NCBI GenBank assembly: GCA_947564735.1
Contig: CANOEC010000002.1
Span: 62,001-126,000 of the forward strand
Direction: 5' to 3'
DNA length: 64,000 nucleotides
DNA from: an uncultured Lachnospiraceae bacterium
GTDB taxonomy: Bacteria > Bacillota > Clostridia > Lachnospirales > Lachnospiraceae
In this document: positions 1 through 64,000 of the stretch, in pieces
How positions within the stretch are numbered: the first letter of the stretch is position 1
Layout: the number at the start of each line of letters is the position of its first letter
Made by a program: the position numbers and the translations under genes
Notes under the pieces: generated by a model
The model's input: only the letters and a program-made list of their open reading frames with translations
Databases searched by the model: none
What the model was told of the DNA's origin: nothing

Positions 1-407
1 ATAGTATGATTGTTTATTTCAATTACCGTTGCCTGAAATATCGTAGTAATTTCATGATTCCATTCGTACTCCGATTGTAAACCATCCGGTATCTCGGATA
101 CACCAATTTCTCTGTACAGCATAATCGTATCAAGATTTCTTCCGTAAATATTGACAATCCATTCATCCGCAGAATATCCTTGATACTCGAACACTTTGTC
201 CTTCTTGTCGCCGTCAACAATACCTATCTGCTCACCGCAATCTGCTTTTGAAACAGCACAATATGGGACATAAGTTTTTTCTTCCCAAATGATGGCAGAA
301 TAATCGTCGTTCACATCTGTAACCATATCTGCTAACTCTTGTTTTCCGCAAGCAGTAAGTGCAAACACCATGATTGATAGAAACATTCTATTTATATATT
401 TTTTCAT
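1..407 (-). CDS. Putative lipoprotein, 3' end beyond the window
   Basis: Reading down from an ATG at 405-407, an open frame of about 135 codons runs off the left edge. The first 20 residues form a lipoprotein signal: MKK, a hydrophobic stretch, then LTAC with Cys20 as the expected lipidated residue. The mature part is polar and acidic and has no motif I recognise, so only export and membrane anchoring can be proposed. It faces away from the next gene. The product family and total length cannot be judged because the C-terminus is missing. Confidence 0.6.
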   Translation of the reverse strand, partial: MKKYINRMFLSIMVFALTACGKQELADMVTDVNDDYSAIIWEEKTYVPYCAVSKADCGEQIGIVDGDKKDKVFEYQGYSADEWIVNIYGRNLDTIMLYREIGVSEIPDGLQSEYEWNHEITTIFQATVIEINNHT

Positions 408-530
408 TACGTATTCCCCTATCCTATCAGTTTTCTATTATTATAATACCTCTCCACTAGATTGCAAGCCAATTTGTGTATAACCACACTTTACATGCTC
501 AAAGGGGATTTTGCGCAGACAGTTTGCATT

Positions 531-557
531 AACGGTAATTCTGCTTGAAAGAAAAGC
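531..557. repeat. Dispersed 27-bp repeat, copy 1
   Basis: The segment beginning ACGGTAATTCTGC and ending in AAAGAAAAGCC recurs almost exactly at 2309-2336. Here it lies in the 245-bp gap between the lipoprotein and the next gene. The copy at 2309 directly adjoins a truncated copy of a small ORF, so this may be a remnant of a once longer duplicated segment. Confidence 0.6.
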
Positions 558-652
558 CTATTGTTCCTATCTATATAGTAATGGGATATGAACAAATGGA
601 CTATTATATCCCGATAGAAGCGAAATAAAAAAGATTTAGAAGAAAGATAAAA

Positions 653-1312
653 ATGTTTGAAAGATTATTGGATAAGTCTGCTATTCCAACAAGAGACGAA
701 CTAACAGAATATTGTGGACTTAATAAAGAACGCTTTATCAAGCTGAACAGTTTCCTAGCTGAAAAATGGGAACAGAGGAAAGTACAAGAAAACTATCACC
801 TTGACATCTTCCCGCTTTTCAGTAAAATAATAAAGGAAAAAGCTTATATATATTTAGGAGTGCTTAGAATGGATGAATTTCTCGAATGGTTAAAAGAAAA
901 TAAAATCAGCGTTAATGGTAAATACAAAGGAAAACGCTGGGGTTCTGTTACTAAGTTAGAACACGATGAATGGCATATCCGTATATGCGTTCAATATGAC
1001 GAATTTTTGGATACGGTCCTATCGAACGAAACTATTGCAATGCAGGAACTTGTCAAAATGCGTACTGGTCATGGTGAATGCGGAAGATGTATTGAAGGTA
1101 AATGCGCGTTTACCGGTTTTGATTTAGTGAATCCGACCAAAGAACAGATTGAACTTGCAAAAAGATTAATCATATTTAGAATGAATGCTATAAAGGACGG
1201 GCGTATCCCGAAATGCAGTTATATAAAAATATCAAAGCGAGGCGAAGCACTCGAACCGTGTGCGGTGTGCAAGGTATGCGATCCTAAATGCAAGGCAATG
1301 AAAAAATGCTGA
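653..1312 (+). CDS. Composite ORF: DUF3788-like N-terminus joined to a Cys-rich protein
   Basis: The 219-aa frame looks like two pieces. Residues 1 to about 55 (FERLLDK, PT..EL, YCG) resemble the start of DUF3788 proteins, but the conserved DUF3788 core does not follow. From Met73 (ATG at 869) the rest is a different, basic, Cys-rich domain with CGRCIEGKC near the middle and CAVCKVCDPKC at the end, which could bind metal. A good AGGAG lies at 856-860, eight bases before the ATG at 869, whereas the 653 start has only a weak AAGAAAG. The working gene may therefore be 869-1312, with an in-frame truncated DUF3788 remnant upstream. Base composition is AT-rich like its neighbours. Function unknown. 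Confidence 0.55.
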   Translation: MFERLLDKSAIPTRDELTEYCGLNKERFIKLNSFLAEKWEQRKVQENYHLDIFPLFSKIIKEKAYIYLGVLRMDEFLEWLKENKISVNGKYKGKRWGSVTKLEHDEWHIRICVQYDEFLDTVLSNETIAMQELVKMRTGHGECGRCIEGKCAFTGFDLVNPTKEQIELAKRLIIFRMNAIKDGRIPKCSYIKISKRGEALEPCAVCKVCDPKCKAMKKC

Positions 1313-1399
1313 TTTTATACCCAAATAAACTGGACGAATATCTAAAGTATGATAGTGTAATTGATTACGACAATAAATCATAAGTTTATGGTGTGAAAT

Positions 1400-2248
1400 A
1401 TGGAACATATAATTACGTTGGACAAAATCGTAACAGATTTTAATGTTACAGAACATTGTATTGATTGTATGTGTGGAAAAAAATTAATTAAATTTGATAA
1501 ATCTTCCCACGAGATTATCTGTCAACAGCCGATTTTCGAGAAAGAAGGGCTCTCAAGGAAACTAGTTGCTGATGATGGACAGATTTTTTTATATGATTTT
1601 TGCACACTTTATGTTTTCAATCAGGAAAGGTATGAACTTATTGGCAAATGGCAATTGGGTAATGATTTACGTTCTGATATATGTGAAATAGCAGTTGATC
1701 GTAATACAATTTATTGTTCTATTCGAAATGGAAAGATTATTACTGTTGACAGACGGTCGTATCAAATAGAGGAGTTTATTGTTTCCGAAAGCAGTATGTG
1801 GAGTATCAAAACATATCATTCATACATAGTTTGCGGAACAGTGGACGGGAAAATACTGGTATTAGATAAATCGACTCTTTCCATTGAACAAGAACTTGTT
1901 TTAGGGAAGAAAAATATAGGCAGTTTATATATTGATGGAGAAACGTTATATGCCGCAAGTCATGATGGTAAACTTTTCAAAATCAGTATGCGAAACTTTG
2001 AAATCGAATCTTCAATGAAGAATGTACACAAAAAAATGTTTCATTGTGTCGGAATCTATAAGGATACGCTGATAACTGTTTCCTATCCTTGCTCAGAAAT
2101 CGCCTTTTGGAAGAAAGATACCTTAGAAAAGATAAAAGTAATGAATGTTCCATTAAAATTGTCAGGGCGGACACATATAGAACATGATTTTATGTATCTA
2201 TCTTCTCGCAACATTTTAGGGATTGACAGGATAAAATTAAATGAGTAG
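1400..2248 (+). CDS. WD40/PQQ-like beta-propeller protein
   Basis: This 282-aa soluble protein is built of repeated blocks of about 40 residues with the pattern of propeller blades: a hydrophobic strand, a short turn, then DG or NGK followed by a strand (for example CGTVDGKILVLD and AASHDGKLFKIS). There is no signal peptide or membrane segment. Such proteins usually act as protein-binding scaffolds; no catalytic residues are visible. The gene follows the composite ORF by 87 bp on the same strand and shares its AT-rich composition. No specific function can be assigned. Confidence 0.6.
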   Translation: MEHIITLDKIVTDFNVTEHCIDCMCGKKLIKFDKSSHEIICQQPIFEKEGLSRKLVADDGQIFLYDFCTLYVFNQERYELIGKWQLGNDLRSDICEIAVDRNTIYCSIRNGKIITVDRRSYQIEEFIVSESSMWSIKTYHSYIVCGTVDGKILVLDKSTLSIEQELVLGKKNIGSLYIDGETLYAASHDGKLFKISMRNFEIESSMKNVHKKMFHCVGIYKDTLITVSYPCSEIAFWKKDTLEKIKVMNVPLKLSGRTHIEHDFMYLSSRNILGIDRIKLNE

Positions 2249-2253
2249 CAAAT

Positions 2254-2310
2254 ATATGTCGTAATTATTTTCTCCGCAAGACAGCTTATGGGAATCTCTT
2301 TATGCATGCA
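2254..2310 (-). pseudogene. Truncated copy of the 47-aa ORF found upstream of the DUF1848 gene
   Basis: On the minus strand this stretch encodes MHKEIPISCLAEKIITTY. It is nearly identical in DNA and protein to the first 18 residues of the small ORF at 6261-6404, then the similarity stops. It has no partner gene here and continues into unrelated sequence, so it is a broken duplicate. Confidence 0.6.
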
Positions 2311-2336
2311 CGGTAATTCTGCTTGAAAGAAAAGCC
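2309..2336. repeat. Dispersed 27-bp repeat, copy 2
   Basis: Second copy of the repeat at 531-557, directly abutting the truncated small-ORF copy. The two copies flank the segment with the composite ORF and the propeller gene, in direct orientation. Confidence 0.6.
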
Positions 2337-2341
2337 AAAAC

Positions 2342-2455
2342 ATGATATTGTATAGGTACAAAAGAGGAAACAACCGCCCACAAAGTGGTTGAACTCCCGA
2401 TGGCTATATAAGCCTACCTGTACCGGTCAAGTAACAAGGTAGGTCTATTTATTTT
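2342..2455 (+). other. Remnant of a holin-like (type I) toxin gene with its terminator
   Basis: A 16-codon frame at 2342-2392 ends KRGNNRPPQSG, which resembles the C-terminus of the small putative holin-like toxins of Firmicutes; the hydrophobic N-terminal part is missing. It is followed by a strong hairpin (CCTACCT at 2413-2419 pairing with AGGTAGG at 2437-2443) and a T-rich run, as expected for a terminator. I read this as a decayed type I toxin locus or its leftover 3' region. The family assignment is from memory of the C-terminal pattern only. Confidence 0.35.
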
Positions 2456-2592
2456 CGCTTATTGTTCCTCTCTGCCATTCTATCATATTATTTCTTTTAC
2501 GACAATTTATTTTTTGATTTTCATTCGACGACCAAATTATAACACAAATAAATCAAGCAAAAAGATTTCTCATTATCTTTAATCTTTATGAC

Positions 2593-2712
2593 AAAGCTGG
2601 GGAAAAAATTTTTTTGGCAACCGCAATAAAAGAATCTCTTAAATTAAAATATAATCTGGAATATGAAATGATATCAATAGACCATTTACTTAAAATGACA
2701 TCAAAAATTTAG
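2593..2712 (+). pseudogene. 5' fragment of a CPT-like kinase gene
   Basis: From 2614 to the stop at 2710-2712 the frame reads LATAIKESLKLK, then NLEYEMISID and LKMTS. This matches residues 18-47 of the intact kinase encoded at 36973-37473 with only a few changes. Just upstream, DNA resembling the P-loop codons is present but frame-disrupted. The fragment stops directly at the ribosome binding site of the NUDIX gene. The matching 3' end of the same kinase gene lies beyond the NUDIX gene at 3254. Confidence 0.75.
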
Positions 2713-2727
2713 AGGAGTGACAGATAA

Positions 2728-3219
2728 ATGATTTTTAAATATTGCGCAGAATGTGGTCATAAATTAGAAGATATTAAATGTGGGGATGATGATTGTAAGA
2801 TTTGCCCGTTGTGTAAAAAAATATATGGTAATAATCCTCTTCCCGTTGTAGAGGTATTAGTAGTCAATGAGTTTAATGAAATACTTCTATTAAAGCAGAA
2901 TTACCTATCAGAAACTAAATGGACAGTCGTATCTGGCTATATGATAGATGGGGAGACAATTGAGGATGCTATTGCACGAGAGGTAAAGGAAGAAACCGGG
3001 CAGGATGTCTTAAGGTGTAAATATATATCAAGTTATTACTTTGCACCTAAGCAGCTTATTATGATTGGATTTATTGCTTATGTAAAGAAATCATGTTTTT
3101 CTAACTCTGATGAAGTGGATGACATTAAATGGTATAAAATGGATGATGTAAATGATGTTATAGCCCGTGAAAATAATTGCTCTGGTATGCATTGGGATAA
3201 ATGCAGAGATTTTTTATAA
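2728..3219 (+). CDS. NUDIX hydrolase with N-terminal zinc ribbon
   Basis: The 163-aa protein begins with a zinc-ribbon-like segment (Cys6, Cys9, Cys26, Cys29) followed by a NUDIX fold. The NUDIX box starts at Gly70 and fits GX5EX7REXXEEXG (Glu76, Arg84, Glu85, Glu88, Glu89, Gly91), so metal-dependent hydrolysis of a nucleoside diphosphate derivative is expected. The substrate cannot be told, although a ribbon before the box recalls NADH pyrophosphatase-type enzymes. AGGAG at 2712-2716 sets the start. The gene sits between two remnants of a kinase gene and is followed by that gene's terminator, which suggests that it arrived by insertion or recombination. Confidence 0.85.
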   Translation: MIFKYCAECGHKLEDIKCGDDDCKICPLCKKIYGNNPLPVVEVLVVNEFNEILLLKQNYLSETKWTVVSGYMIDGETIEDAIAREVKEETGQDVLRCKYISSYYFAPKQLIMIGFIAYVKKSCFSNSDEVDDIKWYKMDDVNDVIARENNCSGMHWDKCRDFL

Positions 3220-3253
3220 TTCCTGTTTGCCTAACACCACTACCACAAGCACA

Positions 3254-3290
3254 ACAAAATAATAATACAGCGTCAGAGCGCGTATAGAAA
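3254..3290 (+). pseudogene. 3' fragment of the CPT-like kinase gene
   Basis: The sequence from CAAAATAATAATACAG through GAGCGCGTATAG aligns with the last ten codons and stop of the kinase gene at 36973-37000 (minus strand) with only small indels, and it runs into the same terminator hairpin. With the 5' fragment at 2593-2712 it brackets the NUDIX gene. Confidence 0.65.
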
Positions 3291-3314
3291 TCAAATCTAT
3301 GCGCTCTATTTTTT
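3275..3314 (+). terminator. Intrinsic terminator after the NUDIX gene
   Basis: AGAGCGC...ATAGA pairs with TCTAT-GCGCTCT (3301-3307), followed by a T-run. The same stem, with the kinase stop codon inside it, ends the intact kinase gene at 36953-36983. Confidence 0.75.
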
Positions 3315-3400
3315 GTAAAGGAGCAGGGAATGACAAAATTATCCGACTGATAGGGGTCTGAAATAATACCGTCATGCAACGAAATCTCAGACTTTTCCCC

Positions 3401-4798
3401 TCACTTACCCGCTCTTTCATTTGAAGTATACGAGTCAAAATCTATATATTCTATGTAGACATTTTGAATATCCAGTCCAAGCTCTTCAGCTGCAAGGGAT
3501 TTTAGCTCACTCTGCATATCAGAAGTAAGATTTTTTTCTTGGCTTACAATGACAATATTTATATATGCCTCCGTAATTTCACCATCCAAATCGCCTAAAA
3601 ACACATATGCCTCTGCAATATTTTCTTCATCATAACTGCGCAGCACTTTTTTCAGCTCAATCTCTTTAATACGCTTCTGGTCTTGTGGCAGAGGAAAATT
3701 ATCCGCGTAATGATGTTCACTTTCCACCTCGTGTAAAGTATTAAGCCCCAAAACAGCAGAGGCAATCGTAACCAGCATTACGCCTGCTGCAATCACTGTT
3801 TTTTTGGAATATCTTTGATGTTTCATAATCGCATCCAGCCTTTCTTTCAAATTCTTTTTGTCTTCAAACATCGTTATCGGAAAAGGCGTTTTTCTTATCG
3901 AATCAGATGCAACTGCAATCAATGTATCACCGTATTGTTGCATTTCACTAACATCAAACCTCTTTATTGCAGATTCATCACACGCTAATTCACATGCCTG
4001 GTTCATCTCTCGGCGCACCCGATAGACCAGTGGATTAAACCAGTGTATGGAAACAACAAAAACAAACAGCCATTTCACAAAAATATCATGCCTTTTCATA
4101 TGTATCACTTCATGGAGCAGAATATTCCGAAGATTTATGTCCTCATATGTTTTATCAGGCAAAAGAACCGCCGGATGAAAGAAGCCAACTAAAATGGGTG
4201 TTTCCACCATTGCATTTTTGTATAGCCGCAAAGTCTTTTTGCCTTCTAACAGGTTATTTAACAACTTTATTTCCCGCTCATTGGCACTCCTATTGTGTTT
4301 CCCAAGTTTTCGAACATAACACACATAGCATAGAATATGGACGCCAAGAACCAGAATCATCCCTAATTGCCAGAAAACAAATAAAATAACTGCGGCACTT
4401 GGAAAACAAGAAAATCTGCTTCGCAGATTATCTTGGGAAGAACCTTCGGTTCTTCCACATTTGTCGAAATTTCCTATACTACAAGAAAATCTGCTTCGCA
4501 GATTATCTTGGGAAGAATGCTGTGCAGATACTGTATCAGAAACCCACTGTGCAATATCATACACCGTTTTCATTGGCATTAGTGAATCATTCGCTATCGG
4601 AATCACAATGATTTTTGATACCGGCAGCATCAAAGCGATTACTACCGAAAACCACATATAATATTGAAATGACTTGGGAAGTTTATCTTTTATCACCGGT
4701 TTTAAAAGAAATAGAAAAATTGATAGTATACTGCCCGTCAAGGTCATTGAAAAAATGAGCTTCACTATCTCCACAGCATATTCTTCCATAACAGTCAT
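3401..4798 (-). CDS. BlaR1/MecR1-type M56 sensor metallopeptidase with repeat insertion
   Basis: The 465-aa membrane protein has hydrophobic helices near residues 10-33, 47-68, 136-161 and 238-256 and the zinc metallopeptidase motif HEVIH at 229-233 with a downstream Glu in the ELACDE segment. In this family the protease domain inactivates a BlaI-type repressor when an outer sensor domain detects a beta-lactam or other cell-wall stress. The C-terminal extracellular part here is short and lacks a penicillin-binding domain, so the signal is unknown. Residues 95-131 (nt 4406-4516) are an in-frame insertion of a palindromic DNA repeat: SSQDNLRSRFSC appears twice with a 25-residue period. The start overlaps the regulator stop in an ATGA. 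Confidence 0.85.
   Translation of the reverse strand: MTVMEEYAVEIVKLIFSMTLTGSILSIFLFLLKPVIKDKLPKSFQYYMWFSVVIALMLPVSKIIVIPIANDSLMPMKTVYDIAQWVSDTVSAQHSSQDNLRSRFSCSIGNFDKCGRTEGSSQDNLRSRFSCFPSAAVILFVFWQLGMILVLGVHILCYVCYVRKLGKHNRSANEREIKLLNNLLEGKKTLRLYKNAMVETPILVGFFHPAVLLPDKTYEDINLRNILLHEVIHMKRHDIFVKWLFVFVVSIHWFNPLVYRVRREMNQACELACDESAIKRFDVSEMQQYGDTLIAVASDSIRKTPFPITMFEDKKNLKERLDAIMKHQRYSKKTVIAAGVMLVTIASAVLGLNTLHEVESEHHYADNFPLPQDQKRIKEIELKKVLRSYDEENIAEAYVFLGDLDGEITEAYINIVIVSQEKNLTSDMQSELKSLAAEELGLDIQNVYIEYIDFDSYTSNERAGK
4406..4516. repeat. Palindromic repeat units inserted in frame in the M56 gene
   Basis: One full 75-bp unit (4407-4481) and one partial unit (from 4482) begin CAAGAAAATCTGCTTCGCAG. 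The unit contains two self-complementary parts, ATCTGC-TTC-GCAGAT and GAACC-TTC-GGTTC. The same family forms three tandem copies at 63471-63698 with a 76-bp period; here the period is 75 bp, which keeps the reading frame. The translated insert is hydrophilic and falls in a loop between membrane helices. Confidence 0.85.
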
Positions 4799-5178
4799 TT
4801 ATTCTCGTCCCCCATTCGGAAATACTGCTTTAGTTCATCAATATCCGCTTCTGTAAGTTCCCCGCTTTGACAGAGCGCCGCGACAAAATTCTTTGTACTG
4901 CCTTCATAAAGTTTATCGATTAAACTTTTTTTCTTATGTCCGACATAATCTTCTTTTGTGATATTGGGCACATAATAATGAATCTCTTTCTCTTGAATCG
5001 AAATCGCGCCTTTTTTCTGCAGCCTTCTTAAAAGTGTTGCAATTGTAGATTTCTCCCAACCCATTTTATCGCTCAACTCCATACGGATATCACTAAACGA
5101 TACAGCCCGTTTATCCCGCCATAGTATTCTCATCACCTCAAGTTCAGCATCAGAAATCTTAAAACTTATTGTACACAT
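4795..5178 (-). CDS. BlaI/MecI/CopY-family repressor
   Basis: The 127-aa winged-helix protein begins with the family signature ISDAELEVMRILW and a basic recognition region (STIATLLRRLQKKGAI), then a dimerisation tail. Such repressors bind TACA-N-TGTA dyads and are cut by the partner M56 protease. I choose the ATG at 5178, which has GGAG six bases upstream; an ATG four codons earlier (5190) has a poorer site. The gene overlaps the M56 gene by four bases, so the two are translationally coupled. No beta-lactamase gene is adjacent, so the regulated target is unknown apart from the operon itself. Confidence 0.9.
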   Translation of the reverse strand: MCTISFKISDAELEVMRILWRDKRAVSFSDIRMELSDKMGWEKSTIATLLRRLQKKGAISIQEKEIHYYVPNITKEDYVGHKKKSLIDKLYEGSTKNFVAALCQSGELTEADIDELKQYFRMGDENK

Positions 5179-5196
5179 GCTAATCTCCATTCCGTC

Positions 5197-5214
5197 GTGT
5201 TACATTTGTAACAC
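5197..5214. promoter_or_regulatory. BlaI-type operator dyad
   Basis: GTGTTACA-TT-TGTAACAC is a perfect 18-bp inverted repeat with the TACA/TGTA core typical of BlaI/MecI operators. It lies 18 bp before the repressor start codon, which indicates autoregulation. Confidence 0.8.
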
Positions 5215-5293
5215 GGTTAAATTATACTTTCCCTTTTCCTTTTTGTCAACTAAAATATTACTAAGCAATTCGTTATGCGAATTGTAACCGTTC

Positions 5294-5346
5294 AGCCTTC
5301 CATGTCAGTCAGACGCATTCGGATAGCTTCACTGGCATGGAAGGCT
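5294..5346. terminator. Inverted repeat over the DUF1848 gene 3' end
   Basis: AGCCTTCCATG (5294-5304) pairs with CATGGAAGGCT (5336-5346). The right arm lies inside the last codons of the DUF1848 gene. A short T-run follows on the plus strand only, so its direction of action is unclear. Confidence 0.4.
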
Positions 5347-6258
5347 TTTACATGACTTCACTTTCCGCTCCGTAATCCGGTCTTCTTCCGTAATCCGCCC
5401 GCACAGAATCGGAGACGCCGCATCATACAGACTGCATGTCCGCAATACCCGTTCCCTACTGTTATTCGCATAGCAATACAGACAGCCATTCCGGCACGTA
5501 TCATATGTCCCGACTTCGATACTCTCAACGCACCCGCACTCTTTTCTCTGATTCTTATCCTTTCCTGCCTGTATAGTGCATCCCGTAATCCGTTCAATCA
5601 ATTCCCTGTCGATACAGCAGTTGTGTGCAATCCCGCAGGCTGACAAGTCTATCTTCTCCGCACAGCTTACGACTTGTATGCCGTTTTCCCCAGCTATGCG
5701 CGCAAGCTCCCCCGCAAATGCCGCCAGCTCCCCGTCCGACAGCATGTATGGCGAAATCGCCGCCATGCTCTTTGCATTTTTGGCATAACTGTCTACAAAA
5801 CTAATGACACATTTTGACGTATAGCCCTGCAGGGCGTCTGCAATCTGTCCGAATGCTTTTAAATGGTATGCCGAAGTGTATCTGTCTGTAAAAAGAATCG
5901 GGTCGTAGCGCCAGATGACCCTTTCCGACCCGATGCTTTGCGACAATTCCTGAAAAATCGGAATCATATGCTTCTTTTTATGCGGAATATGACGCTCGAT
6001 ATCACTGCCGTATCCCGTGAGCGTAAACTGAAAATAGAACGGATACGGCTCCAGTTCTTCCAGTCTGTCTAACATCGGCTGGGGGTTCTTCGTCCAAAAC
6101 ACGATACAATCCACAACCTCAGGTGACAGCACAATCCTGCTAATCTGATGCGCATTCATGGGATTGCGCACATACAGATACCCCTCCTTTATTCTGTTAA
6201 AAAACCAGTCCGAATAGTAATTCGGGATATCCGTCCTGCGGCTTACGCTCAGTATCAT
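5329..6258 (-). CDS. DUF1848 family protein, probable Fe-S protein
   Basis: The 309-aa soluble protein has the DUF1848 pattern: an N-terminal SVSRRTDIP, a central FWTKNP segment, and a C-terminal cysteine cluster (CGCVES, then TYDTCRNGCLYCYAN). The spacing of the last cysteines, C-X3-C-X2-C, recalls a radical-SAM-like iron-sulfur site, but the function of the family is not established to my knowledge. GGGAGG lies seven bases before the ATG at 6258. The gene starts two bases after the stop of a 47-aa ORF on the same strand, so the two are probably cotranscribed. Confidence 0.8.
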   Translation of the reverse strand: MILSVSRRTDIPNYYSDWFFNRIKEGYLYVRNPMNAHQISRIVLSPEVVDCIVFWTKNPQPMLDRLEELEPYPFYFQFTLTGYGSDIERHIPHKKKHMIPIFQELSQSIGSERVIWRYDPILFTDRYTSAYHLKAFGQIADALQGYTSKCVISFVDSYAKNAKSMAAISPYMLSDGELAAFAGELARIAGENGIQVVSCAEKIDLSACGIAHNCCIDRELIERITGCTIQAGKDKNQRKECGCVESIEVGTYDTCRNGCLYCYANNSRERVLRTCSLYDAASPILCGRITEEDRITERKVKSCKSLPCQ

Positions 6259-6260
6259 GG

Positions 6261-6404
6261 TTATGCCTCCCTGCTGTGCTGGTCATTCATGTTTCTTTCA
6301 AATTCTATCGTCCGAATGATACCCGCTCTACAACTCATATCCAGTCCATTATATGTCGTAATTATTTCCTCCGCAAGACAACTTATGGGAATCTCTTTGT
6401 GCAT
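6261..6404 (-). CDS. Small 47-aa protein upstream of the DUF1848 gene
   Basis: An ATG at 6402-6404 opens a frame MHKEIPISCLAEEIITTYNG..., ending with TAA two bases before the DUF1848 start. It reads like a short helical protein with conserved Cys residues. Support for coding comes from the tight spacing to the next gene and from a second, truncated copy at 2254-2310 that conserves the protein with third-position-type changes. No clear ribosome binding site is seen before the ATG. Function unknown. Confidence 0.5.
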   Translation of the reverse strand: MHKEIPISCLAEEIITTYNGLDMSCRAGIIRTIEFERNMNDQHSREA

Positions 6405-6524
6405 ACAAAATAGTATTTGCTTTTTTTGTCATAAATTAATATAATACAAATATCACAATTCGCTTACATTTTGTAATATTTTTATAAAAAATGTGTATTC
6501 TATACTAAAAAAGGATGGCTAACC

Positions 6525-7859
6525 ATGAAAAAAGGTCTTTATTTATTAAATATCACTGTCTCCGGTGTAAAAAATATAAAAGAGGAAGTACGCTTAAATT
6601 TTTATAAAAAAACCATTGATAAAAAATTTAATCCCAAAAAATATAGGATTAAAGCCATTTATGGAGAAAACGGTTCTGGTAAATCCGCTATGATTACCGC
6701 TGTCAAAATCTTTCACGACATAACCCTTCAAGAAAACTACCTCGGCGAATCAAAGACACAAAGATTCCTAGATGAAATCATTAACAAAACAACACATACA
6801 TTTTCTTTTAGCTGCGAGTATCTTTATAAGACTCATGACATCATCATTGTCTATAAATACGCAATTCGTATAGGCAAAAGTAAAAACGGAGTGTATGAGA
6901 TTCAGTCCGAAGTATTGCAGACCAAAAACGGCAGTTACAGCAGTAATCATTATCAGACAATCTTTGAAATACAAAGCGGCGAATTGATTGACATTCACTG
7001 TAAAAAAGAAGAAAGAAAGCTGATTGAAAAAAAATCATTTAACCTGTTGGTAAGCCATGCTTTCATCCATTCATACGCTGCCATTTTAAATGACGACTCC
7101 ACACCAAGCAGCTTTTATAGTCAAGAACTAATCAAACATCAGCTGTTTTTTTTACTTTTTTGCACGCAGATAAAAATCTATCTCGGAGAAGAAGACCAGC
7201 ATGAACTTTATTTTTTGCAAAAAAGATTAAAAGAGGAGGATTTCGGGCAACAAAAATTCATAGATGAGTTTTTTGAACAAAGAACTACTCAGGATTTATT
7301 TTTCAATGTGAATGATAAACAGATTGCAAAGAACTATTTTGCGCAATATAAGGAAAAAGTAAACCGACTGACCCAATTTATCCGTATTTTTAAAAGCGAT
7401 TTGGTTTCCATCGACATTGATGCAAAAGAAAATGGGGAATTTTATGTATGCGAACTAAACTTAAACTATGGTGATTATGTCATTAATAAAGAATTTGAAA
7501 GTACCGGAATCAAAAAACTGATAAGATTATTTGACTGCTTCGTATCCGCCAGCAATGGAGGAATTGTTTTTGTTGACGAAATGGATTCCAACCTAAACGA
7601 TGTCTACCTGTGCAAACTAATCGAATACTTCATGTATTACGGCAAAGGTCAGCTCTGCTTTACGACGCATAACCTTGACCCTATGAGTATTTTAAAAGAA
7701 AACCGAAACTCCATAGATTTCCTTTCGAGCGACAACCATCTGGTTTCATGGACAGCACGGGGGAATGCAACACCCGAAAACTGTTATAAAAATGGAATGA
7801 TCGAAGACTCTCCATTTAATATCGAAGCGTCCGACTTCGTAGGAATTTTGGGAGAGTGA
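6525..7859 (+). CDS. AAA15-type ATPase, RloA/AbiLi-like
   Basis: The 444-aa protein is an ABC/SMC-like ATPase of the COG1106 kind. Walker A is GENGSGKS at 47-54; Walker B is IVFVDEMDS with Asp351-Glu352; a TTHN switch histidine is near residue 382. A large helical insertion lies between them. Such ATPases act with a TOPRIM-type partner nuclease in RloAB, AbiL and PARIS-like anti-phage systems. The next gene is such a partner and overlaps or abuts it. GGATGG precedes the ATG. The two genes are AT-rich compared with the core genes downstream and lie on the opposite strand to most of the window, as expected for an acquired defence module. Confidence 0.75.
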   Translation: MKKGLYLLNITVSGVKNIKEEVRLNFYKKTIDKKFNPKKYRIKAIYGENGSGKSAMITAVKIFHDITLQENYLGESKTQRFLDEIINKTTHTFSFSCEYLYKTHDIIIVYKYAIRIGKSKNGVYEIQSEVLQTKNGSYSSNHYQTIFEIQSGELIDIHCKKEERKLIEKKSFNLLVSHAFIHSYAAILNDDSTPSSFYSQELIKHQLFFLLFCTQIKIYLGEEDQHELYFLQKRLKEEDFGQQKFIDEFFEQRTTQDLFFNVNDKQIAKNYFAQYKEKVNRLTQFIRIFKSDLVSIDIDAKENGEFYVCELNLNYGDYVINKEFESTGIKKLIRLFDCFVSASNGGIVFVDEMDSNLNDVYLCKLIEYFMYYGKGQLCFTTHNLDPMSILKENRNSIDFLSSDNHLVSWTARGNATPENCYKNGMIEDSPFNIEASDFVGILGE

Positions 7860-7864
7860 TTATT

Positions 7865-8377
7865 ATGGCGATTCAATTAATATTTTGTGTAGAGACAAAC
7901 AAAAAAGCTGATACCGACAGCATTTACATTTCCGAAGTAATACGTCACATGTATCAGCTAAATAACAAAATCAAACTCAGCTGGGTGTACATGGATTCCA
8001 AAAACAAATATGATTCCAGAAGCGTCTTGCAGAAAATCAAAGAAAAAAAAGAGAATTATATATTCGGCAAAACAAAAGTAATTTACTGCATTGACACCGA
8101 TGATTTTGAAAAAAATATAAAACACGAAAAGGAGCTTGCACAAATCACTTTCTTTTGTCAACAACACGAATATGATTTGGTATGGTTTTGCCATGATATT
8201 GAAGATGTTTTCTTAGGGAAAAAAATTCCCCATTCCAACAAAGTAAAGGAAGCCAGCGCCTTCCGGAGAAATGAACAAATTAAAACGATATCACAAGACA
8301 GTTTATCCTGCACTGACAAAAAAATACATACAAGCAATATCTTAAATGTCCTTGACAACTATTTGACAAGAAAATAA
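7865..8377 (+). CDS. RloB/AbiLii-like TOPRIM protein, putative nuclease
   Basis: The 170-aa protein has the pattern of RloB-type TOPRIM domains: a first strand ending in Glu10 (IFCVET), a second ending in D77-T-D79 (YCIDTDDF), and a later strand before Glu113-Asp114 (WFCHDIEDVFL), which could complete a metal site. In RloAB and AbiL systems this partner is thought to be the effector nuclease controlled by the ATPase. I prefer the ATG at 7865 because GGGAG (7850-7854) is ten bases upstream; a GTG at 7856 overlapping the ATPase stop is the alternative. Sequence similarity to known members is only at motif level. Confidence 0.65.
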   Translation: MAIQLIFCVETNKKADTDSIYISEVIRHMYQLNNKIKLSWVYMDSKNKYDSRSVLQKIKEKKENYIFGKTKVIYCIDTDDFEKNIKHEKELAQITFFCQQHEYDLVWFCHDIEDVFLGKKIPHSNKVKEASAFRRNEQIKTISQDSLSCTDKKIHTSNILNVLDNYLTRK

Positions 8378-8400
8378 GTTTCCTCAAAAGCCTCTTCAAA

Positions 8401-8450
8401 AAACGGTGCCAAGTCCCCCTCCCGGAGATACCCGCACCGTTTCCATTTTT
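8401..8450. terminator. Terminator between the defence pair and the next gene
   Basis: AAACGGTGC (8401-8409) pairs with GCACCGTTT (8434-8442), followed by CCATTTTT. It ends the plus-strand pair and may also serve the converging minus-strand gene. Confidence 0.65.
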
Positions 8451-8475
8451 CCATCCACTATTATCCTACTGCCCT

Positions 8476-8952
8476 CTATGCCGTCATAAACATCTCATAC
8501 GCCTGTAACGCCTGCTGCATCTGATAGTTGATATTGCTGCCGCCATAATTATCAGCTCCTGCAAAAGCCGCGTTCCCACTTGCCGCCCCGGCTGTCTCCA
8601 CAGAAACCTGCTCAGCCTGCGCCGCCGCGTTCTCTGATGCCTGTTCTGCCTTAGAAAGCTGCACCGCCTCATCCTCTGTCTCTACTGTATCCTCCGCAGG
8701 CTTCATGATCCTCGCCGCATTTCTCTGTCCGCGCTGCATCTGCATCTGAAGCATTGACTGGAAATCAAGCGTCTGCCCCTTCTTAAGCGGGTTCACATTC
8801 CTGCTCTCGTCCGCCAGTTCGCTGTAATCCACTTTCTTATCCAGCACATCGTCCGATATCTTGGATAACTTATTCATGCTTGCCGCGCTTACCGTATTCG
8901 TATTATATACATAAGGCTGAAAACCATATGCTCTCAAAGCTCCGATTGTCAT
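8476..8952 (-). CDS. Hypothetical protein with Ala/Glu-rich middle
   Basis: The 158-aa protein starts MTIGALRAYGFQPY, has a charged region to about residue 85, an Ala/Glu/Gln-rich low-complexity stretch (about 90-130) and a short hydrophobic C-terminus (YQMQQALQAYEMF). No signal peptide or known domain is visible. AAGGA precedes the ATG by seven bases. The ordered ends with a disordered middle resemble small secreted or envelope-associated proteins of Lachnospiraceae, but I do not recognise the family. Confidence 0.6.
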   Translation of the reverse strand: MTIGALRAYGFQPYVYNTNTVSAASMNKLSKISDDVLDKKVDYSELADESRNVNPLKKGQTLDFQSMLQMQMQRGQRNAARIMKPAEDTVETEDEAVQLSKAEQASENAAAQAEQVSVETAGAASGNAAFAGADNYGGSNINYQMQQALQAYEMFMTA

Positions 8953-9060
8953 ACGCTCTTCCTTCTTTCTGACTTATGAAACAAAATCTTCTTCTGCAAC
9001 TATTTTAATACTTCTCATCCAAAAATACAAACATAATTTTCATCAGCCGATTTCTTTCCA

Positions 9061-9651
9061 TCAGTCAATCTCCTCTGCCTCCACGTCAAGCGCCTCCGCT
9101 TCCTGCTTCAGCTCCTTTGCCGTCCGGTAAATCCTAGATACAATCCACAAATCTGACAGCCCGTCATAGATTAAAAAAGTACCAATGAGTATCACGACCG
9201 TATCCAGCGCCGCAAAAGGACGGCAGATTAACAGAACGCCGAATCCTATGGTAAGCAGTCCCAGAATCAGTGCAATCCACCATTTATCATACTTTTCTTT
9301 GCATAACGACACCGCCTGCTGCAGATTGTTAAGCCCGTGCAGCACAATCACGATTCCTATGATAATCGGGATGATTGCCAGCACTTTATCGGGTTTTAAC
9401 ACAATCCAGACGCCGACTACGGTAAGCACGATACCCATAATCAGATTCATCTGCGCATACATGCTGCCGTCTCTTACCACGAAATGCTGTACCAGCCGCA
9501 CAATACCGCCTGCCAGAAGAACCACTCCGATTGCGGCACATGCAATCTGCATGGACATATCGGGCCACACGACCAGCACCACACCGAGCAGTATACACAA
9601 GACTGCCGAAATCACTACATTTGTCTTTAGTCTTTTCAAAATATTTCCCAT
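9061..9651 (-). CDS. DUF308 (HdeD-like) membrane protein
   Basis: The 196-aa protein consists of six hydrophobic helices in three similar pairs, each with the G-hydrophobic-P pattern of DUF308 (VLVVWPD, WIVLKPD, LLICRPF). The acidic tail is cytoplasmic. HdeD of E. coli belongs to this fold and is linked to acid stress, but the family's molecular role is not settled. The start at 9651 is chosen because GGGAGGGG lies five to six bases upstream; a longer frame exists upstream but would overlap the VanZ-like gene. The gene follows that gene closely on the same strand and may be cotranscribed. Confidence 0.8.
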   Translation of the reverse strand: MGNILKRLKTNVVISAVLCILLGVVLVVWPDMSMQIACAAIGVVLLAGGIVRLVQHFVVRDGSMYAQMNLIMGIVLTVVGVWIVLKPDKVLAIIPIIIGIVIVLHGLNNLQQAVSLCKEKYDKWWIALILGLLTIGFGVLLICRPFAALDTVVILIGTFLIYDGLSDLWIVSRIYRTAKELKQEAEALDVEAEEID

Positions 9652-9713
9652 ACGAATCCCCTCCCGCTTACACCATTGTATCTCTTTTTGTGTCCATAGG
9701 CAATGCCTGTCAA

Positions 9714-10268
9714 TCAATCATCCATTTCTTCCACGGTCCGTCTTCCGATTATCGTTCTCCCCATATCATATCCGTCCTCTTTTGCCGGAAATGCTTCCTG
9801 TTTTTTCCTCCAAAAATATGCCAGCCGGCAGCATCCATACCCCATTGCCGCACCCAGACAATTTAAAAGGATATCGTCCACATCAAACGCACCGAAGGCG
9901 CTGAAGAGCTGAAACATCTCAATCCCGACCACAAATGCGAACGCATTGACCATCACCACAGAAAATTTTCTGCACTCATCGGACACCAGCGGCAGCAAAA
10001 ATCCAAACGGAACAAAAACCAGAATATTTCCCGCCAGATTCTCCACGCTGTTTAACTTATAGGAATATTTGATATACATTTTTATCGTTTTAAAAGGAGT
10101 AAAATTGGCAGTCCCAAGTCCTTCTAAAATCACGCTTCTCTGCCATGTGTCCGCAATCGCGCGCAACTGCTCCAACGGATACTTAAAAATGATGACTTTG
10201 ATGACAAACAAAATGTAGACAGCAAAAAAGATTTGAAACAAGACCTTCCACGGGTTTCTTTTTTGCAT
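9714..10268 (-). CDS. VanZ-like membrane protein
   Basis: The 184-aa protein has four to five hydrophobic segments and the VanZ-family pattern: NFTPFKT, then NLAGNILVFVPFGFLLP, and the DVDDILLNCLGAAMGY signature near residues 128-145. VanZ itself gives low-level teicoplanin resistance; most chromosomal homologues have no known role. AAGGAG lies eight bases before the ATG at 10268 (a GTG codon is directly in front). It follows the D-2-hydroxyacid dehydrogenase gene by 29 bases, so the two may share a transcript. Confidence 0.85.
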   Translation of the reverse strand: MQKRNPWKVLFQIFFAVYILFVIKVIIFKYPLEQLRAIADTWQRSVILEGLGTANFTPFKTIKMYIKYSYKLNSVENLAGNILVFVPFGFLLPLVSDECRKFSVVMVNAFAFVVGIEMFQLFSAFGAFDVDDILLNCLGAAMGYGCCRLAYFWRKKQEAFPAKEDGYDMGRTIIGRRTVEEMDD

Positions 10269-10297
10269 CACGCATTCTCCTTATATCTCTTATACTG

Positions 10298-11281
10298 TCA
10301 CTTGATCTCCCAAGGATTTTCCTTCCCCTCCATGTAGCATTTGCAGCTCATGAGCGAGTCTTTGACAACTGTTTCCACATAATTTTTTGTATAAAAAGCC
10401 ATATGATGGGACACGGTTACATTCGGGAAACTCCTGAGAAGCGCAAGCTCCCTATTCTTTAATATATCCGATTTGTGGTCATAATAGTATAATCCGAACT
10501 CATTTTCTACAACATCAAGACCTGCCGCACCGATTTTACCGTTTTCAATCGCTTCAATAAATGCATCTGAGTCAATCAGCGCTCCTCTCGCCGTATTAAT
10601 GATAATCACACCGTCCTTCATCTGCGCTATGGTATCTGCATTGATCAAATGATAATTTTCATCCGTTAAAGGCGTATGCAGCGTGATGACATCCGCCTCT
10701 TTCCATATCTGCGTAAGGGGAACATATTCCGCATATTTTTTTACTTCTTCTTTTTCATACAAATCATATGCAAGGATACGACAGCCGAAGCCGGACAGGC
10801 TGCTGACCACCGTCGCGCCGATTCTTCCCGTCCCGATGACTCCTACGGTCAAATCTTTCAGCTCCCTTCCGTTTAAGCCAGCCAGCGTATAATCCTGCAA
10901 AGCGGTTCTTCCAAGGATTGCGCCCATCCTGCGGATTGACATCAAAATTAGCATCACCGTATAATCCGCCACGCCATGCGGTCCGTAAGGTGCATTTCCC
11001 ACCGCAATGCCGCACGCCTTCGCCGCCTCCAAATCAATATGGTCATACCCGATCGTTCTCGTGGTAATATACTCTACGCCATTTTCGTGAAACGCATGTA
11101 TCAAATCTGCATCTATTTTGGATGTGATGACGTCAACGCACCGGCTGCCCTTACACAAAGATACATTGTCCATATCCGGCGCATCTGCACACAATACCAA
11201 ATCAATTCCTAATTCCTTGGCATATTCCGTAAATAAATCTTTCTCATCAAAAGCCCTGCAATTGTAAACTGTAACCCGCAT
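10298..11281 (-). CDS. D-lactate dehydrogenase-like D-2-hydroxyacid dehydrogenase
   Basis: The 327-aa protein has the two-domain D-isomer-specific dehydrogenase layout. The NAD-binding GTGRIG is at 150-155 and the catalytic residues are Arg232 (NTARGALID), Glu in VVENEFG near 259-261 and His292 (SHHMAFYT). Together with TRTIGYDHID near 74-83 this places it in the LdhA/VanH group, which interconverts pyruvate and D-lactate. GAGG precedes the ATG. In a butyrate producer it would offer an NADH-consuming fermentation branch. No D-Ala-D-Lac ligase is adjacent, so a vancomycin-resistance role is not supported. Confidence 0.85.
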   Translation of the reverse strand: MRVTVYNCRAFDEKDLFTEYAKELGIDLVLCADAPDMDNVSLCKGSRCVDVITSKIDADLIHAFHENGVEYITTRTIGYDHIDLEAAKACGIAVGNAPYGPHGVADYTVMLILMSIRRMGAILGRTALQDYTLAGLNGRELKDLTVGVIGTGRIGATVVSSLSGFGCRILAYDLYEKEEVKKYAEYVPLTQIWKEADVITLHTPLTDENYHLINADTIAQMKDGVIIINTARGALIDSDAFIEAIENGKIGAAGLDVVENEFGLYYYDHKSDILKNRELALLRSFPNVTVSHHMAFYTKNYVETVVKDSLMSCKCYMEGKENPWEIK

Positions 11282-11333
11282 ATTTTCCTCATTTCCGCGC
11301 TGTTGTGCGCATATTTATCCTTTCTCTGATTCC

Positions 11334-11358
11334 AAATTGACTTATTAGGTCAATTTTT
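11334..11358. terminator. Short hairpin at the AI-2E exporter gene 3' end
   Basis: AAATTGAC (11334-11341) pairs with GTCAATTT (11349-11356). The stem lies just after the exporter stop and probably ends the tig-to-exporter operon, although the long T-run is on the plus side. Confidence 0.45.
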
Positions 11359-11364
11359 TTCAAT

Positions 11365-12669
11365 CTAATTCTCTTCCCGCTCGGATTTCTTGGAGATGAT
11401 TTTCTTGATAATCAAAGGTTCCTCTATTTTAATCTGGGACGCCTCTTCTAACTCCCGCTCGCCCTCCTGCACCGACTGCAGCTCTTTCTGGTAACTCTTT
11501 TCTACCTCTCTTTCATAGGCGTCCACAATCGCCGTATCCTCTGGGCGGATTCGCCTGAACTTGTTAAACCCTGCCATCAGAATCCGGATACTCTGCTTGG
11601 TCGTATCGAAAACGCCTTCCTCATATAAATTAACCACAATGATACCGATGGGAACCGCAAGAATCATACCTAACACGCCTGCCGCCTTATATCCGATGAA
11701 CAGCAGAAAAAGCGTGGGAATCGCATCCATTCCGATAGAGTCACCCACAATTTTAGGCTGAATCATCTGCCGTACAAGCTGACCGACACACCAGATAATC
11801 AGCAGCCCTATCGCCATTTTGTAGTCTTTGCCAAGTATCTCGATAACCGCCCACGGAATCATGACCGTACCGGTTCCGAATACGGGAAGGAAATCCAAGA
11901 AGGCAATCCCCAGCGCAACGAGAAGCGCATATCTCACATGTAACGCCAGCAGCCCCACAACAAGCAGCAGATATATCCAGCATTCAATCTTAAACTGTGC
12001 CTTAAAATAGCCGCCCACCGCATTACGAAAGCTCCTGCGTATCAAATCAAAACGGTATCTGATGGAATCCGGCACATACTTTTTCATAATATTTGACATG
12101 TAACTCTTATCCGCCACAAAGAAATATGCCGACAAAATACACATCACCACGCCGAGGAAGATGTCCGGAAGCTGCTTTGCCACATTTCCGACTGCCTCAA
12201 AGGTCGGCGTTCCCACGCCTTCCATGATGGCGCCGAAGTATGCTCCCATCTCACTGCCAATATTGTCCAGTGTATCCTGCATATCTTCCGGAAGCCTGCT
12301 ATACACGCCTTCCAGATTTTCTCCTACCTGACTAAATTCCTCCATGACGCCTTCCCATAGTACCGGAAGTTCATTGACAAAGCTGATGCCTTCCCGGACA
12401 AGTTTTGCACCAACTGCATAAACAAGCAGAATGACCGCCGACAGCACTGCCACAATCACAATGACTGACGCGCCCTTCCGCCTTATTTTCAGCTTTTCTT
12501 CAAAAAATCTGACCACCGGAGCGGCAATCAACGAAATAATCCAGCCGATCACAAAGGGCATAAAGAAGAAAATACACTTCGGCAACAGAAAAATACATAA
12601 GAAAAGTATCACCAATGCCGTTATCAGATTCAAAATCACTTTGAGATAAGTTTTTATAGATTGTCTCAT
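11365..12669 (-). CDS. AI-2E family (YtvI-like) transporter
   Basis: The 434-aa integral membrane protein has about eight hydrophobic segments with the AI-2E family arrangement: two N-terminal helices, an extracellular helical domain (about 85-150), then a C-terminal bundle with the IPTLFLLFIGYKAAG stretch. Members export small molecules or work in sodium/proton exchange; the substrate here is unknown. A charged tail of about 80 residues is cytoplasmic. The gene starts 31 bases after engB on the same strand and is probably the last of the tig-clpP-clpX-lon-engB transcript. Confidence 0.85.
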   Translation of the reverse strand: MRQSIKTYLKVILNLITALVILFLCIFLLPKCIFFFMPFVIGWIISLIAAPVVRFFEEKLKIRRKGASVIVIVAVLSAVILLVYAVGAKLVREGISFVNELPVLWEGVMEEFSQVGENLEGVYSRLPEDMQDTLDNIGSEMGAYFGAIMEGVGTPTFEAVGNVAKQLPDIFLGVVMCILSAYFFVADKSYMSNIMKKYVPDSIRYRFDLIRRSFRNAVGGYFKAQFKIECWIYLLLVVGLLALHVRYALLVALGIAFLDFLPVFGTGTVMIPWAVIEILGKDYKMAIGLLIIWCVGQLVRQMIQPKIVGDSIGMDAIPTLFLLFIGYKAAGVLGMILAVPIGIIVVNLYEEGVFDTTKQSIRILMAGFNKFRRIRPEDTAIVDAYEREVEKSYQKELQSVQEGERELEEASQIKIEEPLIIKKIISKKSEREEN

Positions 12670-12700
12670 AAAACTTCCTCCGAAAACCTTTCGTTATACG

Positions 12701-13291
12701 CTATTCTTCAGCTAATATCCCATCCAGCAATTCGTAAATTTCCTCCCTGCCCTGTTTCGACAGCGCAGAGTATGGTATGACAGTTGTCCCATCTACAACA
12801 TCAAGGGTGTCACATATGAGCTTAATCTGCTTGGAAAGCTGACTTCGTTTGACTTTATCCATTTTGGTCGCTATGATAATCGGCTTGTACCCTCTGTCAA
12901 GTATCCAATCATACATAATCCTGTCGTTTTCAGACGGGGCATGACGGATATCAATCAACAGAAACACCGCCTTAATTTTTTTTGACTGGTACAGATAATC
13001 TTCAATCAGCTTGCCCCACTGCGCCTTGACACTCTCATTGGCAGTGGCATAGCCGTAACCCGGCAGGTCAACAAAATACATCTGTTCATTGATATTATAA
13101 TAATTGATCGTCTGCGTCTTTCCCGGCTTAGTACTCGTCCTCGCCAATGACTTACGGTTCATCAGACCGTTAATCAGCGATGATTTCCCCACGTTGCTCT
13201 TTCCCGCAAAAGCAACCTCCGGCAGCTTATTCTCCGGCAGTCTGCTTGTAATACCACATACCGTTTCCAGATTCACACTTTTAATAACCAT
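12701..13291 (-). CDS. engB: Ribosome biogenesis GTP-binding protein EngB (YsxC/YihA)
   Basis: The 196-aa TRAFAC-class GTPase has all G motifs: G1 GKSNVGKSS (30-38), G2 Thr within KPGKTQT, G3 DLPGYG (75-80), G4 TKMDK (142-146) and G5 SALSK (175-179). EngB is needed for maturation of the large ribosomal subunit. The length is normal for the family. It lies 96 bp after lon in the same direction, an arrangement common in Firmicutes, where lon and ysxC are neighbours. Confidence 0.95.
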   Translation of the reverse strand: MVIKSVNLETVCGITSRLPENKLPEVAFAGKSNVGKSSLINGLMNRKSLARTSTKPGKTQTINYYNINEQMYFVDLPGYGYATANESVKAQWGKLIEDYLYQSKKIKAVFLLIDIRHAPSENDRIMYDWILDRGYKPIIIATKMDKVKRSQLSKQIKLICDTLDVVDGTTVIPYSALSKQGREEIYELLDGILAEE

Positions 13292-13387
13292 ACTTTACTC
13301 CAATTTAAACTGCATACCGCGTATACCGTTCTTTGCAGTCTGCCTCTGGCTCCTCTGTATACGCAAATGCATCTCCATGCGAAGGAC

Positions 13388-15781
13388 TTATCCTCTGACC
13401 AGCGCATACTGTGCAACTTCATCCATATACTCTACCATATGAATTTCAAGTCCTTCTGTGATTTCCGCTTCAAGCTCCGCAATATCTTTCTCATTTTCTT
13501 TCGGCGCAAGCACGGTATTAACCCCCGCCTGCTTTGCCGCCAACAGCTTCTCCTTTAATCCGCCGATTGGGAGAACCCTGCCCCGCAAAGTGACTTCTCC
13601 GGTCATCGCCAAATCGGCTCTCACCGGAATACCTGTCACCGCAGAGAGGATGGCTGTCGCCATCGTAATGCCCGCAGAAGGACCATCCTTTGGCACCGCC
13701 CCCTCCGGAATGTGAATATGAAAATCCTTTTCTGCAAACATCTTCTCCGGAATATGGTAATCCTCACTCACAGAACGAACATAACTCATAGCGATACGGG
13801 CGGATTCTTTCATCACATCCCCCATTTGACCCGTATAGTCAACCTCTCCTTCACCGGGCATAACATTGACCTCTATCTGCAAAGTATCTCCGCCAACGCT
13901 TGTCCATGCCAGTCCGCGCACAATACCGACTTCATCCTTCTTCGCAATTTCATCCTGTCGGTACTTCGGCTTGCCCAGATAATGATTTAAGTCCTCTGCA
14001 TCCACAAGTACCGTACCTGTCGCATCAGTCTGCTTCTCCAGAATCTGACGCGCCGCCTTACGGCATATGGCGCCAATCTGACGTTCCAGTCCGCGCACAC
14101 CGGCTTCTTTCGTATATAAACGTATCATATCACGCAGCGCATCATCCGTAAACTTAAGATTTTCTGTAGATAACCCGTTCTTCTTAAGCTGTTTCTCCAC
14201 CAGATGTCCTCTGGCAATATGGAACTTCTCATTCGCCGTATAACTGTTCACTTCGATTAACTCCATGCGGTCCAGAAGGGGTCTCGGAATCGAATCCGTA
14301 CTGTTCGCTGTCGCAATAAACAGTACCTCAGATAAATCGATTGGAAGTTCCACATAGTGATCTCTGAATGCCACATTCTGCTCTCCGTCTAATACTTCCA
14401 ACAGCGCGGCGCTCGGATCTCCCTTATAATCATTGCTCACTTTATCAATCTCGTCTAACAAAAGAAGCGGATTCTTCGTCCCCGCCTGCCTGAGTGCGTT
14501 GGTAATCCTGCCCGGCATAGCGCCCACATAAGTCTTACGGTGCCCTCTGATTTCCGCCTCATCCCGGACGCCTCCCAGACAAATTCTCACATATTTTTTG
14601 TTCAAGGCTTCTGCCACACTCCTAGCTACGGAAGTCTTTCCGGTACCGGGCGGTCCAACAAGACAGATAATCGGGCTTTGCCCTTTACCCGTGAGGATTC
14701 TCACTGCCAGATATTCAAGAATACGCTCTTTTACTTTATGAAGACCGTAATGCTGCTCGTCGAGTATCTCCTGTGCCCGCTTCAAATCTTTACTGTCCTT
14801 CGTCGCCTTGTCCCACGGCAGTTCCAAAAGCGTCTCAATATAAGCGCGTTCCACCGCACTCTCCGAAGCGCTGGAAGCAACATTTTTATAACGGCTGATT
14901 TCCTTTCGTATCTTCTCCTTTATCTCCTTCTTCGCCTTCAGCTTCTCCACCGCCGCCTCAAATTGTTCTGCGTCGGAATCCGTATTGTTCTCACCGAGTT
15001 CCTCTTTAATATACTGCATCTGCTCCCGCAATATATAATCCTTCTGATTCTTGTCGATGCGTCCTCTGATTTTCTTTGCCAGTTCATTCTTAATGCGGAC
15101 TACTTCCACCTCCTGCATCAGAATACCCGTCAGCGCCTCAAAGCGCTCTCTGACCGACACTGCTCCCAGAATCCTCTGCTTATCCGCCACCGACAGGGGC
15201 ATATTGATTGTGATACAGTCTAACAGCCTGCCAAGCGGCATTGTCTCCTCAATCTGGTCCGCCACCGACTTTCCTACCTTTGGAAAACATGTATAATACG
15301 CTGAAAAAACTTCTCTGACCGTTCTGGTCATTGCCTCTTCATCCGCAGCCGTAATATCTGTCATATCGTCCTTTAAATATGACACCTCTGTCATAATGCA
15401 TCCGTCTTCCTGCCTAAAACGCTGCAAGCCGGCTCTTGATTTTCCTTCCACCAGCACTCTCAGGGTGTGGCTGGGGAGCTTCGTCACCTGTCTGATGAGC
15501 GTAACGGTACCAACATTGAATACATCATCAAATTCCGGCTCTTCCACATCCACATTCTTCTGCGTCACTACCAAAAGAATCTGATCGCTTAACATCGCCT
15601 GCTCAACAGCCTCGATGGAACGTGCCCTGCTCAAATCAAAATGAATCACCATATCCGGCAAAATAGTCAGACCGCGCAGCGCAACCGTCGGAAGCACATC
15701 CATATCCGCCTCCGGCATGTCCATATAAGCTATCGGGCTTGTATTATCATAATCTTTTTGATTCTCAGTTTCTTTTCTCAT
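13388..15781 (-). CDS. lon: ATP-dependent protease Lon (LonA)
   Basis: The 797-aa protein has the full LonA order: an N-terminal substrate-binding domain, a coiled-coil linker, an AAA+ module (Walker [10 protein letters not shown], Walker [11 protein letters not shown]) and a C-terminal protease with the Ser-Lys dyad (Ser702 in PKDGPSAG, Lys745 in GGLKEK). It degrades misfolded and regulatory proteins in the cytoplasm. The start is set at the ATG at 15781, with AGGTG eight bases upstream; an in-frame GTG 24 bases earlier lies before that site and is unlikely. A GC-rich hairpin separates it from clpX. Confidence 0.97.
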
Positions 15782-15805
15782 ACTATTTACACCTGTATAT
15801 GTCAC

Positions 15806-15835
15806 GAGACGCCGCCGATATTCCGGCGGCGTCTC
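15806..15835. other. Strong hairpin between clpX and lon
   Basis: GAGACGCCGCCG (15806-15817) pairs perfectly with CGGCGGCGTCTC (15824-15835). There is no T-run on the minus strand, so it is more likely an mRNA processing or stability element, or a partial attenuator, than a full terminator. Confidence 0.6.
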
Positions 15836-15839
15836 AAAC

Positions 15840-17117
15840 TTAAGCTCGTCTCTCTGCCTGCAGTAATCTGTTACGATAAGTGATACGGGGTTTCTCGTTC
15901 CCGCTCACCGCTTCTTTTGTCAAAATACACTCTGCAATATTGTCGTCCGAAGGAATCTCATACATGATATCCATCATCACATCTTCCATAATAGAGCGAA
16001 GACCTCTTGCACCCGTCTTACGCTCAAAAGCAAGACGTGCAATCTCCTCCGCCGCATTATCTTCCACATCCAGTCTGACTTCATCAAACTCAAACAGCTT
16101 CTTATATTGCTTAATCAAAGCGTTCTTAGGCTCTTTCAGAATCCGTAAAAGCGCCTCCTTATCAAGCCCTTCCAGCGTAACCGTAATTGGCACACGTCCG
16201 ATAAACTCCGGAATCAATCCAAACTTCATCAAATCCTGCGGCTCTACTTCCTTGAGCACAGCGCCGATATCTTTGCTGCTCTTCTCCACAATCTGCGCAT
16301 TGAAACCGATGGAATTGCGGTCGAGTCTTTCTTCCACAATCTTCTCAAGCCCGTCAAATGCGCCGCCGCAGATAAAGAGTATGTTGGAAGTATCAATCTG
16401 CAAAAGCTCCTGATGCGGATGTTTCCTGCCGCCCTGCGGAGGAACGCTCGCTACCGTTCCCTCTATAATCTTTAACAGCGCCTGCTGTACGCCCTCACCG
16501 GATACGTCTCTGGTAATCGACACGTTTTCGCTTTTCTTCGTAATCTTATCAATCTCATCAATATAGATGATTCCATACTGCGCTCTGTCGATGTCGTAAT
16601 CCGCCGCCTGAATCAGCTTAAGCAGAATGTTCTCTACATCTTCACCCACATAACCTGCCTCGGTCAATGTGGTCGCATCCGCAATGGCAAAAGGTACATT
16701 GATAATCTTCGCCAATGTCTGTGCCAGATAGGTTTTACCGGAACCCGTAGGCCCAATCATAATAATATTACTCTTCTGCAATTCGACGCCATCCTCATCC
16801 TGAGGAGCCATCACACGCTTATAATGATTATATACAGAAACGGCAAGCACCTTCTTTGCTTCTTCCTGCCCAATCACATAATCGTCAAGGAACTTCTTGA
16901 TTTCCACCGGTTTTAAAAGATTGATTTCCATCTCCTCCACATCCGGTTCTTCTTCATATTCCTCTTCGATGATATCCGCGCAGATGTCTACACACTCATC
17001 ACAAATATAGACGCCTGCCGGACCGGCAATCAGTTTTCTGACCTGATCCTGTGTTTTGTTGCAAAAAGAGCATCTCACCCTGTCGTCGGAATTCTTTCCA
17101 GCCATTTTATATTCCAT
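15840..17117 (-). CDS. clpX: ClpX, ATPase subunit of the ClpXP protease
   Basis: The 425-aa protein begins with the ClpX zinc-binding domain (Cys16, Cys19, Cys39, Cys42) and continues with an AAA+ module (GPTGSGKT near residue 125; IIYIDEIDK Walker B; sensor regions near the C-terminus). The substrate-gripping pore loop and the IGF-type ClpP-contact region (NSIGFNAQ) are visible. It unfolds tagged proteins and feeds them to ClpP, which is encoded directly upstream. A second in-frame ATG four codons in is also possible as the start. Confidence 0.97.
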
Positions 17118-17213
17118 GCCTTTCTTTCTTACATAATAAATTTCTCATGAGATAACTTAGTTCTTCTTAGGCAGCCTACCCTGACGGCTTAGAAGTACTT
17201 CATCTCCTATTCT

Positions 17214-17819
17214 TCAGACGGCACTGGCGTGATTCGTGATAATACGGTCAATCAGACCATATTGAAGCGCTTCCTCTGCAGATTTCCAGTTGTCTCTCTC
17301 CGTATCAGCCATAATGACCTCGTAATCCTGTCCTGTATTTTCAGCCATAATTCTTGCCATCTTCTCTTTGGTTGCAAGAATATGCTTCGCTGTAATCTCA
17401 ATCTCCGTCGCCTGTCCCTGTGCGCCGCCTGCCGGCTGATGAATCATGATTTCCGCATTGGGAAGCGCCATTCTCTTGCCTTTTGCACCGCCTGCTAAAA
17501 GAAACGCACCCATGCTTGCCGCCATACCAATACATACGGTAGACACATCACACTTGATGAAATTCATCGTATCATAAATTGCCATACCTGCCGTAATCAC
17601 GCCGCCCGGACTGTTGATATACAAATGAATGTCTTTCTCCGGATCCTCGGACTCCAAAAACAGCAGCTGCGCTACGATGACGCTTGCCGATGCGTCGTTG
17701 ACTTCCTCACCCAGAAAAATGATTCTCTCTTTTAATAATCTTGAATAGATGTCATAGGAGCGCTCTCCCTTAGAGGTCTGCTCGATGACATAAGGTATTA
17801 ATGCCATACTACTAACCAT
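17214..17819 (-). CDS. clpP: ClpP serine protease subunit
   Basis: The 201-aa protein has the ClpP catalytic triad Ser102 (GMAASMGA), His127 (IMIHQP) and Asp176 (DTERDNW). The length is typical and the short N-terminal extension before LIPYVIEQT suggests a processed propeptide. It forms the tetradecameric chamber working with ClpX. It is 39 bp after tig and 96 bp before clpX. Between clpP and clpX a partial hairpin (CTTCTAAG...CCTAAGAAG) could modulate read-through. Confidence 0.97.
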
Positions 17820-17858
17820 GCCCTTTCTCTACCTGCACATATGAACCACAGGCGCAAA

Positions 17859-19151
17859 TTATTTCTTGCTCTCTTTTGCATGCTCTGCCACAAACTCAGC
17901 CGCTTTTCTGACTGCCAGATCCTGCATCATATTCTTCTTCTCTCTCTCTCCCATCAGCTCCTTGACCTTATCAATTTCCATCTGATAAACCTCAGCCATG
18001 GTTTCCAGTTCTTTCTCGTACTCTTCTTCGGTTACTTCGATGTTCTCTGCCTTAACAACCGCTTCCAACACCAGTCTGGACTTAATACGCTCCAAAGCCT
18101 GCGGTTTTACCTGTTCTACCATCTGCTGGTAGTTGGCGCCCGTAAACTGGAAGTACTGCTCCATAGAAAGTCCCTGCATCGTAATTCTCTGCGCAAACTC
18201 GTCCACCATCTGTCTCTGCTGTGTCTCAAGCATAGCGTCCGGAATCTCCATGTCGGATGCTTCCACAACCGCCTTGACTGCCGCATCTTCTCTGGCATTC
18301 TTAGCGTCCTTTTCCTTCTTTTCGGTTAAGTTCTTCTTCACGTCTTCCTTGTACTCTGCAAGCGTCTCAAACTCGGACACCTCACTTGCGAACTCATCAT
18401 CCAGACTGGGAAGTTCTTTTTCCTTAATCTCTTTAATTGTACATTTAAATACGGCGTCTTTGCCTCTTAAGTTCTCCGCCTGATAATCTTCGGGGAACGT
18501 CACCTTGACCTCCACCTCTTTGCCGATTTCGGCGCCTACAAGCTGCTCCTCAAAACCGGGAATGAACGCGCCGGAACCAATTGTCAGCGGATAATTTTCG
18601 CCTTTACCGCCCTCAAAAGCCACGCCATCCACAAATCCTTCAAAGTCCAGCGTCGTCATATCGCCGTCCTTTACCGCTCTGTCTTCCACCGTGATTGTTC
18701 TCGCACTGTTCTCACGTTCCTTCTCAATTTCCGCCATCACATCTTCTTCTGTGACTTCCGCATCTATCTTATCAATCTTCACACCCTTATACTTGCCCAG
18801 TTTCACTTCCGGCTTCAGCGCCACCGTTGCAGTAAATACAAAAGGTTTGCCCGCCTCAATCTGTGTCACTTCAATCTTCGGGGAAGATACGATATCCTCC
18901 GTACACTCTTCCAATGCCTTATCATAAGCATCGGGAATTAATTCATTGGCAGCGTCCTCATAGAACACTCCCTTTCCGTACATCTTCTCTACCATCTGAC
19001 GGGGCACTTTCCCTTTACGAAAGCCCGGAATGCTAATCTGCTTCTTCTGCTTCTGATACGCTTTCTCAATTGCCTTCTCCAAGTCTTCAGCGCCTACTTC
19101 AATCGTAAGCTTCGCCATGTTCTTTTCTAATTTTTCCACCTGTAAACTCAT
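17859..19151 (-). CDS. tig: Trigger factor, ribosome-associated chaperone and PPIase
   Basis: The 430-aa protein has the three trigger-factor domains: a ribosome-binding tail with the GFRKGKVPR signature (43-51), an FKBP-type PPIase domain (about 150-240, with DFEGFVDG and FIPGFEEQL) and a helical C-terminal substrate cradle. AAGGAGG precedes the ATG. It is the first gene of the tig-clpP-clpX-lon-engB-exporter run and has an extended -10 promoter (TGCTATAAT) about 110 bp upstream. Confidence 0.97.
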   Translation of the reverse strand: MSLQVEKLEKNMAKLTIEVGAEDLEKAIEKAYQKQKKQISIPGFRKGKVPRQMVEKMYGKGVFYEDAANELIPDAYDKALEECTEDIVSSPKIEVTQIEAGKPFVFTATVALKPEVKLGKYKGVKIDKIDAEVTEEDVMAEIEKERENSARTITVEDRAVKDGDMTTLDFEGFVDGVAFEGGKGENYPLTIGSGAFIPGFEEQLVGAEIGKEVEVKVTFPEDYQAENLRGKDAVFKCTIKEIKEKELPSLDDEFASEVSEFETLAEYKEDVKKNLTEKKEKDAKNAREDAAVKAVVEASDMEIPDAMLETQQRQMVDEFAQRITMQGLSMEQYFQFTGANYQQMVEQVKPQALERIKSRLVLEAVVKAENIEVTEEEYEKELETMAEVYQMEIDKVKELMGEREKKNMMQDLAVRKAAEFVAEHAKESKK

Positions 19152-19262
19152 TGTATGGGTTCCTCCTTAAACTGCCTCTGCAACGTGCATTCTTCTTAAA
19201 TTACCATCCGGTTGAAGCCCTCGGTTGTAACCGTGATTGCTTCTAGTCACAGTCATCTAAGC

Positions 19263-19271
19263 ATTATAGCA
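19263..19271 (-). promoter_or_regulatory. Extended -10 promoter for tig
   Basis: On the minus strand TGCTATAAT forms an extended -10 element. The -35 region is weak (TGGTAT-like), which fits an extended -10 promoter. The resulting 5' leader is about 105 nt. Confidence 0.5.
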
Positions 19272-19327
19272 CAAACTTTTGGAAAATACCAGCAAAACAT
19301 TTTGGATATCGCGACTTTCGTAACAAT

Positions 19328-20785
19328 TCAGCTTTCCAGCCGGAAATCATTGTCGAGCCTAATCCCCTTAAGCAATTCCACGTCATCCTCCCGGTGGGTC
19401 GTTATCAGCATAGTTCTTCCACGCTGATTCTCCAGAAGATAATTTGCACAGCGCAGGCGGTTTTCCTCGTCAAGTCCCGCAAAGGGTTCGTCGAGAATCA
19501 GCAGGTCAGAAAAGGACAGCACTGCCCGCAAAAGCGCCACCCGCCGCCGCATACCGCCGCTCAATTCGCTGACTGGTTTGGTCAAGCACTCTTCCGGCAA
19601 TATCCGGGATGCCTCCCGCCATACCATGTCCCTCTGCCTTCCTGTCTCCGTTCCACGCTGTATGTGCCCATTCATCCCCAGCATGATGTTACAGACAGCA
19701 TCATACTCTTCGCATAATCTGTCCTCCTGAAAAACCATCCCCACATGTTCCGTCATGCCGCCAATCTCTCCCCTGTCGGCATTTTCCAACCCGGTCAAAA
19801 TCCGAAGGAGCGTCGTTTTACCACTGCCGGACGGCGCCATCAGAAGATATCTCTGCCCCTTTCTCATAGACATGCTGTAACCTTGTAAAACCGGAAGTTC
19901 AGCATATGATTTATAGATGTTTTGCATCCGGACTGCATCTGTTTCCGTACCGCCCTCTGCAAGACCGGCGCACATGATTTCCCCCTTTGTCCTATCTCTT
20001 TGCACATCATACCGCCCCATAGAAGCATTTGGATAAGGCTTCCATTCTGCAAAAACTTCTATCAGCCAGAGTACCGCTTTTTCAAACAAAAAACTGACCA
20101 GTATAATCGTAAACGTCCACGCAAACAATCCGGCGGTGTCCAGATAAATCTTCGACAAATAGAGTCTCTCGCCAAGCGAAACTGACGGAAGCCCAATTAC
20201 CTCCGCCGCCACGCCGGACTTCCAGCTCATGCCGAGCGATATTTTTAGGCAGCTTTTAAGATAGGGCATGAACGCCGGTCTATAGATATAGAAGAAACAT
20301 TTTATCCGTCCGATACCGAATATCTTTGCCATCTCTAACAGTTTTGCATCGGCGCTTTTCAGTCCCGCAATCATATTCACATAGACATTAGGAAACACAA
20401 TCAGAAAGCTGATGAAAAAGGACAGCCTTCGGGAACCAAACCATATTAAGAGCAGCACCACAAAAGATGCGACCGGGATGGATTTGACTGCCTGTACCGC
20501 AGGTGACAGTATTTCCTCCACTATCCCAAACCGGTAACTGACCGTCCCCAATACCAGCCCTGCAAAAAAGGCTAGGAAAAATCCCAGCCCGATTCTTGCA
20601 AAAGAATGAAAAATAATGAGCATGAAATCCGGCTGTATCGCCTGCTTGATAAAAGCATGGAAAACCTGCACCGGTCCGACCAGAAGAATGCGGTTGTCAA
20701 TGCAGACCGCCGCAATCTGCCAGACTGCCAGCCAGAACAATAGGATAACCGCCTTTTTCACCTGTTTACGCATTGTATGATTCAC
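19328..20785 (-). CDS. Fused ABC importer permease and ATPase (SsuC-SsuB type)
   Basis: This 485-aa protein joins two subunits that are normally separate. Residues 1 to about 255 are a six-helix permease of the nitrate/sulfonate/taurine class, with the EAA-like cytoplasmic loop (KLLEMAKIFGIGRIKCFFYIYRP). Residues about 285-485 are an ABC ATPase: Walker A APSGSGKTT, signature LSGGMRRRVAL, Walker B LLILDEPFAGLD, switch His in ITTHRED. The frame is continuous, so it is a genuine fusion. The GTG start has AAGGAG six bases upstream. It follows the binding lipoprotein gene by 18 bases and completes a one-permease importer. The substrate is unknown. Confidence 0.85.
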   Translation of the reverse strand: MNHTMRKQVKKAVILLFWLAVWQIAAVCIDNRILLVGPVQVFHAFIKQAIQPDFMLIIFHSFARIGLGFFLAFFAGLVLGTVSYRFGIVEEILSPAVQAVKSIPVASFVVLLLIWFGSRRLSFFISFLIVFPNVYVNMIAGLKSADAKLLEMAKIFGIGRIKCFFYIYRPAFMPYLKSCLKISLGMSWKSGVAAEVIGLPSVSLGERLYLSKIYLDTAGLFAWTFTIILVSFLFEKAVLWLIEVFAEWKPYPNASMGRYDVQRDRTKGEIMCAGLAEGGTETDAVRMQNIYKSYAELPVLQGYSMSMRKGQRYLLMAPSGSGKTTLLRILTGLENADRGEIGGMTEHVGMVFQEDRLCEEYDAVCNIMLGMNGHIQRGTETGRQRDMVWREASRILPEECLTKPVSELSGGMRRRVALLRAVLSFSDLLILDEPFAGLDEENRLRCANYLLENQRGRTMLITTHREDDVELLKGIRLDNDFRLES

Positions 20786-20803
20786 GCCTTACTCCTTATC
20801 GTA

Positions 20804-21979
20804 TCACTCATTGATATAATAGAAATCTTCTCCCGGAAGACCGCCTCCAACAGATGCCGCGTCCTGTCCGCATAACACTGATAAATATCCTTCCAGCGCA
20901 GTTTTCATATCGCTGCCGTCAATATATGTGATATTACACTTCGGCATTGCTTTTACCGCAACCGGCGCCTTCTCAATGATGCCTGCCGCCGCAACAAGTT
21001 CCGCCGCCTCCTCCACATGCTCATTTGCATACGCCGCGCTGGATGCATGTTCTTCCAGAAATTTATCTACTGCCGTCTGATGCTCTTCCAGAAAACCGTT
21101 TCTTACCACCGTCACGCCAGTCACAAGCTGACTCCTGCCGCCATCCTCTGCGACTGCACCCATATCTTGCACAATGTTCCACTGCTCGGTCAAATCCATC
21201 ACCACTGTAAGGTTCTCATTCTGTGCACATGCCGCCGTCACGAAAGGCTGTGGCAGCACACCAATCGCTTCCGGCGTCCCGGTAAGCACCGCCGCAACTT
21301 CCGTCGCCTCCGATTTATATTCCAGCGTCACATCCGCTTCCGTCAATCCGTTTTCTTTTAATAAATAGTGCAGCACATAATCCGGCGTCGTTCCCTTGCC
21401 GGTCAGATAAACTGTCTTCCCCTTTAAATCCGCCATATTCTTTATGGTATCGTCGCCGGATACCATGTATAAAACGCCCAGCGTATTGATATCAATCACC
21501 GACACGCCGCCCTCCGTCTTGTTGTACAGCACGCTTGCCACATTCGCCGGAACCAGAATGATATCCAAGTCACCCGAAATCATTGCCGGTAAAAGCTCGT
21601 CCGCCGCTGCCGTCATCGTAAATTCATACTGTTGCGATGCCTCCCCATTCTTTGCCTGTTCCATCAGATAAACCAGTCCCATGGAAGTAGGTCCCTTCAG
21701 GGAACCGATTCTTACTGTGACCTCTTCATTTTCTTCTTCCGAAGCCTCATTTCCATCCTCTGGCTGGACATCCCCATTTTCCGCAGTCCCACTCACATCC
21801 ATACCTGCTTCGTTTTCTGCACCTGCTTCCACCGTCTGCCCATTCTCTGTCTGGATATTCTCTGTCTGCACATTGCTATCCACAACCTTTTCCGCTTCTT
21901 TTGCGCCACATCCGGTCAGCGCTGTCAAAGATAATACAATCCCCATCACCACTGCCGCTGTTTTTGTTCTCATAATCAT
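20804..21979 (-). CDS. ABC transporter substrate-binding lipoprotein (NMT1/SsuA-like)
   Basis: The 391-aa protein starts with a lipoprotein signal (LTGC, Cys24), an acidic Glu/Asn-rich linker of about 70 residues and a periplasmic-binding fold of the NMT1/SsuA type (VRIGSLKGPTSMGLVYL, then AALDIILVPANVAS-like and LKGKTVYLTGKGT segments). It would capture the ligand for the fused permease-ATPase encoded next. The ATG at 21979 is used because AAAGGA lies seven to eight bases upstream; the frame is open further upstream, but that part is probably leader RNA. Confidence 0.85.
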   Translation of the reverse strand: MIMRTKTAAVVMGIVLSLTALTGCGAKEAEKVVDSNVQTENIQTENGQTVEAGAENEAGMDVSGTAENGDVQPEDGNEASEEENEEVTVRIGSLKGPTSMGLVYLMEQAKNGEASQQYEFTMTAAADELLPAMISGDLDIILVPANVASVLYNKTEGGVSVIDINTLGVLYMVSGDDTIKNMADLKGKTVYLTGKGTTPDYVLHYLLKENGLTEADVTLEYKSEATEVAAVLTGTPEAIGVLPQPFVTAACAQNENLTVVMDLTEQWNIVQDMGAVAEDGGRSQLVTGVTVVRNGFLEEHQTAVDKFLEEHASSAAYANEHVEEAAELVAAAGIIEKAPVAVKAMPKCNITYIDGSDMKTALEGYLSVLCGQDAASVGGGLPGEDFYYINE

Positions 21980-22063
21980 ACCTATGTCCTTTCTCATTCT
22001 GATCCTGTCCATCTGGCAGCACGCAATATTCTGAAGGTTCTCCGGAGATTTTGCTTTCCGCAC

Positions 22064-22093
22064 AAAATAAAAAGCACACCCATCAAGGCGCAC
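22064..22093 (-). terminator. Terminator-like hairpin in the ABC importer leader
   Basis: On the minus strand GTGCGCC pairs (with G-U pairs) with GGTGTGC around a six-base loop, followed directly by TTTTTATTTT. It lies 85 bp before the lipoprotein start and after the presumed promoter, as in riboswitch expression platforms. Confidence 0.5.
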
Positions 22094-22243
22094 TCCATCC
22101 GTCGTTCCTATAACAAAATGGAACCCTCTTCAAGCGTCAGAATCTATCAATTTATGGTATCCCGTCAGACGTATTCTACAGATGAACGGCAGCCATTGAC
22201 TGCTTAGGAATCTGTCCATCTCCACTTTCGGATAACCTAGGCT
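22064..22243 (-). ncRNA. Candidate structured leader (possible riboswitch) of the ABC importer
   Basis: Between a possible promoter (TTGTTT, 17 bp, TATACT around 22246-22251) and the lipoprotein start lies about 260 nt of leader. It contains a stem ACAGAT...ATCTGT enclosing GCAG...CTGC, other short complementary segments, and a terminator-like hairpin at 22064-22093. This layout fits ligand- or protein-controlled attenuation. Searches by eye for TPP, cobalamin, SAM, T-box, guanidine-I and c-di-GMP signatures were negative, so no class is assigned. Confidence 0.35.
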
Positions 22244-22263
22244 ACAGTATACATGATTTCTAT

Positions 22264-22300
22264 CAAAAAAACAACCCGCCTGAATATTCAGACGGGTCAT
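22264..22300 (-). terminator. Terminator of the SASP gene
   Basis: On the minus strand ACCCGTCTGAA-TA-TTCAGGCGGGT is a near-perfect stem followed by seven T residues. Confidence 0.9.
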
Positions 22301-22321
22301 TCTTTTTAGCTGTCCTTAAGC

Positions 22322-22522
22322 TTATTTCATCTGCTCTTCCTGACTCTTGATCATTCTACGAACCATCTCGCCGCCGATAGAACCAGCCTCTTTGGATGTG
22401 AGGTCACCATTGTAACCCTCTTTCAGATTTACACCTAACTCAGATGCAACCTCTGTCTTAAAACGATCCATAGCTGCCTTCGCTTCAGGAACTTCTACTC
22501 TATTCGTCTTGTTGCTTGCCAT
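22322..22522 (-). CDS. Alpha/beta-type small acid-soluble spore protein
   Basis: The 66-aa protein carries both SASP signatures: an N-terminal EVPEAKAAMDRFKTEVASELGV-type segment with the germination protease site, and a C-terminal DLTSKEAGSIGGEMVRRMI. These proteins coat and protect spore DNA and are degraded on germination. The start at 22522 is set by GGAGGTG just upstream; the GTG of that site opens a slightly longer frame but overlaps the ribosome binding site. It has its own strong terminator. Its presence indicates a spore-forming host. Confidence 0.95.
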   Translation of the reverse strand: MASNKTNRVEVPEAKAAMDRFKTEVASELGVNLKEGYNGDLTSKEAGSIGGEMVRRMIKSQEEQMK

Positions 22523-22755
22523 TTCTTTCACCTCCGAAATACTTTGAATGATTTCATTTGCATGAATCTCATTCTATTATCTATATTATTGAGATAAGCG
22601 CTGTCGTTTCACGCTTATCCCAGAGTCTTACGTACTGATGAACCATGTTCCTGTCAGTGCCGTTTTTCCTGTAAAAGCGCTCACTTTATCGCTTATCTTG
22701 ATGTTAGTATGTTCGGATAAAATAAAATTATTATGGTAAATTATGGCTTCTTTGA

Positions 22756-23301
22756 TTAATAAACTATCGTCTGCGCCATCTTATCCGCCGCCTCTTTGCC
22801 CTGAAGCTTCTCCAAAATTGCCAGAGCAAACGGAATCGCCGTGCCCATGCCGCGCCCCGTAATAAGATTGCCGTCTGTCACCGCCGGCTCATTTTGTACC
22901 TGCGCGCCTTCCAGATGACTCTCAAAGGTCGGGTAAGAACATGCCTTCTTTCCGCGCAGGATTCCTCTGTGCCCTAAGATACTTGGCGCCGCGCATATTG
23001 CCGCCACAATTTTATCCTGTGACGCAAACGCATCCACCTGCGCCATCAGGCTCTCACAAGCCTCTAACCTTTGTGTGCCCGGCATACCGCCCGGCAGCAC
23101 AATCACGTCAATTTGTTCAAAGCTGATTTCACTGATAAGCGCATCCATTTCTACTTTAATATTATGAGAACCCGTCACGCTCTTTGCATCCGTAACAGAC
23201 ACCATCATCGTCTCCACGCCTGCCCTTCGCAGAATGTCAACGACCGTCAACGCCTCTATTTCCTCATATCCCGTTCCAAAAAAAACTGCTGCCCTGCTCA
23301 T
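22756..23301 (-). CDS. DJ-1/PfpI family protein (YajL/ThiJ-like)
   Basis: The 181-aa protein has the DJ-1 fold: VFFGTGYEEIEAL with the conserved Glu, VIVLPGGMPG, and the nucleophile elbow AAICAAPSILG with the reactive Cys near residue 104. Members act as glyoxalases, deglycase-type or redox-responsive proteins; the exact activity here is not known. GGAGGCGGAGAAC precedes the ATG. It stands alone between the SASP gene and a palindromic intergenic element. Confidence 0.9.
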   Translation of the reverse strand: MSRAAVFFGTGYEEIEALTVVDILRRAGVETMMVSVTDAKSVTGSHNIKVEMDALISEISFEQIDVIVLPGGMPGTQRLEACESLMAQVDAFASQDKIVAAICAAPSILGHRGILRGKKACSYPTFESHLEGAQVQNEPAVTDGNLITGRGMGTAIPFALAILEKLQGKEAADKMAQTIVY

Positions 23302-23334
23302 GTTCTCCGCCTCCGTGTCTATTTTATTTTTCCT

Positions 23335-23499
23335 CTATAAGATGATGTTGGAGGGCAAATAGAACTTTTACAAAATACTACTGGCAGATTGCACAAATTA
23401 TTCGCGTGGCTGTCCTGTGTAATCATATGAGAATATTTTGTGCAATCTGTCATCTCAATTTACCAAAAGCTTATTTTGACCCCAGCATCATCTCTATAG
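23335..23499. repeat. 165-bp imperfect palindromic element
   Basis: Outer arms CTATAAGATGATGTTGG (23335-23351) and CCAGCATCATCTCTATAG (23482-23499) are complementary with one mismatch and one extra base. Nested inside, CAGATTGCACAAA (23385-23397) is perfectly complementary to TTTGTGCAATCTG (23437-23449). It could be a MITE-like insertion or a structured RNA. No coding frame is evident; the 388-bp gap otherwise holds the CYTH promoter. Confidence 0.55.
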
Positions 23500-23604
23500 A
23501 TATTATAAATCGTGTGATATAGGAAAACAACTGCCAAAAACAGTTTGACTTTTTATCGTACTATTTATGATACTTTTAAATGAAAATCCCACTTTACATT
23601 CCTC

Positions 23605-23633
23605 TTTACATGCACAATCGTACTCCTTATAAT
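23605..23633 (+). promoter_or_regulatory. Promoter of the CYTH gene
   Basis: TTTACA (23605-23610), a 17-bp spacer and TATAAT (23628-23633) form a near-consensus sigma-A promoter. A second candidate lies at 23545-23573 (TTGACT, 17 bp, TGATAC). Confidence 0.75.
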
Positions 23634-23635
23634 AT

Positions 23636-23677
23636 AAGTTATATCCTGTCATTTACATAAATGACAGGATATAACTT
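23636..23677. promoter_or_regulatory. Perfect 20-bp inverted repeat over the CYTH transcription start
   Basis: AAGTTATATCCTGTCATTTA, two bases CA, then its exact complement. It begins where transcription from the TATAAT box should start and ends just before the GAAAGAAAGG ribosome binding site. It can be an operator for a dimeric repressor or a 5' hairpin that shields or stabilises the mRNA. Confidence 0.7.
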
Positions 23678-23689
23678 GAAAGAAAGGTA

Positions 23690-24193
23690 ATGACACTCAT
23701 CATGGAAATCGAACGCAAATTTACAGTCAAAGAGTTACCCGCCGATTTAGAAAAATACCCCTGCCGTATCATCGAGCAGGCATATTTAAATACCGACCCT
23801 GTTGTCAGAATCCGCCGGCAGGACGATGCCTACTATTTAACCTATAAAGGCAGTGGGCTTATCGCCAGAGAAGAGTACAATCTCCCGTTAAATGAACATT
23901 CCTATTATCATTTAAGAAAAAAGGCGGACGGAAATGTGATTTCTAAAAAACGGTATGTCATACCAATCCAGCATCCGACATTTGCGTCAGAATATAAAGA
24001 ATCCGTTGACCAGATTAGTCTATCTGTAGAACTGGACATTTTTGAGGCGCCTTTTGCGCCTCTCGTCATCGCTGAGGTAGAGTTCCCCTCCAAGGAGATG
24101 GCAGACGCCTTTATCCCCCTTGACTGGTTTGCTAAGGACGTCAGTAACGACCCTGCCTATCACAATTCCAACTTAAGCAGACGTACCTTTTAA
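23690..24193 (+). CDS. CYTH domain protein
   Basis: The 167-aa protein opens with the CYTH signature EIERKF (residues 6-11) and keeps the charged residues lining the tunnel: RIRRQ, TYKG, REEYN, KKRYVI, VELDIF and AEVEFPS. CYTH enzymes hydrolyse or transfer triphosphates with divalent metals (triphosphatase, thiamine triphosphatase or adenylate cyclase class IV); bacterial stand-alone members are often inorganic triphosphatases. The start may instead be the ATG at 23702 (MEIERKF), though the ribosome binding site sits closer to 23690. It is a single-gene unit with a strong promoter. Confidence 0.9.
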   Translation: MTLIMEIERKFTVKELPADLEKYPCRIIEQAYLNTDPVVRIRRQDDAYYLTYKGSGLIAREEYNLPLNEHSYYHLRKKADGNVISKKRYVIPIQHPTFASEYKESVDQISLSVELDIFEAPFAPLVIAEVEFPSKEMADAFIPLDWFAKDVSNDPAYHNSNLSRRTF

Positions 24194-24247
24194 GCTTCAT
24201 CTCCCAAGTCACATCGGAGCGCCTCCTTAGAACTGCCCGATTTACAT

Positions 24248-25288
24248 TTAGCTTTCCCTGATTGCCGCCGTGGATTCACGCACTACCAGCTTCGCCGGCA
24301 ATACAATCTGACGATGCTCCTCCCGTCCTGCAATCACGTCAAGCAGGACGCGGATGGTTTTCTTCGCCATCTCTTCTACCGGCTGCTTGATGGTTGTAAG
24401 CTTTGGATGATAATATTCTCCCAATTCTATGCCGTCATATCCCGCCACCGAGATATCCTCCGGAATACGTTTCCCTGCTTCCAGCACAGCCCTGCACGCT
24501 CCGATAGCCAGCGTATCCGACGCTGCATAGATTGCCGTCACATCTTCCCCCGACTCTAACAATTTCTTCGTCGTGAGATAACCGTTCTCCATGGAAAAAT
24601 GCTCCACTTCTTCCTGCACATAGCAGATGAATCCCTCCGGCACTGTCAACCCACGCTTCGCAAATGCCTCCCGATATCCCTCGATCCGTCTGCGCCCTAC
24701 GGATTCCTCCGGGCGCTCCGTCACAAACGCAATCCGCCTGTGTCCAAGACCAAGCAGATACTCCGTCATCTTCCTGCTTTCCAGCTTATCATCCACCGCG
24801 ATATTTGAAAATTTTATTCTGCCAATCCGCTCCGGACTATCTATCCCAATGGTGCTGAATATAAAGGGTATCTTTAGTTTTTCAAGCTTTTCCTCCGGAT
24901 GGGTGAAGCGTCCTCCCAAAAAAACGATGCCGCTGAGCCTTTTTTCTTTCTCAAGTTCCAACGCCACATCAATTTCATCTTCCTTTGCCTCCACATGACG
25001 CAGTACAAGCGCATATCTGTTTTGTTGTGTCTCTTCCTCAATCATCTGAATCATACTGGAAAAAAAAGGGTTCGTGATGCCCTTCACGAGTACGGCAATA
25101 CATTTTGCATCCGTTCTTTTCAGATTTCTTGCACTATTGTTCGGGATGAATCCGGTCTCTTCAATGACCCGCATAATCCTTTTGCGTGTCCCCGGATTGA
25201 TATCTGGATGATTGTTGATTGCCCTTGACACCGTACTGATTCCCACGCCGCACTGTTTTGCAATATCCTTAATCGTAATCTCCGCCAT
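24248..25288 (-). CDS. LacI/GalR family transcriptional regulator
   Basis: The 346-aa protein begins with a LacI helix-turn-helix (TIKDIAKQCGVGISTVSRAIN) and hinge helix, followed by a periplasmic-binding-like sensor domain (AIYAASDTLAIGACRAVLE, VAGYDGIELGEYYHPKLTT). The start at 25288 (MAEITIKD) is chosen over a longer frame because the HTH normally starts within the first few residues and GGGATGGG precedes it. It is encoded just downstream of malQ, and a LacI-type operator lies in the malQ promoter region, so it probably represses alpha-glucan use. Confidence 0.9.
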   Translation of the reverse strand: MAEITIKDIAKQCGVGISTVSRAINNHPDINPGTRKRIMRVIEETGFIPNNSARNLKRTDAKCIAVLVKGITNPFFSSMIQMIEEETQQNRYALVLRHVEAKEDEIDVALELEKEKRLSGIVFLGGRFTHPEEKLEKLKIPFIFSTIGIDSPERIGRIKFSNIAVDDKLESRKMTEYLLGLGHRRIAFVTERPEESVGRRRIEGYREAFAKRGLTVPEGFICYVQEEVEHFSMENGYLTTKKLLESGEDVTAIYAASDTLAIGACRAVLEAGKRIPEDISVAGYDGIELGEYYHPKLTTIKQPVEEMAKKTIRVLLDVIAGREEHRQIVLPAKLVVRESTAAIRES

Positions 25289-25320
25289 GTCCCATCCCTT
25301 CAAATCCCAAAATAGAAATA

Positions 25321-25345
25321 CTGACAGCCTAAAAAAGGCTGTCAG
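25321..25345 (-). terminator. Hairpin terminator between malQ and the LacI gene
   Basis: CTGACAGCCT (25321-25330) pairs with AGGCTGTCAG (25336-25345); on the minus strand it is followed by TATTTCTATTTT. A second small hairpin (CAAGAATT/AATTCTTG) is adjacent. The regulator may be expressed by read-through or from its own promoter. Confidence 0.65.
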
Positions 25346-25392
25346 CAAGAATTAGGAAGTAATTCTTGTGATGCAGACTGCCGAGTCTGCGT

Positions 25393-26874
25393 CTATTTTA
25401 CCATTCTGCCATATAATTTCGTCATTTCCAGAATACGTCCGGCAAGTTCCTCCGTAAACTGCCCCGGAAGCATTCTCCATTTCCAGTTAATCCCCAGCGT
25501 GGACGGTATATTGATTCTCGCCTCCGCACCGAGTCCCAGATAATCCTGCATCGGAATCACACAGGTCTCCGACACGCTCGCCATCGCCGCTCTGATAAAC
25601 TCCCACTGTACGTCCTTATTTGTACGGATATTGAGATATTTCTTGGCAAAAGCCCTATCCCGGCGGCTTAAGCTGTAGTACCAGCCAAGCGTTGTATCAT
25701 TGTCATGCGTACCGGTGTAGACAATACTGTTTGCTACATAATTATGCGGCAGGTAATCACTCTCTTCTCTTGGGTCAAATGCAAACTGCAAAATCTTCAT
25801 GCCCGGATAGCCGGTCTTCCTGACCAATTTTATGACCGACTTGGTCAAAAATCCAAGGTCTTCCGCAATCACAGGCTTATTGCCAATCTGTTCCTTCATC
25901 GTCTTAAAAATATCATATCCCGGACCTTTCACCCAATGCCCGAACTCCGCCGTCTCATCGGCAAAAGGAATGGAATAATATTCATCAAACCCGCGGAAAT
26001 GATCGATGCGCACCACGTCATAAAGCTCATAACAATATGCAATACGCTTCATCCACCACGCATAACCGGTTTCTTTATGATATTCCCAGCGATACAGCGG
26101 GTTGCCCCACAACTGCCCCGTTGCAGAGAACGCGTCCGGCGGGCATCCTGCCACCGCCACTGGCGTTAAGGTATCGTCAAGCTGGAACAATTCGGGATTC
26201 GCCCAAGTATCGGCACTGTCAAATGCAACATAAATCGGAATATCACCGATAATCTGTATCCTTTTCCGATTCGCGTATTCTTTTAGGGCAAACCACTGCT
26301 TCGCAAACAAATACTGCTGGAACTGATAAAATACGACCTCTTCCTCGTATTCTTCGCGATACCTCTTCATCGCTTCCGGTTTACGCAGTCGGATATCGTC
26401 ATCCCACTCGCTCCAGCTCTTCCCGTCAAAAGAGTTTTTCACCGCCATATAAAGCGCATAGTCATCCAGCCAGTAACTGTTCTCCCTCACATATGTCTGA
26501 AAATCCGCATTTTGCTCGATATGACTGTTTAAAAAAGCAATTTTCAGCACCTTAAATCTGGAAAGGTATATCTTCTCGTAATCAATGTACGCATCGTTAT
26601 CCCCAAAATCGCACGCCTCACAGTCGTCCTGCGTCAGATATCCTTCCTCAATCAGCGACTCCAAATCAATGTAATAAGGATTCCCGGCAAACGTGGAAAA
26701 GGACTGATAGGGAGAATCTCCATATCCTGTCGGTCCGAGGGGCAGAATCTGCCAGTATGACTGTCCCGCCTTTTCTAATGAATCAATAAAATCATATGCC
26801 TGTTTTGAAAAAGTACCGATTCCGTACTTGGACGGAATACTGGATACAGGCAGCAAAATCCCGCTTTTTCTCAT
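25393..26874 (-). CDS. malQ: 4-alpha-glucanotransferase (amylomaltase), GH77
   Basis: The 493-aa protein has the GH77 barrel motifs: SPYQSFSTFAGNP near the N-terminus, VRIDHFRGF with the nucleophile Asp, VIAEDLG with the acid/base Glu, and GTHDNDT. It transfers glucan chains between alpha-1,4-glucans during maltodextrin or glycogen use. The ATG at 26874 (MRKSGILLPVSS) is favoured because AAAGGA lies nine bases upstream; an earlier in-frame ATG would place that site inside the gene. It is controlled by a promoter with a palindromic LacI-type operator. Confidence 0.95.
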   Translation of the reverse strand: MRKSGILLPVSSIPSKYGIGTFSKQAYDFIDSLEKAGQSYWQILPLGPTGYGDSPYQSFSTFAGNPYYIDLESLIEEGYLTQDDCEACDFGDNDAYIDYEKIYLSRFKVLKIAFLNSHIEQNADFQTYVRENSYWLDDYALYMAVKNSFDGKSWSEWDDDIRLRKPEAMKRYREEYEEEVVFYQFQQYLFAKQWFALKEYANRKRIQIIGDIPIYVAFDSADTWANPELFQLDDTLTPVAVAGCPPDAFSATGQLWGNPLYRWEYHKETGYAWWMKRIAYCYELYDVVRIDHFRGFDEYYSIPFADETAEFGHWVKGPGYDIFKTMKEQIGNKPVIAEDLGFLTKSVIKLVRKTGYPGMKILQFAFDPREESDYLPHNYVANSIVYTGTHDNDTTLGWYYSLSRRDRAFAKKYLNIRTNKDVQWEFIRAAMASVSETCVIPMQDYLGLGAEARINIPSTLGINWKWRMLPGQFTEELAGRILEMTKLYGRMVK

Positions 26875-26924
26875 GATATTACAAATCCTTTCATACATTT
26901 ACCGGCTATCCGGCGGCTGCTTTG

Positions 26925-26942
26925 ACACCGATATCGGTATCG
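26925..26942. promoter_or_regulatory. Operator in the malQ leader
   Basis: GACACCGATATCGGTATC is an inverted repeat with a perfect ACCGATATCGGT core (26927-26938), of the size bound by LacI-family dimers. A further ATCGGTAACGTTT follows. It lies downstream of the -10 box, a position suited to repression. Confidence 0.65.
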
Positions 26943-26967
26943 GTAACGTTTCCAATAGGTTTGATTA

Positions 26968-26996
26968 AGTATATATCTTAACACTTTTTTTTGCAA
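26968..26996 (-). promoter_or_regulatory. malQ promoter
   Basis: On the minus strand TTGCAA (26991-26996), a 17-bp spacer and TATACT (26968-26973). Confidence 0.7.
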
Positions 26997-27120
26997 TAGG
27001 GTGTTTGTATTTTTGGTGATTTATTGTAATGGTTTAGCTGGCATGAAGAGCTGATCTGTTACGTTTTATTCGGATAGCATATGCAAAGCTTAGCGTAAAC
27101 ATACGAAAAACGGGAAATCC

Positions 27121-27939
27121 TTACAGCAGTCCGATCATATCTTTTACAGACTCAAAAATCATGTGGGGCAGCACCTCTGACTTTCTCACATCGTCCATGG
27201 TCGCTTCTCCGCTCAGGACAAGGATGCTCGCAAGACCGTTCTTCCGCCCCGCCGCAATATCGGTATAGAGCCTGTCGCCCACCATAGCGGTCTCTTCGCG
27301 GCTTGTATTGACTCTGCTGATCAAATACTCGATAATATCCTCATTCGGCTTGCCGATAATCCTATCCGGAAAACGAAATGCAGAGGCATGAATAAATGCG
27401 TGGATTGCCCCGGCATCCGGAATAAATCCCGTCTCTGTCGGACAGTTATAATCCGGATGCGTCGCCAGATAAGGCAGTCCCGCCCTGACATGGTCGCACA
27501 CCTTACACATCTTCTGATAATCGAGTGAGGTATCAAACGCCGTCACCACAACATCCGGATGCTCTTCTTCCAATACGATTCCTGCCTGCAAAAACTCCTC
27601 CTGCAAAAGAGCATTTCCCAAAAGAAATACCCGCGCTCCCGGATAATGCCTCTGCAAATAGTAAATGGTCGCCTGACCCGATGTGACAATCTTATCCGCA
27701 GTCACATGAAGTCCCATTCTGTGGAGCTTCTCCACATAAACCTGCGCATTCTTGGACGAATTGTTTGTTACGAACACATAATTTCTTCCCGTTTCCTCGA
27801 TTCTGTGCAGAAATTCCTTTGCCCCGTCAATCCATTGTTCTCCCAGATAAATCGTCCCATCCATGTCCAGTGCAAAACAGCGTATTTTAGATAACATTCC
27901 CTCTTCATCCCGATTGATTCCCGGTATCCTGACAGCCAT
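27121..27939 (-). CDS. HAD-superfamily IIA phosphatase (NagD-like)
   Basis: The 272-aa protein shows all HAD motifs: DMDGTIYLGE (motif I, nucleophile Asp), FVTNNSSKN (motif II), GKPNEDII with the Lys of motif III, and MVGDRLYTDIAAG (motif IV). The large cap between motifs II and III is type IIA, as in NagD, AraL and p-nitrophenyl phosphatases, which dephosphorylate sugar phosphates or related metabolites. The substrate is unknown. AAAGGAG is 12-13 bases before the ATG, a little far. The gene stands alone. Confidence 0.9.
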   Translation of the reverse strand: MAVRIPGINRDEEGMLSKIRCFALDMDGTIYLGEQWIDGAKEFLHRIEETGRNYVFVTNNSSKNAQVYVEKLHRMGLHVTADKIVTSGQATIYYLQRHYPGARVFLLGNALLQEEFLQAGIVLEEEHPDVVVTAFDTSLDYQKMCKVCDHVRAGLPYLATHPDYNCPTETGFIPDAGAIHAFIHASAFRFPDRIIGKPNEDIIEYLISRVNTSREETAMVGDRLYTDIAAGRKNGLASILVLSGEATMDDVRKSEVLPHMIFESVKDMIGLL

Positions 27940-28181
27940 AAACTAACCATGCTCCTTTCTAAACCCGTGCATCTAAGATGCAAGTACAAATTGCAGATTT
28001 CATATCGTTCCTGCGTATATAACATAGCACATCACGCCCCACTGTACAATAGTTCCCGGACAAGACCTACGGACAAACCTGACAAGATTAATTTTGTTAT
28101 TTACCACGTCCGCCGAATAAGGTAAAATAAAATTATAGTTTTGCAGCATAAGACAATCATCCTACAGAAAGAAGGTCTTTC

Positions 28182-28943
28182 ATGAAAGAACAATTATACA
28201 CCATCCCCCTAAACGACGCCATGAATGCCAACGATGAATGCCCATTCTGCTTTATCGAACGCAACGTGGAACAGGATTTACTGGATTTCGTGCTCGGCTC
28301 CGGTTCTTCTTATATGGAGAGCGACGTCAGAGAACAGACCGATAAAGCCGGTTTTTGCAGGGCACATTTCAAGCAGATGTTCGACTACGGCAACACGCTC
28401 GGCAACGCATGGATTCTCAAGACACACTATATGCAGATGAACCGGGAGATGCAGCAGCAGTTCAAAAGCTTCAGACCCGGTAAAGCTTCTCTCAAAGACA
28501 AATTTAAGAAGCAGACCGAACGTCAGAACCCGATTGGCATCTGGGTCGCACAAAAAGAACAGTCCTGCTATATCTGCAAACGATACGCCGATACTTATGA
28601 ACGCTATCTCGATACATTTTTTGTCATGTACAAAAAAGATTCCGAATTTCGCGATAAAGTAAAAAACAGCAAGGGCTTCTGCCTGCATCATTTTGGCGAC
28701 TTGTGCGAAGGTTCCGAAAGCCGCTTAAGCGATAAGGAAAAAGCCGAATTTTACGATATGGTATTTCCTCTGATGGAACAGAACATGGCGCGTCTGGCGG
28801 AGGATGTGGCATGGATGGTTGAGAAATTTGATTACCGCAACAAAGATGCCGACTGGAAGAACTCCAAGGACGCCATACAGCGCGGTATGCAGAAATTAAA
28901 GGGCGGTTATCCTGCGGATGCGCCATATAAAATGAATAAGTAA
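28182..28943 (+). CDS. DUF6062 family protein with paired Cys/His motifs
   Basis: The 253-aa soluble protein has four metal-binding-like elements: CPFC (21-24), FCRAHF, CYIC and FCLHHF. These form two similar halves, each with C-X2-C followed by C-X2-H, suggesting two zinc sites in a duplicated fold. I recognise the pattern as the DUF6062 family, common in Clostridia, of unknown function. AAGAAGG precedes the ATG. It is a single plus-strand gene, followed by a run of palindromic repeats and a terminator-like hairpin. Confidence 0.7.
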   Translation: MKEQLYTIPLNDAMNANDECPFCFIERNVEQDLLDFVLGSGSSYMESDVREQTDKAGFCRAHFKQMFDYGNTLGNAWILKTHYMQMNREMQQQFKSFRPGKASLKDKFKKQTERQNPIGIWVAQKEQSCYICKRYADTYERYLDTFFVMYKKDSEFRDKVKNSKGFCLHHFGDLCEGSESRLSDKEKAEFYDMVFPLMEQNMARLAEDVAWMVEKFDYRNKDADWKNSKDAIQRGMQKLKGGYPADAPYKMNK

Positions 28944-28947
28944 AAAA

Positions 28948-29055
28948 TCGTCGCTCTGCAGCGACGATTCAGAGAATGCTCCGCATTCTCCCTAAATGAT
29001 TTACACTGTCGCAATTTTGCTTCGCGGACTCGTGCATATGTGCAGGAATTTCCGA
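28948..29055. repeat. Palindromic repeat cluster with GCTTCGC core
   Basis: AATCGTCGCT-CTGC-AGCGACGATT and AGAATGC-TCC-GCATTCT are perfect hairpins. They are followed by an element ending TTTGCTTCGCGGACTCGTGCATATG..AGGAATTTCC that closely matches 36890-36942. Both copies follow the 3' end of a plus-strand gene. Confidence 0.65.
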
Positions 29056-29070
29056 TAATAACCCAAAACA

Positions 29071-29102
29071 AGCCTTGCAGAAAGAAAATCATCTGCAAGG
29101 CT
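29071..29102. terminator. Hairpin between converging genes
   Basis: AGCCTTGCAGA (29071-29081) pairs with TCTGCAAGGCT (29092-29102), followed by TTCCTG. Likely terminator for the DUF6062 transcript or for both converging genes. Confidence 0.5.
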
Positions 29103-29193
29103 TTCCTGTGTCCGCATGTAGCATCTCTTTTGGCAAAACAAAAGAGAACCGGGTTCGCCGGTCATCATCCATCCCGGCAAACATTATGTCCCG

Positions 29194-29577
29194 TTATACA
29201 GCATCCATAGAACCGTCGCTGTCTTCGTCGTCAAAAAATTCTTCCACTTTCACTTCCGCTTTGTCCGCAGCCTCCTTCACCGTATCAGCCGCTTCCTTTG
29301 CCGCGCCCACGATCTTGTCGGTTGCTTCCGCCTTTGCTGCATCCAGCCCTTCTTTAAAATCCTCCGCTTTCTCTAAATCCAAATCGACATAGTTGCGGTC
29401 GGCATCCTGTGCTGTCTCTTCATCATCCAGATCGTCGTCGAAGTTATCGAAATCATCGTCATCATCGAAATCATCATCCACAAAACTGTCTTTGTTCTGC
29501 AAACAATAATATACGCCTGCTGCAACGGCTCCGAGAGCAGCTGTCACCATTAAAAACTTACCAAATTTTTTTGCCAT
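29194..29577 (-). CDS. Acidic single-pass membrane protein (YtxH-like)
   Basis: The 127-aa protein has one N-terminal hydrophobic segment (about residues 8-25, FLMVTAALGAVAAGVYY), then a very acidic Asp-rich stretch (32-52) and a helical Lys/Glu/Ala-rich part with repeated KEAAD, typical of amphipathic helices. This organisation resembles YtxH-type proteins, but no specific role is known. AAAGGAG precedes the ATG by about eight bases. Confidence 0.6.
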   Translation of the reverse strand: MAKKFGKFLMVTAALGAVAAGVYYCLQNKDSFVDDDFDDDDDFDNFDDDLDDEETAQDADRNYVDLDLEKAEDFKEGLDAAKAEATDKIVGAAKEAADTVKEAADKAEVKVEEFFDDEDSDGSMDAV

Positions 29578-29817
29578 GAGGGTTCTCCTTTCACCGTCTC
29601 TTATATCACTATATTAATACTATTTTACCAAAATGAAAAGGGAATATGTATAAAAAAAATATGTTTTTTCGCTGACAGACTTTAGATACAACATCTTGTA
29701 CCCCAAAAATTTCTTGAAACTAGTTTTCCCCAAGACATTGAATCCCCTATCTTTTTATGATATATTAAAATTCGACCCGTAAAGTCAATATATGCGGTGG
29801 CATGTTATACGCAGGCG

Positions 29818-29836
29818 TGTGAAAAATTTTTTCACA
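29818..29836. promoter_or_regulatory. Palindromic operator candidate before the TetR gene
   Basis: TGTGAAAAA-T-TTTTTCACA is an inverted repeat about 40 bp before the start codon, a usual place for an autoregulatory TetR operator. Confidence 0.5.
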
Positions 29837-29874
29837 ACAAGCTGCTCAGCAATAAGGATTAGAATAGAAAGATT

Positions 29875-30480
29875 ATGAATGAGAAATTTTTTGATTTAAA
29901 AAAAGAAAAACAGGACCGGATGATTAATGCTTCCCTTAAAATATTTTCTATAAACGGCTACAAACACGCAAGCACCGACGATATCGTGGCGGAGGCAGGC
30001 ATCAGCAAGGGACTTCTATTCCATTATTTTGGGAGTAAATTAGGGCTTTATACTTTTTTATATGATTACAGCGTCCGCTTCATGAAACTGGAATTGACTA
30101 CCGGAGTCTCCTCTTCTGCAAACGATTATTTTGAAATCCGAAAACAGATTGAATTTGCCAAAATGCAGGTTCTCAAGAATTATCCATACATGCAGCAGTT
30201 TCTTGACCGCTGTGCCTCTGAAAACGTCAGTGAAGCGCTCCTTGCAATTGAAAAACAAAGAAACGTCATCCAAGATGTGTACGCTGTCCTGAAGAATCAA
30301 GCCGACCGCACGTTTTTTAGGGACAATGTATCTTTCGAGAAACTTGACGCCATGCTTGACTACACCATCAGCGGACTGATGAGCGCTCATTTCAGGGACG
30401 ATTCTTTCCATCCGGAGATGCTTTTCGAGGAGACGGTATCTTACCTTACTATGCTAAAACAGATTTCTTACAAAAAATAG
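29875..30480 (+). CDS. TetR/AcrR family transcriptional regulator
   Basis: The 201-aa protein begins with a TetR-type DNA-binding domain (ASTDDIVAEAGISKGLLFHYFGSK, residues about 31-55) and a helical ligand-binding domain. The ligand and targets are unknown; no divergent efflux or metabolic gene lies next to it. A palindrome just upstream suggests autoregulation. A strong terminator overlaps its stop codon. The neighbouring MocR gene converges on it. Confidence 0.85.
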   Translation: MNEKFFDLKKEKQDRMINASLKIFSINGYKHASTDDIVAEAGISKGLLFHYFGSKLGLYTFLYDYSVRFMKLELTTGVSSSANDYFEIRKQIEFAKMQVLKNYPYMQQFLDRCASENVSEALLAIEKQRNVIQDVYAVLKNQADRTFFRDNVSFEKLDAMLDYTISGLMSAHFRDDSFHPEMLFEETVSYLTMLKQISYKK

Positions 30481-30503
30481 AAGGCATCCCTGCCTTCTTT
30501 TTT
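30479..30503 (+). terminator. Terminator of the TetR gene
   Basis: AGAAGGCA-TCCC-TGCCTTCT followed by TTTTTT. The first arm includes the TetR stop codon. Confidence 0.85.
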
Positions 30504-31918
30504 CATTCCTCTACCCATACTTTTTTAAGCTGCATAACGCCTGCCCGAATCTCTTCAAACGACAGGGCGCCATACCCCAATATCAGCATTGCCGGAGCAT
30601 CGGTATTTTTTTCAATTCTAAAATCCTGCATCCGGTAAACTTTCACGCCAGCCTCTTCCGCCAAGCTCGCCAGCATTTCCTCGTCCCGCCCTCTTACATC
30701 CGTCAAAAGCACATGCTGTCCCGCGTTGCTGCCGGATATGCGAAACGCATTTTCAAAGGGCTTCAGTTCGTTTAATAACAAATCATGTTTTTCCCGGTAT
30801 CTTTTGCGCATCTTATTCAGATAACGCTCAAAATAACCGTCCTGAATGAATTCATTCAGAATCGCCTGATCCAGCCTTGACACCGTGGACGAATAGCAGC
30901 TGCACACACTGCGATACTGTTCCAATAAAGGATATGGCAGTACCATGTAGCTGATGCGGATTGCCGGCGCAATCGACTTGGAAAACGTACCAATATACAC
31001 TACTTTGCCGTTGTGATCCGATGCCTGCAGTGAGGGGAGCGGTTTTCCCCTGTACCTGAACTCACTGTCATAATCGTCCTCTATCAGATAGCGCTCCTTA
31101 TCTTCCGCCGCCCATTTTAAAAGCTCCATGCGCCTTCCGATAGGCATGGATATCCCTGTCGGATACTGATGGGAAGGCATCACATACGCCACACGCGCAT
31201 CAGTTTTTCGCAGACAATCCACTCTGATGCCATTTTCATCCATCGGTATCAAAGACACCGGATACGCGCAGGAACGAAATATCCGGTATGCCCTGACGTA
31301 TGTCGGATTCTCCATTGCCACATGCACATGCCTGCCTAATATTTTTTCCAACAAAAGAAGCAGGTAATCATTCCCTGCTCCGATAACAATCTGTTCCGGT
31401 TCACAGTTTACCCCTCTTGAGCCGTGCAGATAACGGCATATCGTCATCCTTAAGCCCAAATCCCCCTGTGGTTCCCCCAGAGAAAACATTTTACTATTGG
31501 CATCCACGAGAATATTTTTGGTAATCTTCTTCCATGTAGCATACGGAAAATACCGCATATCAATGGCGCTGGGCGAAAAATCATACGAAATACGCTCCCG
31601 CTCCTTTGCATCCTGCAGTTCTGTCCCCTCTCTTGGCGGTATTTCATCTATCACATCAAGTTCCTCGTATGCGCTGACAAAATACCCTCTGCGGGGTCTT
31701 GCCTCCAGATAGCCTTCCGAGACAAGCTGGTCATATGCCATGTCTACCGTCGTTCTCGATACCTGCAGATATTCCGCCAGAAAACGCGCGGACGGAAGCC
31801 TTTCGTTCTGCAGAAGGCTTCCCGTCCTGATTTCATCCCTGATATACTCGTATATCTGCTCATATAATGTTTTACTGTCTTTTGGGTGTAACTGAATATG
31901 AATCGGTAATTCTTTCAT
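30503..31918 (-). CDS. MocR/PdxR-type GntR regulator with aminotransferase domain
   Basis: The 471-aa protein fuses a GntR winged helix (residues about 13-80, LPSARFLAEYLQVSRTTVDMAYDQL) to a fold-type I aminotransferase domain. The PLP-binding lysine is in GTFSKSIAP and the supporting EDDYDSEFRY motif is present. MocR regulators bind PLP and control vitamin B6, GABA, taurine or other amino-compound genes. No pdxST or transaminase gene is adjacent, so the target is unknown. Confidence 0.88.
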   Translation of the reverse strand: MKELPIHIQLHPKDSKTLYEQIYEYIRDEIRTGSLLQNERLPSARFLAEYLQVSRTTVDMAYDQLVSEGYLEARPRRGYFVSAYEELDVIDEIPPREGTELQDAKERERISYDFSPSAIDMRYFPYATWKKITKNILVDANSKMFSLGEPQGDLGLRMTICRYLHGSRGVNCEPEQIVIGAGNDYLLLLLEKILGRHVHVAMENPTYVRAYRIFRSCAYPVSLIPMDENGIRVDCLRKTDARVAYVMPSHQYPTGISMPIGRRMELLKWAAEDKERYLIEDDYDSEFRYRGKPLPSLQASDHNGKVVYIGTFSKSIAPAIRISYMVLPYPLLEQYRSVCSCYSSTVSRLDQAILNEFIQDGYFERYLNKMRKRYREKHDLLLNELKPFENAFRISGSNAGQHVLLTDVRGRDEEMLASLAEEAGVKVYRMQDFRIEKNTDAPAMLILGYGALSFEEIRAGVMQLKKVWVEE

Positions 31919-31975
31919 TTATTCCACAGCCACCGTATCTTTCAGCGGCTCTTTCCCATATTCTACGGCTGTCCG

Positions 31976-32836
31976 CTATTTTCTTGCCGCGTTCTTTTCC
32001 TTAATCTTCTTCATCAGCATCTCTTTGACGTCTCTCGCCTTATCCTTCATACGCGGATTCGCCGTAGGCGACTGCAAAATGCCGGTAATCAGACGGCTGG
32101 ACACATCATACTGCTCAAAACGCATTGCCGTCACGGCAATCAGATAATCCACCGTAGGTTCATCCATGCCGCACATCGGAAAGCTCTCCGTCTGTCTTGC
32201 TGCCAAAAAGCCTTCCAGCGCATTGCGCAGAAATTCATTCTCTTCGTCCTCGCACTGTTTCTTCTGCTCCTCATAATCCGGCAGATTCTTATCAAGATGC
32301 TCCGCCTTGCCGCGCAAAAGCCATGCCGTCTTCAAACAGATGTATGCCTTCTCGCTGGATCTTGTCTGCTTCACGATAGCGTTCGCCAGCGTCAGCTTAT
32401 AGCGCTCCAGAGCCTCATCATATGTGTAAACCTCTTTTACTTCCTTCTGTGGCTTAAAGGTTGCGGAAATTGTCTTCTTGATATTCTTTGCCTGCGGTGA
32501 AGTTACAAACTTAAAGAATCTGCTGAGCGCCGCATAACCACAGTAAGGACACAAAATGATATCGTATTTTAATAAATCAATCTGCTCATAGCGCGGTCTT
32601 AAATCCAAATCGCTGCCCGCCAGCTTTGCCTTACCGATTTTGACTGTTCTCGCCTTAAATTCCTTGTCACAAATCGGACAGTTGAAAGACTTATCAAACA
32701 AAAAGTCCTGCTCCTGAACGGTCGCCGGCGCCTTACCGCCCGGTCCTGCCTCCTCCTTTTTCGGTGCTTCATACAAATCCATGTTTTCAAGGTTGCTCAA
32801 CCCAAACTGCTCTAACCCCGACAATAATCCTGCCAT
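31976..32836 (-). CDS. DUF2225 family zinc-binding protein
   Basis: The 286-aa soluble protein has an N-terminal CPICDKEF and a second CPYCGYA, which make a zinc-ribbon pair typical of DUF2225, followed by a helical repeat region (TPR-like, about 150-280). The family function is not established. The ATG at 32836 is chosen because GGGAGG lies seven bases upstream; the frame continues upstream but without a site. The gene is downstream of glnS on the same strand with a gap of about 125 bp. Confidence 0.75.
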   Translation of the reverse strand: MAGLLSGLEQFGLSNLENMDLYEAPKKEEAGPGGKAPATVQEQDFLFDKSFNCPICDKEFKARTVKIGKAKLAGSDLDLRPRYEQIDLLKYDIILCPYCGYAALSRFFKFVTSPQAKNIKKTISATFKPQKEVKEVYTYDEALERYKLTLANAIVKQTRSSEKAYICLKTAWLLRGKAEHLDKNLPDYEEQKKQCEDEENEFLRNALEGFLAARQTESFPMCGMDEPTVDYLIAVTAMRFEQYDVSSRLITGILQSPTANPRMKDKARDVKEMLMKKIKEKNAARK

Positions 32837-32962
32837 CGTATATCCTCCCAATCCTGACTTCTGACTTTTTATGCCAAAAAAAGCTTTCAGCATACTTCGG
32901 TTCCACGAAACAGAATCCATATCTATCATTCCAAAGGAACCCTATATTATTTTCTCACATTT

Positions 32963-34663
32963 TTACTTTTTCGGCAATACATAAGAGCTCTTCAAAGATA
33001 CAATTCTGTTAAAAACAAGTGCATCCGGTTTGGAATCCTTACAGTCCACACAGAAAAATCCCTGTCTGACGAACTGAAAACTGTCATATGCCTTGGCGTC
33101 TTTCACGGACGGCTCAACATAGCACTCTTTCATCACCGTTAACGAATCGGGATTCAGATTCAGACTGCCGTCTTCATTGTACACGCCCTTTTCCTCATCA
33201 ATGATGTTCTCATAGAGCCTGACCTCCGCCCTGACTGCCTCTGCGGCGCATACCCAGTGAATGGTTCCCTTCACTTTACGCCCGTCGGGACTGTTTCCGC
33301 CTTTGGATGCCGGGTCATAAGTACAGTGCACCACACTCACCCTGCCGTCTGCGTCCTTCTCATAACTTACACACTTCACGAAATACGCCCCCATCAGACG
33401 CACCTCATTGTCCGGGAACAGCCTGAAATATTTCTTCGGCGGTTCTTCCATGAAATCATCCCTGTCTATATATAATTCTCTTGCAAAAGGAACTTTTCTT
33501 GTGCCTAATGCTTCATTCTCCGGATTATTGACAATCTCCAGCCACTCTGTCTGTCCCTCCGGATAGTTGTCAATCACCAGCTTCACCGGGTCGAGCGCTG
33601 CCATGATACGGGGACGTTTCATTTTAAGGTCTTCTCTGATACAGTATTCCAGCATGGAATACTCCGCTGAGGAATTTGCCTTGGACACGCCGCACAAATC
33701 CACAAACAATCTGATGGACTCCGGCGTAAAGCCTCTCCTTCTGAGCGCAGCAATCGAAACCAGACGCGGGTCGTCCCACCCGTCCACGATGCCATCCTCT
33801 ACCAGCTTCTTAATATATCTCTTACCAGTGACTACATTAGTCAAATACATTTTGGCAAACTCAATCTGCTTGGGCGGATGAGGGTATTCCAGTTCTTCCA
33901 CGACCCAGTTGTATAACGGTCTATGGTCCTCAAACTCCAACGTACAGATGGAATGCGTGATGCCTTCAATCGCGTCCTCAATGGGATGCGCATAGTCATA
34001 CATCGGATAAATGCACCACTTATCCCCCGTGTTCTGGTGGGATAAATGCGCCACGCGGTACAAAATCGGATCCCGCATATTGATATTCGGCGACGACATA
34101 TCTATCTTGGCGCGCAGCGTCTTCTCCCCGTCGGCATACCTGCCCTCTTTCATCTCTTCAAAGAGCCGCAGATTCTCTTCCACGCTTCTGTCCCTGTTGG
34201 GATCGTTCTTCCCCGGTTCCGTCAGCGTGCCGCGGTACTCCCGCATCTGCTCGGCGGTAAGGTCGGACACATATGCCTTTCCTTTCTGAATCAGCTTCAC
34301 CGCGCCCTCGTACATCTGTTCAAAATAGTTGGATGCAAAGAAAAGTCTGTCTTCAAAATCCGCCCCCAGCCACTTCACATCCGCCTTGATGGATTCCACG
34401 AACTCACTCTTCTCCTTCGTGGGGTTGGTATCGTCAAACCGCAGATTGAACTTTCCGCCATACTGCTTCGCAAGTCCTGCATTGAGCAGGATACTCTTTG
34501 CATGACCGATATGCAGATAACCGTTGGGCTCCGGCGGGAATCTGGTATTCACGGTATCATATACGCCCTCCGCCAAATCCTTATCAATAATCTGCTCGAT
34601 AAAATTTCTGGAAACGACTTCCTTTTCTGCTTCTTCTGTTATCACCTTTTCATTCTCACTCAT
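32963..34663 (-). CDS. glnS: Glutaminyl-tRNA synthetase
   Basis: The 566-aa class I synthetase has the HIGH motif ([17 protein letters not shown], about 42-58), the DDTNP segment and [17 protein letters not shown]. The usual MSKR-type motif is represented by VVTGKRYI, a variation within the GlnRS group. The C-terminal half is the GlnRS anticodon-binding beta-barrel pair. It charges tRNA-Gln directly, so this bacterium need not rely only on GatCAB for Gln-tRNA. GGGAG precedes the ATG. Confidence 0.95.
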
Positions 34664-34684
34664 AACTACTCCCTGCTTTACCGT

Positions 34685-35281
34685 TTACATAGAAAACGCT
34701 ACTATAATATTCAAAATCCATATTGCAATCGATGCTACCGCACCGATTATAGACATCACCTTACCTGCTTTCGCCATCCCGGAACGGCTGGAACCTGAAC
34801 CCATTCTCGCTCTGGAAGCGCCTACTGCAGACAAAATGAGACCTAGAAGCGGTATGAAAAATGCAAAAACAATGCTTATAAGACCACAGATAAATCCCCA
34901 GATTGCCGCTGAACTATTGTCAACCGTCCGCACCGGAATCGGCTGTGTCCCCTGTCCTTGCGGAACATCCTGCTGTAAAACCCGGAACAGTTCTTCCAGA
35001 CTGTCTTTATAGGGTTTCTTCTGAACCGTTGCCACAAATCCATCCAAATCCATCTCTTTGCCGCCGGCACTCTTTAACCATGCTTCCAGATGCAGCACGC
35101 CGTTCTGATAAGACCACTTCAAAAATTTATATCCTTCCAGCATGGCATCGCCGGCGCGATATGCCGGTTCGCCCTTCCAGTCCGACATTGCAAACTGATT
35201 CTTCTGCAGATAATCATTCATAATAAAGCCTACAAAATCATCCGGTTTGTTTAAAACAACATCTCTCACATATCTTCCCAT
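34685..35281 (-). CDS. Membrane protein with DUF4190-like C-terminus
   Basis: The 198-aa protein has a soluble N-terminal part (about 1-115), then a linker and a C-terminal double-helix hairpin (AAIWGFICGLISIVFAFFIPLLGLILSAVG, then VMSIIGAVASIAIWILNIIV) separated by a GSGSSRSG loop. The hairpin with its central short basic loop is typical of DUF4190-type domains. The ATG at 35281 has AGGAG upstream. It ends 21 bases before glnS and may be cotranscribed with it. Function unknown. Confidence 0.65.
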   Translation of the reverse strand: MGRYVRDVVLNKPDDFVGFIMNDYLQKNQFAMSDWKGEPAYRAGDAMLEGYKFLKWSYQNGVLHLEAWLKSAGGKEMDLDGFVATVQKKPYKDSLEELFRVLQQDVPQGQGTQPIPVRTVDNSSAAIWGFICGLISIVFAFFIPLLGLILSAVGASRARMGSGSSRSGMAKAGKVMSIIGAVASIAIWILNIIVAFSM

Positions 35282-35490
35282 CTTCCCTCTCCTCTTACCG
35301 TATCCCATTCAAAAAAATCTTCGCCATAAAGTTTACCACATATATCAGAAAAAATCCAGACATACTCTTTGTTTTGGTTTATCTTCCATTTGCAGGCAAA
35401 TCAATTGACTTTGCCCCCAGATATGATAAAATATATCAGAACATATGTTTTGTATGCTTTGCAGGCACATGCACGGAAATGAGGATTGCC

Positions 35491-36831
35491 ATGGAACAAC
35501 TATCTCTTTTTACACAGGAAACCGATTTAAACGCACCCCTTGCCAGCCGCTTACGACCGCAGACGCTGGACGACTATATCGGTCAGGAACATCTGGTCGG
35601 TCAAGGTAAGATGCTCCGCCAGATGCTCCAGAGGGACAGAATCTCCTCCATGATTTTCTGGGGACCGCCGGGCGTCGGAAAAACAACGCTCGCGCGCATC
35701 ATTGCAAATATGACACATTCGTCATTTATAGATTTCAGCGCGGTGACAAGCGGCATCAAAGAAATCAAGGACGTGATGAAGCAGGCGGAATACGACCGCT
35801 TGTCGGGACTTCATACCATCGTATTCGTGGATGAGATTCACCGCTTTAATAAAGCCCAGCAGGACGCTTTTCTTCCTTACGTGGAGAAAGGCAGCATTAT
35901 CCTGATTGGCGCAACCACGGAAAATCCCTCCTTTGAGATTAATTCTGCGCTTTTGTCCAGATGCAAGGTATTCGTGCTGAATCCTCTGACAGAGATGGAT
36001 TTGCGCAAGCTGCTTCACCATGCGCTGACCGACAAAAAAGGGCTTGGCAACATGAATGTTCATATAGAAGAAAGGCTGCTTAACGCTATCGCGGCGTTTG
36101 GAAACGGAGACGCCAGAACCGCCCTGAATACACTGGATATGGCAGTCCTGAACGGAGAAATGCAGCCCGATGGCTCCATTGTCGTAAAGGAAGAGCTTCT
36201 GGAGCAGTGCACCGGCAAAAAGATGCTTCTCTATGACCGCAACGGAGAGGAACACTACAATCTGATTTCGGCGCTGCACAAGTCCATGCGCAACAGCGAC
36301 CCCGACGCTGCCATCTACTGGCTCGCCCGTATGCTGGAAGCCGGGGAAGATCCGCTCTATATTGCCAGACGGCTGATACGATTTGCCAGCGAAGACGTAG
36401 GTATCGCCGATTCGCAGGCGTTGCAGGTGGCAGTCGCCGCCTATCAGGCATGTCATTTCAACGGAATGCCCGAATGCGACGTGAATCTGACCCATGCGGT
36501 CGTCTATCTTTCTATGGCGCCGAAATCAAATGCGCTGTATGTCGGGTACGGACGCGCAAAGGCAGACGCCAAAACCATGTTCTCTGAGCCGGTTCCATTG
36601 CAGATTAGAAACGCCGTGACGGACTTAATGCAGAGCCTTCACTACGGAGAAGGCTACCAGTATGCCCATGATACGGAAGAGAAACTCACCGCAATGACCT
36701 GCCTGCCCGACTCCCTAAAGGACAGAGTCTACTATGAGCCGGGCGTTCAGGGAAAGGAAGCCGCCGTCAAGGAGAAATTAGAGCAGGTTAAGGCATTCCG
36801 CAGGCAAAACGCGCCCCGTTGTTCTGACTGA
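35491..36831 (+). CDS. rarA: RarA/MgsA replication-associated recombination ATPase
   Basis: The 446-aa AAA+ protein has MEQLSLF at the N-terminus, RLRPQTLDDYIGQEHLVG, Walker A GPPGVGKTT, Walker B VDEIHRFNK, sensor 1 ATTENPSFE and the C-terminal tetramerisation domain with RRLIRFASEDVG. RarA acts at stalled replication forks and interacts with SSB. The start at 35491 has GAGG seven bases upstream; the longer frame upstream is not supported. It faces away from the neighbouring genes and is followed by a palindromic repeat. Confidence 0.93.
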   Translation: MEQLSLFTQETDLNAPLASRLRPQTLDDYIGQEHLVGQGKMLRQMLQRDRISSMIFWGPPGVGKTTLARIIANMTHSSFIDFSAVTSGIKEIKDVMKQAEYDRLSGLHTIVFVDEIHRFNKAQQDAFLPYVEKGSIILIGATTENPSFEINSALLSRCKVFVLNPLTEMDLRKLLHHALTDKKGLGNMNVHIEERLLNAIAAFGNGDARTALNTLDMAVLNGEMQPDGSIVVKEELLEQCTGKKMLLYDRNGEEHYNLISALHKSMRNSDPDAAIYWLARMLEAGEDPLYIARRLIRFASEDVGIADSQALQVAVAAYQACHFNGMPECDVNLTHAVVYLSMAPKSNALYVGYGRAKADAKTMFSEPVPLQIRNAVTDLMQSLHYGEGYQYAHDTEEKLTAMTCLPDSLKDRVYYEPGVQGKEAAVKEKLEQVKAFRRQNAPRCSD

Positions 36832-36874
36832 CCATGTGGGCAGTCCCACACCCTCCCCTGCAATAGAATCATAA

Positions 36875-36942
36875 AAAAACGAGCTCCGCTCGTTTGCGAG
36901 ATTTGCTTCGCAAACTCGTGCATAAACGTAGGAATTTCCTAT
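36875..36942. repeat. Palindromic repeat with GCTTCGC core downstream of rarA
   Basis: ACGAGC-TCC-GCTCGT is followed by GCGAGATTTGCTTCGCAAACTCGTGC and ..GTAGGAATTTCC. The second part matches the element at 28990-29052, and GAGATT(T/C)GCTTCGCAAACTCG also occurs inverted at 49614-49640. Confidence 0.65.
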
Positions 36943-36944
36943 TA

Positions 36945-36983
36945 TATAAAATAGAGCGCATAGATTCGTTTTCTATACGCTCT
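36945..36983 (-). terminator. Terminator of the CPT-like kinase gene
   Basis: On the minus strand AGAGCGTATAG...CTATGCGCTCT followed by ATTTTAT. The kinase stop codon TAG is inside the stem. Nearly the same structure lies at 3275-3314. Confidence 0.8.
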
Positions 36984-37473
36984 GACACTGTGCTATTATT
37001 TTTGAAACACAATCACTGACCGACATCTCATAAGTGTCAACCATTACTTCATATCCCTCCTTAGGATACAAATATTGTAAAGAGGCTTCTGCTGAACCTA
37101 TACATCTGTTTCCACGTTGTTTTTCTCGTTCTTTCAATATCTGTCTTGGACAGGTTACATGGACGGATAAAAAATCGTAGTGCTGTAAGCTCTCTCGCAG
37201 CATACGATATATTCGTTCGCTGGTAATTACATGGTCAATAATAACTCCCTCTTTCACCTGTAATAATTCTCTTGCCCTTTCGCAAAGCATTGGCGAAATA
37301 TCGTACACATCATCCTCATAAATAACATCATCTGATGTCATTTTTAAAAAATCGTCTATTGAAATCATTTCATATTCCAGATTGCATTTCAGTTTAAGAG
37401 ATTCTTTTATTGCGGTCGCCAACGTGGATTTTCCACTGCTTGACGCACCATTTAACAAAATAACTCTTTTCAT
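36973..37473 (-). CDS. Chloramphenicol phosphotransferase-like P-loop kinase
   Basis: The 166-aa protein has a P-loop (GASSSGKST, residues 9-17), Asp40-Asp41 after a hydrophobic strand, and the CPT-family lid pattern TCPRQILKEREKQRGNR followed by a conserved VDTYEMS. CPT enzymes phosphorylate small hydroxyl compounds such as chloramphenicol; most homologues have unknown substrates, so drug modification should not be assumed. The start overlaps the stop of the upstream DHH gene in an ATGA, which implies coupling. A broken paralogue lies at 2593-3290. Confidence 0.8.
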   Translation of the reverse strand: MKRVILLNGASSSGKSTLATAIKESLKLKCNLEYEMISIDDFLKMTSDDVIYEDDVYDISPMLCERARELLQVKEGVIIDHVITSERIYRMLRESLQHYDFLSVHVTCPRQILKEREKQRGNRCIGSAEASLQYLYPKEGYEVMVDTYEMSVSDCVSKIIAQCQSV

Positions 37474-39050
37474 GGCTTTTCCCTCACAGCGTCTGTTCCA
37501 TGAACTGCCTCATCCGCCCTATCATATGACTGGTAGAAAAGCTCCCTTTCCACCACACAGATATCATGAGCATCGTCACGGCGCACCGTCAGAAAATCAC
37601 CTGCCATACCCAGCATATACTTTTCCGGGTTCCATGTGCTGAATACCTTGACTCTTTCAGTCAGTTCCTTCGCATAAATATGTGTCACCCCACTGGCGAT
37701 ACATATCTTCGCATAATCGGCAAGCCGCAGGACATCCCCCGTCTCGCGGTTATGGATTGTCGGTTCGTAGGCTGCGTTAGAACGCACGCCCATTTCATCC
37801 GCACTGTATGATTTCTCTGTCGCAACATAACTTTTCTCAAACTGTTCTCTACGACTGGGATATACCTCTCCCTTGACGTCAATCATGATGAACAAATCTT
37901 CGTCCACCACCATATCGACATCGCCTTCCAACGTCCGAACGGTAATCGGCGTACCGACAGGCAGAACCGATGACGCCTCCACATAGCCGACCGGCATCTT
38001 CTTTTTCACATAAATCTGCATATCGGATGTGTCAATCTCATAATCGCTGGCATAGATAATCTGACAGTGGTCAAAATAATCATTCAGCCTCTCACTGAAA
38101 AAAGCCTCAGAATGCAGCGTCGGATATGCGTTTTCGTACAAAGTCTTGCTGATGAAACCACCCGCCTTCTCCCTGTGCCCGCCGCCGGAACCGACGCCAT
38201 CAGCCAAAAAAGCCGCCAGCTCATTCGCCTGCACCTCTTTGATGCAGCTTCTGACTGAGAATTTGTAGCCGTCCTCCGACTCGTTGTATACCACACAGCT
38301 ATCCACTTCCGCCACCTGAATGAGAAAATCACTGATTAACCCTAAAATATTCGGGTCGCACGGTTTCGACTTGATGATGGCATAACGGTAGTCATCATTG
38401 TAGATATGCCGTATCATCGCCACGCCGGCTATCTCCATCTCCTGCAGCGACAGATTGGAGTTCCGAAAAAGCGTAACCAGCGTCTTTTCACACGGAACCA
38501 AATCCCTCATATCCATATCGAGTGGATTATATATCTCAGAAAACTGGTTGGTATCCGTATAGAGCCCGTAGTACAACGCCGTGCCGATTCTGCTGTCCTC
38601 TATCTGATACCCTGCTTCCCGCAGCATCTGCCAAACAAGCGTTGAACAGCTTCCCAGCTGCGGATTGATTTCTCTCTTTGCCACATCCTCGATTTCAATC
38701 TGATGATGGTCGATGACCGCCACATCCTCTGCCGGAAGGTATGTCACATTGCCGGCTTTGTACTGACAATCCACAGTAAGTAACAGTCCCTCTATCCTTC
38801 CTGTCGATTGTGCATCCATATACTTGTGAACATCGCCGATATAGTTGATGGGAATCTGCAATTTCTCTACCATCAGCAGAAGATTCGGCTTCTGTATCCG
38901 GTTCCTGCCGGCATAAATAAGCTGTGTCTTTTTCCCCAGACTCATAAAATAACCATACAGAGCAAATCCGGAGGCAATGGTGTCCGCATCTGGATTGTCA
39001 TGACATTGAATCGTGATGGATTGGTAGTCCGCTAATTCATTTAATTTCAT
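37470..39050 (-). CDS. DHH-DHHA1 family phosphoesterase
   Basis: The 526-aa protein has the DHH motifs CHDNPDADTIASG (16-28), VDCQYK, the VIDHHQ signature and DTNQF, followed by a DHHA1 domain with GSGGGHREKAGG. These are found in nanoRNases and cyclic dinucleotide phosphodiesterases. The extra C-terminal part of about 190 residues has no motif I recognise. There are no membrane helices, so it is not GdpP. AAAGGA precedes the ATG by about nine bases. It is coupled to the CPT-like kinase. Confidence 0.8.
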   Translation of the reverse strand: MKLNELADYQSITIQCHDNPDADTIASGFALYGYFMSLGKKTQLIYAGRNRIQKPNLLLMVEKLQIPINYIGDVHKYMDAQSTGRIEGLLLTVDCQYKAGNVTYLPAEDVAVIDHHQIEIEDVAKREINPQLGSCSTLVWQMLREAGYQIEDSRIGTALYYGLYTDTNQFSEIYNPLDMDMRDLVPCEKTLVTLFRNSNLSLQEMEIAGVAMIRHIYNDDYRYAIIKSKPCDPNILGLISDFLIQVAEVDSCVVYNESEDGYKFSVRSCIKEVQANELAAFLADGVGSGGGHREKAGGFISKTLYENAYPTLHSEAFFSERLNDYFDHCQIIYASDYEIDTSDMQIYVKKKMPVGYVEASSVLPVGTPITVRTLEGDVDMVVDEDLFIMIDVKGEVYPSRREQFEKSYVATEKSYSADEMGVRSNAAYEPTIHNRETGDVLRLADYAKICIASGVTHIYAKELTERVKVFSTWNPEKYMLGMAGDFLTVRRDDAHDICVVERELFYQSYDRADEAVHGTDAVREKP

Positions 39051-39143
39051 TGTAAGGTTTCCTTTGTCTTCTCTTTGTCTCGTCTATGTTCTCTTATGAT
39101 TTCTTCCTTATCTTCGCTTTGTCTTTTTTACCGGCTGCACTTT

Positions 39144-39824
39144 TCATTTCTCCCGCACCGGCACGCCGCCTCTCTTAATGCCGAATTTATCGCGCATGGC
39201 AAGCAGCGCATCGATCTGCTCTCCTGTAAGCAGATTCTGTTTTCCCAATATTTTCTCTGTAACAAGCAGAATCTTCGCATAATATTCCATGGATTCCAGC
39301 CTATAATATGCCTCATAGATATCTTCCGCCCAAGTCACCGCGCCATGGTTGGCAAGCAGAATGCCGTTGTGGGTATGGCAGTAAGGCGCAATCACCTCCG
39401 GTACTTCCCTGCTTCCCAATTCCGCATAGGGCGCAACCGGCACATCCCCCAGCGTAATGACTGCCTCCGCCAGCACCGGCGTATCAAGCGGAATCCCGGC
39501 TATGGCAAAGCAGGTGCAGATTGGAGGGTGCGCATGACAAACCGCCTTGATATCCGGATTCTCCCGATAAGCCCGCAGATGCATTTTCAACTCGGAAGAT
39601 GCCTTATAAGTTCCTTCCAGTACGTTGCCATCTAAATCCACCTTGACAAGCATTTTCTTCTTCATATACCCTTTGGAGACCCCTGTGGGCGTCGCCCAGA
39701 CTTCGTTATCGTTGATCTTGACGGAAATATTACCGTCATTTGCCGCCACGAAACCTCGTACATACATGCGCTGTCCGATGTCGATAATTGCTTTTTTCGC
39801 CTGTTTTTCTGTAATATATTCCAT
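39144..39824 (-). CDS. Class II aldolase, fuculose-1-phosphate aldolase family
   Basis: The 226-aa protein aligns by motif with FucA: Glu78 (SSELK), His97 and His99 (CHAHPP) and His160 (ANHGAV) match the zinc ligands and catalytic Glu with constant spacing (FucA 73/92/94/155). Gly-rich NDGNIS and ATPTGVSKG are the phosphate-binding loops. Such aldolases release DHAP from sugar 1-phosphates. Because mtnA lies two genes away on the same strand, the substrate may be 5-methylthioribulose 1-phosphate (DHAP shunt), although fuculose or rhamnulose phosphate remain possible. It has its own promoter at 39924-39952. Confidence 0.85.
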   Translation of the reverse strand: MEYITEKQAKKAIIDIGQRMYVRGFVAANDGNISVKINDNEVWATPTGVSKGYMKKKMLVKVDLDGNVLEGTYKASSELKMHLRAYRENPDIKAVCHAHPPICTCFAIAGIPLDTPVLAEAVITLGDVPVAPYAELGSREVPEVIAPYCHTHNGILLANHGAVTWAEDIYEAYYRLESMEYYAKILLVTEKILGKQNLLTGEQIDALLAMRDKFGIKRGGVPVREK

Positions 39825-39923
39825 GTGTGACCATTCCTTTTCCTCATGTAACAGTTCCGCTTTCCATGGCAAACCCATCCGGAAGGCTGAACCGTTACTG
39901 CATCACGTCTTCTTATGCTTCTC

Positions 39924-39952
39924 ATTATGGACTATTACAGGAGAAATTACAA
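39924..39952 (-). promoter_or_regulatory. Promoter for the class II aldolase gene
   Basis: On the minus strand TTGTAA (39947-39952), a 17-bp spacer and CATAAT (39924-39929), directly after the terminator of the chemotaxis receptor gene. Confidence 0.55.
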
Positions 39953-39953
39953 G

Positions 39954-40004
39954 AAAAGTGCAAAAATTGCCCCCTGTCAATTAAGGTTCAATTTTTGCAC
40001 TTTT
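39954..40004 (-). terminator. Terminator of the chemotaxis receptor gene
   Basis: AAAAGTGCAAAAATTG (39954-39969) is complementary to CAATTTTTGCACTTTT (39989-40004), with TTTTCTTG following on the minus strand. The stem touches the receptor stop codon. Confidence 0.75.
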
Positions 40005-41526
40005 ACTCTACTCCGCCTGACTTAAGCTTCAGCAGATTCTCCGAAACGCTGTTCACCTGCCGGAAGGATTCTTCGACTTCCCCGGTGACTTGCTTCTGCC
40101 TCTGCGTCTCCTCAACAATTCTGTCTGCCTGTTCAATGGTACTTTTCACAAGGCGCTCCATCTGTTCTATCGTATCCAGAACCTGCCCGCTGCGCATTTG
40201 TGTATCCGCACTGGAATCAGCGGCAATTCTCGCTTTCTCTTTTGATTCTTCCTGCAAATCGCTGATTTTTACCGCTTCCTGTTCTACTTCCATCAATTTA
40301 GCTACTTCTTTTGTGACATTATCGATATTCTCCTGATTTGAGACCTGTACCTCCTCCAACAGCCCGAAAACTCTTTGAATAATCCCGGCAATGGCATCAC
40401 TCGCCTGCTTGGAATTTTTCGCTAACTGTCCTACCTCCTGTGCAACCACGCTGAAGCCTTTTCCCATCTCACCTGCTCTCGCCGCTTCTATCGACGCATT
40501 TAACGCAAGCAGATTGGTCTGATTTGTGATTCCTGCAATCGTCTTCGCAAATTCGGAGATCTCCGCAATACCATTTTCCAGACTCTCAATCATCGTCTCC
40601 GTCTGTCTTGCCGAATGTTCAATTACCTCGATGCCTTTCGTCGTATTCCGCATCATCTCAATATAATTATGTATCTTCCCGGAGGTTTCTTTCGAGATAT
40701 CCAGCATATCCGCCACATTTCCTGCCAAATCGTCCGCATTCTGATTCAACTCATGCATCGAATCGCGAACCGAATCCACAAACCTTGAACTCTCATTACA
40801 ATCATGAAGCGTCGCCTGCGCTGAGCTTATAATGCTCTCATTCGTATCCGCGAAACCGTGGATATACATATCAAGCTGTTCCACCACGCTCCCTAGTTCC
40901 TCGGATGCCTTTTCGCATTCCTCCACGATAGCCGCCGTCTGCTTGGTGTCCGCCAGTTTGACAAGCATCTGATGGGACATTTCCGCAATTTTCACACAGA
41001 TAATGCTCATCACAACCGTCTCCAGAAGGAAGCCTAAGGAACGACTGAAAAACCACATAAACGTAGTTTCATACTCAATCTGCTGCACATGCAGCGAACG
41101 GAAATAGAGAGAAACCACCAGTAGAATATAAGAGACGACCGAAACCCGTATGGTGAATTTCTTATCATAATAAAAGAGACTGAATACCATCGCAAACGCA
41201 TAGGTCATATAGATGCCCAGCGCGGCGTTGGTTGCCATGAGTGCAACCAGCACAGCAAGGGCAAACGTCGTCACATATTTCATGATGCCAATGGGCGTAT
41301 TCATTTTATAGGCGATGCCCGGACCAATCGTTACGACAGCGGCTACTACCGTAAGAACCAGCAATTCACTCACTTTTGCCTGAAAAATACCGACCGCCGA
41401 AAGAATCATCAGCAACGGAAAAACAAGAATCAGCCATTTCAACACTTTGACGGCCGTTTTTGTCACTCTGATGTCATTTGCAATAAATATGTTTTCTTCT
41501 GTTTCCGCATTCCTATTCTCTTCCAT
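40003..41526 (-). CDS. Methyl-accepting chemotaxis protein with integral membrane sensor
   Basis: The 507-aa receptor has about six hydrophobic segments in residues 25-190 without a large extracellular loop, then a long coiled-coil signalling domain. The hairpin tip is present ([29 protein letters not shown]), which contacts CheA and CheW. There is no HAMP domain. Such receptors sense signals within or near the membrane. The ATG at 41526 is preferred over an in-frame TTG 21 bases upstream. The gene lies between mtnA and the aldolase and has its own terminator. Confidence 0.88.
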
Positions 41527-41665
41527 GTCCAATACCGCCTTCCCCAATCCTGTGTCCGCAGTGCAAAAGCTGTAGATTTCTGTAAATCAATGTAAGTAAT
41601 TAAGCTAATGCAGATAACGACGTCGATTTATTTTAACATACAGAAACGTCCGCACATACCTTTAC

Positions 41666-41701
41666 GGTATACTTTGCACTTTTGAGGGTATACTTTGCGC
41701 T
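41666..41701. repeat. Direct repeat pair between mtnA and the receptor gene
   Basis: GGTATACTTTGCACT (41666-41680) and GGTATACTTTGCGCT (41687-41701) are 15-bp direct repeats spaced 21 bp start to start, two helical turns. This suits cooperative binding of a regulator before the receptor gene. Confidence 0.5.
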
Positions 41702-41708
41702 TATTAGT

Positions 41709-42806
41709 TTACATAATATTTTTCTCCTTCTTCGTGAAGATTTCCCGCAGTGATTCTGTGTACGGTTCTCTTGCAATACCATACTCCGTCACAATCCCCG
41801 CAATCAAATCATGGTCCGTCACATCAAATGCCGGATTGAATACCTTGACGCCGGCAGGCGCCATCGGCTTCTCATACCACATGTCCGTCACCTCATGCGC
41901 CGGACGCTGTTCAATCGTGATATCCGCACCGGTAGCCGTATTCATGTCAATCGTTGATGTAGGCGCACAGATATAGACCGGCACATTGTAGCGTTTTGCC
42001 ACCGTCGCAACGACGGACGTCCCAATTTTATTGGCGGTATCACCGTTTGCCGCCACGCGGTCACAACCCACAAACACCGCGTTGACCCAGCCGTTTCTCA
42101 TAACCGTGGCGGACATGTTGTCACAGATTAACGTCACATCAACCCCTGAAGAATGCAGCTCATAAGACGTCAGTCTCGCCCCCTGCAAAAGCGGTCTCGT
42201 CTCATCCGCAAACACACGGAAATGATAGCCTCGCTCCTGTCCTAAATAAATCGGCGCCGTGGCAGTCCCGTATTTGCACGTGGCAAGCTGCCCCGCGTTA
42301 CAATGCGTGAGAATCCCGTCTCCCGGCTTTACAAGCGTCAGTCCATATTCTCCAATCGCCTTACATACCCGGATATCCTCCTCCTTCATGGCAAGGGACT
42401 CTTCTTTCAGCTTCTGTTTGATCTCCGCCACCGACAAATGCTGATTCGCGATGCATACCTGCTCCATCCTGTTCAATGCCCACGACAAATTGACTGCCGT
42501 AGGTCTGGCGGAGTTCAGATAATCCTTGTATTTGCCAAACTGCTGATAAAACGTATCGTAATCCTCCGTGCAGATTCCCTTCGCCAGCAGATAAATGCCG
42601 AACGCCGCAGCCACGCCGATCGCCGGTGCGCCGCGCACTTTTAACAGATAAATGGCATTCCATATCTCCTCCCCCGTGTGCAGACTGATTAACTCCGCCT
42701 TTCCCGGCAGAAGCGTCTGGTCCAGAATCACCAGTGCACTGTTTTCATCGTCCAAAGCCACCGTTTCATACTCCATGATATTCTTCTCTTGTTCCATACC
42801 GTTCAT
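41709..42806 (-). CDS. mtnA: S-methyl-5-thioribose-1-phosphate isomerase
   Basis: The 365-aa protein has the MtnA signatures: VRGAPAIG (58-65), [17 protein letters not shown] with catalytic Cys169 and [18 protein letters not shown] with Asp249. It converts 5-methylthioribose 1-phosphate to the ribulose form in methylthioadenosine recycling. AAAGGAGG lies just before the ATG at 42806; a second ATG three codons later is also possible. It starts 11 bases after the ABC-2 permease stop. No mtnB, mtnD or mtnW gene is present, which favours an aldolase route over the full methionine salvage pathway. Confidence 0.93.
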
Positions 42807-42817
42807 TTTCCTCCTTT

Positions 42818-43996
42818 TTACATCAACAAATAGTACGTCACCGGAAACACCTTCTCCAAAACTGCAAACACCGGCAAATACGTGCCAAGTCTGATAAACA
42901 CCGGTGCACAGACAAGACTTGCCAGCGCCAGAATCGGAATTGCCGCCGCAACCGCCTCCTGCCTCTTTAAAAAAATACCGAGTACCGCACAGTATCCCAC
43001 AACAATAAACTGATACAAAAGCAGCTGCCCCATCTGTATGCCCCATGTCCTCACATTCCATACAGTCAATAACCCGCTTATTCTGCCAATCCCTTCCACG
43101 CCACCGCACCGGATTCCATCGAAAATCCACAGACAAAACAATACCGCAAGGGATGTAAAAGCAGTCGGCAGCCATATATCGACTATATAAGTCAATCCAT
43201 TCGGCGCCATCCGCAGAAATCTTTTTTCCCTTCTGTCCGTGTCATATTCCAATATGCCGCACATACCACTGATGAAAATAACCACTGCAAATACCCCTTT
43301 TACGGGAAAAACAACTGTGTCAGATATAACATCTGTGTCAGAAGAATATTGACTATCAAAGTCATCATTCATATATTGAAAGGAAAACGTACTGTTATCC
43401 ACCAAATGCCTCTCATATGCCTGTTTTGCAAAATCTACGATTTCCCGTGATGTTTCAGTCTCCGTCCCGCCATAGCTCTCATAAGATTCTTCCAAAAGCA
43501 TTTCCGCACACATCCGCATATACTCTTCATAGGACTGTTCGGAATACAGCTTGAAAAGAATACCGCTGATGCGCTCCTTCGCCATGCCGGTAATGCTGCT
43601 TGCCTCCGTCTCGTAAACGGTAATGCTCCTCGCCCAGTCGCGCTCCATCACCCGCCTCGCAATATTCGCCGCGATGACGAAGCCGCAGTCAGCCTCAGCT
43701 TTCAATACGCTCCGCTCCACTTCTCCTTCGCTTTCACAGAACAAAAAATGCAGAACACTCTCCTCTTCTATGTCCCATAACGCTTCCCTAATCTGCCCGC
43801 TCCATGCACCGTCTTCCACACATACCGCCACTGCTGCTCCGCTCCGTTCCCCCTGCTCCACCACACCGACCGCACAACCGAGTAGCGGTATAAGCATCAG
43901 CAGCACAATATATGCCGGCTGTCTCCACAATCTTTTGATAAGAAGCCCTATCCATATGCGATATTGTCTGATTCTCTCGGTTTTTTTCACACCCAT
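42818..43996 (-). CDS. ABC-2 type exporter permease (second)
   Basis: The 392-aa protein has the layout of ABC-2 permeases: one N-terminal helix (about 24-46), a large extracellular domain (about 50-230), then five to six C-terminal helices starting near [17 protein letters not shown]. It follows the other permease gene by nine bases and probably pairs with it and with the ATPase encoded at 47574-48275. The substrate is unknown. AGGA precedes the ATG by eight bases. Confidence 0.75.
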
Positions 43997-44005
43997 TGCA
44001 CAATC

Positions 44006-45253
44006 CTAACCCCGTCTTCTGAACAAATAGGACGCTAACCCGAACAGCAGTGTATAACATCCCATACCGATCATACATTGTCTGAATGTTTCCTCATGGT
44101 ATCCGCCCAAGACATTTCCTGCCGCCCCTATCAAATATGCAGTAGGAAGCTTGTCGCCTATTACCTGTACTGCCGCCGGCAAAAATACGGACGGAATCAA
44201 GCCTCCCGACAAATAGAGCATCGCCACGGACAACAAAAATATGAGGAGTACCGCTGCAGTCCTGCCACCCGAAAGACTATATATGAAATAGACCAGAACA
44301 GAAACCGTCACCACAATCATTAACCCTGCCGCCGTCTGCGCCAGAATGTGGGATGCATCCTTCGTTCCCTGCATCAGAGTCTGCATCAGCGAGGACGCCT
44401 CCGGAATGAAAAGACCTGTCACCCGAATCACCATCCATGCAGCCAACCCCAGCAGACCCATACATAAAAACCCGCAAAACCATTTACAAAAGCATTGCCA
44501 GCCTTCTCCCGTCCCTTGGCGGGCAAGCTGTCTGCGAAAAGCGGAAGGTGCCCGCTGCATCACGGGATACACCGCCATTCCGATCAACATCAAAAACAAA
44601 ATCATGGCGGACGCCCCATAGAATTGTACGATGCTCATCCTCCCGGACGCCGCCACCGTCTCTTCTTTATAAACCGCCAGTCTGTCCAGCGCAAAAGCCA
44701 GATTATAGCTGTCAATCTCCCCCTGCATCACAGACAGTCTGTCCAACATGCCGTATTGCACCGCCGTATCATACGCTCCATAAATCTGTGCCTGCGCCAC
44801 ACGCAAAAGTCCGGTGCCGGATTCGGTCAATTCCCGTAAAAGCATGGATTCCAGACCGGCATCTTCCGGAAAATAGACTTCTACAGACGGATTTGCCCCG
44901 TTCATGATTCCCTCTATAAGCTGTTCCGGCAGCACAATCAATGCCACGCACTCCCGCTTCCTTAATGCCTCAAAACCCTCTGTCTCGGACAACTCCACAA
45001 AATGGCATACCTGCGAGGCGCTTTCCAGATTCTCGACATACTTGAGCGCCATCTGTGTCATCACATTATCCTCTCTTATGACAATGCCGATATCCGCCCG
45101 GACTGCCAACGGCGCCTTTTGCATGTTTCTTGTACCACAAAAAGCAATCATGCCTATGAGAACCATAAGCAGGATTGCCTGTGCTAACATACGTGGGAAC
45201 ATCCCGAACATTCTTTTTATCTCTATCCACAGATATTGTAGTCTCTGTCTCAT
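44006..45253 (-). CDS. ABC-2 type exporter permease (first)
   Basis: The 415-aa protein has an N-terminal helix (about 17-40), an extracellular domain of about 170 residues, and a C-terminal bundle of six helices (SIVQFYGASAMILFLMLIGMAVYP onward). The resemblance in layout to the next gene suggests a heterodimeric ABC-2 exporter. It begins five bases after the stop of a 77-aa ORF, so the two are coupled. Confidence 0.75.
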   Translation of the reverse strand: MRQRLQYLWIEIKRMFGMFPRMLAQAILLMVLIGMIAFCGTRNMQKAPLAVRADIGIVIREDNVMTQMALKYVENLESASQVCHFVELSETEGFEALRKRECVALIVLPEQLIEGIMNGANPSVEVYFPEDAGLESMLLRELTESGTGLLRVAQAQIYGAYDTAVQYGMLDRLSVMQGEIDSYNLAFALDRLAVYKEETVAASGRMSIVQFYGASAMILFLMLIGMAVYPVMQRAPSAFRRQLARQGTGEGWQCFCKWFCGFLCMGLLGLAAWMVIRVTGLFIPEASSLMQTLMQGTKDASHILAQTAAGLMIVVTVSVLVYFIYSLSGGRTAAVLLIFLLSVAMLYLSGGLIPSVFLPAAVQVIGDKLPTAYLIGAAGNVLGGYHEETFRQCMIGMGCYTLLFGLASYLFRRRG

Positions 45254-45258
45254 AGAAC

Positions 45259-45492
45259 TTACGCCTTCCGGTCTGGCTCCCCCGCATTCATGTCTGTGTA
45301 CATATCAAGCAGCCCCACCGTCTCCGATGCCGGTCTGCCATACATATTGCAGCATTTGTGAGAAACCGTTTTTCTTTCCTGCTCCTCCTCGTCAAACGTG
45401 ATACTCATGCGATATACGCCCTGCTTGGACTCCGTATCCAGATGTTTCATAATCTCTTCAATCATCGCTTCCTGTCCTGTATCACCCATCAT
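45259..45492 (-). CDS. Small Cys-containing protein in the exporter operon
   Basis: The 77-aa charged protein reads MMGDTGQEAMIEEIMKHLD, a central Glu-rich strand (ITFDEEEQER) and KCCNMYGRPASETVGLLDMY near the C-terminus. It has no membrane segment. AGGAG lies seven bases before the ATG, and its stop is five bases from the permease start, which supports expression. It could be a regulator or cargo-related factor of the exporter; I do not recognise it. Confidence 0.65.
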   Translation of the reverse strand: MMGDTGQEAMIEEIMKHLDTESKQGVYRMSITFDEEEQERKTVSHKCCNMYGRPASETVGLLDMYTDMNAGEPDRKA

Positions 45493-45554
45493 AAAAAGCT
45501 CCTTCTATAACTTAATAACCATGCCCTTTCGCGACCTGTAAATCTAAGCCAAAG

Positions 45555-45575
45555 GCGCAAATTTTCAATTTGCGC
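45555..45575. terminator. Hairpin before the 77-aa gene
   Basis: GCGCAAATT-TTC-AATTTGCGC is a perfect inverted repeat in the 165-bp gap after the anchored protein gene. It lacks a T-run on either side and may be a repeat element or partial attenuator. Confidence 0.35.
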
Positions 45576-45657
45576 TCCATTTCGCCCGCTATCAAGCCCT
45601 ACACATCAAGCTTTCGCGCAACTCAAAACCACTCATAGCGGTAAAACTAAAATCTGT

Positions 45658-47466
45658 TTACCATAACATATCCAGCAGACCGCCGTACTCATCATCCAGT
45701 TTATAAATAATCTCGCCCCAATCAGCAAATGTCATTTCAAAAAATGCCGTCTTTGCTTCCACCGATGGACTAATCTTTCCCTTCATCGGCTCCACCATGA
45801 CATCGCCGCTTATCCGGAACAATTCCTCATCGTCCATCACAAATGTAAGCTTCTCCAGTTCCAAAGTCACGCTCTCCCCCTTCACGATATCATCCAGACT
45901 GCTTTCCATAATTAAATCAAAATCATCGACATCGTCTTTCATGGAAAACGTGATGTCAAATTCGTCATTTGCCGCATTACAATTCATGACATATTTCATG
46001 ATACCATCACCGTAATCGTCCGAATACTTGATATCCATGCTGACCTCGTATTCATCCGCTGTTGCATTCTGTACCAGCTGGCAGATGATTTCCCGTGTTT
46101 CGCCATCCGTTCCTTCTATGCTTATCTTGCCCTGTATCTTGTCAATGCTTCTTTTCTCTCCTAAGAAAAAGAGTTCTCCTGAAAGCGTCGCTTCGGAATC
46201 CAGCATCTTGACCGGTTCCTCAAACATAATGCTGTCGATACGGTTTTTTGATGAAATCTCAAACAGCAGACTCACGTCCGAAGTCACCCAGTCATCATAC
46301 TCGTTCAGGACATCCATGTTGTCTGTCAGCTCGGCAATCTCGCTGTATTCCCTGATGTAATTTCTGACCAGACGGTTCATCTGCTCCTCCGGAAATGTGA
46401 CCCGGTACAGCCCCTTTTCTACCTTCTCGATTGTCATTGCTTCTTTGCACGCTTCTAAGTCACGCGTTGTCTGCTCAAACGCTGTGCTGAAATTTTTCCA
46501 GTCTCTCATGGAACTTACATTGCCTTTGTCGGAAAATAAATCAATCGAAAACTCTTCCGCTCCGCTTACATCAGAATATTCCGCCAGAATCGAATTGTTA
46601 AACTGGCTGACAACATTTTCATTCTCCACATACATATCTTCTATGAACAGTTCCGGTATGGAGAAGCAGAACACTTCATCATTGGCATAAATATTCACAT
46701 GCGCAAAATCATAATTCATCATGCTGATACTTGTTTCCGCATTCAGCTCTTTTGCATCCATGTCCTTATAAAAATCAGTATCCACACCGAGCGTCACACT
46801 GTCTGCCATCGCAATATCCATGGAAAAATCCAAAGACGAATCCATATGACACCCGTCTTTTCGTACCATTTTTAAAATATCTTCGCTGCCGATTTTCTCC
46901 GCCAAAGGATTAGTGGTCTGTGAAATTTCTTTCCCGATATTCTGAAATCCCTTGCTAATCTTATATGTCGGCGTGCTCCTAACATACACCATTGCTCCTA
47001 TGATAACGACAACAAGCGCCATGCAGACGCACGCAATGGCGATTACAACCTTAGCAGCGCCCTTCTTTTCCTTGGGCTGGTAAGGGCGGATTGGTCCCCC
47101 ATTCATACTACCCTGCCCTTGATAGGAACCGCCATATGGATTGTATTGTGATTGCTGTCCGTATGGGTTATTCTGCTGCTGTTCATACGCATTATATTGT
47201 GTGTATTGCGCCTGTTGTCCGTACGGGTTATCCTGCTGCATCTCATACGGATTGTATTGTGATTGTTGTCCGTATGGGTTATTCTGCTGCTGTTCATACG
47301 CATTATATTGTGTGTATTGTGATTGTTGTCCGTATGGATTATTCGGTTGCTGTTCATTCAAGCCTTTGCCCTGCTGCGCCGATGCTGTGTCACTATCTGT
47401 AACTCCGGGAATCGGTATTTCCTGCGGTATATAGCTGTCTGCATGATTCTGATTGTTTTCGTCCAT
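45658..47466 (-). CDS. Membrane-anchored protein with Q/N/Y-rich repeats
   Basis: The 602-aa protein has no signal peptide. Residues about 35-115 are low-complexity repeats built on NNPYGQQSQYNPY and NNPYGQQSQYTQYNAY. A basic KEKKGAAK precedes one transmembrane helix (about 138-162). About 440 residues follow outside, made of beta-strand-rich acidic sequence that may contain repeated lipoprotein-like domains. So the disordered repeats face the cytoplasm and the folded part the exterior. AGGGGACAG precedes the ATG. It lies between the ABC ATPase and permease genes, suggesting a role with that exporter. No family recognised. Confidence 0.7.
   Translation of the reverse strand: MDENNQNHADSYIPQEIPIPGVTDSDTASAQQGKGLNEQQPNNPYGQQSQYTQYNAYEQQQNNPYGQQSQYNPYEMQQDNPYGQQAQYTQYNAYEQQQNNPYGQQSQYNPYGGSYQGQGSMNGGPIRPYQPKEKKGAAKVVIAIACVCMALVVVIIGAMVYVRSTPTYKISKGFQNIGKEISQTTNPLAEKIGSEDILKMVRKDGCHMDSSLDFSMDIAMADSVTLGVDTDFYKDMDAKELNAETSISMMNYDFAHVNIYANDEVFCFSIPELFIEDMYVENENVVSQFNNSILAEYSDVSGAEEFSIDLFSDKGNVSSMRDWKNFSTAFEQTTRDLEACKEAMTIEKVEKGLYRVTFPEEQMNRLVRNYIREYSEIAELTDNMDVLNEYDDWVTSDVSLLFEISSKNRIDSIMFEEPVKMLDSEATLSGELFFLGEKRSIDKIQGKISIEGTDGETREIICQLVQNATADEYEVSMDIKYSDDYGDGIMKYVMNCNAANDEFDITFSMKDDVDDFDLIMESSLDDIVKGESVTLELEKLTFVMDDEELFRISGDVMVEPMKGKISPSVEAKTAFFEMTFADWGEIIYKLDDEYGGLLDMLW
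47119..47350. repeat. Coding tandem repeats (111-bp compound unit)
   Basis: Two long units, each coding for about 37 residues with two NPYGQQ blocks, are almost identical in DNA sequence, including synonymous positions. This indicates recent duplication. Confidence 0.8.
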
Positions 47467-47573
47467 CTGTCCCCTCATTCTTTCTTTTCACACTGTTTTT
47501 CTAACTGTACCTCGTTATTTCTCACGGAATACACAAGACAGTCAACGCTTAAGCTGCTCTCCCAAGCACCCAC

Positions 47574-48275
47574 TCAAAACATCCTGACCAGCGCTTCGCC
47601 GCGAAGTCCTCTGTCCACCTGTTTCAGCCGACCATCTTTCATGACATACACCTTGCTGCACATCTCCAGTTCACTTTCTTCATGCGTCGTAATGACTACC
47701 GTCCCCTTGCGTTCCAGATATGCCTGTAAATATCTGCGTATCTCTTCCTTGCAAACCAAGTCTAACGCCGCGCTTGGTTCATCCAGCAAAAGTACCGGCG
47801 GCATTCCAGCCATAGCAATTCCGATACTCACACGCTTCTTCATACCGCCCGACAATCTGTTTACCTGCTTATCACTAAATTCATGAATCCCCAATAAATT
47901 CAGAAACCCTTGGGATAACTCCTGTTTAAGTTTCTTCTTATCGGGATACCACAAGCGCAGATTATCATAAACCGTAAGTTCCGGAATCAGCGGATTCTCC
48001 TGAGGCACATAACCGGTCATCCCCCTGATAATCTCCCTATCCGCATACATCCTGCCACCGGAAGCGCTCCATGCCTTTCTACCGTAGTAGAGCACTTCTC
48101 CCGATTTTGGCTTCAACGTACCAGCCAAAACTGACAGTAATGTCGATTTCCCGCATCCGTTCGCACCGACGATGGCAATGCATTCACCTCGCATCGCCGT
48201 AAAAGAAACACCCTTTAGAATCTTTTTTCTGCCATATGAACTTGTAATGTCCTCCACTGTAATCATAAGTTCCAT
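47574..48275 (-). CDS. ABC transporter ATP-binding protein
   Basis: The 233-aa ATPase has Walker A GANGCGKST, Q-loop VPQENPL, signature LSGGMKKRVS, Walker B VLLLDEPSAALD and switch His in ITTHEE. It is of the type that drives ABC-2 exporters. The start (ATG at 48275, or 48266) lacks a clear ribosome binding site. It is the first gene of a run with an anchored protein, a 77-aa protein and two ABC-2 permeases. Confidence 0.88.
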   Translation of the reverse strand: MELMITVEDITSSYGRKKILKGVSFTAMRGECIAIVGANGCGKSTLLSVLAGTLKPKSGEVLYYGRKAWSASGGRMYADREIIRGMTGYVPQENPLIPELTVYDNLRLWYPDKKKLKQELSQGFLNLLGIHEFSDKQVNRLSGGMKKRVSIGIAMAGMPPVLLLDEPSAALDLVCKEEIRRYLQAYLERKGTVVITTHEESELEMCSKVYVMKDGRLKQVDRGLRGEALVRMF

Positions 48276-48305
48276 GTTTCTATAGTAACATAGATTAAAA
48301 CAAAA

Positions 48306-48338
48306 GAAAACGCCCAAACAAAAATGCCGGGCGTTTTC
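48306..48338 (-). terminator. Terminator at the end of the butyrate operon
   Basis: GAAAACGCCC (48306-48315) pairs with GGGCGTTTTC (48329-48338); on the minus strand TTTTGTTTT follows. It separates the etf genes from the ABC cluster, whose first gene starts about 30 bp further on. Confidence 0.8.
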
Positions 48339-48473
48339 CTATATTTAACATTTCTTCTATTTTCACATGCAATAACGCACTTTGGACAAAACCGCTCCAA
48401 GCGATTCCTCCAGAGATGATGTAAAATTTCTTATATGGCGTCCTCTGACGCCTTAGAAATGCTTCATCCCATA

Positions 48474-49520
48474 TTATTTTGCCGCTGCAATCTCTGCCTT
48501 CAGCGCTGCTGTCAGCTTCGGAACAATCTTGTTCAAGTCGCCTACTACACCGTAATCTGCAACATCAAATATCGGAGCGTCGGCATCTTTGTTGATTGCA
48601 ACGATGATATCGGATTCTTCCATACCTGCCACATGCTGGATTGCACCGGAGATACCAATTGCAAAGTATACGTTCGGACGAACTGTCTTACCTGTCTGAC
48701 CAACCTGAAGATCCTTCGGTTTCCAGCCGGAATCAACCACTGCACGGGAACAGCTTACTGTACCGCCAAGAACTTCCGCCAGCTCTTCAAGAATCTTGAA
48801 GTTCTCCGGGCTTCCTACGCCACGTCCGCCAGATACGAGAATCTTGGCATCCATGATATCAACTGTCTCTGTAACAGCCTTCACAATATCGAGAATCTCC
48901 ACATATTTGTTGTCCGGTGTGAATCCCGGATTAAACTCTTCTACTACTGCCTTTGCACCCTTGATAGGCTCAATCTTCTGCATAACGCCTGCACGAACGG
49001 TAGCCATCTGCGGACGGTTGTAAGGACATGCAATTGTAGCGATTGTGTTACCGCCAAATGCCGGACGTGTCATGAGGAGCTGGTTATGTAACTGCTCCTG
49101 TCCCGGAACTGCCTGCAACGGGAAGTCACCGATTTCCAATACGGTACAGTCTGCTGTCAGACCTGTAGCAACTCTTGCGGATACTCTCGGTCCTAAATCT
49201 CTACCGATTGCGGTAGCGCCGACAAGCATGATTTCCGGTTTGTACTGATTGATTACGGAAGCAAGCGCATGTGCGTAAGGCTCTGTTCTATAATCCTTCA
49301 ATTCAGGATCGTCAACTACGATAACCTTGTCTGCACCATACTCAGCAAGCTGGTCTGCCAGCCCTTTAATGCCAGAACCTACCAATACAGCCGTTACTTC
49401 AGTATTTAAATCTTTAGCGAGGTCTTTTGCTTTGCCAAGTAACTCGAATGCAATACTGCTGATCTCATTGTCTACCTGCTGCGCAAAGACATATACACCC
49501 TTGTATTCTTCTAAATTCAT
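48474..49520 (-). CDS. etfA: Electron transfer flavoprotein, alpha subunit
   Basis: The 348-aa protein has the EtfA C-terminal FAD-binding domain: VSGGRGVGSPENF, DLQVGQTGKTVRP and FAIGISGAIQH. It pairs with EtfB and the butyryl-CoA dehydrogenase encoded upstream; in Clostridia this complex bifurcates electrons from NADH to crotonyl-CoA and ferredoxin. GAGG precedes the ATG. A 226-bp gap with palindromic repeats separates it from etfB, unlike the usual tight etfBA pair. Confidence 0.95.
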   Translation of the reverse strand: MNLEEYKGVYVFAQQVDNEISSIAFELLGKAKDLAKDLNTEVTAVLVGSGIKGLADQLAEYGADKVIVVDDPELKDYRTEPYAHALASVINQYKPEIMLVGATAIGRDLGPRVSARVATGLTADCTVLEIGDFPLQAVPGQEQLHNQLLMTRPAFGGNTIATIACPYNRPQMATVRAGVMQKIEPIKGAKAVVEEFNPGFTPDNKYVEILDIVKAVTETVDIMDAKILVSGGRGVGSPENFKILEELAEVLGGTVSCSRAVVDSGWKPKDLQVGQTGKTVRPNVYFAIGISGAIQHVAGMEESDIIVAINKDADAPIFDVADYGVVGDLNKIVPKLTAALKAEIAAAK

Positions 49521-49613
49521 TGTTTACCTCTTTCTGCGCACTCTTTTACGCGTATTCTCTCAATTCACGTTCAGCACACGCCCATGCGCTAAACTCTTTT
49601 CATATTCTTTACC

Positions 49614-49740
49614 GAGTTTGCGAAGCGAATCTCGTGACTGAGCTTTGCTCAGTCAGCCTATTGAACGGACGTTCCCTCATACCGTCATCCATCTGCCAAA
49701 TTCGTGCAAGCACGATTTGTCCGACAGATTCGGTCTTGCT
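49614..49740. repeat. Palindromic elements between etfB and etfA
   Basis: Contains GAGTTTGCGAAGCGAATCTC, the inverted form of the GCTTCGC element seen at 28990 and 36890, then GACTGAGC-TTT-GCTCAGTC and further short complementary pieces (CGTGCAAGCACG, CCGACAGATTCGG). No coding frame is apparent. Confidence 0.6.
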
Positions 49741-49746
49741 GAACTA

Positions 49747-50529
49747 TTAGATGACATGTTTTACTTTTAACTTGTCAACAATGTAGCTTACGGATTCATC
49801 AGGATCAAGAGTAACCTTCTCGCCTGCGCCCTTTCTTACCTTATCGGAAGCCTTGGCAATCTTCGTAGGTGAACCCTTCAGTCCTAAGTTTGCATCGTCT
49901 ACATCTTTCAAATCAGCTCTGCCCCATACGGTAATCTCCTGCTTGTATGCGTCGAAAATTCCGCCCGGCGTCATGTAACGAGGCTCATTCAATTCAGAAA
50001 GCGCTGTAATCAGACAAGGCATCTTAGCTTTTACTACATGATATCTGTCTTCGTACTGACGCTCAACGATAACGCTGTCGCCTTCAATCTTAATGTCCTG
50101 CGCATAGGAAATAACCGGAATATTCAAATGCTCAGAAATCTGAGGACCTACCTGCGCCGTATCACCGTCAATTGCCTGACGACCAGTGATAATAAGGTCA
50201 TATTCAAGATTTCTAATCGCACCTGCAATGGTTGTGGAAGTCGCCCATGTATCAGCGCCGCCGAGAACTCTGTCTGTTACGAGAATACCTTTGTCTGCGC
50301 CCATAGCCATCGCTTCACGCAAAACTTCCTCTGCTTTAGGAAGACCCATCGTTACAACAGTCACTTCTGCACCGTACTGGTCTTTTAATCTGAGCGCTGC
50401 TTCCAGACCTGCTTTATCATCCGGGTTCATGATGGTAAGCATAGCGCCTCTGTCAAGTGTTCCGTCAGGATTAAACTTAACGCCGCCCTTTGTATCAGGA
50501 ACCTGTTTAATACAAACAACAATTTTCAT
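49747..50529 (-). CDS. etfB: Electron transfer flavoprotein, beta subunit
   Basis: The 260-aa protein has the EtfB pattern: MKIVVCIKQVPDT, DKAGLEAALRLKD, VTDRVLGGADTWATS and the AMP/FAD-site region DGDTAQVGPQISEHL. It forms a heterodimer with EtfA and passes electrons to butyryl-CoA dehydrogenase. AAGGAG precedes the ATG. It lies 98 bp after bcd. Confidence 0.95.
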   Translation of the reverse strand: MKIVVCIKQVPDTKGGVKFNPDGTLDRGAMLTIMNPDDKAGLEAALRLKDQYGAEVTVVTMGLPKAEEVLREAMAMGADKGILVTDRVLGGADTWATSTTIAGAIRNLEYDLIITGRQAIDGDTAQVGPQISEHLNIPVISYAQDIKIEGDSVIVERQYEDRYHVVKAKMPCLITALSELNEPRYMTPGGIFDAYKQEITVWGRADLKDVDDANLGLKGSPTKIAKASDKVRKGAGEKVTLDPDESVSYIVDKLKVKHVI

Positions 50530-50627
50530 TGTATTTCTCTCCTTATATTATTTATTTGTGTTTATTAAATTTGGTACTATTGTACGTAAGCATATAAGCC
50601 GGCACTTCCGTCTTATTTTTCACACAC

Positions 50628-51779
50628 TTACTTAAGCAAAGCGCCGGAGATTACCATTCTCTGGACTTCGCTTGTTCCTTCATAAATCTCGGTAATCTTC
50701 GCGTCACGCATCATACGCTCTACATCGTACTCTCTGATATAACCGTAACCGCCGTGGAGCTGGACAGCCTTGGTTGTTACTTCCATAGCAACCTCTGCTG
50801 CATACAGCTTCGCCATAGCCGCTTCTACAGAGTAAACCTTCTGGGTAGCTTTCGCCATAGCTGCCTTGTATACGAGAAGCTGTGCAGCCTGTACCTTAGT
50901 AGCCATGTCAGCAAGCTGGAACTGTGTATTCTGGAATGCGCCGATGGTTCTGCCAAACTGTTTTCTTTCTTTCACATACTGGATAGTTGTCTCCAGAGCG
51001 CCTTCTGCAAGACCAAGCGCTTGAGAAGCGATACCGATACGTCCGCCGTCCAGTGTGTGCATTGCGATACCGAAACCTTTACCCTGCTGTCCGAGTAAGT
51101 TTTCCTTCGGAATGCGGCAGTCTGTAAAAATCAACTCGTATGTGGATGAACCGCGGATACCCATCTTCTTTTCCTTCGTACCGAATGTAAATCCGGGCGT
51201 TCCTTTTTCAACGATAAATGCGGAGATTTCCTTAGTCATTCTGCCGCGCTTCTCAACCATACCGGTAATTGCGAAGATTACGTATACGTCTGCTTCCTTA
51301 CCGTTTGTGATAAAGCACTTGGAACCATTCAGTACCCACTCGTCTCCGTCAAGTACTGCCTTGGTCTGCTGTCCCTGTGCGTCTGTACCAGCGCCGGGCT
51401 CTGTCAGACCGAATGCACCTAACTTCTCACCTTTTGCAAGGGGAATCAAATATTTCTGTTTCTGCTCTTCTGTACCATATGTCATAATCGGATCACAGCA
51501 CAGAGATGTATGTGCAGATACGATAACACCTGTTGTTCCGCAAACCTTAGAGAGCTCCTCAACACACATAGCGTATGTAAGAGGATCACAGCCCTGTCCG
51601 CCGTACTCCTTCGGAACAGGAATTCCAAGGAAACCTAATTTAGCCATCTTCTCAACGGTTTCTCTTGGGAATACTTCTGTCTCATCTACCTCTTGAGCGA
51701 GAGGTTTTACTTCTTTTTCAGCGAACTCTTTAAAGAGCGCTCTCGCCATTTCATGTTCTTTGCTTAAAGTAAAATCCAT
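50628..51779 (-). CDS. bcd: Butyryl-CoA dehydrogenase
   Basis: The 383-aa acyl-CoA dehydrogenase has the FAD and substrate motifs FGLTEPGAGTDA and the catalytic base Glu367 in IYEGTSE, which is the position of short-chain enzymes. It reduces crotonyl-CoA to butyryl-CoA together with EtfAB. GGAGG precedes the ATG. The gap of 226 bp to hbd contains repeats and a hairpin. Confidence 0.93.
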   Translation of the reverse strand: MDFTLSKEHEMARALFKEFAEKEVKPLAQEVDETEVFPRETVEKMAKLGFLGIPVPKEYGGQGCDPLTYAMCVEELSKVCGTTGVIVSAHTSLCCDPIMTYGTEEQKQKYLIPLAKGEKLGAFGLTEPGAGTDAQGQQTKAVLDGDEWVLNGSKCFITNGKEADVYVIFAITGMVEKRGRMTKEISAFIVEKGTPGFTFGTKEKKMGIRGSSTYELIFTDCRIPKENLLGQQGKGFGIAMHTLDGGRIGIASQALGLAEGALETTIQYVKERKQFGRTIGAFQNTQFQLADMATKVQAAQLLVYKAAMAKATQKVYSVEAAMAKLYAAEVAMEVTTKAVQLHGGYGYIREYDVERMMRDAKITEIYEGTSEVQRMVISGALLK

Positions 51780-51885
51780 GATTTTTTATTCCTCCATGTT
51801 TATTTTAATTGGATAACGACCGTTTTGTCATACCCATCACTTTTAAAACATTATTACAGAATTCACGCCTTTGCATCCAATTCTT

Positions 51886-51996
51886 CGGAAAGAATGCACG
51901 CTTTTTGCACTCAATTCTTCGGGAAGAATGCTTGCATTCTTCTGAAAATAACATAGTTGCTCTTAGGCATCGTATTCTGATGCCTTAGTGCAACTT
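51886..51996. repeat. Repeat pair and hairpin between hbd and bcd
   Basis: GCATCCAATTCTTCGGAAAGAATGC and GCACTCAATTCTTCGGGAAGAATGC are adjacent near-direct repeats. A hairpin follows, AGTTGC.CTTAGGCAT (51957-) with ATGCCTTAGTGCAACT (-51996). The stem is long but has no T-run on the minus strand. Confidence 0.55.
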
Positions 51997-52005
51997 TATT
52001 TTCTT

Positions 52006-52845
52006 TTACTTAGAATAATCAAAGAAACCTACGCCTGTCTTTCTGCCAAGTTTCTTCTCTTCTACCATCTTCTTAAGAAGCGGCTGCGGAGCATACTTCT
52101 CATCCTTGGTCTCATTGTAGAGAACTTCCATGATTGCAAGGCAGATATCCAGACCAATCAAATCGCCCAGATGAAGCGGTCCCATCGGGTGAGATGCGCC
52201 AAGCTGCATAGCAACATCGATGTCTTCAGCAGATGCTGTGCCTGCATCAAGAACGCCGATTGCTTCGTTAATCATCGGAATCAGGATTCTGTTTACTACA
52301 AATCCGGGAGCTTCCTTAACCTGCACAGGAGTCTTGCCGATTTCTGTAGCGATAGCAGTAATCTTATCCACCATCTCCTGAGGAGTATTCTCACCTCTGA
52401 TAACCTCTACCAGTTTCATTCTGTCAGCCGGGTTAAAGAAGTGCATACCAATCATCGGTCTGTCCAAGCCCTCACCAATCTTCGTGATGGAAAGTGAGGA
52501 TGTATTGGAAGCAAACATACAATCTTTCTTAACGATTCCCATTAACTCTTTGAAAATTGACTGTTTGATTTCCATTTTCTCAAGAGCAACTTCTACGATT
52601 AAATCGCAGTCTGTGCAGATGCCGTTTAAGCCTGTGGTAATCTTTCCCATTACCTCGTCAGCCTTTTCCTGTGTGATTTTCTCTTTACCCACAAGGAAGT
52701 TCATGTTCTTCTGAATCTTTGCTTTGCCGCCTTCAGCATACTCTTCTTTGATATCGCAGAGACAAACTTCATATCCGTCTGTCATTGCGAACGCCTGTGC
52801 AATACCGGAACCCATTGTTCCCGCACCAATAATACCTACTTTCAT
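52006..52845 (-). CDS. hbd: 3-hydroxybutyryl-CoA dehydrogenase
   Basis: The 279-aa protein has the NAD-binding GIIGAGTMGSGIAQ at the N-terminus, the catalytic MIGMHFFNPADRMKLVE with its His, and the C-terminal helical dimerisation domain (GPLHLGDLIGLD). It reduces acetoacetyl-CoA in the butyrate pathway. AAGGAGG precedes the ATG. It follows crt by 31 bp. Confidence 0.95.
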   Translation of the reverse strand: MKVGIIGAGTMGSGIAQAFAMTDGYEVCLCDIKEEYAEGGKAKIQKNMNFLVGKEKITQEKADEVMGKITTGLNGICTDCDLIVEVALEKMEIKQSIFKELMGIVKKDCMFASNTSSLSITKIGEGLDRPMIGMHFFNPADRMKLVEVIRGENTPQEMVDKITAIATEIGKTPVQVKEAPGFVVNRILIPMINEAIGVLDAGTASAEDIDVAMQLGASHPMGPLHLGDLIGLDICLAIMEVLYNETKDEKYAPQPLLKKMVEEKKLGRKTGVGFFDYSK

Positions 52846-52876
52846 TGTAAATCCTCCTTATATTTTTTAATAATTA

Positions 52877-53662
52877 TCAGCAGTTCTTAAAAGGCTCTTT
52901 TACTTTTTCCTTATTTTTGTCAAGGAAAAATGCCATTCCATACTTCTGGTCTTCCGTCTCAAAGCAGTCACCAAAAAGCTTCTCTTCGATTACGATTGCC
53001 TCGTCCATACCAACTTCCAAACCGTCATTGATTGCCTTCTTGCAGTTGCGAACGGCAATCGGTGCATTCTTCGCGATACCTGCCGCCATCTTCTCAGCCG
53101 CCGCCATCAGCTCTTCCTGCGGATATACAGCATTCACAAGACCGATTCGCAGCGCCTCGTCGGCTTTGATATTTCTTGCCGTATAAATCATCTGCTTTGC
53201 CATGCCCGGTCCTACGATTCTTGCAAGTCTCTGTGTACCACCGAATCCCGGTGTGATGCCAAGACCCACTTCCGGCTGTCCGAATACGGCATTGTCGGAG
53301 CAGATTCTGATATCGCAGCTCATGGAAATCTCACAGCCGCCGCCGAGTGCAAAACCGTTTACGGCAGCGATTACAGGAATCGGGAATGTCTCCAATTTAC
53401 GGAATACATCATTGCCCTTCTTACCAAAAGCCTCGCCCTCGGCTTTGGTGAGCGTGCTCATCTCTCCGATATCCGCACCTGCCACAAAGGATTTTTGACC
53501 AGCGCCCGTTAAAATAAGGCATCTTACCTCATTCAAATCTACCCCATCCAGAGTCTTATCCAGCTCGTCCAACACTGTAGAATTCAGTGCATTCAAAGCC
53601 TTCTCACGGTTGATGGTAATCACGCCGACCTGTCCCTTTACTTCATATAATACAAATTCCAT
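52877..53662 (-). CDS. crt: Crotonase, 3-hydroxybutyryl-CoA dehydratase
   Basis: The 261-aa crotonase-fold protein has both catalytic glutamates (Glu111 in GGGCEISMS and Glu131 in GQPEVGLG) and the oxyanion-hole segments FVAGADIGEM and GGGCE. It dehydrates 3-hydroxybutyryl-CoA to crotonyl-CoA. AAAGGAG precedes the ATG. A 339-bp gap filled with hairpins separates it from the thiolase gene upstream. Confidence 0.95.
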   Translation of the reverse strand: MEFVLYEVKGQVGVITINREKALNALNSTVLDELDKTLDGVDLNEVRCLILTGAGQKSFVAGADIGEMSTLTKAEGEAFGKKGNDVFRKLETFPIPVIAAVNGFALGGGCEISMSCDIRICSDNAVFGQPEVGLGITPGFGGTQRLARIVGPGMAKQMIYTARNIKADEALRIGLVNAVYPQEELMAAAEKMAAGIAKNAPIAVRNCKKAINDGLEVGMDEAIVIEEKLFGDCFETEDQKYGMAFFLDKNKEKVKEPFKNC

Positions 53663-53765
53663 TTGTATGTCTCCTTTATTATTTTATATGTTGCTCAGAT
53701 AACCCGCCTTGTCCATAACAAGTGTTATAGGAAACTTTCGTATTATCATCTACTCTCATATTTAA

Positions 53766-54000
53766 AAGTTCTTAGGCGGTACAACTTTCGATGTAACGCC
53801 CTAGAACTTTTCTTCTATGATAATCAGCTCTCCTGCAGAGAATGCCATGTGACGGCACGTCACATTTTTTAGGCATTCTGCAGTGTGAGAAAGATTTGCC
53901 AGAGGCAAATCGTAGTACTTCTCACAGCCTGCAAATTTGTAAGGCAAGACGCTATCAGCGTCGGCACAAATTTGCAATTGAAAAATCTGTGATTTTTCAA
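53766..54000. repeat. Array of five hairpins between thlA and crt
   Basis: Five successive inverted repeats: AAGTTCT..AGGCG/CGCC.TAGAACTT (53766-53808); CTGCAGAGAATGCC/GGCATTCTGCAG (53833-53883) enclosing TGTGACG-GCA-CGTCACA; GTGAGAA..GATTTGCC/GGCAAATC..TTCTCAC (53885-53925); GCAAATTTGT/ACAAATTTGC (53931-53975) enclosing GACGCTATCAGCGTC; TTGAAAAATC-TGT-GATTTTTCAA (53978-54000). The last directly adjoins the thiolase stop codon. Together they fill the gap; no ORF is seen. Confidence 0.75.
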
Positions 54001-54001
54001 T

Positions 54002-55183
54002 TTAATCTCTCTCAACAATTGTTGCGCAGCCCATACCGCCGCCGATACAAAGAGTGGCAAGACCCTTCTTCGCATCTTTCGCTTCCATTTCATGAAGCAA
54101 TGTTACAAGGATACGGCATCCTGAAGCGCCAACCGGATGACCAAGCGCAATTGCGCCGCCGTTCGGGTTCAGCTGTTTGTCCACGTCGATGCCAAGTTCT
54201 TTGCCGACTGCTACGGACTGTGCGGCAAAAGCTTCGTTCGCCTCGATAATATCGAAGTCCTCAATCTTGTAGCCCGCCTTAGCCATAACTTTCTTGGTAG
54301 CCGGTACCGGACCGATACCCATAACCTCCGGTCTGCAGCCTGCCAGTGCGCCTGCTACGAATGTTGCCATAGGTTTTACGCCCAATTCTTTTGCCTTCTC
54401 TTCGCTCATGACAACAACTGCCGCCGCGCCGTCGTTGATACCGGAAGCGTTACCTGCTGTAACGAATCCGTCAGGATTGATGGTGCGAAGCTTCTGAAGT
54501 CCTTCAATCGTAGAACCCGGCCTCGGTCCCTCGTCAACCTTAAATTCAACCATCTCTTTTTTCTTCTTAACCATAACAGGTACGATTTCTTTATCAAAAG
54601 CGCCGCTCTTCTGTGCTTCCTCTGCCTTTAACTGGCTCTTAAGCGCGAACTCATCCAGCTCTTCACGGGTGAGTCCCCACTCCCTGCAGATATTATCCGC
54701 AGTTGTAATCATATGATAATCATTGAAAGCATCCCATAATGCATCCTTGATCATTGTATCAACCAATGTACCGTTGTTCATTCTGTAACCATAACGTCCC
54801 TGCATCATAGCATAGGGAGCCATGGACATGTTCTCCATACCGCCCGCTACAACGATGTCCGCATCGCCTGCCTGAATCATCTGCGCAGCCATATTGACAC
54901 AATTCAAACCGGAACCGCACACTACGTTGATTGTAACTGCCGGAACCTCATTCGGAATACCTGCTTTGATGGAGGACTGACGAGCCACGTTCTGACCTTG
55001 TCCTGCTTGGATGACACAGCCCATATATACCTGATCAACTTTCTCAGGAGCCACTCCTGCTCTGTTCAATGCCTCCTTAATTACGATTGCTCCAAGCTCT
55101 GCAGCCGGAGTCGTGCTTAAGCCACCGCCCATTGTACCGATAGCTGTACGACAAGCACCTGCTAAAACAACTTTTTTTGCCAT
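54002..55183 (-). CDS. thlA: Acetyl-CoA acetyltransferase (thiolase)
   Basis: The 393-aa thiolase has the acyl-accepting Cys89 (NVVCGSGLN), [17 protein letters not shown] with the catalytic His, and CIGGGMGCA with the second Cys. It condenses two acetyl-CoA to acetoacetyl-CoA, the first step to butyrate. The ATG at 55183 is supported by GGAGGG eight bases upstream. It heads the operon thl-crt-hbd-bcd-etfB-etfA, the order typical of gut butyrate producers. The promoter must lie in the 93-bp gap to the M23 gene; TTGTCA, 18 bp, TTATCT is a weak candidate. Confidence 0.95.
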
Positions 55184-55276
55184 CTTTTTTCCCTCCATTG
55201 TGGTATAATTGTTAGATAAATCTTTGAATTTCGAGAGTGACAACGATTGTTATTTTTTTATCATTCTCCGCTTCTC

Positions 55277-56470
55277 CTATTGTATCATAGAGGTATCCTT
55301 TTTGCAATGCTTTTCTACCTCCGGATCTGCCATTTCACGGGTTCGGCGCCACTCTCTGGTATCCCCGATTTTCGCCACTTCACTGCGGTTTCGATAAAGG
55401 AATTTGGTCAGTTCATAACAGTCCACCCAGATTTCGTTATTCCCTTCCTTCTGGGACTCATCAAAAATAAGCTGCAGCCCCCAATGCAGATGAACCACTT
55501 CGATATTATTGACATTTTCTTTTGTGCTGTAGCCGGTATGCCCCATATAGCCAATCACATCTCCGGCAGTCACCACATCCCCTTCTTTCAGTCCTTCCGC
55601 ATAAGGATAATTCTGTCGCAGATGCGCGTAATAATAATACCTTTTACCGTCAAAACTGCGAATACCGATGCGCCATCCGCCATACTGATTCCAGCCAAGC
55701 GCTTCCACAACACCGGATTCCACGCATATAATCGGGCTGCCTATCTGCCCCATCATGTCATGCCCCAAGTGCGGTCTGGAATATCCGTAACTTCTGGAAG
55801 AACCAAAATCATCATAATGGCTGTACTCAAATCCCTTTGCAATCGGCGAAAACGCTTTCAGCCCATAATACTTCTGCCACTCTCCGTCCTCTTTTAGCGA
55901 GAACTCTCCCACCATGCCTCCCAGCACTGCGGTATATGCTTCCAGATAATAATCGTAATACTCCATATCTTCCGCCAGTTCGTCCATGGTCGTCCCACCG
56001 TCTGCCAGTTTCTCCGCCGCCTCATTTATCATCTTGACACTGTTCTTGTTAAACTTCCCGCCCGTCCTTGCTCCCACATAGGCAAGAAGCTCAATCCAGT
56101 TCAAATGCACATCCTTCTCATAGGAAGTGACATCCCATTCGTATGCCGCTGCCAATGCCTCACAGGTTGCATGAAATTCCACCCACTTAATATAATTTCC
56201 TTCTGCCGACACTTCTATCGCCTCACCCGTGTCTGACATTTCCTGCATGGCGCCGTCTATTTTGGCGGAATCGTTCCATCGCGCCGTCAATTCCCGGCTC
56301 ATTGCCACACATCCGAGCGCGAGCAGCAAAATCAATTCTATCCTGACGGCATACCGCATAACGCCTTCTCTTCCGCCGCTCTTTCTACGCTCTATCCTTT
56401 CCGTCCCATTCTTATGCCGTCTGTTTGCATACATTTTACCGGCTTCTTGAATCTTTTTTCTTATCCTCAT
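55277..56470 (-). CDS. M23 family peptidase, membrane-anchored
   Basis: The 397-aa protein has a basic N-terminus, one hydrophobic helix (about 40-57), a helical region, and a C-terminal LytM/M23 domain. The zinc motifs are HLGHDMMG (H-X3-D) and HLHWGL (H-X-H). It would cut peptidoglycan cross-links outside the membrane; the intact ligands suggest an active enzyme. The ATG at 56470 has GGAG upstream. It precedes the thiolase gene on the same strand, but thiolase probably has its own promoter. Confidence 0.85.
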   Translation of the reverse strand: MRIRKKIQEAGKMYANRRHKNGTERIERRKSGGREGVMRYAVRIELILLLALGCVAMSRELTARWNDSAKIDGAMQEMSDTGEAIEVSAEGNYIKWVEFHATCEALAAAYEWDVTSYEKDVHLNWIELLAYVGARTGGKFNKNSVKMINEAAEKLADGGTTMDELAEDMEYYDYYLEAYTAVLGGMVGEFSLKEDGEWQKYYGLKAFSPIAKGFEYSHYDDFGSSRSYGYSRPHLGHDMMGQIGSPIICVESGVVEALGWNQYGGWRIGIRSFDGKRYYYYAHLRQNYPYAEGLKEGDVVTAGDVIGYMGHTGYSTKENVNNIEVVHLHWGLQLIFDESQKEGNNEIWVDCYELTKFLYRNRSEVAKIGDTREWRRTREMADPEVEKHCKKDTSMIQ

Positions 56471-56565
56471 ACACACTCCGTCATATCCGCACAATGCGAA
56501 ACACCAGCACTCTTTGCGGACTCCCGGCACCATCCCGTGCCGGCAGATTTATGGTTATGTATATG

Positions 56566-56601
56566 AAAAAATCCTGCGGGTTATGTCAGCCCGCAGGATT
56601 T
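56566..56601 (-). terminator. Terminator of the GT2-GtrA gene
   Basis: AAATCCTGCGGG (56569-56580) pairs with CCCGCAGGATTT (56590-56601); on the minus strand the stem ends in TTTTTT. Confidence 0.85.
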
Positions 56602-56648
56602 CATTTTTATAATCACACAGTTATCCTGTGCCAGAGACCACCCTTCTC

Positions 56649-57740
56649 TCAACTGCCGCTGAAGGAGGATGATTTTTTACGGTAAACAAATTCTCTCTGA
56701 ATCACAAAACTTGCAAAAAACAGGAACACATCCACCGGCATCTTTACAAGCACTTCCATCCCGCCCGTCAGTCCGTACAGTGCATTGACAAGAAAAGCGC
56801 TGCACATCATCTGGCAGAAGGCGAGCAGACAGTACTTTCCGGCAGTCACTGCAAGATTTCCTTTGCTCTTAAAAACAACCCGATAATTAATCAGAAAATT
56901 GTACACGGCTGAAATCACCCGCGCGCAGATGGTTGCCGCCACAATATACGGAATTCCCCAGACCGCCTCCCCAAATGGCAAAAAACATATACAGAACAGA
57001 TGAAAAAGCAATAAATCAAGCACACTGGAAGAAAGCGAGGAAAATAGAAACTTTCCAAACACGAGATAAATTCTCACGGAATCTTTGATTGGATTAAAAT
57101 GACTCGTCCTGTTTTCTTCAATATAGACTGTCTCCACCGGCACTTCCACTATCGATATATTCAGATTTTTCGTCTCAATCAGCATATTCGTCTCGTATTC
57201 AAACCGTTCACCCTTGACCTGCATCAGCTTTTTCATAAAGTCAAGCGGAATGGCACGCAGCCCTGTCTGGGTATCGGAAACGGACAGTCCCAGAAGATAG
57301 CGGAACACGTTTCGCGTACATTTGTTGCCAAAAGACGACCTTGCAGGAACCGATGGCGCATCAAAATCCCGGCAGCCTAAAATCAACGCCTGCGGATTCT
57401 CCCAAAGCTTACGCATACAGGCGAGAATATCCTCCGGCGTATGCTGTCCGTCCGAATCCGCAGTCACACACCCGGACGCATCATCATATGCCCGCAGACA
57501 ATAGTTAAACGCCGTCTTAAGCGCCCTGCCTTTGCCGAGGTTGACCGCATGATACAGCACCGTACAGTTCTCCACCGTCTCCGCCTGCGCAAACAGTTCC
57601 CCATACTGTGCACCGCTACCGTCATCCACGACAACCACGCGACGGATTTTCGCCTGCTGCAGCGCATGGAGAAGCGTAATCAACTTGTCATCCGGCTCGT
57701 ATGCCGGTATTATAACCGGAATTTCATAGTAAGAATCCAT
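56649..57740 (-). CDS. GT2 glycosyltransferase fused to a GtrA-like domain
   Basis: The 363-aa protein joins a GT-A domain of the polyprenyl-phosphate sugar transferase type (IIPAYEPD, VVDDGSG, TADSDGQHTPEDI with the metal-binding Asp residues; residues 1-215) to four membrane helices of the GtrA type (about 225-355; NFLINYRVVFKSKG is the GtrA signature). It would make and flip an undecaprenyl-phosphate-linked sugar for envelope glycosylation. GGAGG precedes the ATG. It follows the large membrane protein gene by 19 bp, which may use the lipid-linked sugar. Confidence 0.88.
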   Translation of the reverse strand: MDSYYEIPVIIPAYEPDDKLITLLHALQQAKIRRVVVVDDGSGAQYGELFAQAETVENCTVLYHAVNLGKGRALKTAFNYCLRAYDDASGCVTADSDGQHTPEDILACMRKLWENPQALILGCRDFDAPSVPARSSFGNKCTRNVFRYLLGLSVSDTQTGLRAIPLDFMKKLMQVKGERFEYETNMLIETKNLNISIVEVPVETVYIEENRTSHFNPIKDSVRIYLVFGKFLFSSLSSSVLDLLLFHLFCICFLPFGEAVWGIPYIVAATICARVISAVYNFLINYRVVFKSKGNLAVTAGKYCLLAFCQMMCSAFLVNALYGLTGGMEVLVKMPVDVFLFFASFVIQREFVYRKKSSSFSGS

Positions 57741-57759
57741 GGTATCCTCCGCAGATATC

Positions 57760-59766
57760 TCATTGTGACACTTGTATCAGTTTCATTTCCCTTCCATCAT
57801 CACTGATGCGATATAACATTCCGCAGGTAAAATCGTTATCTTCCGTAATCCGGTCAAACACCGCTCCTGCATCCTGCTCCGTCTCCTCGGCATAAAGGTA
57901 GGACGCATGGGAAGCGCGGATTTCCTGCACCATAAAGTCTGTGGGCGCGTCGTTCAGATTCACGCTCCGAAACACCACCGACACGGGAGAAGCCTCATAC
58001 GCCGTATAACTGTTATTCACCCAGCATAGAGCGTCTCCTCTTCTGATATAGCATACTCTGGTACTGTCCTTTGTCCCCAGTTCTCCCAACGCATCAAGAA
58101 ACAGCCTCTCATCGCTGCCAAGCATGCCGGCGCGTTCTTCCAGTTTCTTCTCCGTACTGCCATGATGTCCGACCAGTCCATCATACCCAACCCGATAACC
58201 TGCTGTCAATGCCACAAACAAAACCAGACACAGATAAGCGCCATACTTACGGAAAAACCTGCCGGCAGCATTCTTCCCACAGCTCTCCCATAAACCGTCC
58301 GCCCCTTCCAAAAAGACGCCCGCCAGAAACAGCAAGGTACCGACGGTAAACGGCGCCCCATAACGTTCGATGGACGATATCATCCCCTCCGCTTCCAAGT
58401 ACTGCGTCTCAGTCGCAAATATCGTGATATGTGCCACAAAAATAACCGCATAAAATAACGCGCCGCTCACAATTGTAAACAGCAATATGGTTCTTCCGCG
58501 CCTTGCAGATATGACTTTTATCTTATAAAAAACAATCACAAGCAGACAGATACACAAATAGAGTCCAAGCGGCGTCAGGTCGATGGCTGCGGTCCGCTCC
58601 TTATGCAAAGGCAGCCCTGTAAAGGCTTTCAAAAAAGCACGTGCAAACTCTCCCGTATAACCAGAGATACCATACTCGTCAGTGGTCATATATTTGACCG
58701 CCGTGGTCGTGGTATTCGTCACCCGGCGCATCAGCAGGCAGAACAGCATCCAGCTTGCCCCGGTAAGAACTGGAAACGCCGCCACGGCGGCTGACGGCAG
58801 CCACTTCCGATTTTTCCTTATTCTTCCGCCATCCGATACTGTTTCGTTCTCCGCTCCGGATATCGTCTCCGCCTTCCCTGCACTGCCGCTTCTTACATAG
58901 AGAAGCAGAAAGACAATTCCAAACAGCGCCCATACAAACCCAACGGATTTCACCAGCACGAGCACGCCCAGATAAAGCCCGCATCTGCCATACAAAAACA
59001 GACTTGTCCGCCTATCACAGCGTCCCTCCGTGGATTCCCCAAGTTGCGTCACCGCTAAGAGAAAGCCGCCGTAAATACATGCCATCGTCAAATCAGCACA
59101 AAAACCATCATATCCGTATACTTCCGCAATACTCGGAAACAGCCACAGCGCCGCCGCTGTAAGAACCATTACCGGCACATTCCATCCCCTTAATTTTTTC
59201 AGAAGAGGAAACAGAAATACCATATTCATCGTATAATAGCCCACAAAAGCAAGCCCCTCCCGAAATACCTGCGGGTTTAGATGGAGAAACCACCACTTTA
59301 TCACCTGCGCCCCCGGCGGATAATCTCCAAATTCCGGAGAGACATTACCGTATTTCCCTGCAAATCCATCCAGATAATAGAGTGATTTCACATCGGAAGC
59401 CCAGAAATTAATATCGTCCCACCATGATACCACTTTACCGGAAGTGCAGACTGCTACCACCAGCAACAGCAGGAACGCCGTAACAAATGACGCTGATGTC
59501 ACATTTTGCAGACATGTCTTGCGGAAGACTTTTTTCTCCTGCCGCGTCTTTTTGAGAAACCAAATCAAAAACACGGCGACCACTGCAGCCGCCAGCGCGT
59601 CAATCCACGACAGATGATGCAGCATCGCAAGGAGATAAAGAACAAGTGAAAGCATACATACAAACACCGGCAGTATTTCCACCAGCGTCACCCTGAAAAA
59701 ATATGCAAGCCACAAGATACAGATCAAAACAGCACATATGTGCAAAACAAGTGTAATATTTATCAT
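57760..59766 (-). CDS. Polytopic membrane protein, GT39/ArnT-like candidate
   Basis: The 668-aa protein has about a dozen hydrophobic segments and a large periplasmic C-terminal domain (about 560-668). An acidic WWDDINFWASD follows the third or fourth helix, as in GT-C glycosyltransferases that use lipid-linked sugars, where such Asp residues are catalytic. With the adjacent GT2-GtrA gene it fits a two-gene glycan-modification unit. The assignment rests on topology and that motif only. GGGAG precedes the ATG at 59766 by about six bases. Confidence 0.6.
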   Translation of the reverse strand: MINITLVLHICAVLICILWLAYFFRVTLVEILPVFVCMLSLVLYLLAMLHHLSWIDALAAAVVAVFLIWFLKKTRQEKKVFRKTCLQNVTSASFVTAFLLLLVVAVCTSGKVVSWWDDINFWASDVKSLYYLDGFAGKYGNVSPEFGDYPPGAQVIKWWFLHLNPQVFREGLAFVGYYTMNMVFLFPLLKKLRGWNVPVMVLTAAALWLFPSIAEVYGYDGFCADLTMACIYGGFLLAVTQLGESTEGRCDRRTSLFLYGRCGLYLGVLVLVKSVGFVWALFGIVFLLLYVRSGSAGKAETISGAENETVSDGGRIRKNRKWLPSAAVAAFPVLTGASWMLFCLLMRRVTNTTTTAVKYMTTDEYGISGYTGEFARAFLKAFTGLPLHKERTAAIDLTPLGLYLCICLLVIVFYKIKVISARRGRTILLFTIVSGALFYAVIFVAHITIFATETQYLEAEGMISSIERYGAPFTVGTLLFLAGVFLEGADGLWESCGKNAAGRFFRKYGAYLCLVLFVALTAGYRVGYDGLVGHHGSTEKKLEERAGMLGSDERLFLDALGELGTKDSTRVCYIRRGDALCWVNNSYTAYEASPVSVVFRSVNLNDAPTDFMVQEIRASHASYLYAEETEQDAGAVFDRITEDNDFTCGMLYRISDDGREMKLIQVSQ

Positions 59767-59781
59767 GCTTTCTCCCACACA

Positions 59782-59813
59782 GTATCACCCTGCCACATCT
59801 GACAGGGTGATAC
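59782..59813. terminator. Hairpin between hpf and the membrane protein gene
   Basis: GTATCACCCTG pairs with CAGGGTGATAC (59782-59813). No T-run follows on the minus strand, so termination of hpf here may be partial. Confidence 0.5.
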
Positions 59814-59884
59814 ACCGTTTCTTATTGTTCTTCATCATTCATCAAATCAATTATCCCTTTTTCCAAAGCAAACGCTCAGAATAC

Positions 59885-60412
59885 TTATTCTTCCGGTTCA
59901 ATCAGACCGTAAGTATTTCCTTTTCTCTTATAAACCACATTGACCTGATCTGTCTCTGCATTACAGAATACAAAGAAATTATGACCCAAAAGTTCCATCT
60001 GGACACAGGCATCTTCCGGATACATCGGTTTGATATCAAATTTCTTGGTACGGATAATCTGCACTTCCTCATCGTCCATATATTCTCTCTCCATAAATTC
60101 CTGCTTAAAGAAAGAGGACGCCTGCTTCTTATCTATCAGTTTATTCTTATATTTCTTAAGCTGTCTCTCAATAATCTCTTCCACCAAGTCAATAGACACA
60201 TACATATCGCTGCTGACCTGCTCAGAACGAATGATGTTGCCTTTCATCGGAATCGTTACCTCTATCTTCTGTCTGTCTTTCTCAACACTCAGGGTAACAT
60301 GTACTTCCGTATCCTCGGTAAAATATTTCTCTAACTTACCAATCTTGTCCTCAACTGCTGCCCTTAACCCCTCTGTTACTTCAATATTCTTGCCAACAAT
60401 TATAAATTTCAT
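59885..60412 (-). CDS. hpf: Long-form hibernation-promoting factor
   Basis: The 175-aa protein has the S30AE ribosome-binding domain (residues 1-100, with MKFIIVGKNIEVTEGLR and a basic KNKLIDKK) and the C-terminal dimerisation domain (IIRTKKFDIKPMYPEDACVQMELLGHNFFVF). The long form dimerises 70S ribosomes into inactive 100S particles in stationary phase. The ATG at 60412 is preferred because GAAGGG lies nine bases upstream, although two ATGs just before it are in frame. It has a clear promoter. Confidence 0.93.
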   Translation of the reverse strand: MKFIIVGKNIEVTEGLRAAVEDKIGKLEKYFTEDTEVHVTLSVEKDRQKIEVTIPMKGNIIRSEQVSSDMYVSIDLVEEIIERQLKKYKNKLIDKKQASSFFKQEFMEREYMDDEEVQIIRTKKFDIKPMYPEDACVQMELLGHNFFVFCNAETDQVNVVYKRKGNTYGLIEPEE

Positions 60413-60447
60413 ATTCATCATCCCTTCCATTGGATTATTGTATAGTC

Positions 60448-60477
60448 ATTATAGCATATTTTTCCTCCTTGTTGCAA
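60448..60477 (-). promoter_or_regulatory. hpf promoter
   Basis: On the minus strand TTGCAA (60472-60477), an 18-bp spacer and TGCTATAAT with -10 at 60448-60453. Confidence 0.75.
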
Positions 60478-60629
60478 CAATTCAAATGCCATGTTTCATC
60501 TTTTTTGACACCTCAAAAGTCAAGTCCTTTTCTGCAAATTATGATGTTTTTTTACATTTTTATGATAACTTCACAAAACGTTCGTTCTTTCGGTTTCCAT
60601 AATATGCGCAATCTTTTCATAAAAAAACC

Positions 60630-60701
60630 TGTGGATAAAGTGGATAATTCCGTGTATAAGTCAATTTACCGCCACAAACACCCTTTTTGGCATGTGGATA
60701 A
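60630..60701. promoter_or_regulatory. Two perfect DnaA boxes in the gap between hpf and the NlpC/P60 gene
   Basis: TGTGGATAA occurs at 60630-60638 and 60693-60701 in the same orientation, the exact complement of TTATCCACA. GTGGATAATTC between them is a partial third. The rest of the 440-bp gap is AT-rich and holds the hpf promoter and the NlpC/P60 terminator. There is no dnaA, dnaN or rpmH nearby, so this is not evidently the origin. Confidence 0.45.
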
Positions 60702-60783
60702 CTCATTTGTTTTTCAGAAATAATAACAGATGTTCTGTCAAAAATTTGTACAAGATATACAAAACTTTAAAATCCGGCTTATC

Positions 60784-60815
60784 AAAAAGAAACGGCGGCT
60801 GAATACTCAGCCGCC
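60784..60815 (-). terminator. Terminator of the NlpC/P60 gene
   Basis: On the minus strand GGCGGCTGA-GTAT-TCAGCCGCC followed by GTTTCTTTTT. Confidence 0.85.
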
Positions 60816-60852
60816 ACAATTATGAATCCGTTATATAAATAATGCCTTCCAT

Positions 60853-62187
60853 TTAGAAAATTCTTCTGATCGAGAGAATGGAACGGTAGGTTGCACTGGA
60901 GACGATGATACCCGTCTTCGACGTAGAAGCGTGTACAATCTGTCCATTGCCTACATAAATTCCTACATGACCGGAATAACAGATGATATCACCCGGCTGT
61001 GCATTTTCAATTCCGTTTACCGTTGCTCCCACACTTCTGTCTGCTGCTGAAGAATGCGGCAGGCTGACACCGAAATTATTATACACGCTCATAACGAATC
61101 CCGAACAATCCGCGCCGTTTGTCAGGCTGGTTCCACCGTATACATAAGGATTACCAACAAACTGGGTTGCAAATCTTGCCACATCCGCGCCTGTGCTCCC
61201 GGTCGGACTTTCATAAGTCTTACCGCTCGATGCCTGCGAACCGGAAGAGGAAGCGTTCTCAGCAGCTTTCTTGGTAGCCGCTTCTTTTGCCGCCTGTCTT
61301 GCAGCTTCTTCCTTCGCCAGTCTTGCCCTTTCTTCTTCTATCGACTCTGCCTTAACAAACTCAGTGGACAACGTAACATAATCGGTAGACACATAACCGT
61401 CACCTTCCTCGATATTGACCTTGACCCAGCCGTCCAGTTCTTCCGTAACAATCAATTCATCTTCGATAGGCACCATACCGAGTATGGTCTCCTCCGTACC
61501 GGGCTGTTCACGCACAAACAATGTGGTGGTCGTAACCGTTGCGATACGCGTTCCTACTTCCTTCGCGTAATCAACCGCAGCATCGCCGGTCACACAGTAC
61601 TCGCCTTTGACATAGCCTTCCACTGAACCGGAACTGATGTGATACCAGCCATTCTCTTCTTCGATAAAATTTCCTACAGATTTGTCATATAACTTACCGA
61701 CAATATTGCCCTCCTCGCTGGGCAAATCTCTTACATTCACATAGTCGTTAACCTTGGCAATTACCAAATCCTTAAAGCTTTCCTCTTCCTCCGAAAGTCC
61801 GGTATTGGCTGCTTTCTTCAAGTCTTCGGTGTATCCTCTGCTGACGACAATGGTATCCTCAATCTTCTTCGGCGGCGCTGCACTGACCGTATCATCCGTA
61901 CTTGCAAGTTCCGCAAAGCTTCCTACCTGCGCGCTTCCTACCTGCACGCTTCCTACCGTCGTACCGCTCATCTCTTCATTCGTAGCCGCTTCACTTTCGC
62001 TCTTGACGGCTTCCTCCTGCAAGGCGGATAGCGAGGTGGATTTGTCTTCATTCTGTAAAGAAAAGTCTATTCCCGATGACGGCAGAACAGAACCAATATT
62101 CCCAGAAGCATTTACATCAAATCCCGTACCGGAAAAAGTGATAATCGCCGCCATTGCACATGCTGTTATTTTAACATTCTTTTTCAT
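60853..62187 (-). CDS. Secreted SH3b-NlpC/P60 cell-wall hydrolase
   Basis: The 444-aa protein has a signal peptide (MKKNVKITACAMAAIITFSGTG, probable cleavage after VNA near residue 27), two bacterial SH3 domains (about 140-200 and 215-275), an Ala/Ser-rich linker and a C-terminal NlpC/P60 peptidase (about 335-444). The peptidase has NGADCSGF with the nucleophile Cys and GHVGIYVGNG with the His. It should cleave peptidoglycan stem peptides at the cell surface. Within the N-terminal part VGSVQVGSAQVGS is a short repeat. A strong promoter (TTGACA-17-TATATT) precedes it. Confidence 0.92.
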   Translation of the reverse strand: MKKNVKITACAMAAIITFSGTGFDVNASGNIGSVLPSSGIDFSLQNEDKSTSLSALQEEAVKSESEAATNEEMSGTTVGSVQVGSAQVGSFAELASTDDTVSAAPPKKIEDTIVVSRGYTEDLKKAANTGLSEEEESFKDLVIAKVNDYVNVRDLPSEEGNIVGKLYDKSVGNFIEEENGWYHISSGSVEGYVKGEYCVTGDAAVDYAKEVGTRIATVTTTTLFVREQPGTEETILGMVPIEDELIVTEELDGWVKVNIEEGDGYVSTDYVTLSTEFVKAESIEEERARLAKEEAARQAAKEAATKKAAENASSSGSQASSGKTYESPTGSTGADVARFATQFVGNPYVYGGTSLTNGADCSGFVMSVYNNFGVSLPHSSAADRSVGATVNGIENAQPGDIICYSGHVGIYVGNGQIVHASTSKTGIIVSSATYRSILSIRRIF

Positions 62188-62201
62188 ATGTTACCTCATT
62201 T

Positions 62202-62218
62202 GTTACGAAATTGTTACA
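62202..62218 (-). promoter_or_regulatory. Possible WalR box
   Basis: On the minus strand TGTAAC-AATTT-CGTAAC matches the WalR consensus of two TGTAAC-type hexamers five bases apart, with one change. It is between the promoter and the start codon. Cell-wall hydrolases are known WalR targets, but the position suggests repression rather than activation. Confidence 0.3.
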
Positions 62219-62228
62219 TCTTGGCTAT

Positions 62229-62257
62229 AATATAACATCGAAAAAGGGTTTTGTCAA
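62229..62257 (-). promoter_or_regulatory. Promoter of the NlpC/P60 gene
   Basis: On the minus strand TTGACA (62252-62257), a 17-bp spacer and TATATT (62229-62234). Confidence 0.85.
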
Positions 62258-62348
62258 CCACAGCATATACTAATAAAACCGCTAATTTACGCAACTTCTT
62301 GTATCTTTTTCATAAATTCACAAATATTTCACATCTTTTAAAAAATTA

Positions 62349-62425
62349 AGCTTCGCTCAATTGCGGGATTATGAGTATTTCCACGAAAAAATCGTCGCAA
62401 AATGAGAATGGCTACGCATTCCCGT
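62349..62425. repeat. Palindromic element at the trxB 3' end
   Basis: Contains short inverted repeats around GAAAAAATCGTCG and GAGAATGGCTACGCATTC; the last overlaps the trxB stop codon. It carries AAGCTTCGCTC and GGGATTATGAGTATTTCC pieces reminiscent of the other intergenic palindromes. Confidence 0.4.
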
Positions 62426-63404
62426 TCAAGTATCTTTCAATTGAAGCGACTGCGCAGGCGCCATCCGACGCCGCAGTGATAATCTGGCGCACTTGTTTTG
62501 TGCGGATATCTCCTGCCGCGAAAATACCCGGCACACTTGTCTTGCAGTCCTCACCCGCTATCACATATCCCGCTTCGCTGCAATCCACAACCTTGCGAAA
62601 TGCTTCTGTATTAGGATGCATCCCGACAGCAATGAAGACGCCTTCCACTGCCAGATTCTCCATGGACTGTTCCGCCGCCGTCAACTCAGCACCGGACTGC
62701 CCTGCCGCTGTCAGCTCTGCTCCGGACTGCTCCTCCGTTTGTTTTGACGTCCTGCGAAGCGTCACGCCTTCCACCAAATCCGAACCGTAAATGCAATCCA
62801 CTACTCTGTTCCAGCACACTTCCACATTCTCACATTGCATCAGCTTATCCTGAAGCCCCTTTGCAGCGCGCAGCCTATCCCGTCTGTGAATCAGATAAAC
62901 TTTACGGCACATACGAGACAAATAAATAGCATCCTCCACCGCCACATCTCCTCCGCCGACTACCGCTACGTCTCTCCCTTTGAAAAAAGCGCCGTCGCAT
63001 GTTGCGCAGTAAGATACGCCTTTTCCTTTATATTCGTCCTCCCCCGGCACACCAAGCACAGCGTGCTTTGCACCTGCGGCAAGTATCACCGTTTTTGCCT
63101 CATAACATGCCCCGTCTGCAGTCTTTACAATTTTTGTCTCTCCTTCCACTTCCATCTGCGTGACGACCGCTGTCTTAAATTCCGCCCCTGTCATATCCGC
63201 ATGTTCTTTAAACTTCATTCCCATATCAAACCCGTTCATACCGTGCAGACCCAAATAGTTATCCACCTCGTAGGTATCAAGTATCTGTCCGCCGCTCATA
63301 GGTTTTGCTTCTATCACCAACAATTTCAATCCGGCTCTTTTTCCATAGACTGCAGCCGACAATCCTGCCGGTCCGGAGCCCACTATAATCAGGTCATACA
63401 TCAT
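62412..63404 (-). CDS. trxB: Thioredoxin reductase-like FAD/NAD(P) oxidoreductase
   Basis: The 330-aa protein has the FAD-binding GSGPAGLSAAVYG (9-21), the redox-active CATC (133-136), a second dinucleotide site GGGDVAVEDA (150-159) and the C-terminal GIFAAGDIRTK. The pyridine-nucleotide domain carries HRRDRLRA, usual for NADPH-dependent TrxB. Residues 226-245 are a perfect 10-residue duplication (QSGAELTAA twice) in a surface loop, so the protein is about 20 residues longer than expected there. AAGGAG precedes the ATG. No thioredoxin gene is adjacent. Confidence 0.9.
   Translation of the reverse strand: MMYDLIIVGSGPAGLSAAVYGKRAGLKLLVIEAKPMSGGQILDTYEVDNYLGLHGMNGFDMGMKFKEHADMTGAEFKTAVVTQMEVEGETKIVKTADGACYEAKTVILAAGAKHAVLGVPGEDEYKGKGVSYCATCDGAFFKGRDVAVVGGGDVAVEDAIYLSRMCRKVYLIHRRDRLRAAKGLQDKLMQCENVEVCWNRVVDCIYGSDLVEGVTLRRTSKQTEEQSGAELTAAGQSGAELTAAEQSMENLAVEGVFIAVGMHPNTEAFRKVVDCSEAGYVIAGEDCKTSVPGIFAAGDIRTKQVRQIITAASDGACAVASIERYLNGNA
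62670..62729. repeat. 30-bp tandem duplication inside trxB
   Basis: Two adjacent 30-bp units code for QSGAELTAAG and QSGAELTAAE. Several synonymous differences show that the duplication is not brand new. Confidence 0.8.
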
Positions 63405-63470
63405 CCCATCACTCCTTCACATACTTTCCATCGGTTATACTTTGCATTATTTGGTTCTTTCTATTAAAAT

Positions 63471-63698
63471 ATAAGAAAATCTGCTTCGCAGATTATCTTG
63501 AGAAGAACCTTCGGTTCTTCCACGCTTTACCGGAACTTCCCGCACCATAAGAAAATCTGCTTCGCAGATTATCTTGAGAAGAGCCTTCGGTTCTTCCACG
63601 CTTTACCGGAACTTCCCGCACCATAAGAAAATCTGCTTCGCAGATTATCTTGAGAAGAGCCTTCGGTTCTTCCACGCTTTGGCGGAACTTCCCGCACC
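63471..63698. repeat. Three tandem 76-bp palindromic repeat units
   Basis: Units start at 63471, 63547 and 63623 with ATAAGAAAATCTGCTTCGCAG and differ at only a few positions. Each has ATCTGC-TTC-GCAGAT and GAACC/GAGCC-TTC-GGTTC hairpins and ends in GGAACTTCCCGCACC. They fill most of the 325-bp divergent gap between trxB and the SDR gene. The same unit occurs in the M56 gene at 4406-4516. Confidence 0.9.
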
Positions 63699-63729
63699 AT
63701 AAAGTATTATAACACAAAAGGGGAATCCT

Positions 63730-64000
63730 ATGAACGCAGAAACTATCTCTTACAAACCAAAGCACGCACTTGTCACCGGCGCATCCTGTGGAATCGGTTA
63801 TGCCATCGCGCAAAGGCTGGCAGCGGAAGGATATCATCTGTATCTGACCTGTCGTCATTCCGGCAGGCTGTTATCCGAAACCGCAGAACATCTTGCAGCG
63901 CAGTATCATATTGCCTGTACGCCTTTTGAGGCGGATATGGGCAGCCCCGGTGACGTGGAAGGAATCTTTTGCGAAATTCCTTCACTTGACCTGCTCGTCA
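63730..64000 (+). CDS. Short-chain dehydrogenase/reductase, 5' part
   Basis: An ATG at 63730 with AGGGG upstream opens a frame that runs off the right edge. Residues 13-21 read LVTGASCGIG, the SDR cofactor-binding motif TGX3GXG, followed by AIAQRLAAEGYHLYLTCR, where the Arg after the second strand suggests NADP(H) preference. A DMGSP segment near residue 70 is the usual acidic site of the fold. The catalytic Ser-Tyr-Lys lies beyond the window, so the substrate cannot be inferred. Confidence 0.85.
   Translation, partial: MNAETISYKPKHALVTGASCGIGYAIAQRLAAEGYHLYLTCRHSGRLLSETAEHLAAQYHIACTPFEADMGSPGDVEGIFCEIPSLDLLV

Follow-up and report, generated by a model that had tools for sequence, protein, structure and literature searches.

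In-frame copies of a dispersed palindromic repeat, probably a non-autonomous REP/MITE-like element, in three genes of a Lachnospiraceae bacterium

The gene of a BlaR1-type receptor in an uncultured Lachnospiraceae bacterium contains, in frame, a palindromic DNA repeat that also occurs between genes, and the locus raises the question of what this repeat is and how it came to lie within a protein-coding sequence. The window, i.e. the whole stretch of 64,000 nucleotides that was analysed, corresponds to positions 62001-126000 of contig C2 (C2:62001-126000) in the G000 numbering of a 4.52-Mb draft genome of 102 contigs. Five of its features bear on the question:

3401..4798, minus strand: M56 peptidase (BlaR1-type) gene, 465 aa (PF05569, E=2.2e-49)
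4407..4481, plus strand: complete 75-bp repeat unit (covariance-model match, model R1, E=7.0e-21; the unit is among the 43 source units of the model)
4482..4526, plus strand: partial second unit, which includes hairpin 1, breaks off halfway through a hairpin 2 of the TGC type and gives way to native sequence (right end placed by eye)
4795..5190, minus strand: BlaI/MecI-type repressor gene (Penicillinase_R, PF03965), upstream of the M56 gene
63472..63699, plus strand: three 76-bp units of this repeat family, arranged head to tail (covariance model)

An earlier note on this DNA had described a 75-bp unit and a partial second unit inside the receptor gene; both are indeed present and the frame is open through both. 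The note ended the insert at 4516 (4406..4516), which proved too short, as the second unit extends to about 4526, within the hairpin-2 variant (by eye); the model match to this partial unit (C2:66482-66566) extends beyond the repeat into gene sequence. The model also confirmed the claimed kinship with three 76-bp units at 63471-63698, one position to the right. Residues 95-131 of the M56 protein are repeat-encoded and lie, in agreement with the proposed loop between membrane helices, between the hydropathy-predicted membrane segments 46-71 and 129-163. The claim that 37 residues were added to the protein stands for the residues themselves but not for a clean addition: the loop is 40 residues long here vs 23 in four of four close orthologues without the insert (G013, G001, G023 and G031, 62-72% identity; the comparison used matches of at least 62% identity and left out those of 42% or less), and part of the loop was therefore replaced by the repeat. 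Because flanking codons were lost, the M56 case is less clean than the other two in-gene cases described here. Among the orthologues, that of G013 (L084) has one TAG in the aligned region and that of G031 (L087) a frame change near its 3' end; the loop stretch is stop-free in both.

The alignment of 43 units shows that the repeat unit is composed of hairpin 1, hairpin 2 and a tail of about 25 bp. The unit starts with CAAGAAAA; hairpin 1 is CAAGAAAATCTGC-TTC-GCAGATTATCTTG, with a CAAG...CTTG foot in the 4407-4481 unit, hairpin 2 is GGAAGAACC-TTC-GGTTCTTCC or alternatively a TGC/GCA form, and the tail terminates in CCTATNNTA (its end being TATNNTA). Unit lengths are chiefly 73-78 bp, 19 of the 124 units found in the genome being 75 bp long and 38 of them 76 bp. 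Variant loci have hairpin 1 and the tail without hairpin 2, or a hairpin 1 with a GAAC/GTTC foot or a TCGC/GCGA inner stem; the BOX repeats of other bacteria are likewise modular. The predicted hairpins are supported by covariation: within the genome, 3 of 21 predicted pairs changed on both sides with pairing kept, several of the 21 being invariant and uninformative on compensation, and across the genus compensated changes occur at 6 of 9 predicted pairs. Single-strand folding is much better than that of shuffled sequences, with z scores of -4.1 and -3.7 on the two strands of one intergenic unit; the piece inside M56 scored -7.4 and -7.1. The 75-bp unit is open in four of its six frames, which was equalled in 61 of 5000 shuffles. 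The earlier statement that two of three frames stay open in the intergenic copies holds for each single unit on the plus strand, but no frame is open across the three-unit array, and the M56 gene, unlike these plus-strand frames, reads the minus strand of the repeat.

The repeat is clearly dispersed. In the window, the hairpin-1 core has 11 matches over both strands vs 0.38 expected from shuffles (five units, each matched on both strands, and an unrelated site at 40537) and hairpin 2 has 6 vs 0.01 expected. The covariance model yielded 147 matches at E<=1 in the whole genome; removal of 22 matches with E above 1e-4 and of one opposite-strand overlap left 124 units in 95 arrays, of which 70 hold one unit, 21 two and 4 three. 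Thus, similar repeats abound elsewhere in the genome and four close M56 orthologues lack the residues, so that one of the findings named in the earlier note as fatal to its claim (the same residues in all close orthologues, and no similar repeats elsewhere) is not borne out. The repeat lies at or within a few bases of a contig end in C28, C34, C38, C73 and C89, which indicates that it probably limits the assembly and that the census is a lower bound. Outside this genome the covariance-model search covered the genus, with stricter filters and at most ~61 candidates scored per genome: a match at E<=1e-4 was found in at least 40 of the 78 genomes, ours among them, and the relative richest in matches has at least 33. 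These counts are again lower bounds because this search recovers 62 own-genome matches, vs 147 in the single-genome search. The narrower hairpin-1 pattern, with two mismatches at most, was found in 6 of 61 genomes, ours being one of the six; the 24 outside the genus all lack it. In a wider genome-contig collection, where our genome is possibly absent, a 35-base pattern of the repeat retrieved no record and a 24-base pattern three; the viral sequences scanned gave no match, and the literature searched contained nothing evidently describing this family in Lachnospiraceae.

Other repeats are present in the window. A second palindromic repeat, GAGC...GCTC beside a GCGAG...CTCG-like hairpin, is present in inverted orientation at window positions 36881-36918 and 49613-49650, and similar sequence follows the A-tract of some elements of the genome (C31:118, C9:93259 and C10:109274). 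At 47133-47354, a 111-bp unit is repeated in tandem about twice, with sub-periods of 51-60 bp.

Is M56 an isolated case? Two further genes carry the repeat in frame:

C60:863-2287: GHKL histidine kinase gene (HATPase_c_5) with one 75-bp unit
C12:92027-94522: transglutaminase-like membrane protein gene (Transglut_core) with one 75-bp unit

The kinase has exactly 25 extra residues, absent in all five orthologues aligned (out of 15 other genomes with a match), and the transglutaminase-like protein has exactly 25 extra residues near its C-terminus, absent in all six aligned (out of 16). That the in-gene units were gained in the lineage of this genome would be the simplest reading of these alignments. 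According to hydropathy only, the kinase insert immediately precedes a membrane segment predicted close to the N-terminus, and that of the transglutaminase-like protein lies in a C-terminal tail. M56 and the kinase read the minus strand of the unit in the same frame and share a nearly identical repeat peptide, IGNFDK-GRTEGSSQDNLRSRFSC; the transglutaminase-like protein reads the plus strand in a different frame. All three full in-gene units belong to the 75-bp class (19 of 124 units), and the reading frames of the three genes are unbroken because full copies of exactly 75 letters amount to 25 codons. Three random units of 123 would all be 75 bp long with a chance of about 0.003, a post hoc figure that is based on three cases and leaves out the partial M56 unit.

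In-gene copies are nonetheless rare, as 3 of the 95 arrays are shown to lie in genes. Frame scans by script covered 84 arrays, with 20 of the translations read, and 20 later sites, and the best candidates were checked against relatives; since the orthologue test covered three loci (M56, the kinase and the transglutaminase-like protein), three in-gene arrays is a lower bound. Inspection by eye of 40 loci from six relatives yielded no convincing in-gene case, which leaves this species as the only one with such copies so far. Several candidates were discarded: C1:113066 and C6:70496 have long open frames with no Pfam family and, by eye, no gene-like sequence, and at C23:59590, C1:184812 and several loci of relatives the repeat lies, by eye, in the part of the open frame that precedes the probable true start. 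A search for genes split out of frame by the repeat, which required at least 90 codons per side, used no homology and missed all three real in-gene cases, covered 87 of the 95 arrays and returned 13 frame pairs, none resembling one gene. At two further loci the repeat apparently supplies the C-terminal codons of an open frame, CTP-synthase-like by eye at C25:46332 (L054:909-2678, minus strand) and without a Pfam family at C1:175645 (L031:1552-2703, plus strand).

The sites occupied by the repeat have a recognisable context. At least five A in the eight bases of the right flank were counted at 45 of 62 arrays vs 20 of 248 control octamers (the 62, out of 90, have readable flanks, with the tail intact and no unit after it), and at 37 of 52 vs 26 of 208 in relatives. 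On the opposite strand, a hairpin of -8 kcal/mol or below is predicted at the right flank of 25 of 44 arrays (44 out of 54 were counted), compared to 7 of 44 for the 45 bases that follow; at 19 of the 44 the A-tract and this hairpin occur together. Such a flank often looks like the intrinsic terminator of the neighbouring gene. The flank motif, YAAAAA, resembles the start of the unit itself, CAAGAAAA, and this likeness suggests that self-targeting may be the origin of the head-to-tail arrays. In the transglutaminase gene, the unit lies directly 5' of CAAGAAAAAG. A diverged filled/empty pair, L201 of a relative and L035 of our genome, fits the placement of the element before the A-tract of a terminator; among four comparisons with the relative G080 one was readable, the flanks of the other three being too diverged. 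The bases before an array agree with its end over 6 nt at 6 of 54 arrays vs 1.0 expected (shuffle p 0.0002), and at least one case is due to the tail of a neighbouring unit. No target duplication was seen at the two clean gene sites (kinase and transglutaminase-like), and duplication was not retained as a firm feature since the excess, while significant, is small.

The earlier view of a mobile repeat that tolerates insertion in genes is partly supported: two further genes carry the repeat in frame, but 3 of 95 arrays are concerned, the encoded peptide is not constant, and it is the dispersal of the repeat and its gain with respect to orthologues from which movement is deduced. A mobiliser was sought in the genome: the Y1_Tnp search found no intact TnpA/RAYT-type gene, only a frameshifted gene in two pieces and a fragment with a stop. 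Locus L149 (C1:122500-127500) contains a frameshifted Y1-type transposase gene, IS200-like by eye. The frameshifted Y1 gene is flanked by two hairpins, neither of the repeat family, and the census has no match there. On these results of the Y1_Tnp search, RAYT was rejected as the mobiliser. A likeness of the hairpin feet (CAAG, GAAC) to IS91 was dropped as well because the feet vary in relatives.

How does the family compare to known systems? Elements of the IS200/IS605 group insert beside a fixed short target motif without duplicating it. Their single-strand transposition involves secondary structures near the ends (PMC6006769). Our repeat shares such structures and, with YAAAAA as a candidate target motif, possibly the mode of insertion, the difference being that the Y1_Tnp search of this genome recovers no intact TnpA. 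In-frame insertion of small palindromic repeats is already established, for RPE and for intragenic REPs. According to PMC10969869, RPE are dispersed palindromic repeats inserted in frame that lengthen unrelated proteins; they measure about 150 bp, encode a conserved peptide each and nearly half of them (from three of ten families) are in genomic ORFs. The likeness is the in-frame insertion inside protein genes, encountered here in three of them. However, our repeat is set apart from this published description by a 75-bp length, by 3 of 95 arrays in genes and by an encoded peptide and frame that are not constant, two insertions being read on the minus strand and one on the plus strand. The Rickettsia comparison of the earlier note thus seems apt in the sense of "works like", and membership in RPE or in REP is not supported. 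REPs carrying a GTAG or CGTC tag, whose mobilisation is ascribed to RAYT, are small hairpins, mostly intergenic and sometimes in ORFs, and in several species dimers or groups of intragenic REPs encode 20-30 residues (PMC3733652). Our repeat is likewise small, hairpin-forming, mostly intergenic and present in some ORFs, but its unit has two hairpins and a tail, its arrays are direct repeats, its hairpin-1 feet (CAAG, TAAG, GAAC, CGAG, AAAG or GTGG, by eye) lack the GTAG/CGTC tag and the Y1_Tnp search of its genome found no RAYT gene flanked by the same hairpins. With bacterial MITEs (RUP, NEMIS, ERIC; also BOX), which the same two sources describe as non-autonomous, short and multicopy, some in genes (PMC10969869, PMC3733652), it shares these three properties; by eye it has no terminal inverted repeats, and it has no clear target duplication. 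The family differs from these systems in unit build, tandem direction, target and the missing tag, and no linked RAYT was found.

Taken together, we consider it probable that the family is a non-autonomous REP/MITE-like repeat whose frame-neutral in-gene copies survive in tolerant loops and tails. A hairpin-recognising enzyme acting in trans would insert the unit 5' of YAAAAA-like sites; new copies would land beside old ones, because the 5' end CAAGAAAA resembles such a site, and build tandem arrays. Insertions in genes would usually be lost, and those of the 75-bp class (25 codons, four of six frames open) would be kept in loops and tails of membrane proteins, where the encoded peptide is probably neutral. 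Close relatives differ at orthologous sites: hairpin modules are gained or lost in steps of about 26 bp, a module change separates C19 of our genome from L212, and between L200 and L218, at an orthologous site, a whole hairpin is swapped for another compensated one (most compared loci were chosen because the element is present, so that they do not measure persistence). Such changes could indicate that copies spread or change without any transposase, through slipped replication, template switching or gene conversion among hairpins, and the same may be said of C37:19917-20097 (in L043), a ladder in which the hairpin-1 module alone is repeated head to tail several times with a 26-bp period, and of the M56 breakpoints, which by eye resemble short-homology joins. 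This accounts well for local changes and is compatible with a mobile element inside arrays, but it does not account for 95 dispersed arrays with similar ends and a common A-tract preference, and as the general explanation we regard it as doubtful. In a small but unbiased sample of three sites sought in a sister genome, one had no orthologous region and two had a shortened or degraded element; most copies thus look old, and movement of the repeat looks slow or past.

Selection might instead act on the unit as a structured RNA at gene ends (terminator reinforcement, mRNA-end stabiliser or cis-regulator), in-gene copies being recombination accidents. The compensated hairpins, the frequent adjacency to terminator-like hairpins and the elements kept at orthologous sites of related species (most loci were fetched for holding the element) are in line with this. 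However, no Rfam family matches the window at the gathering score, the intergenic array giving weak sub-threshold matches only (E 0.083 and 0.41), tandem arrays and a species-specific sequence better fit a selfish repeat, and each of the two clean in-gene copies consists of one entire unit, a sign that a defined element was inserted; we find this explanation unlikely. That the insertions were selected for a benefit of the peptide to the protein, as in a Rickettsia-style coding element, draws on the near-identity of peptide and frame in M56 and the kinase. It is very improbable given the other strand and frame in the transglutaminase-like protein, the 3 of 95 arrays shown in genes and loop or tail sites that may tolerate many peptides. 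Finally, in a draft assembly with the repeat at or near the end of five contigs, the assembler might have placed the repeat inside an intact gene. We give this hardly any credence: in all three genes the two flanks of the unit align to one orthologous protein and in the correct register, which a misjoin would not restore, and a 75-bp insert is short enough for ordinary reads to span.

Returning to the non-autonomous repeat, it is tempting to speculate, although it is quite unlikely in full, that there is a genus-wide terminator-seeking hairpin element with target sites similar to itself and that in one species a 75-bp form arose which is frame-neutral, has four open frames and provides proteins with ready-made 25-residue segments, with an exon-like role in a Lachnospiraceae bacterium. 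More generally, our results extend the coding insertion of small palindromic repeats to a probable Lachnospiraceae genus, the evidence coming from comparison to orthologues in three genes. With a set of filled sites and a tendency in targets (YAAAAA, frequently next to a terminator), the mechanism of mobilisation becomes accessible to testing, and a warning follows for protein comparisons: lineage-specific 25-residue inserts in such proteins can derive from repeats.
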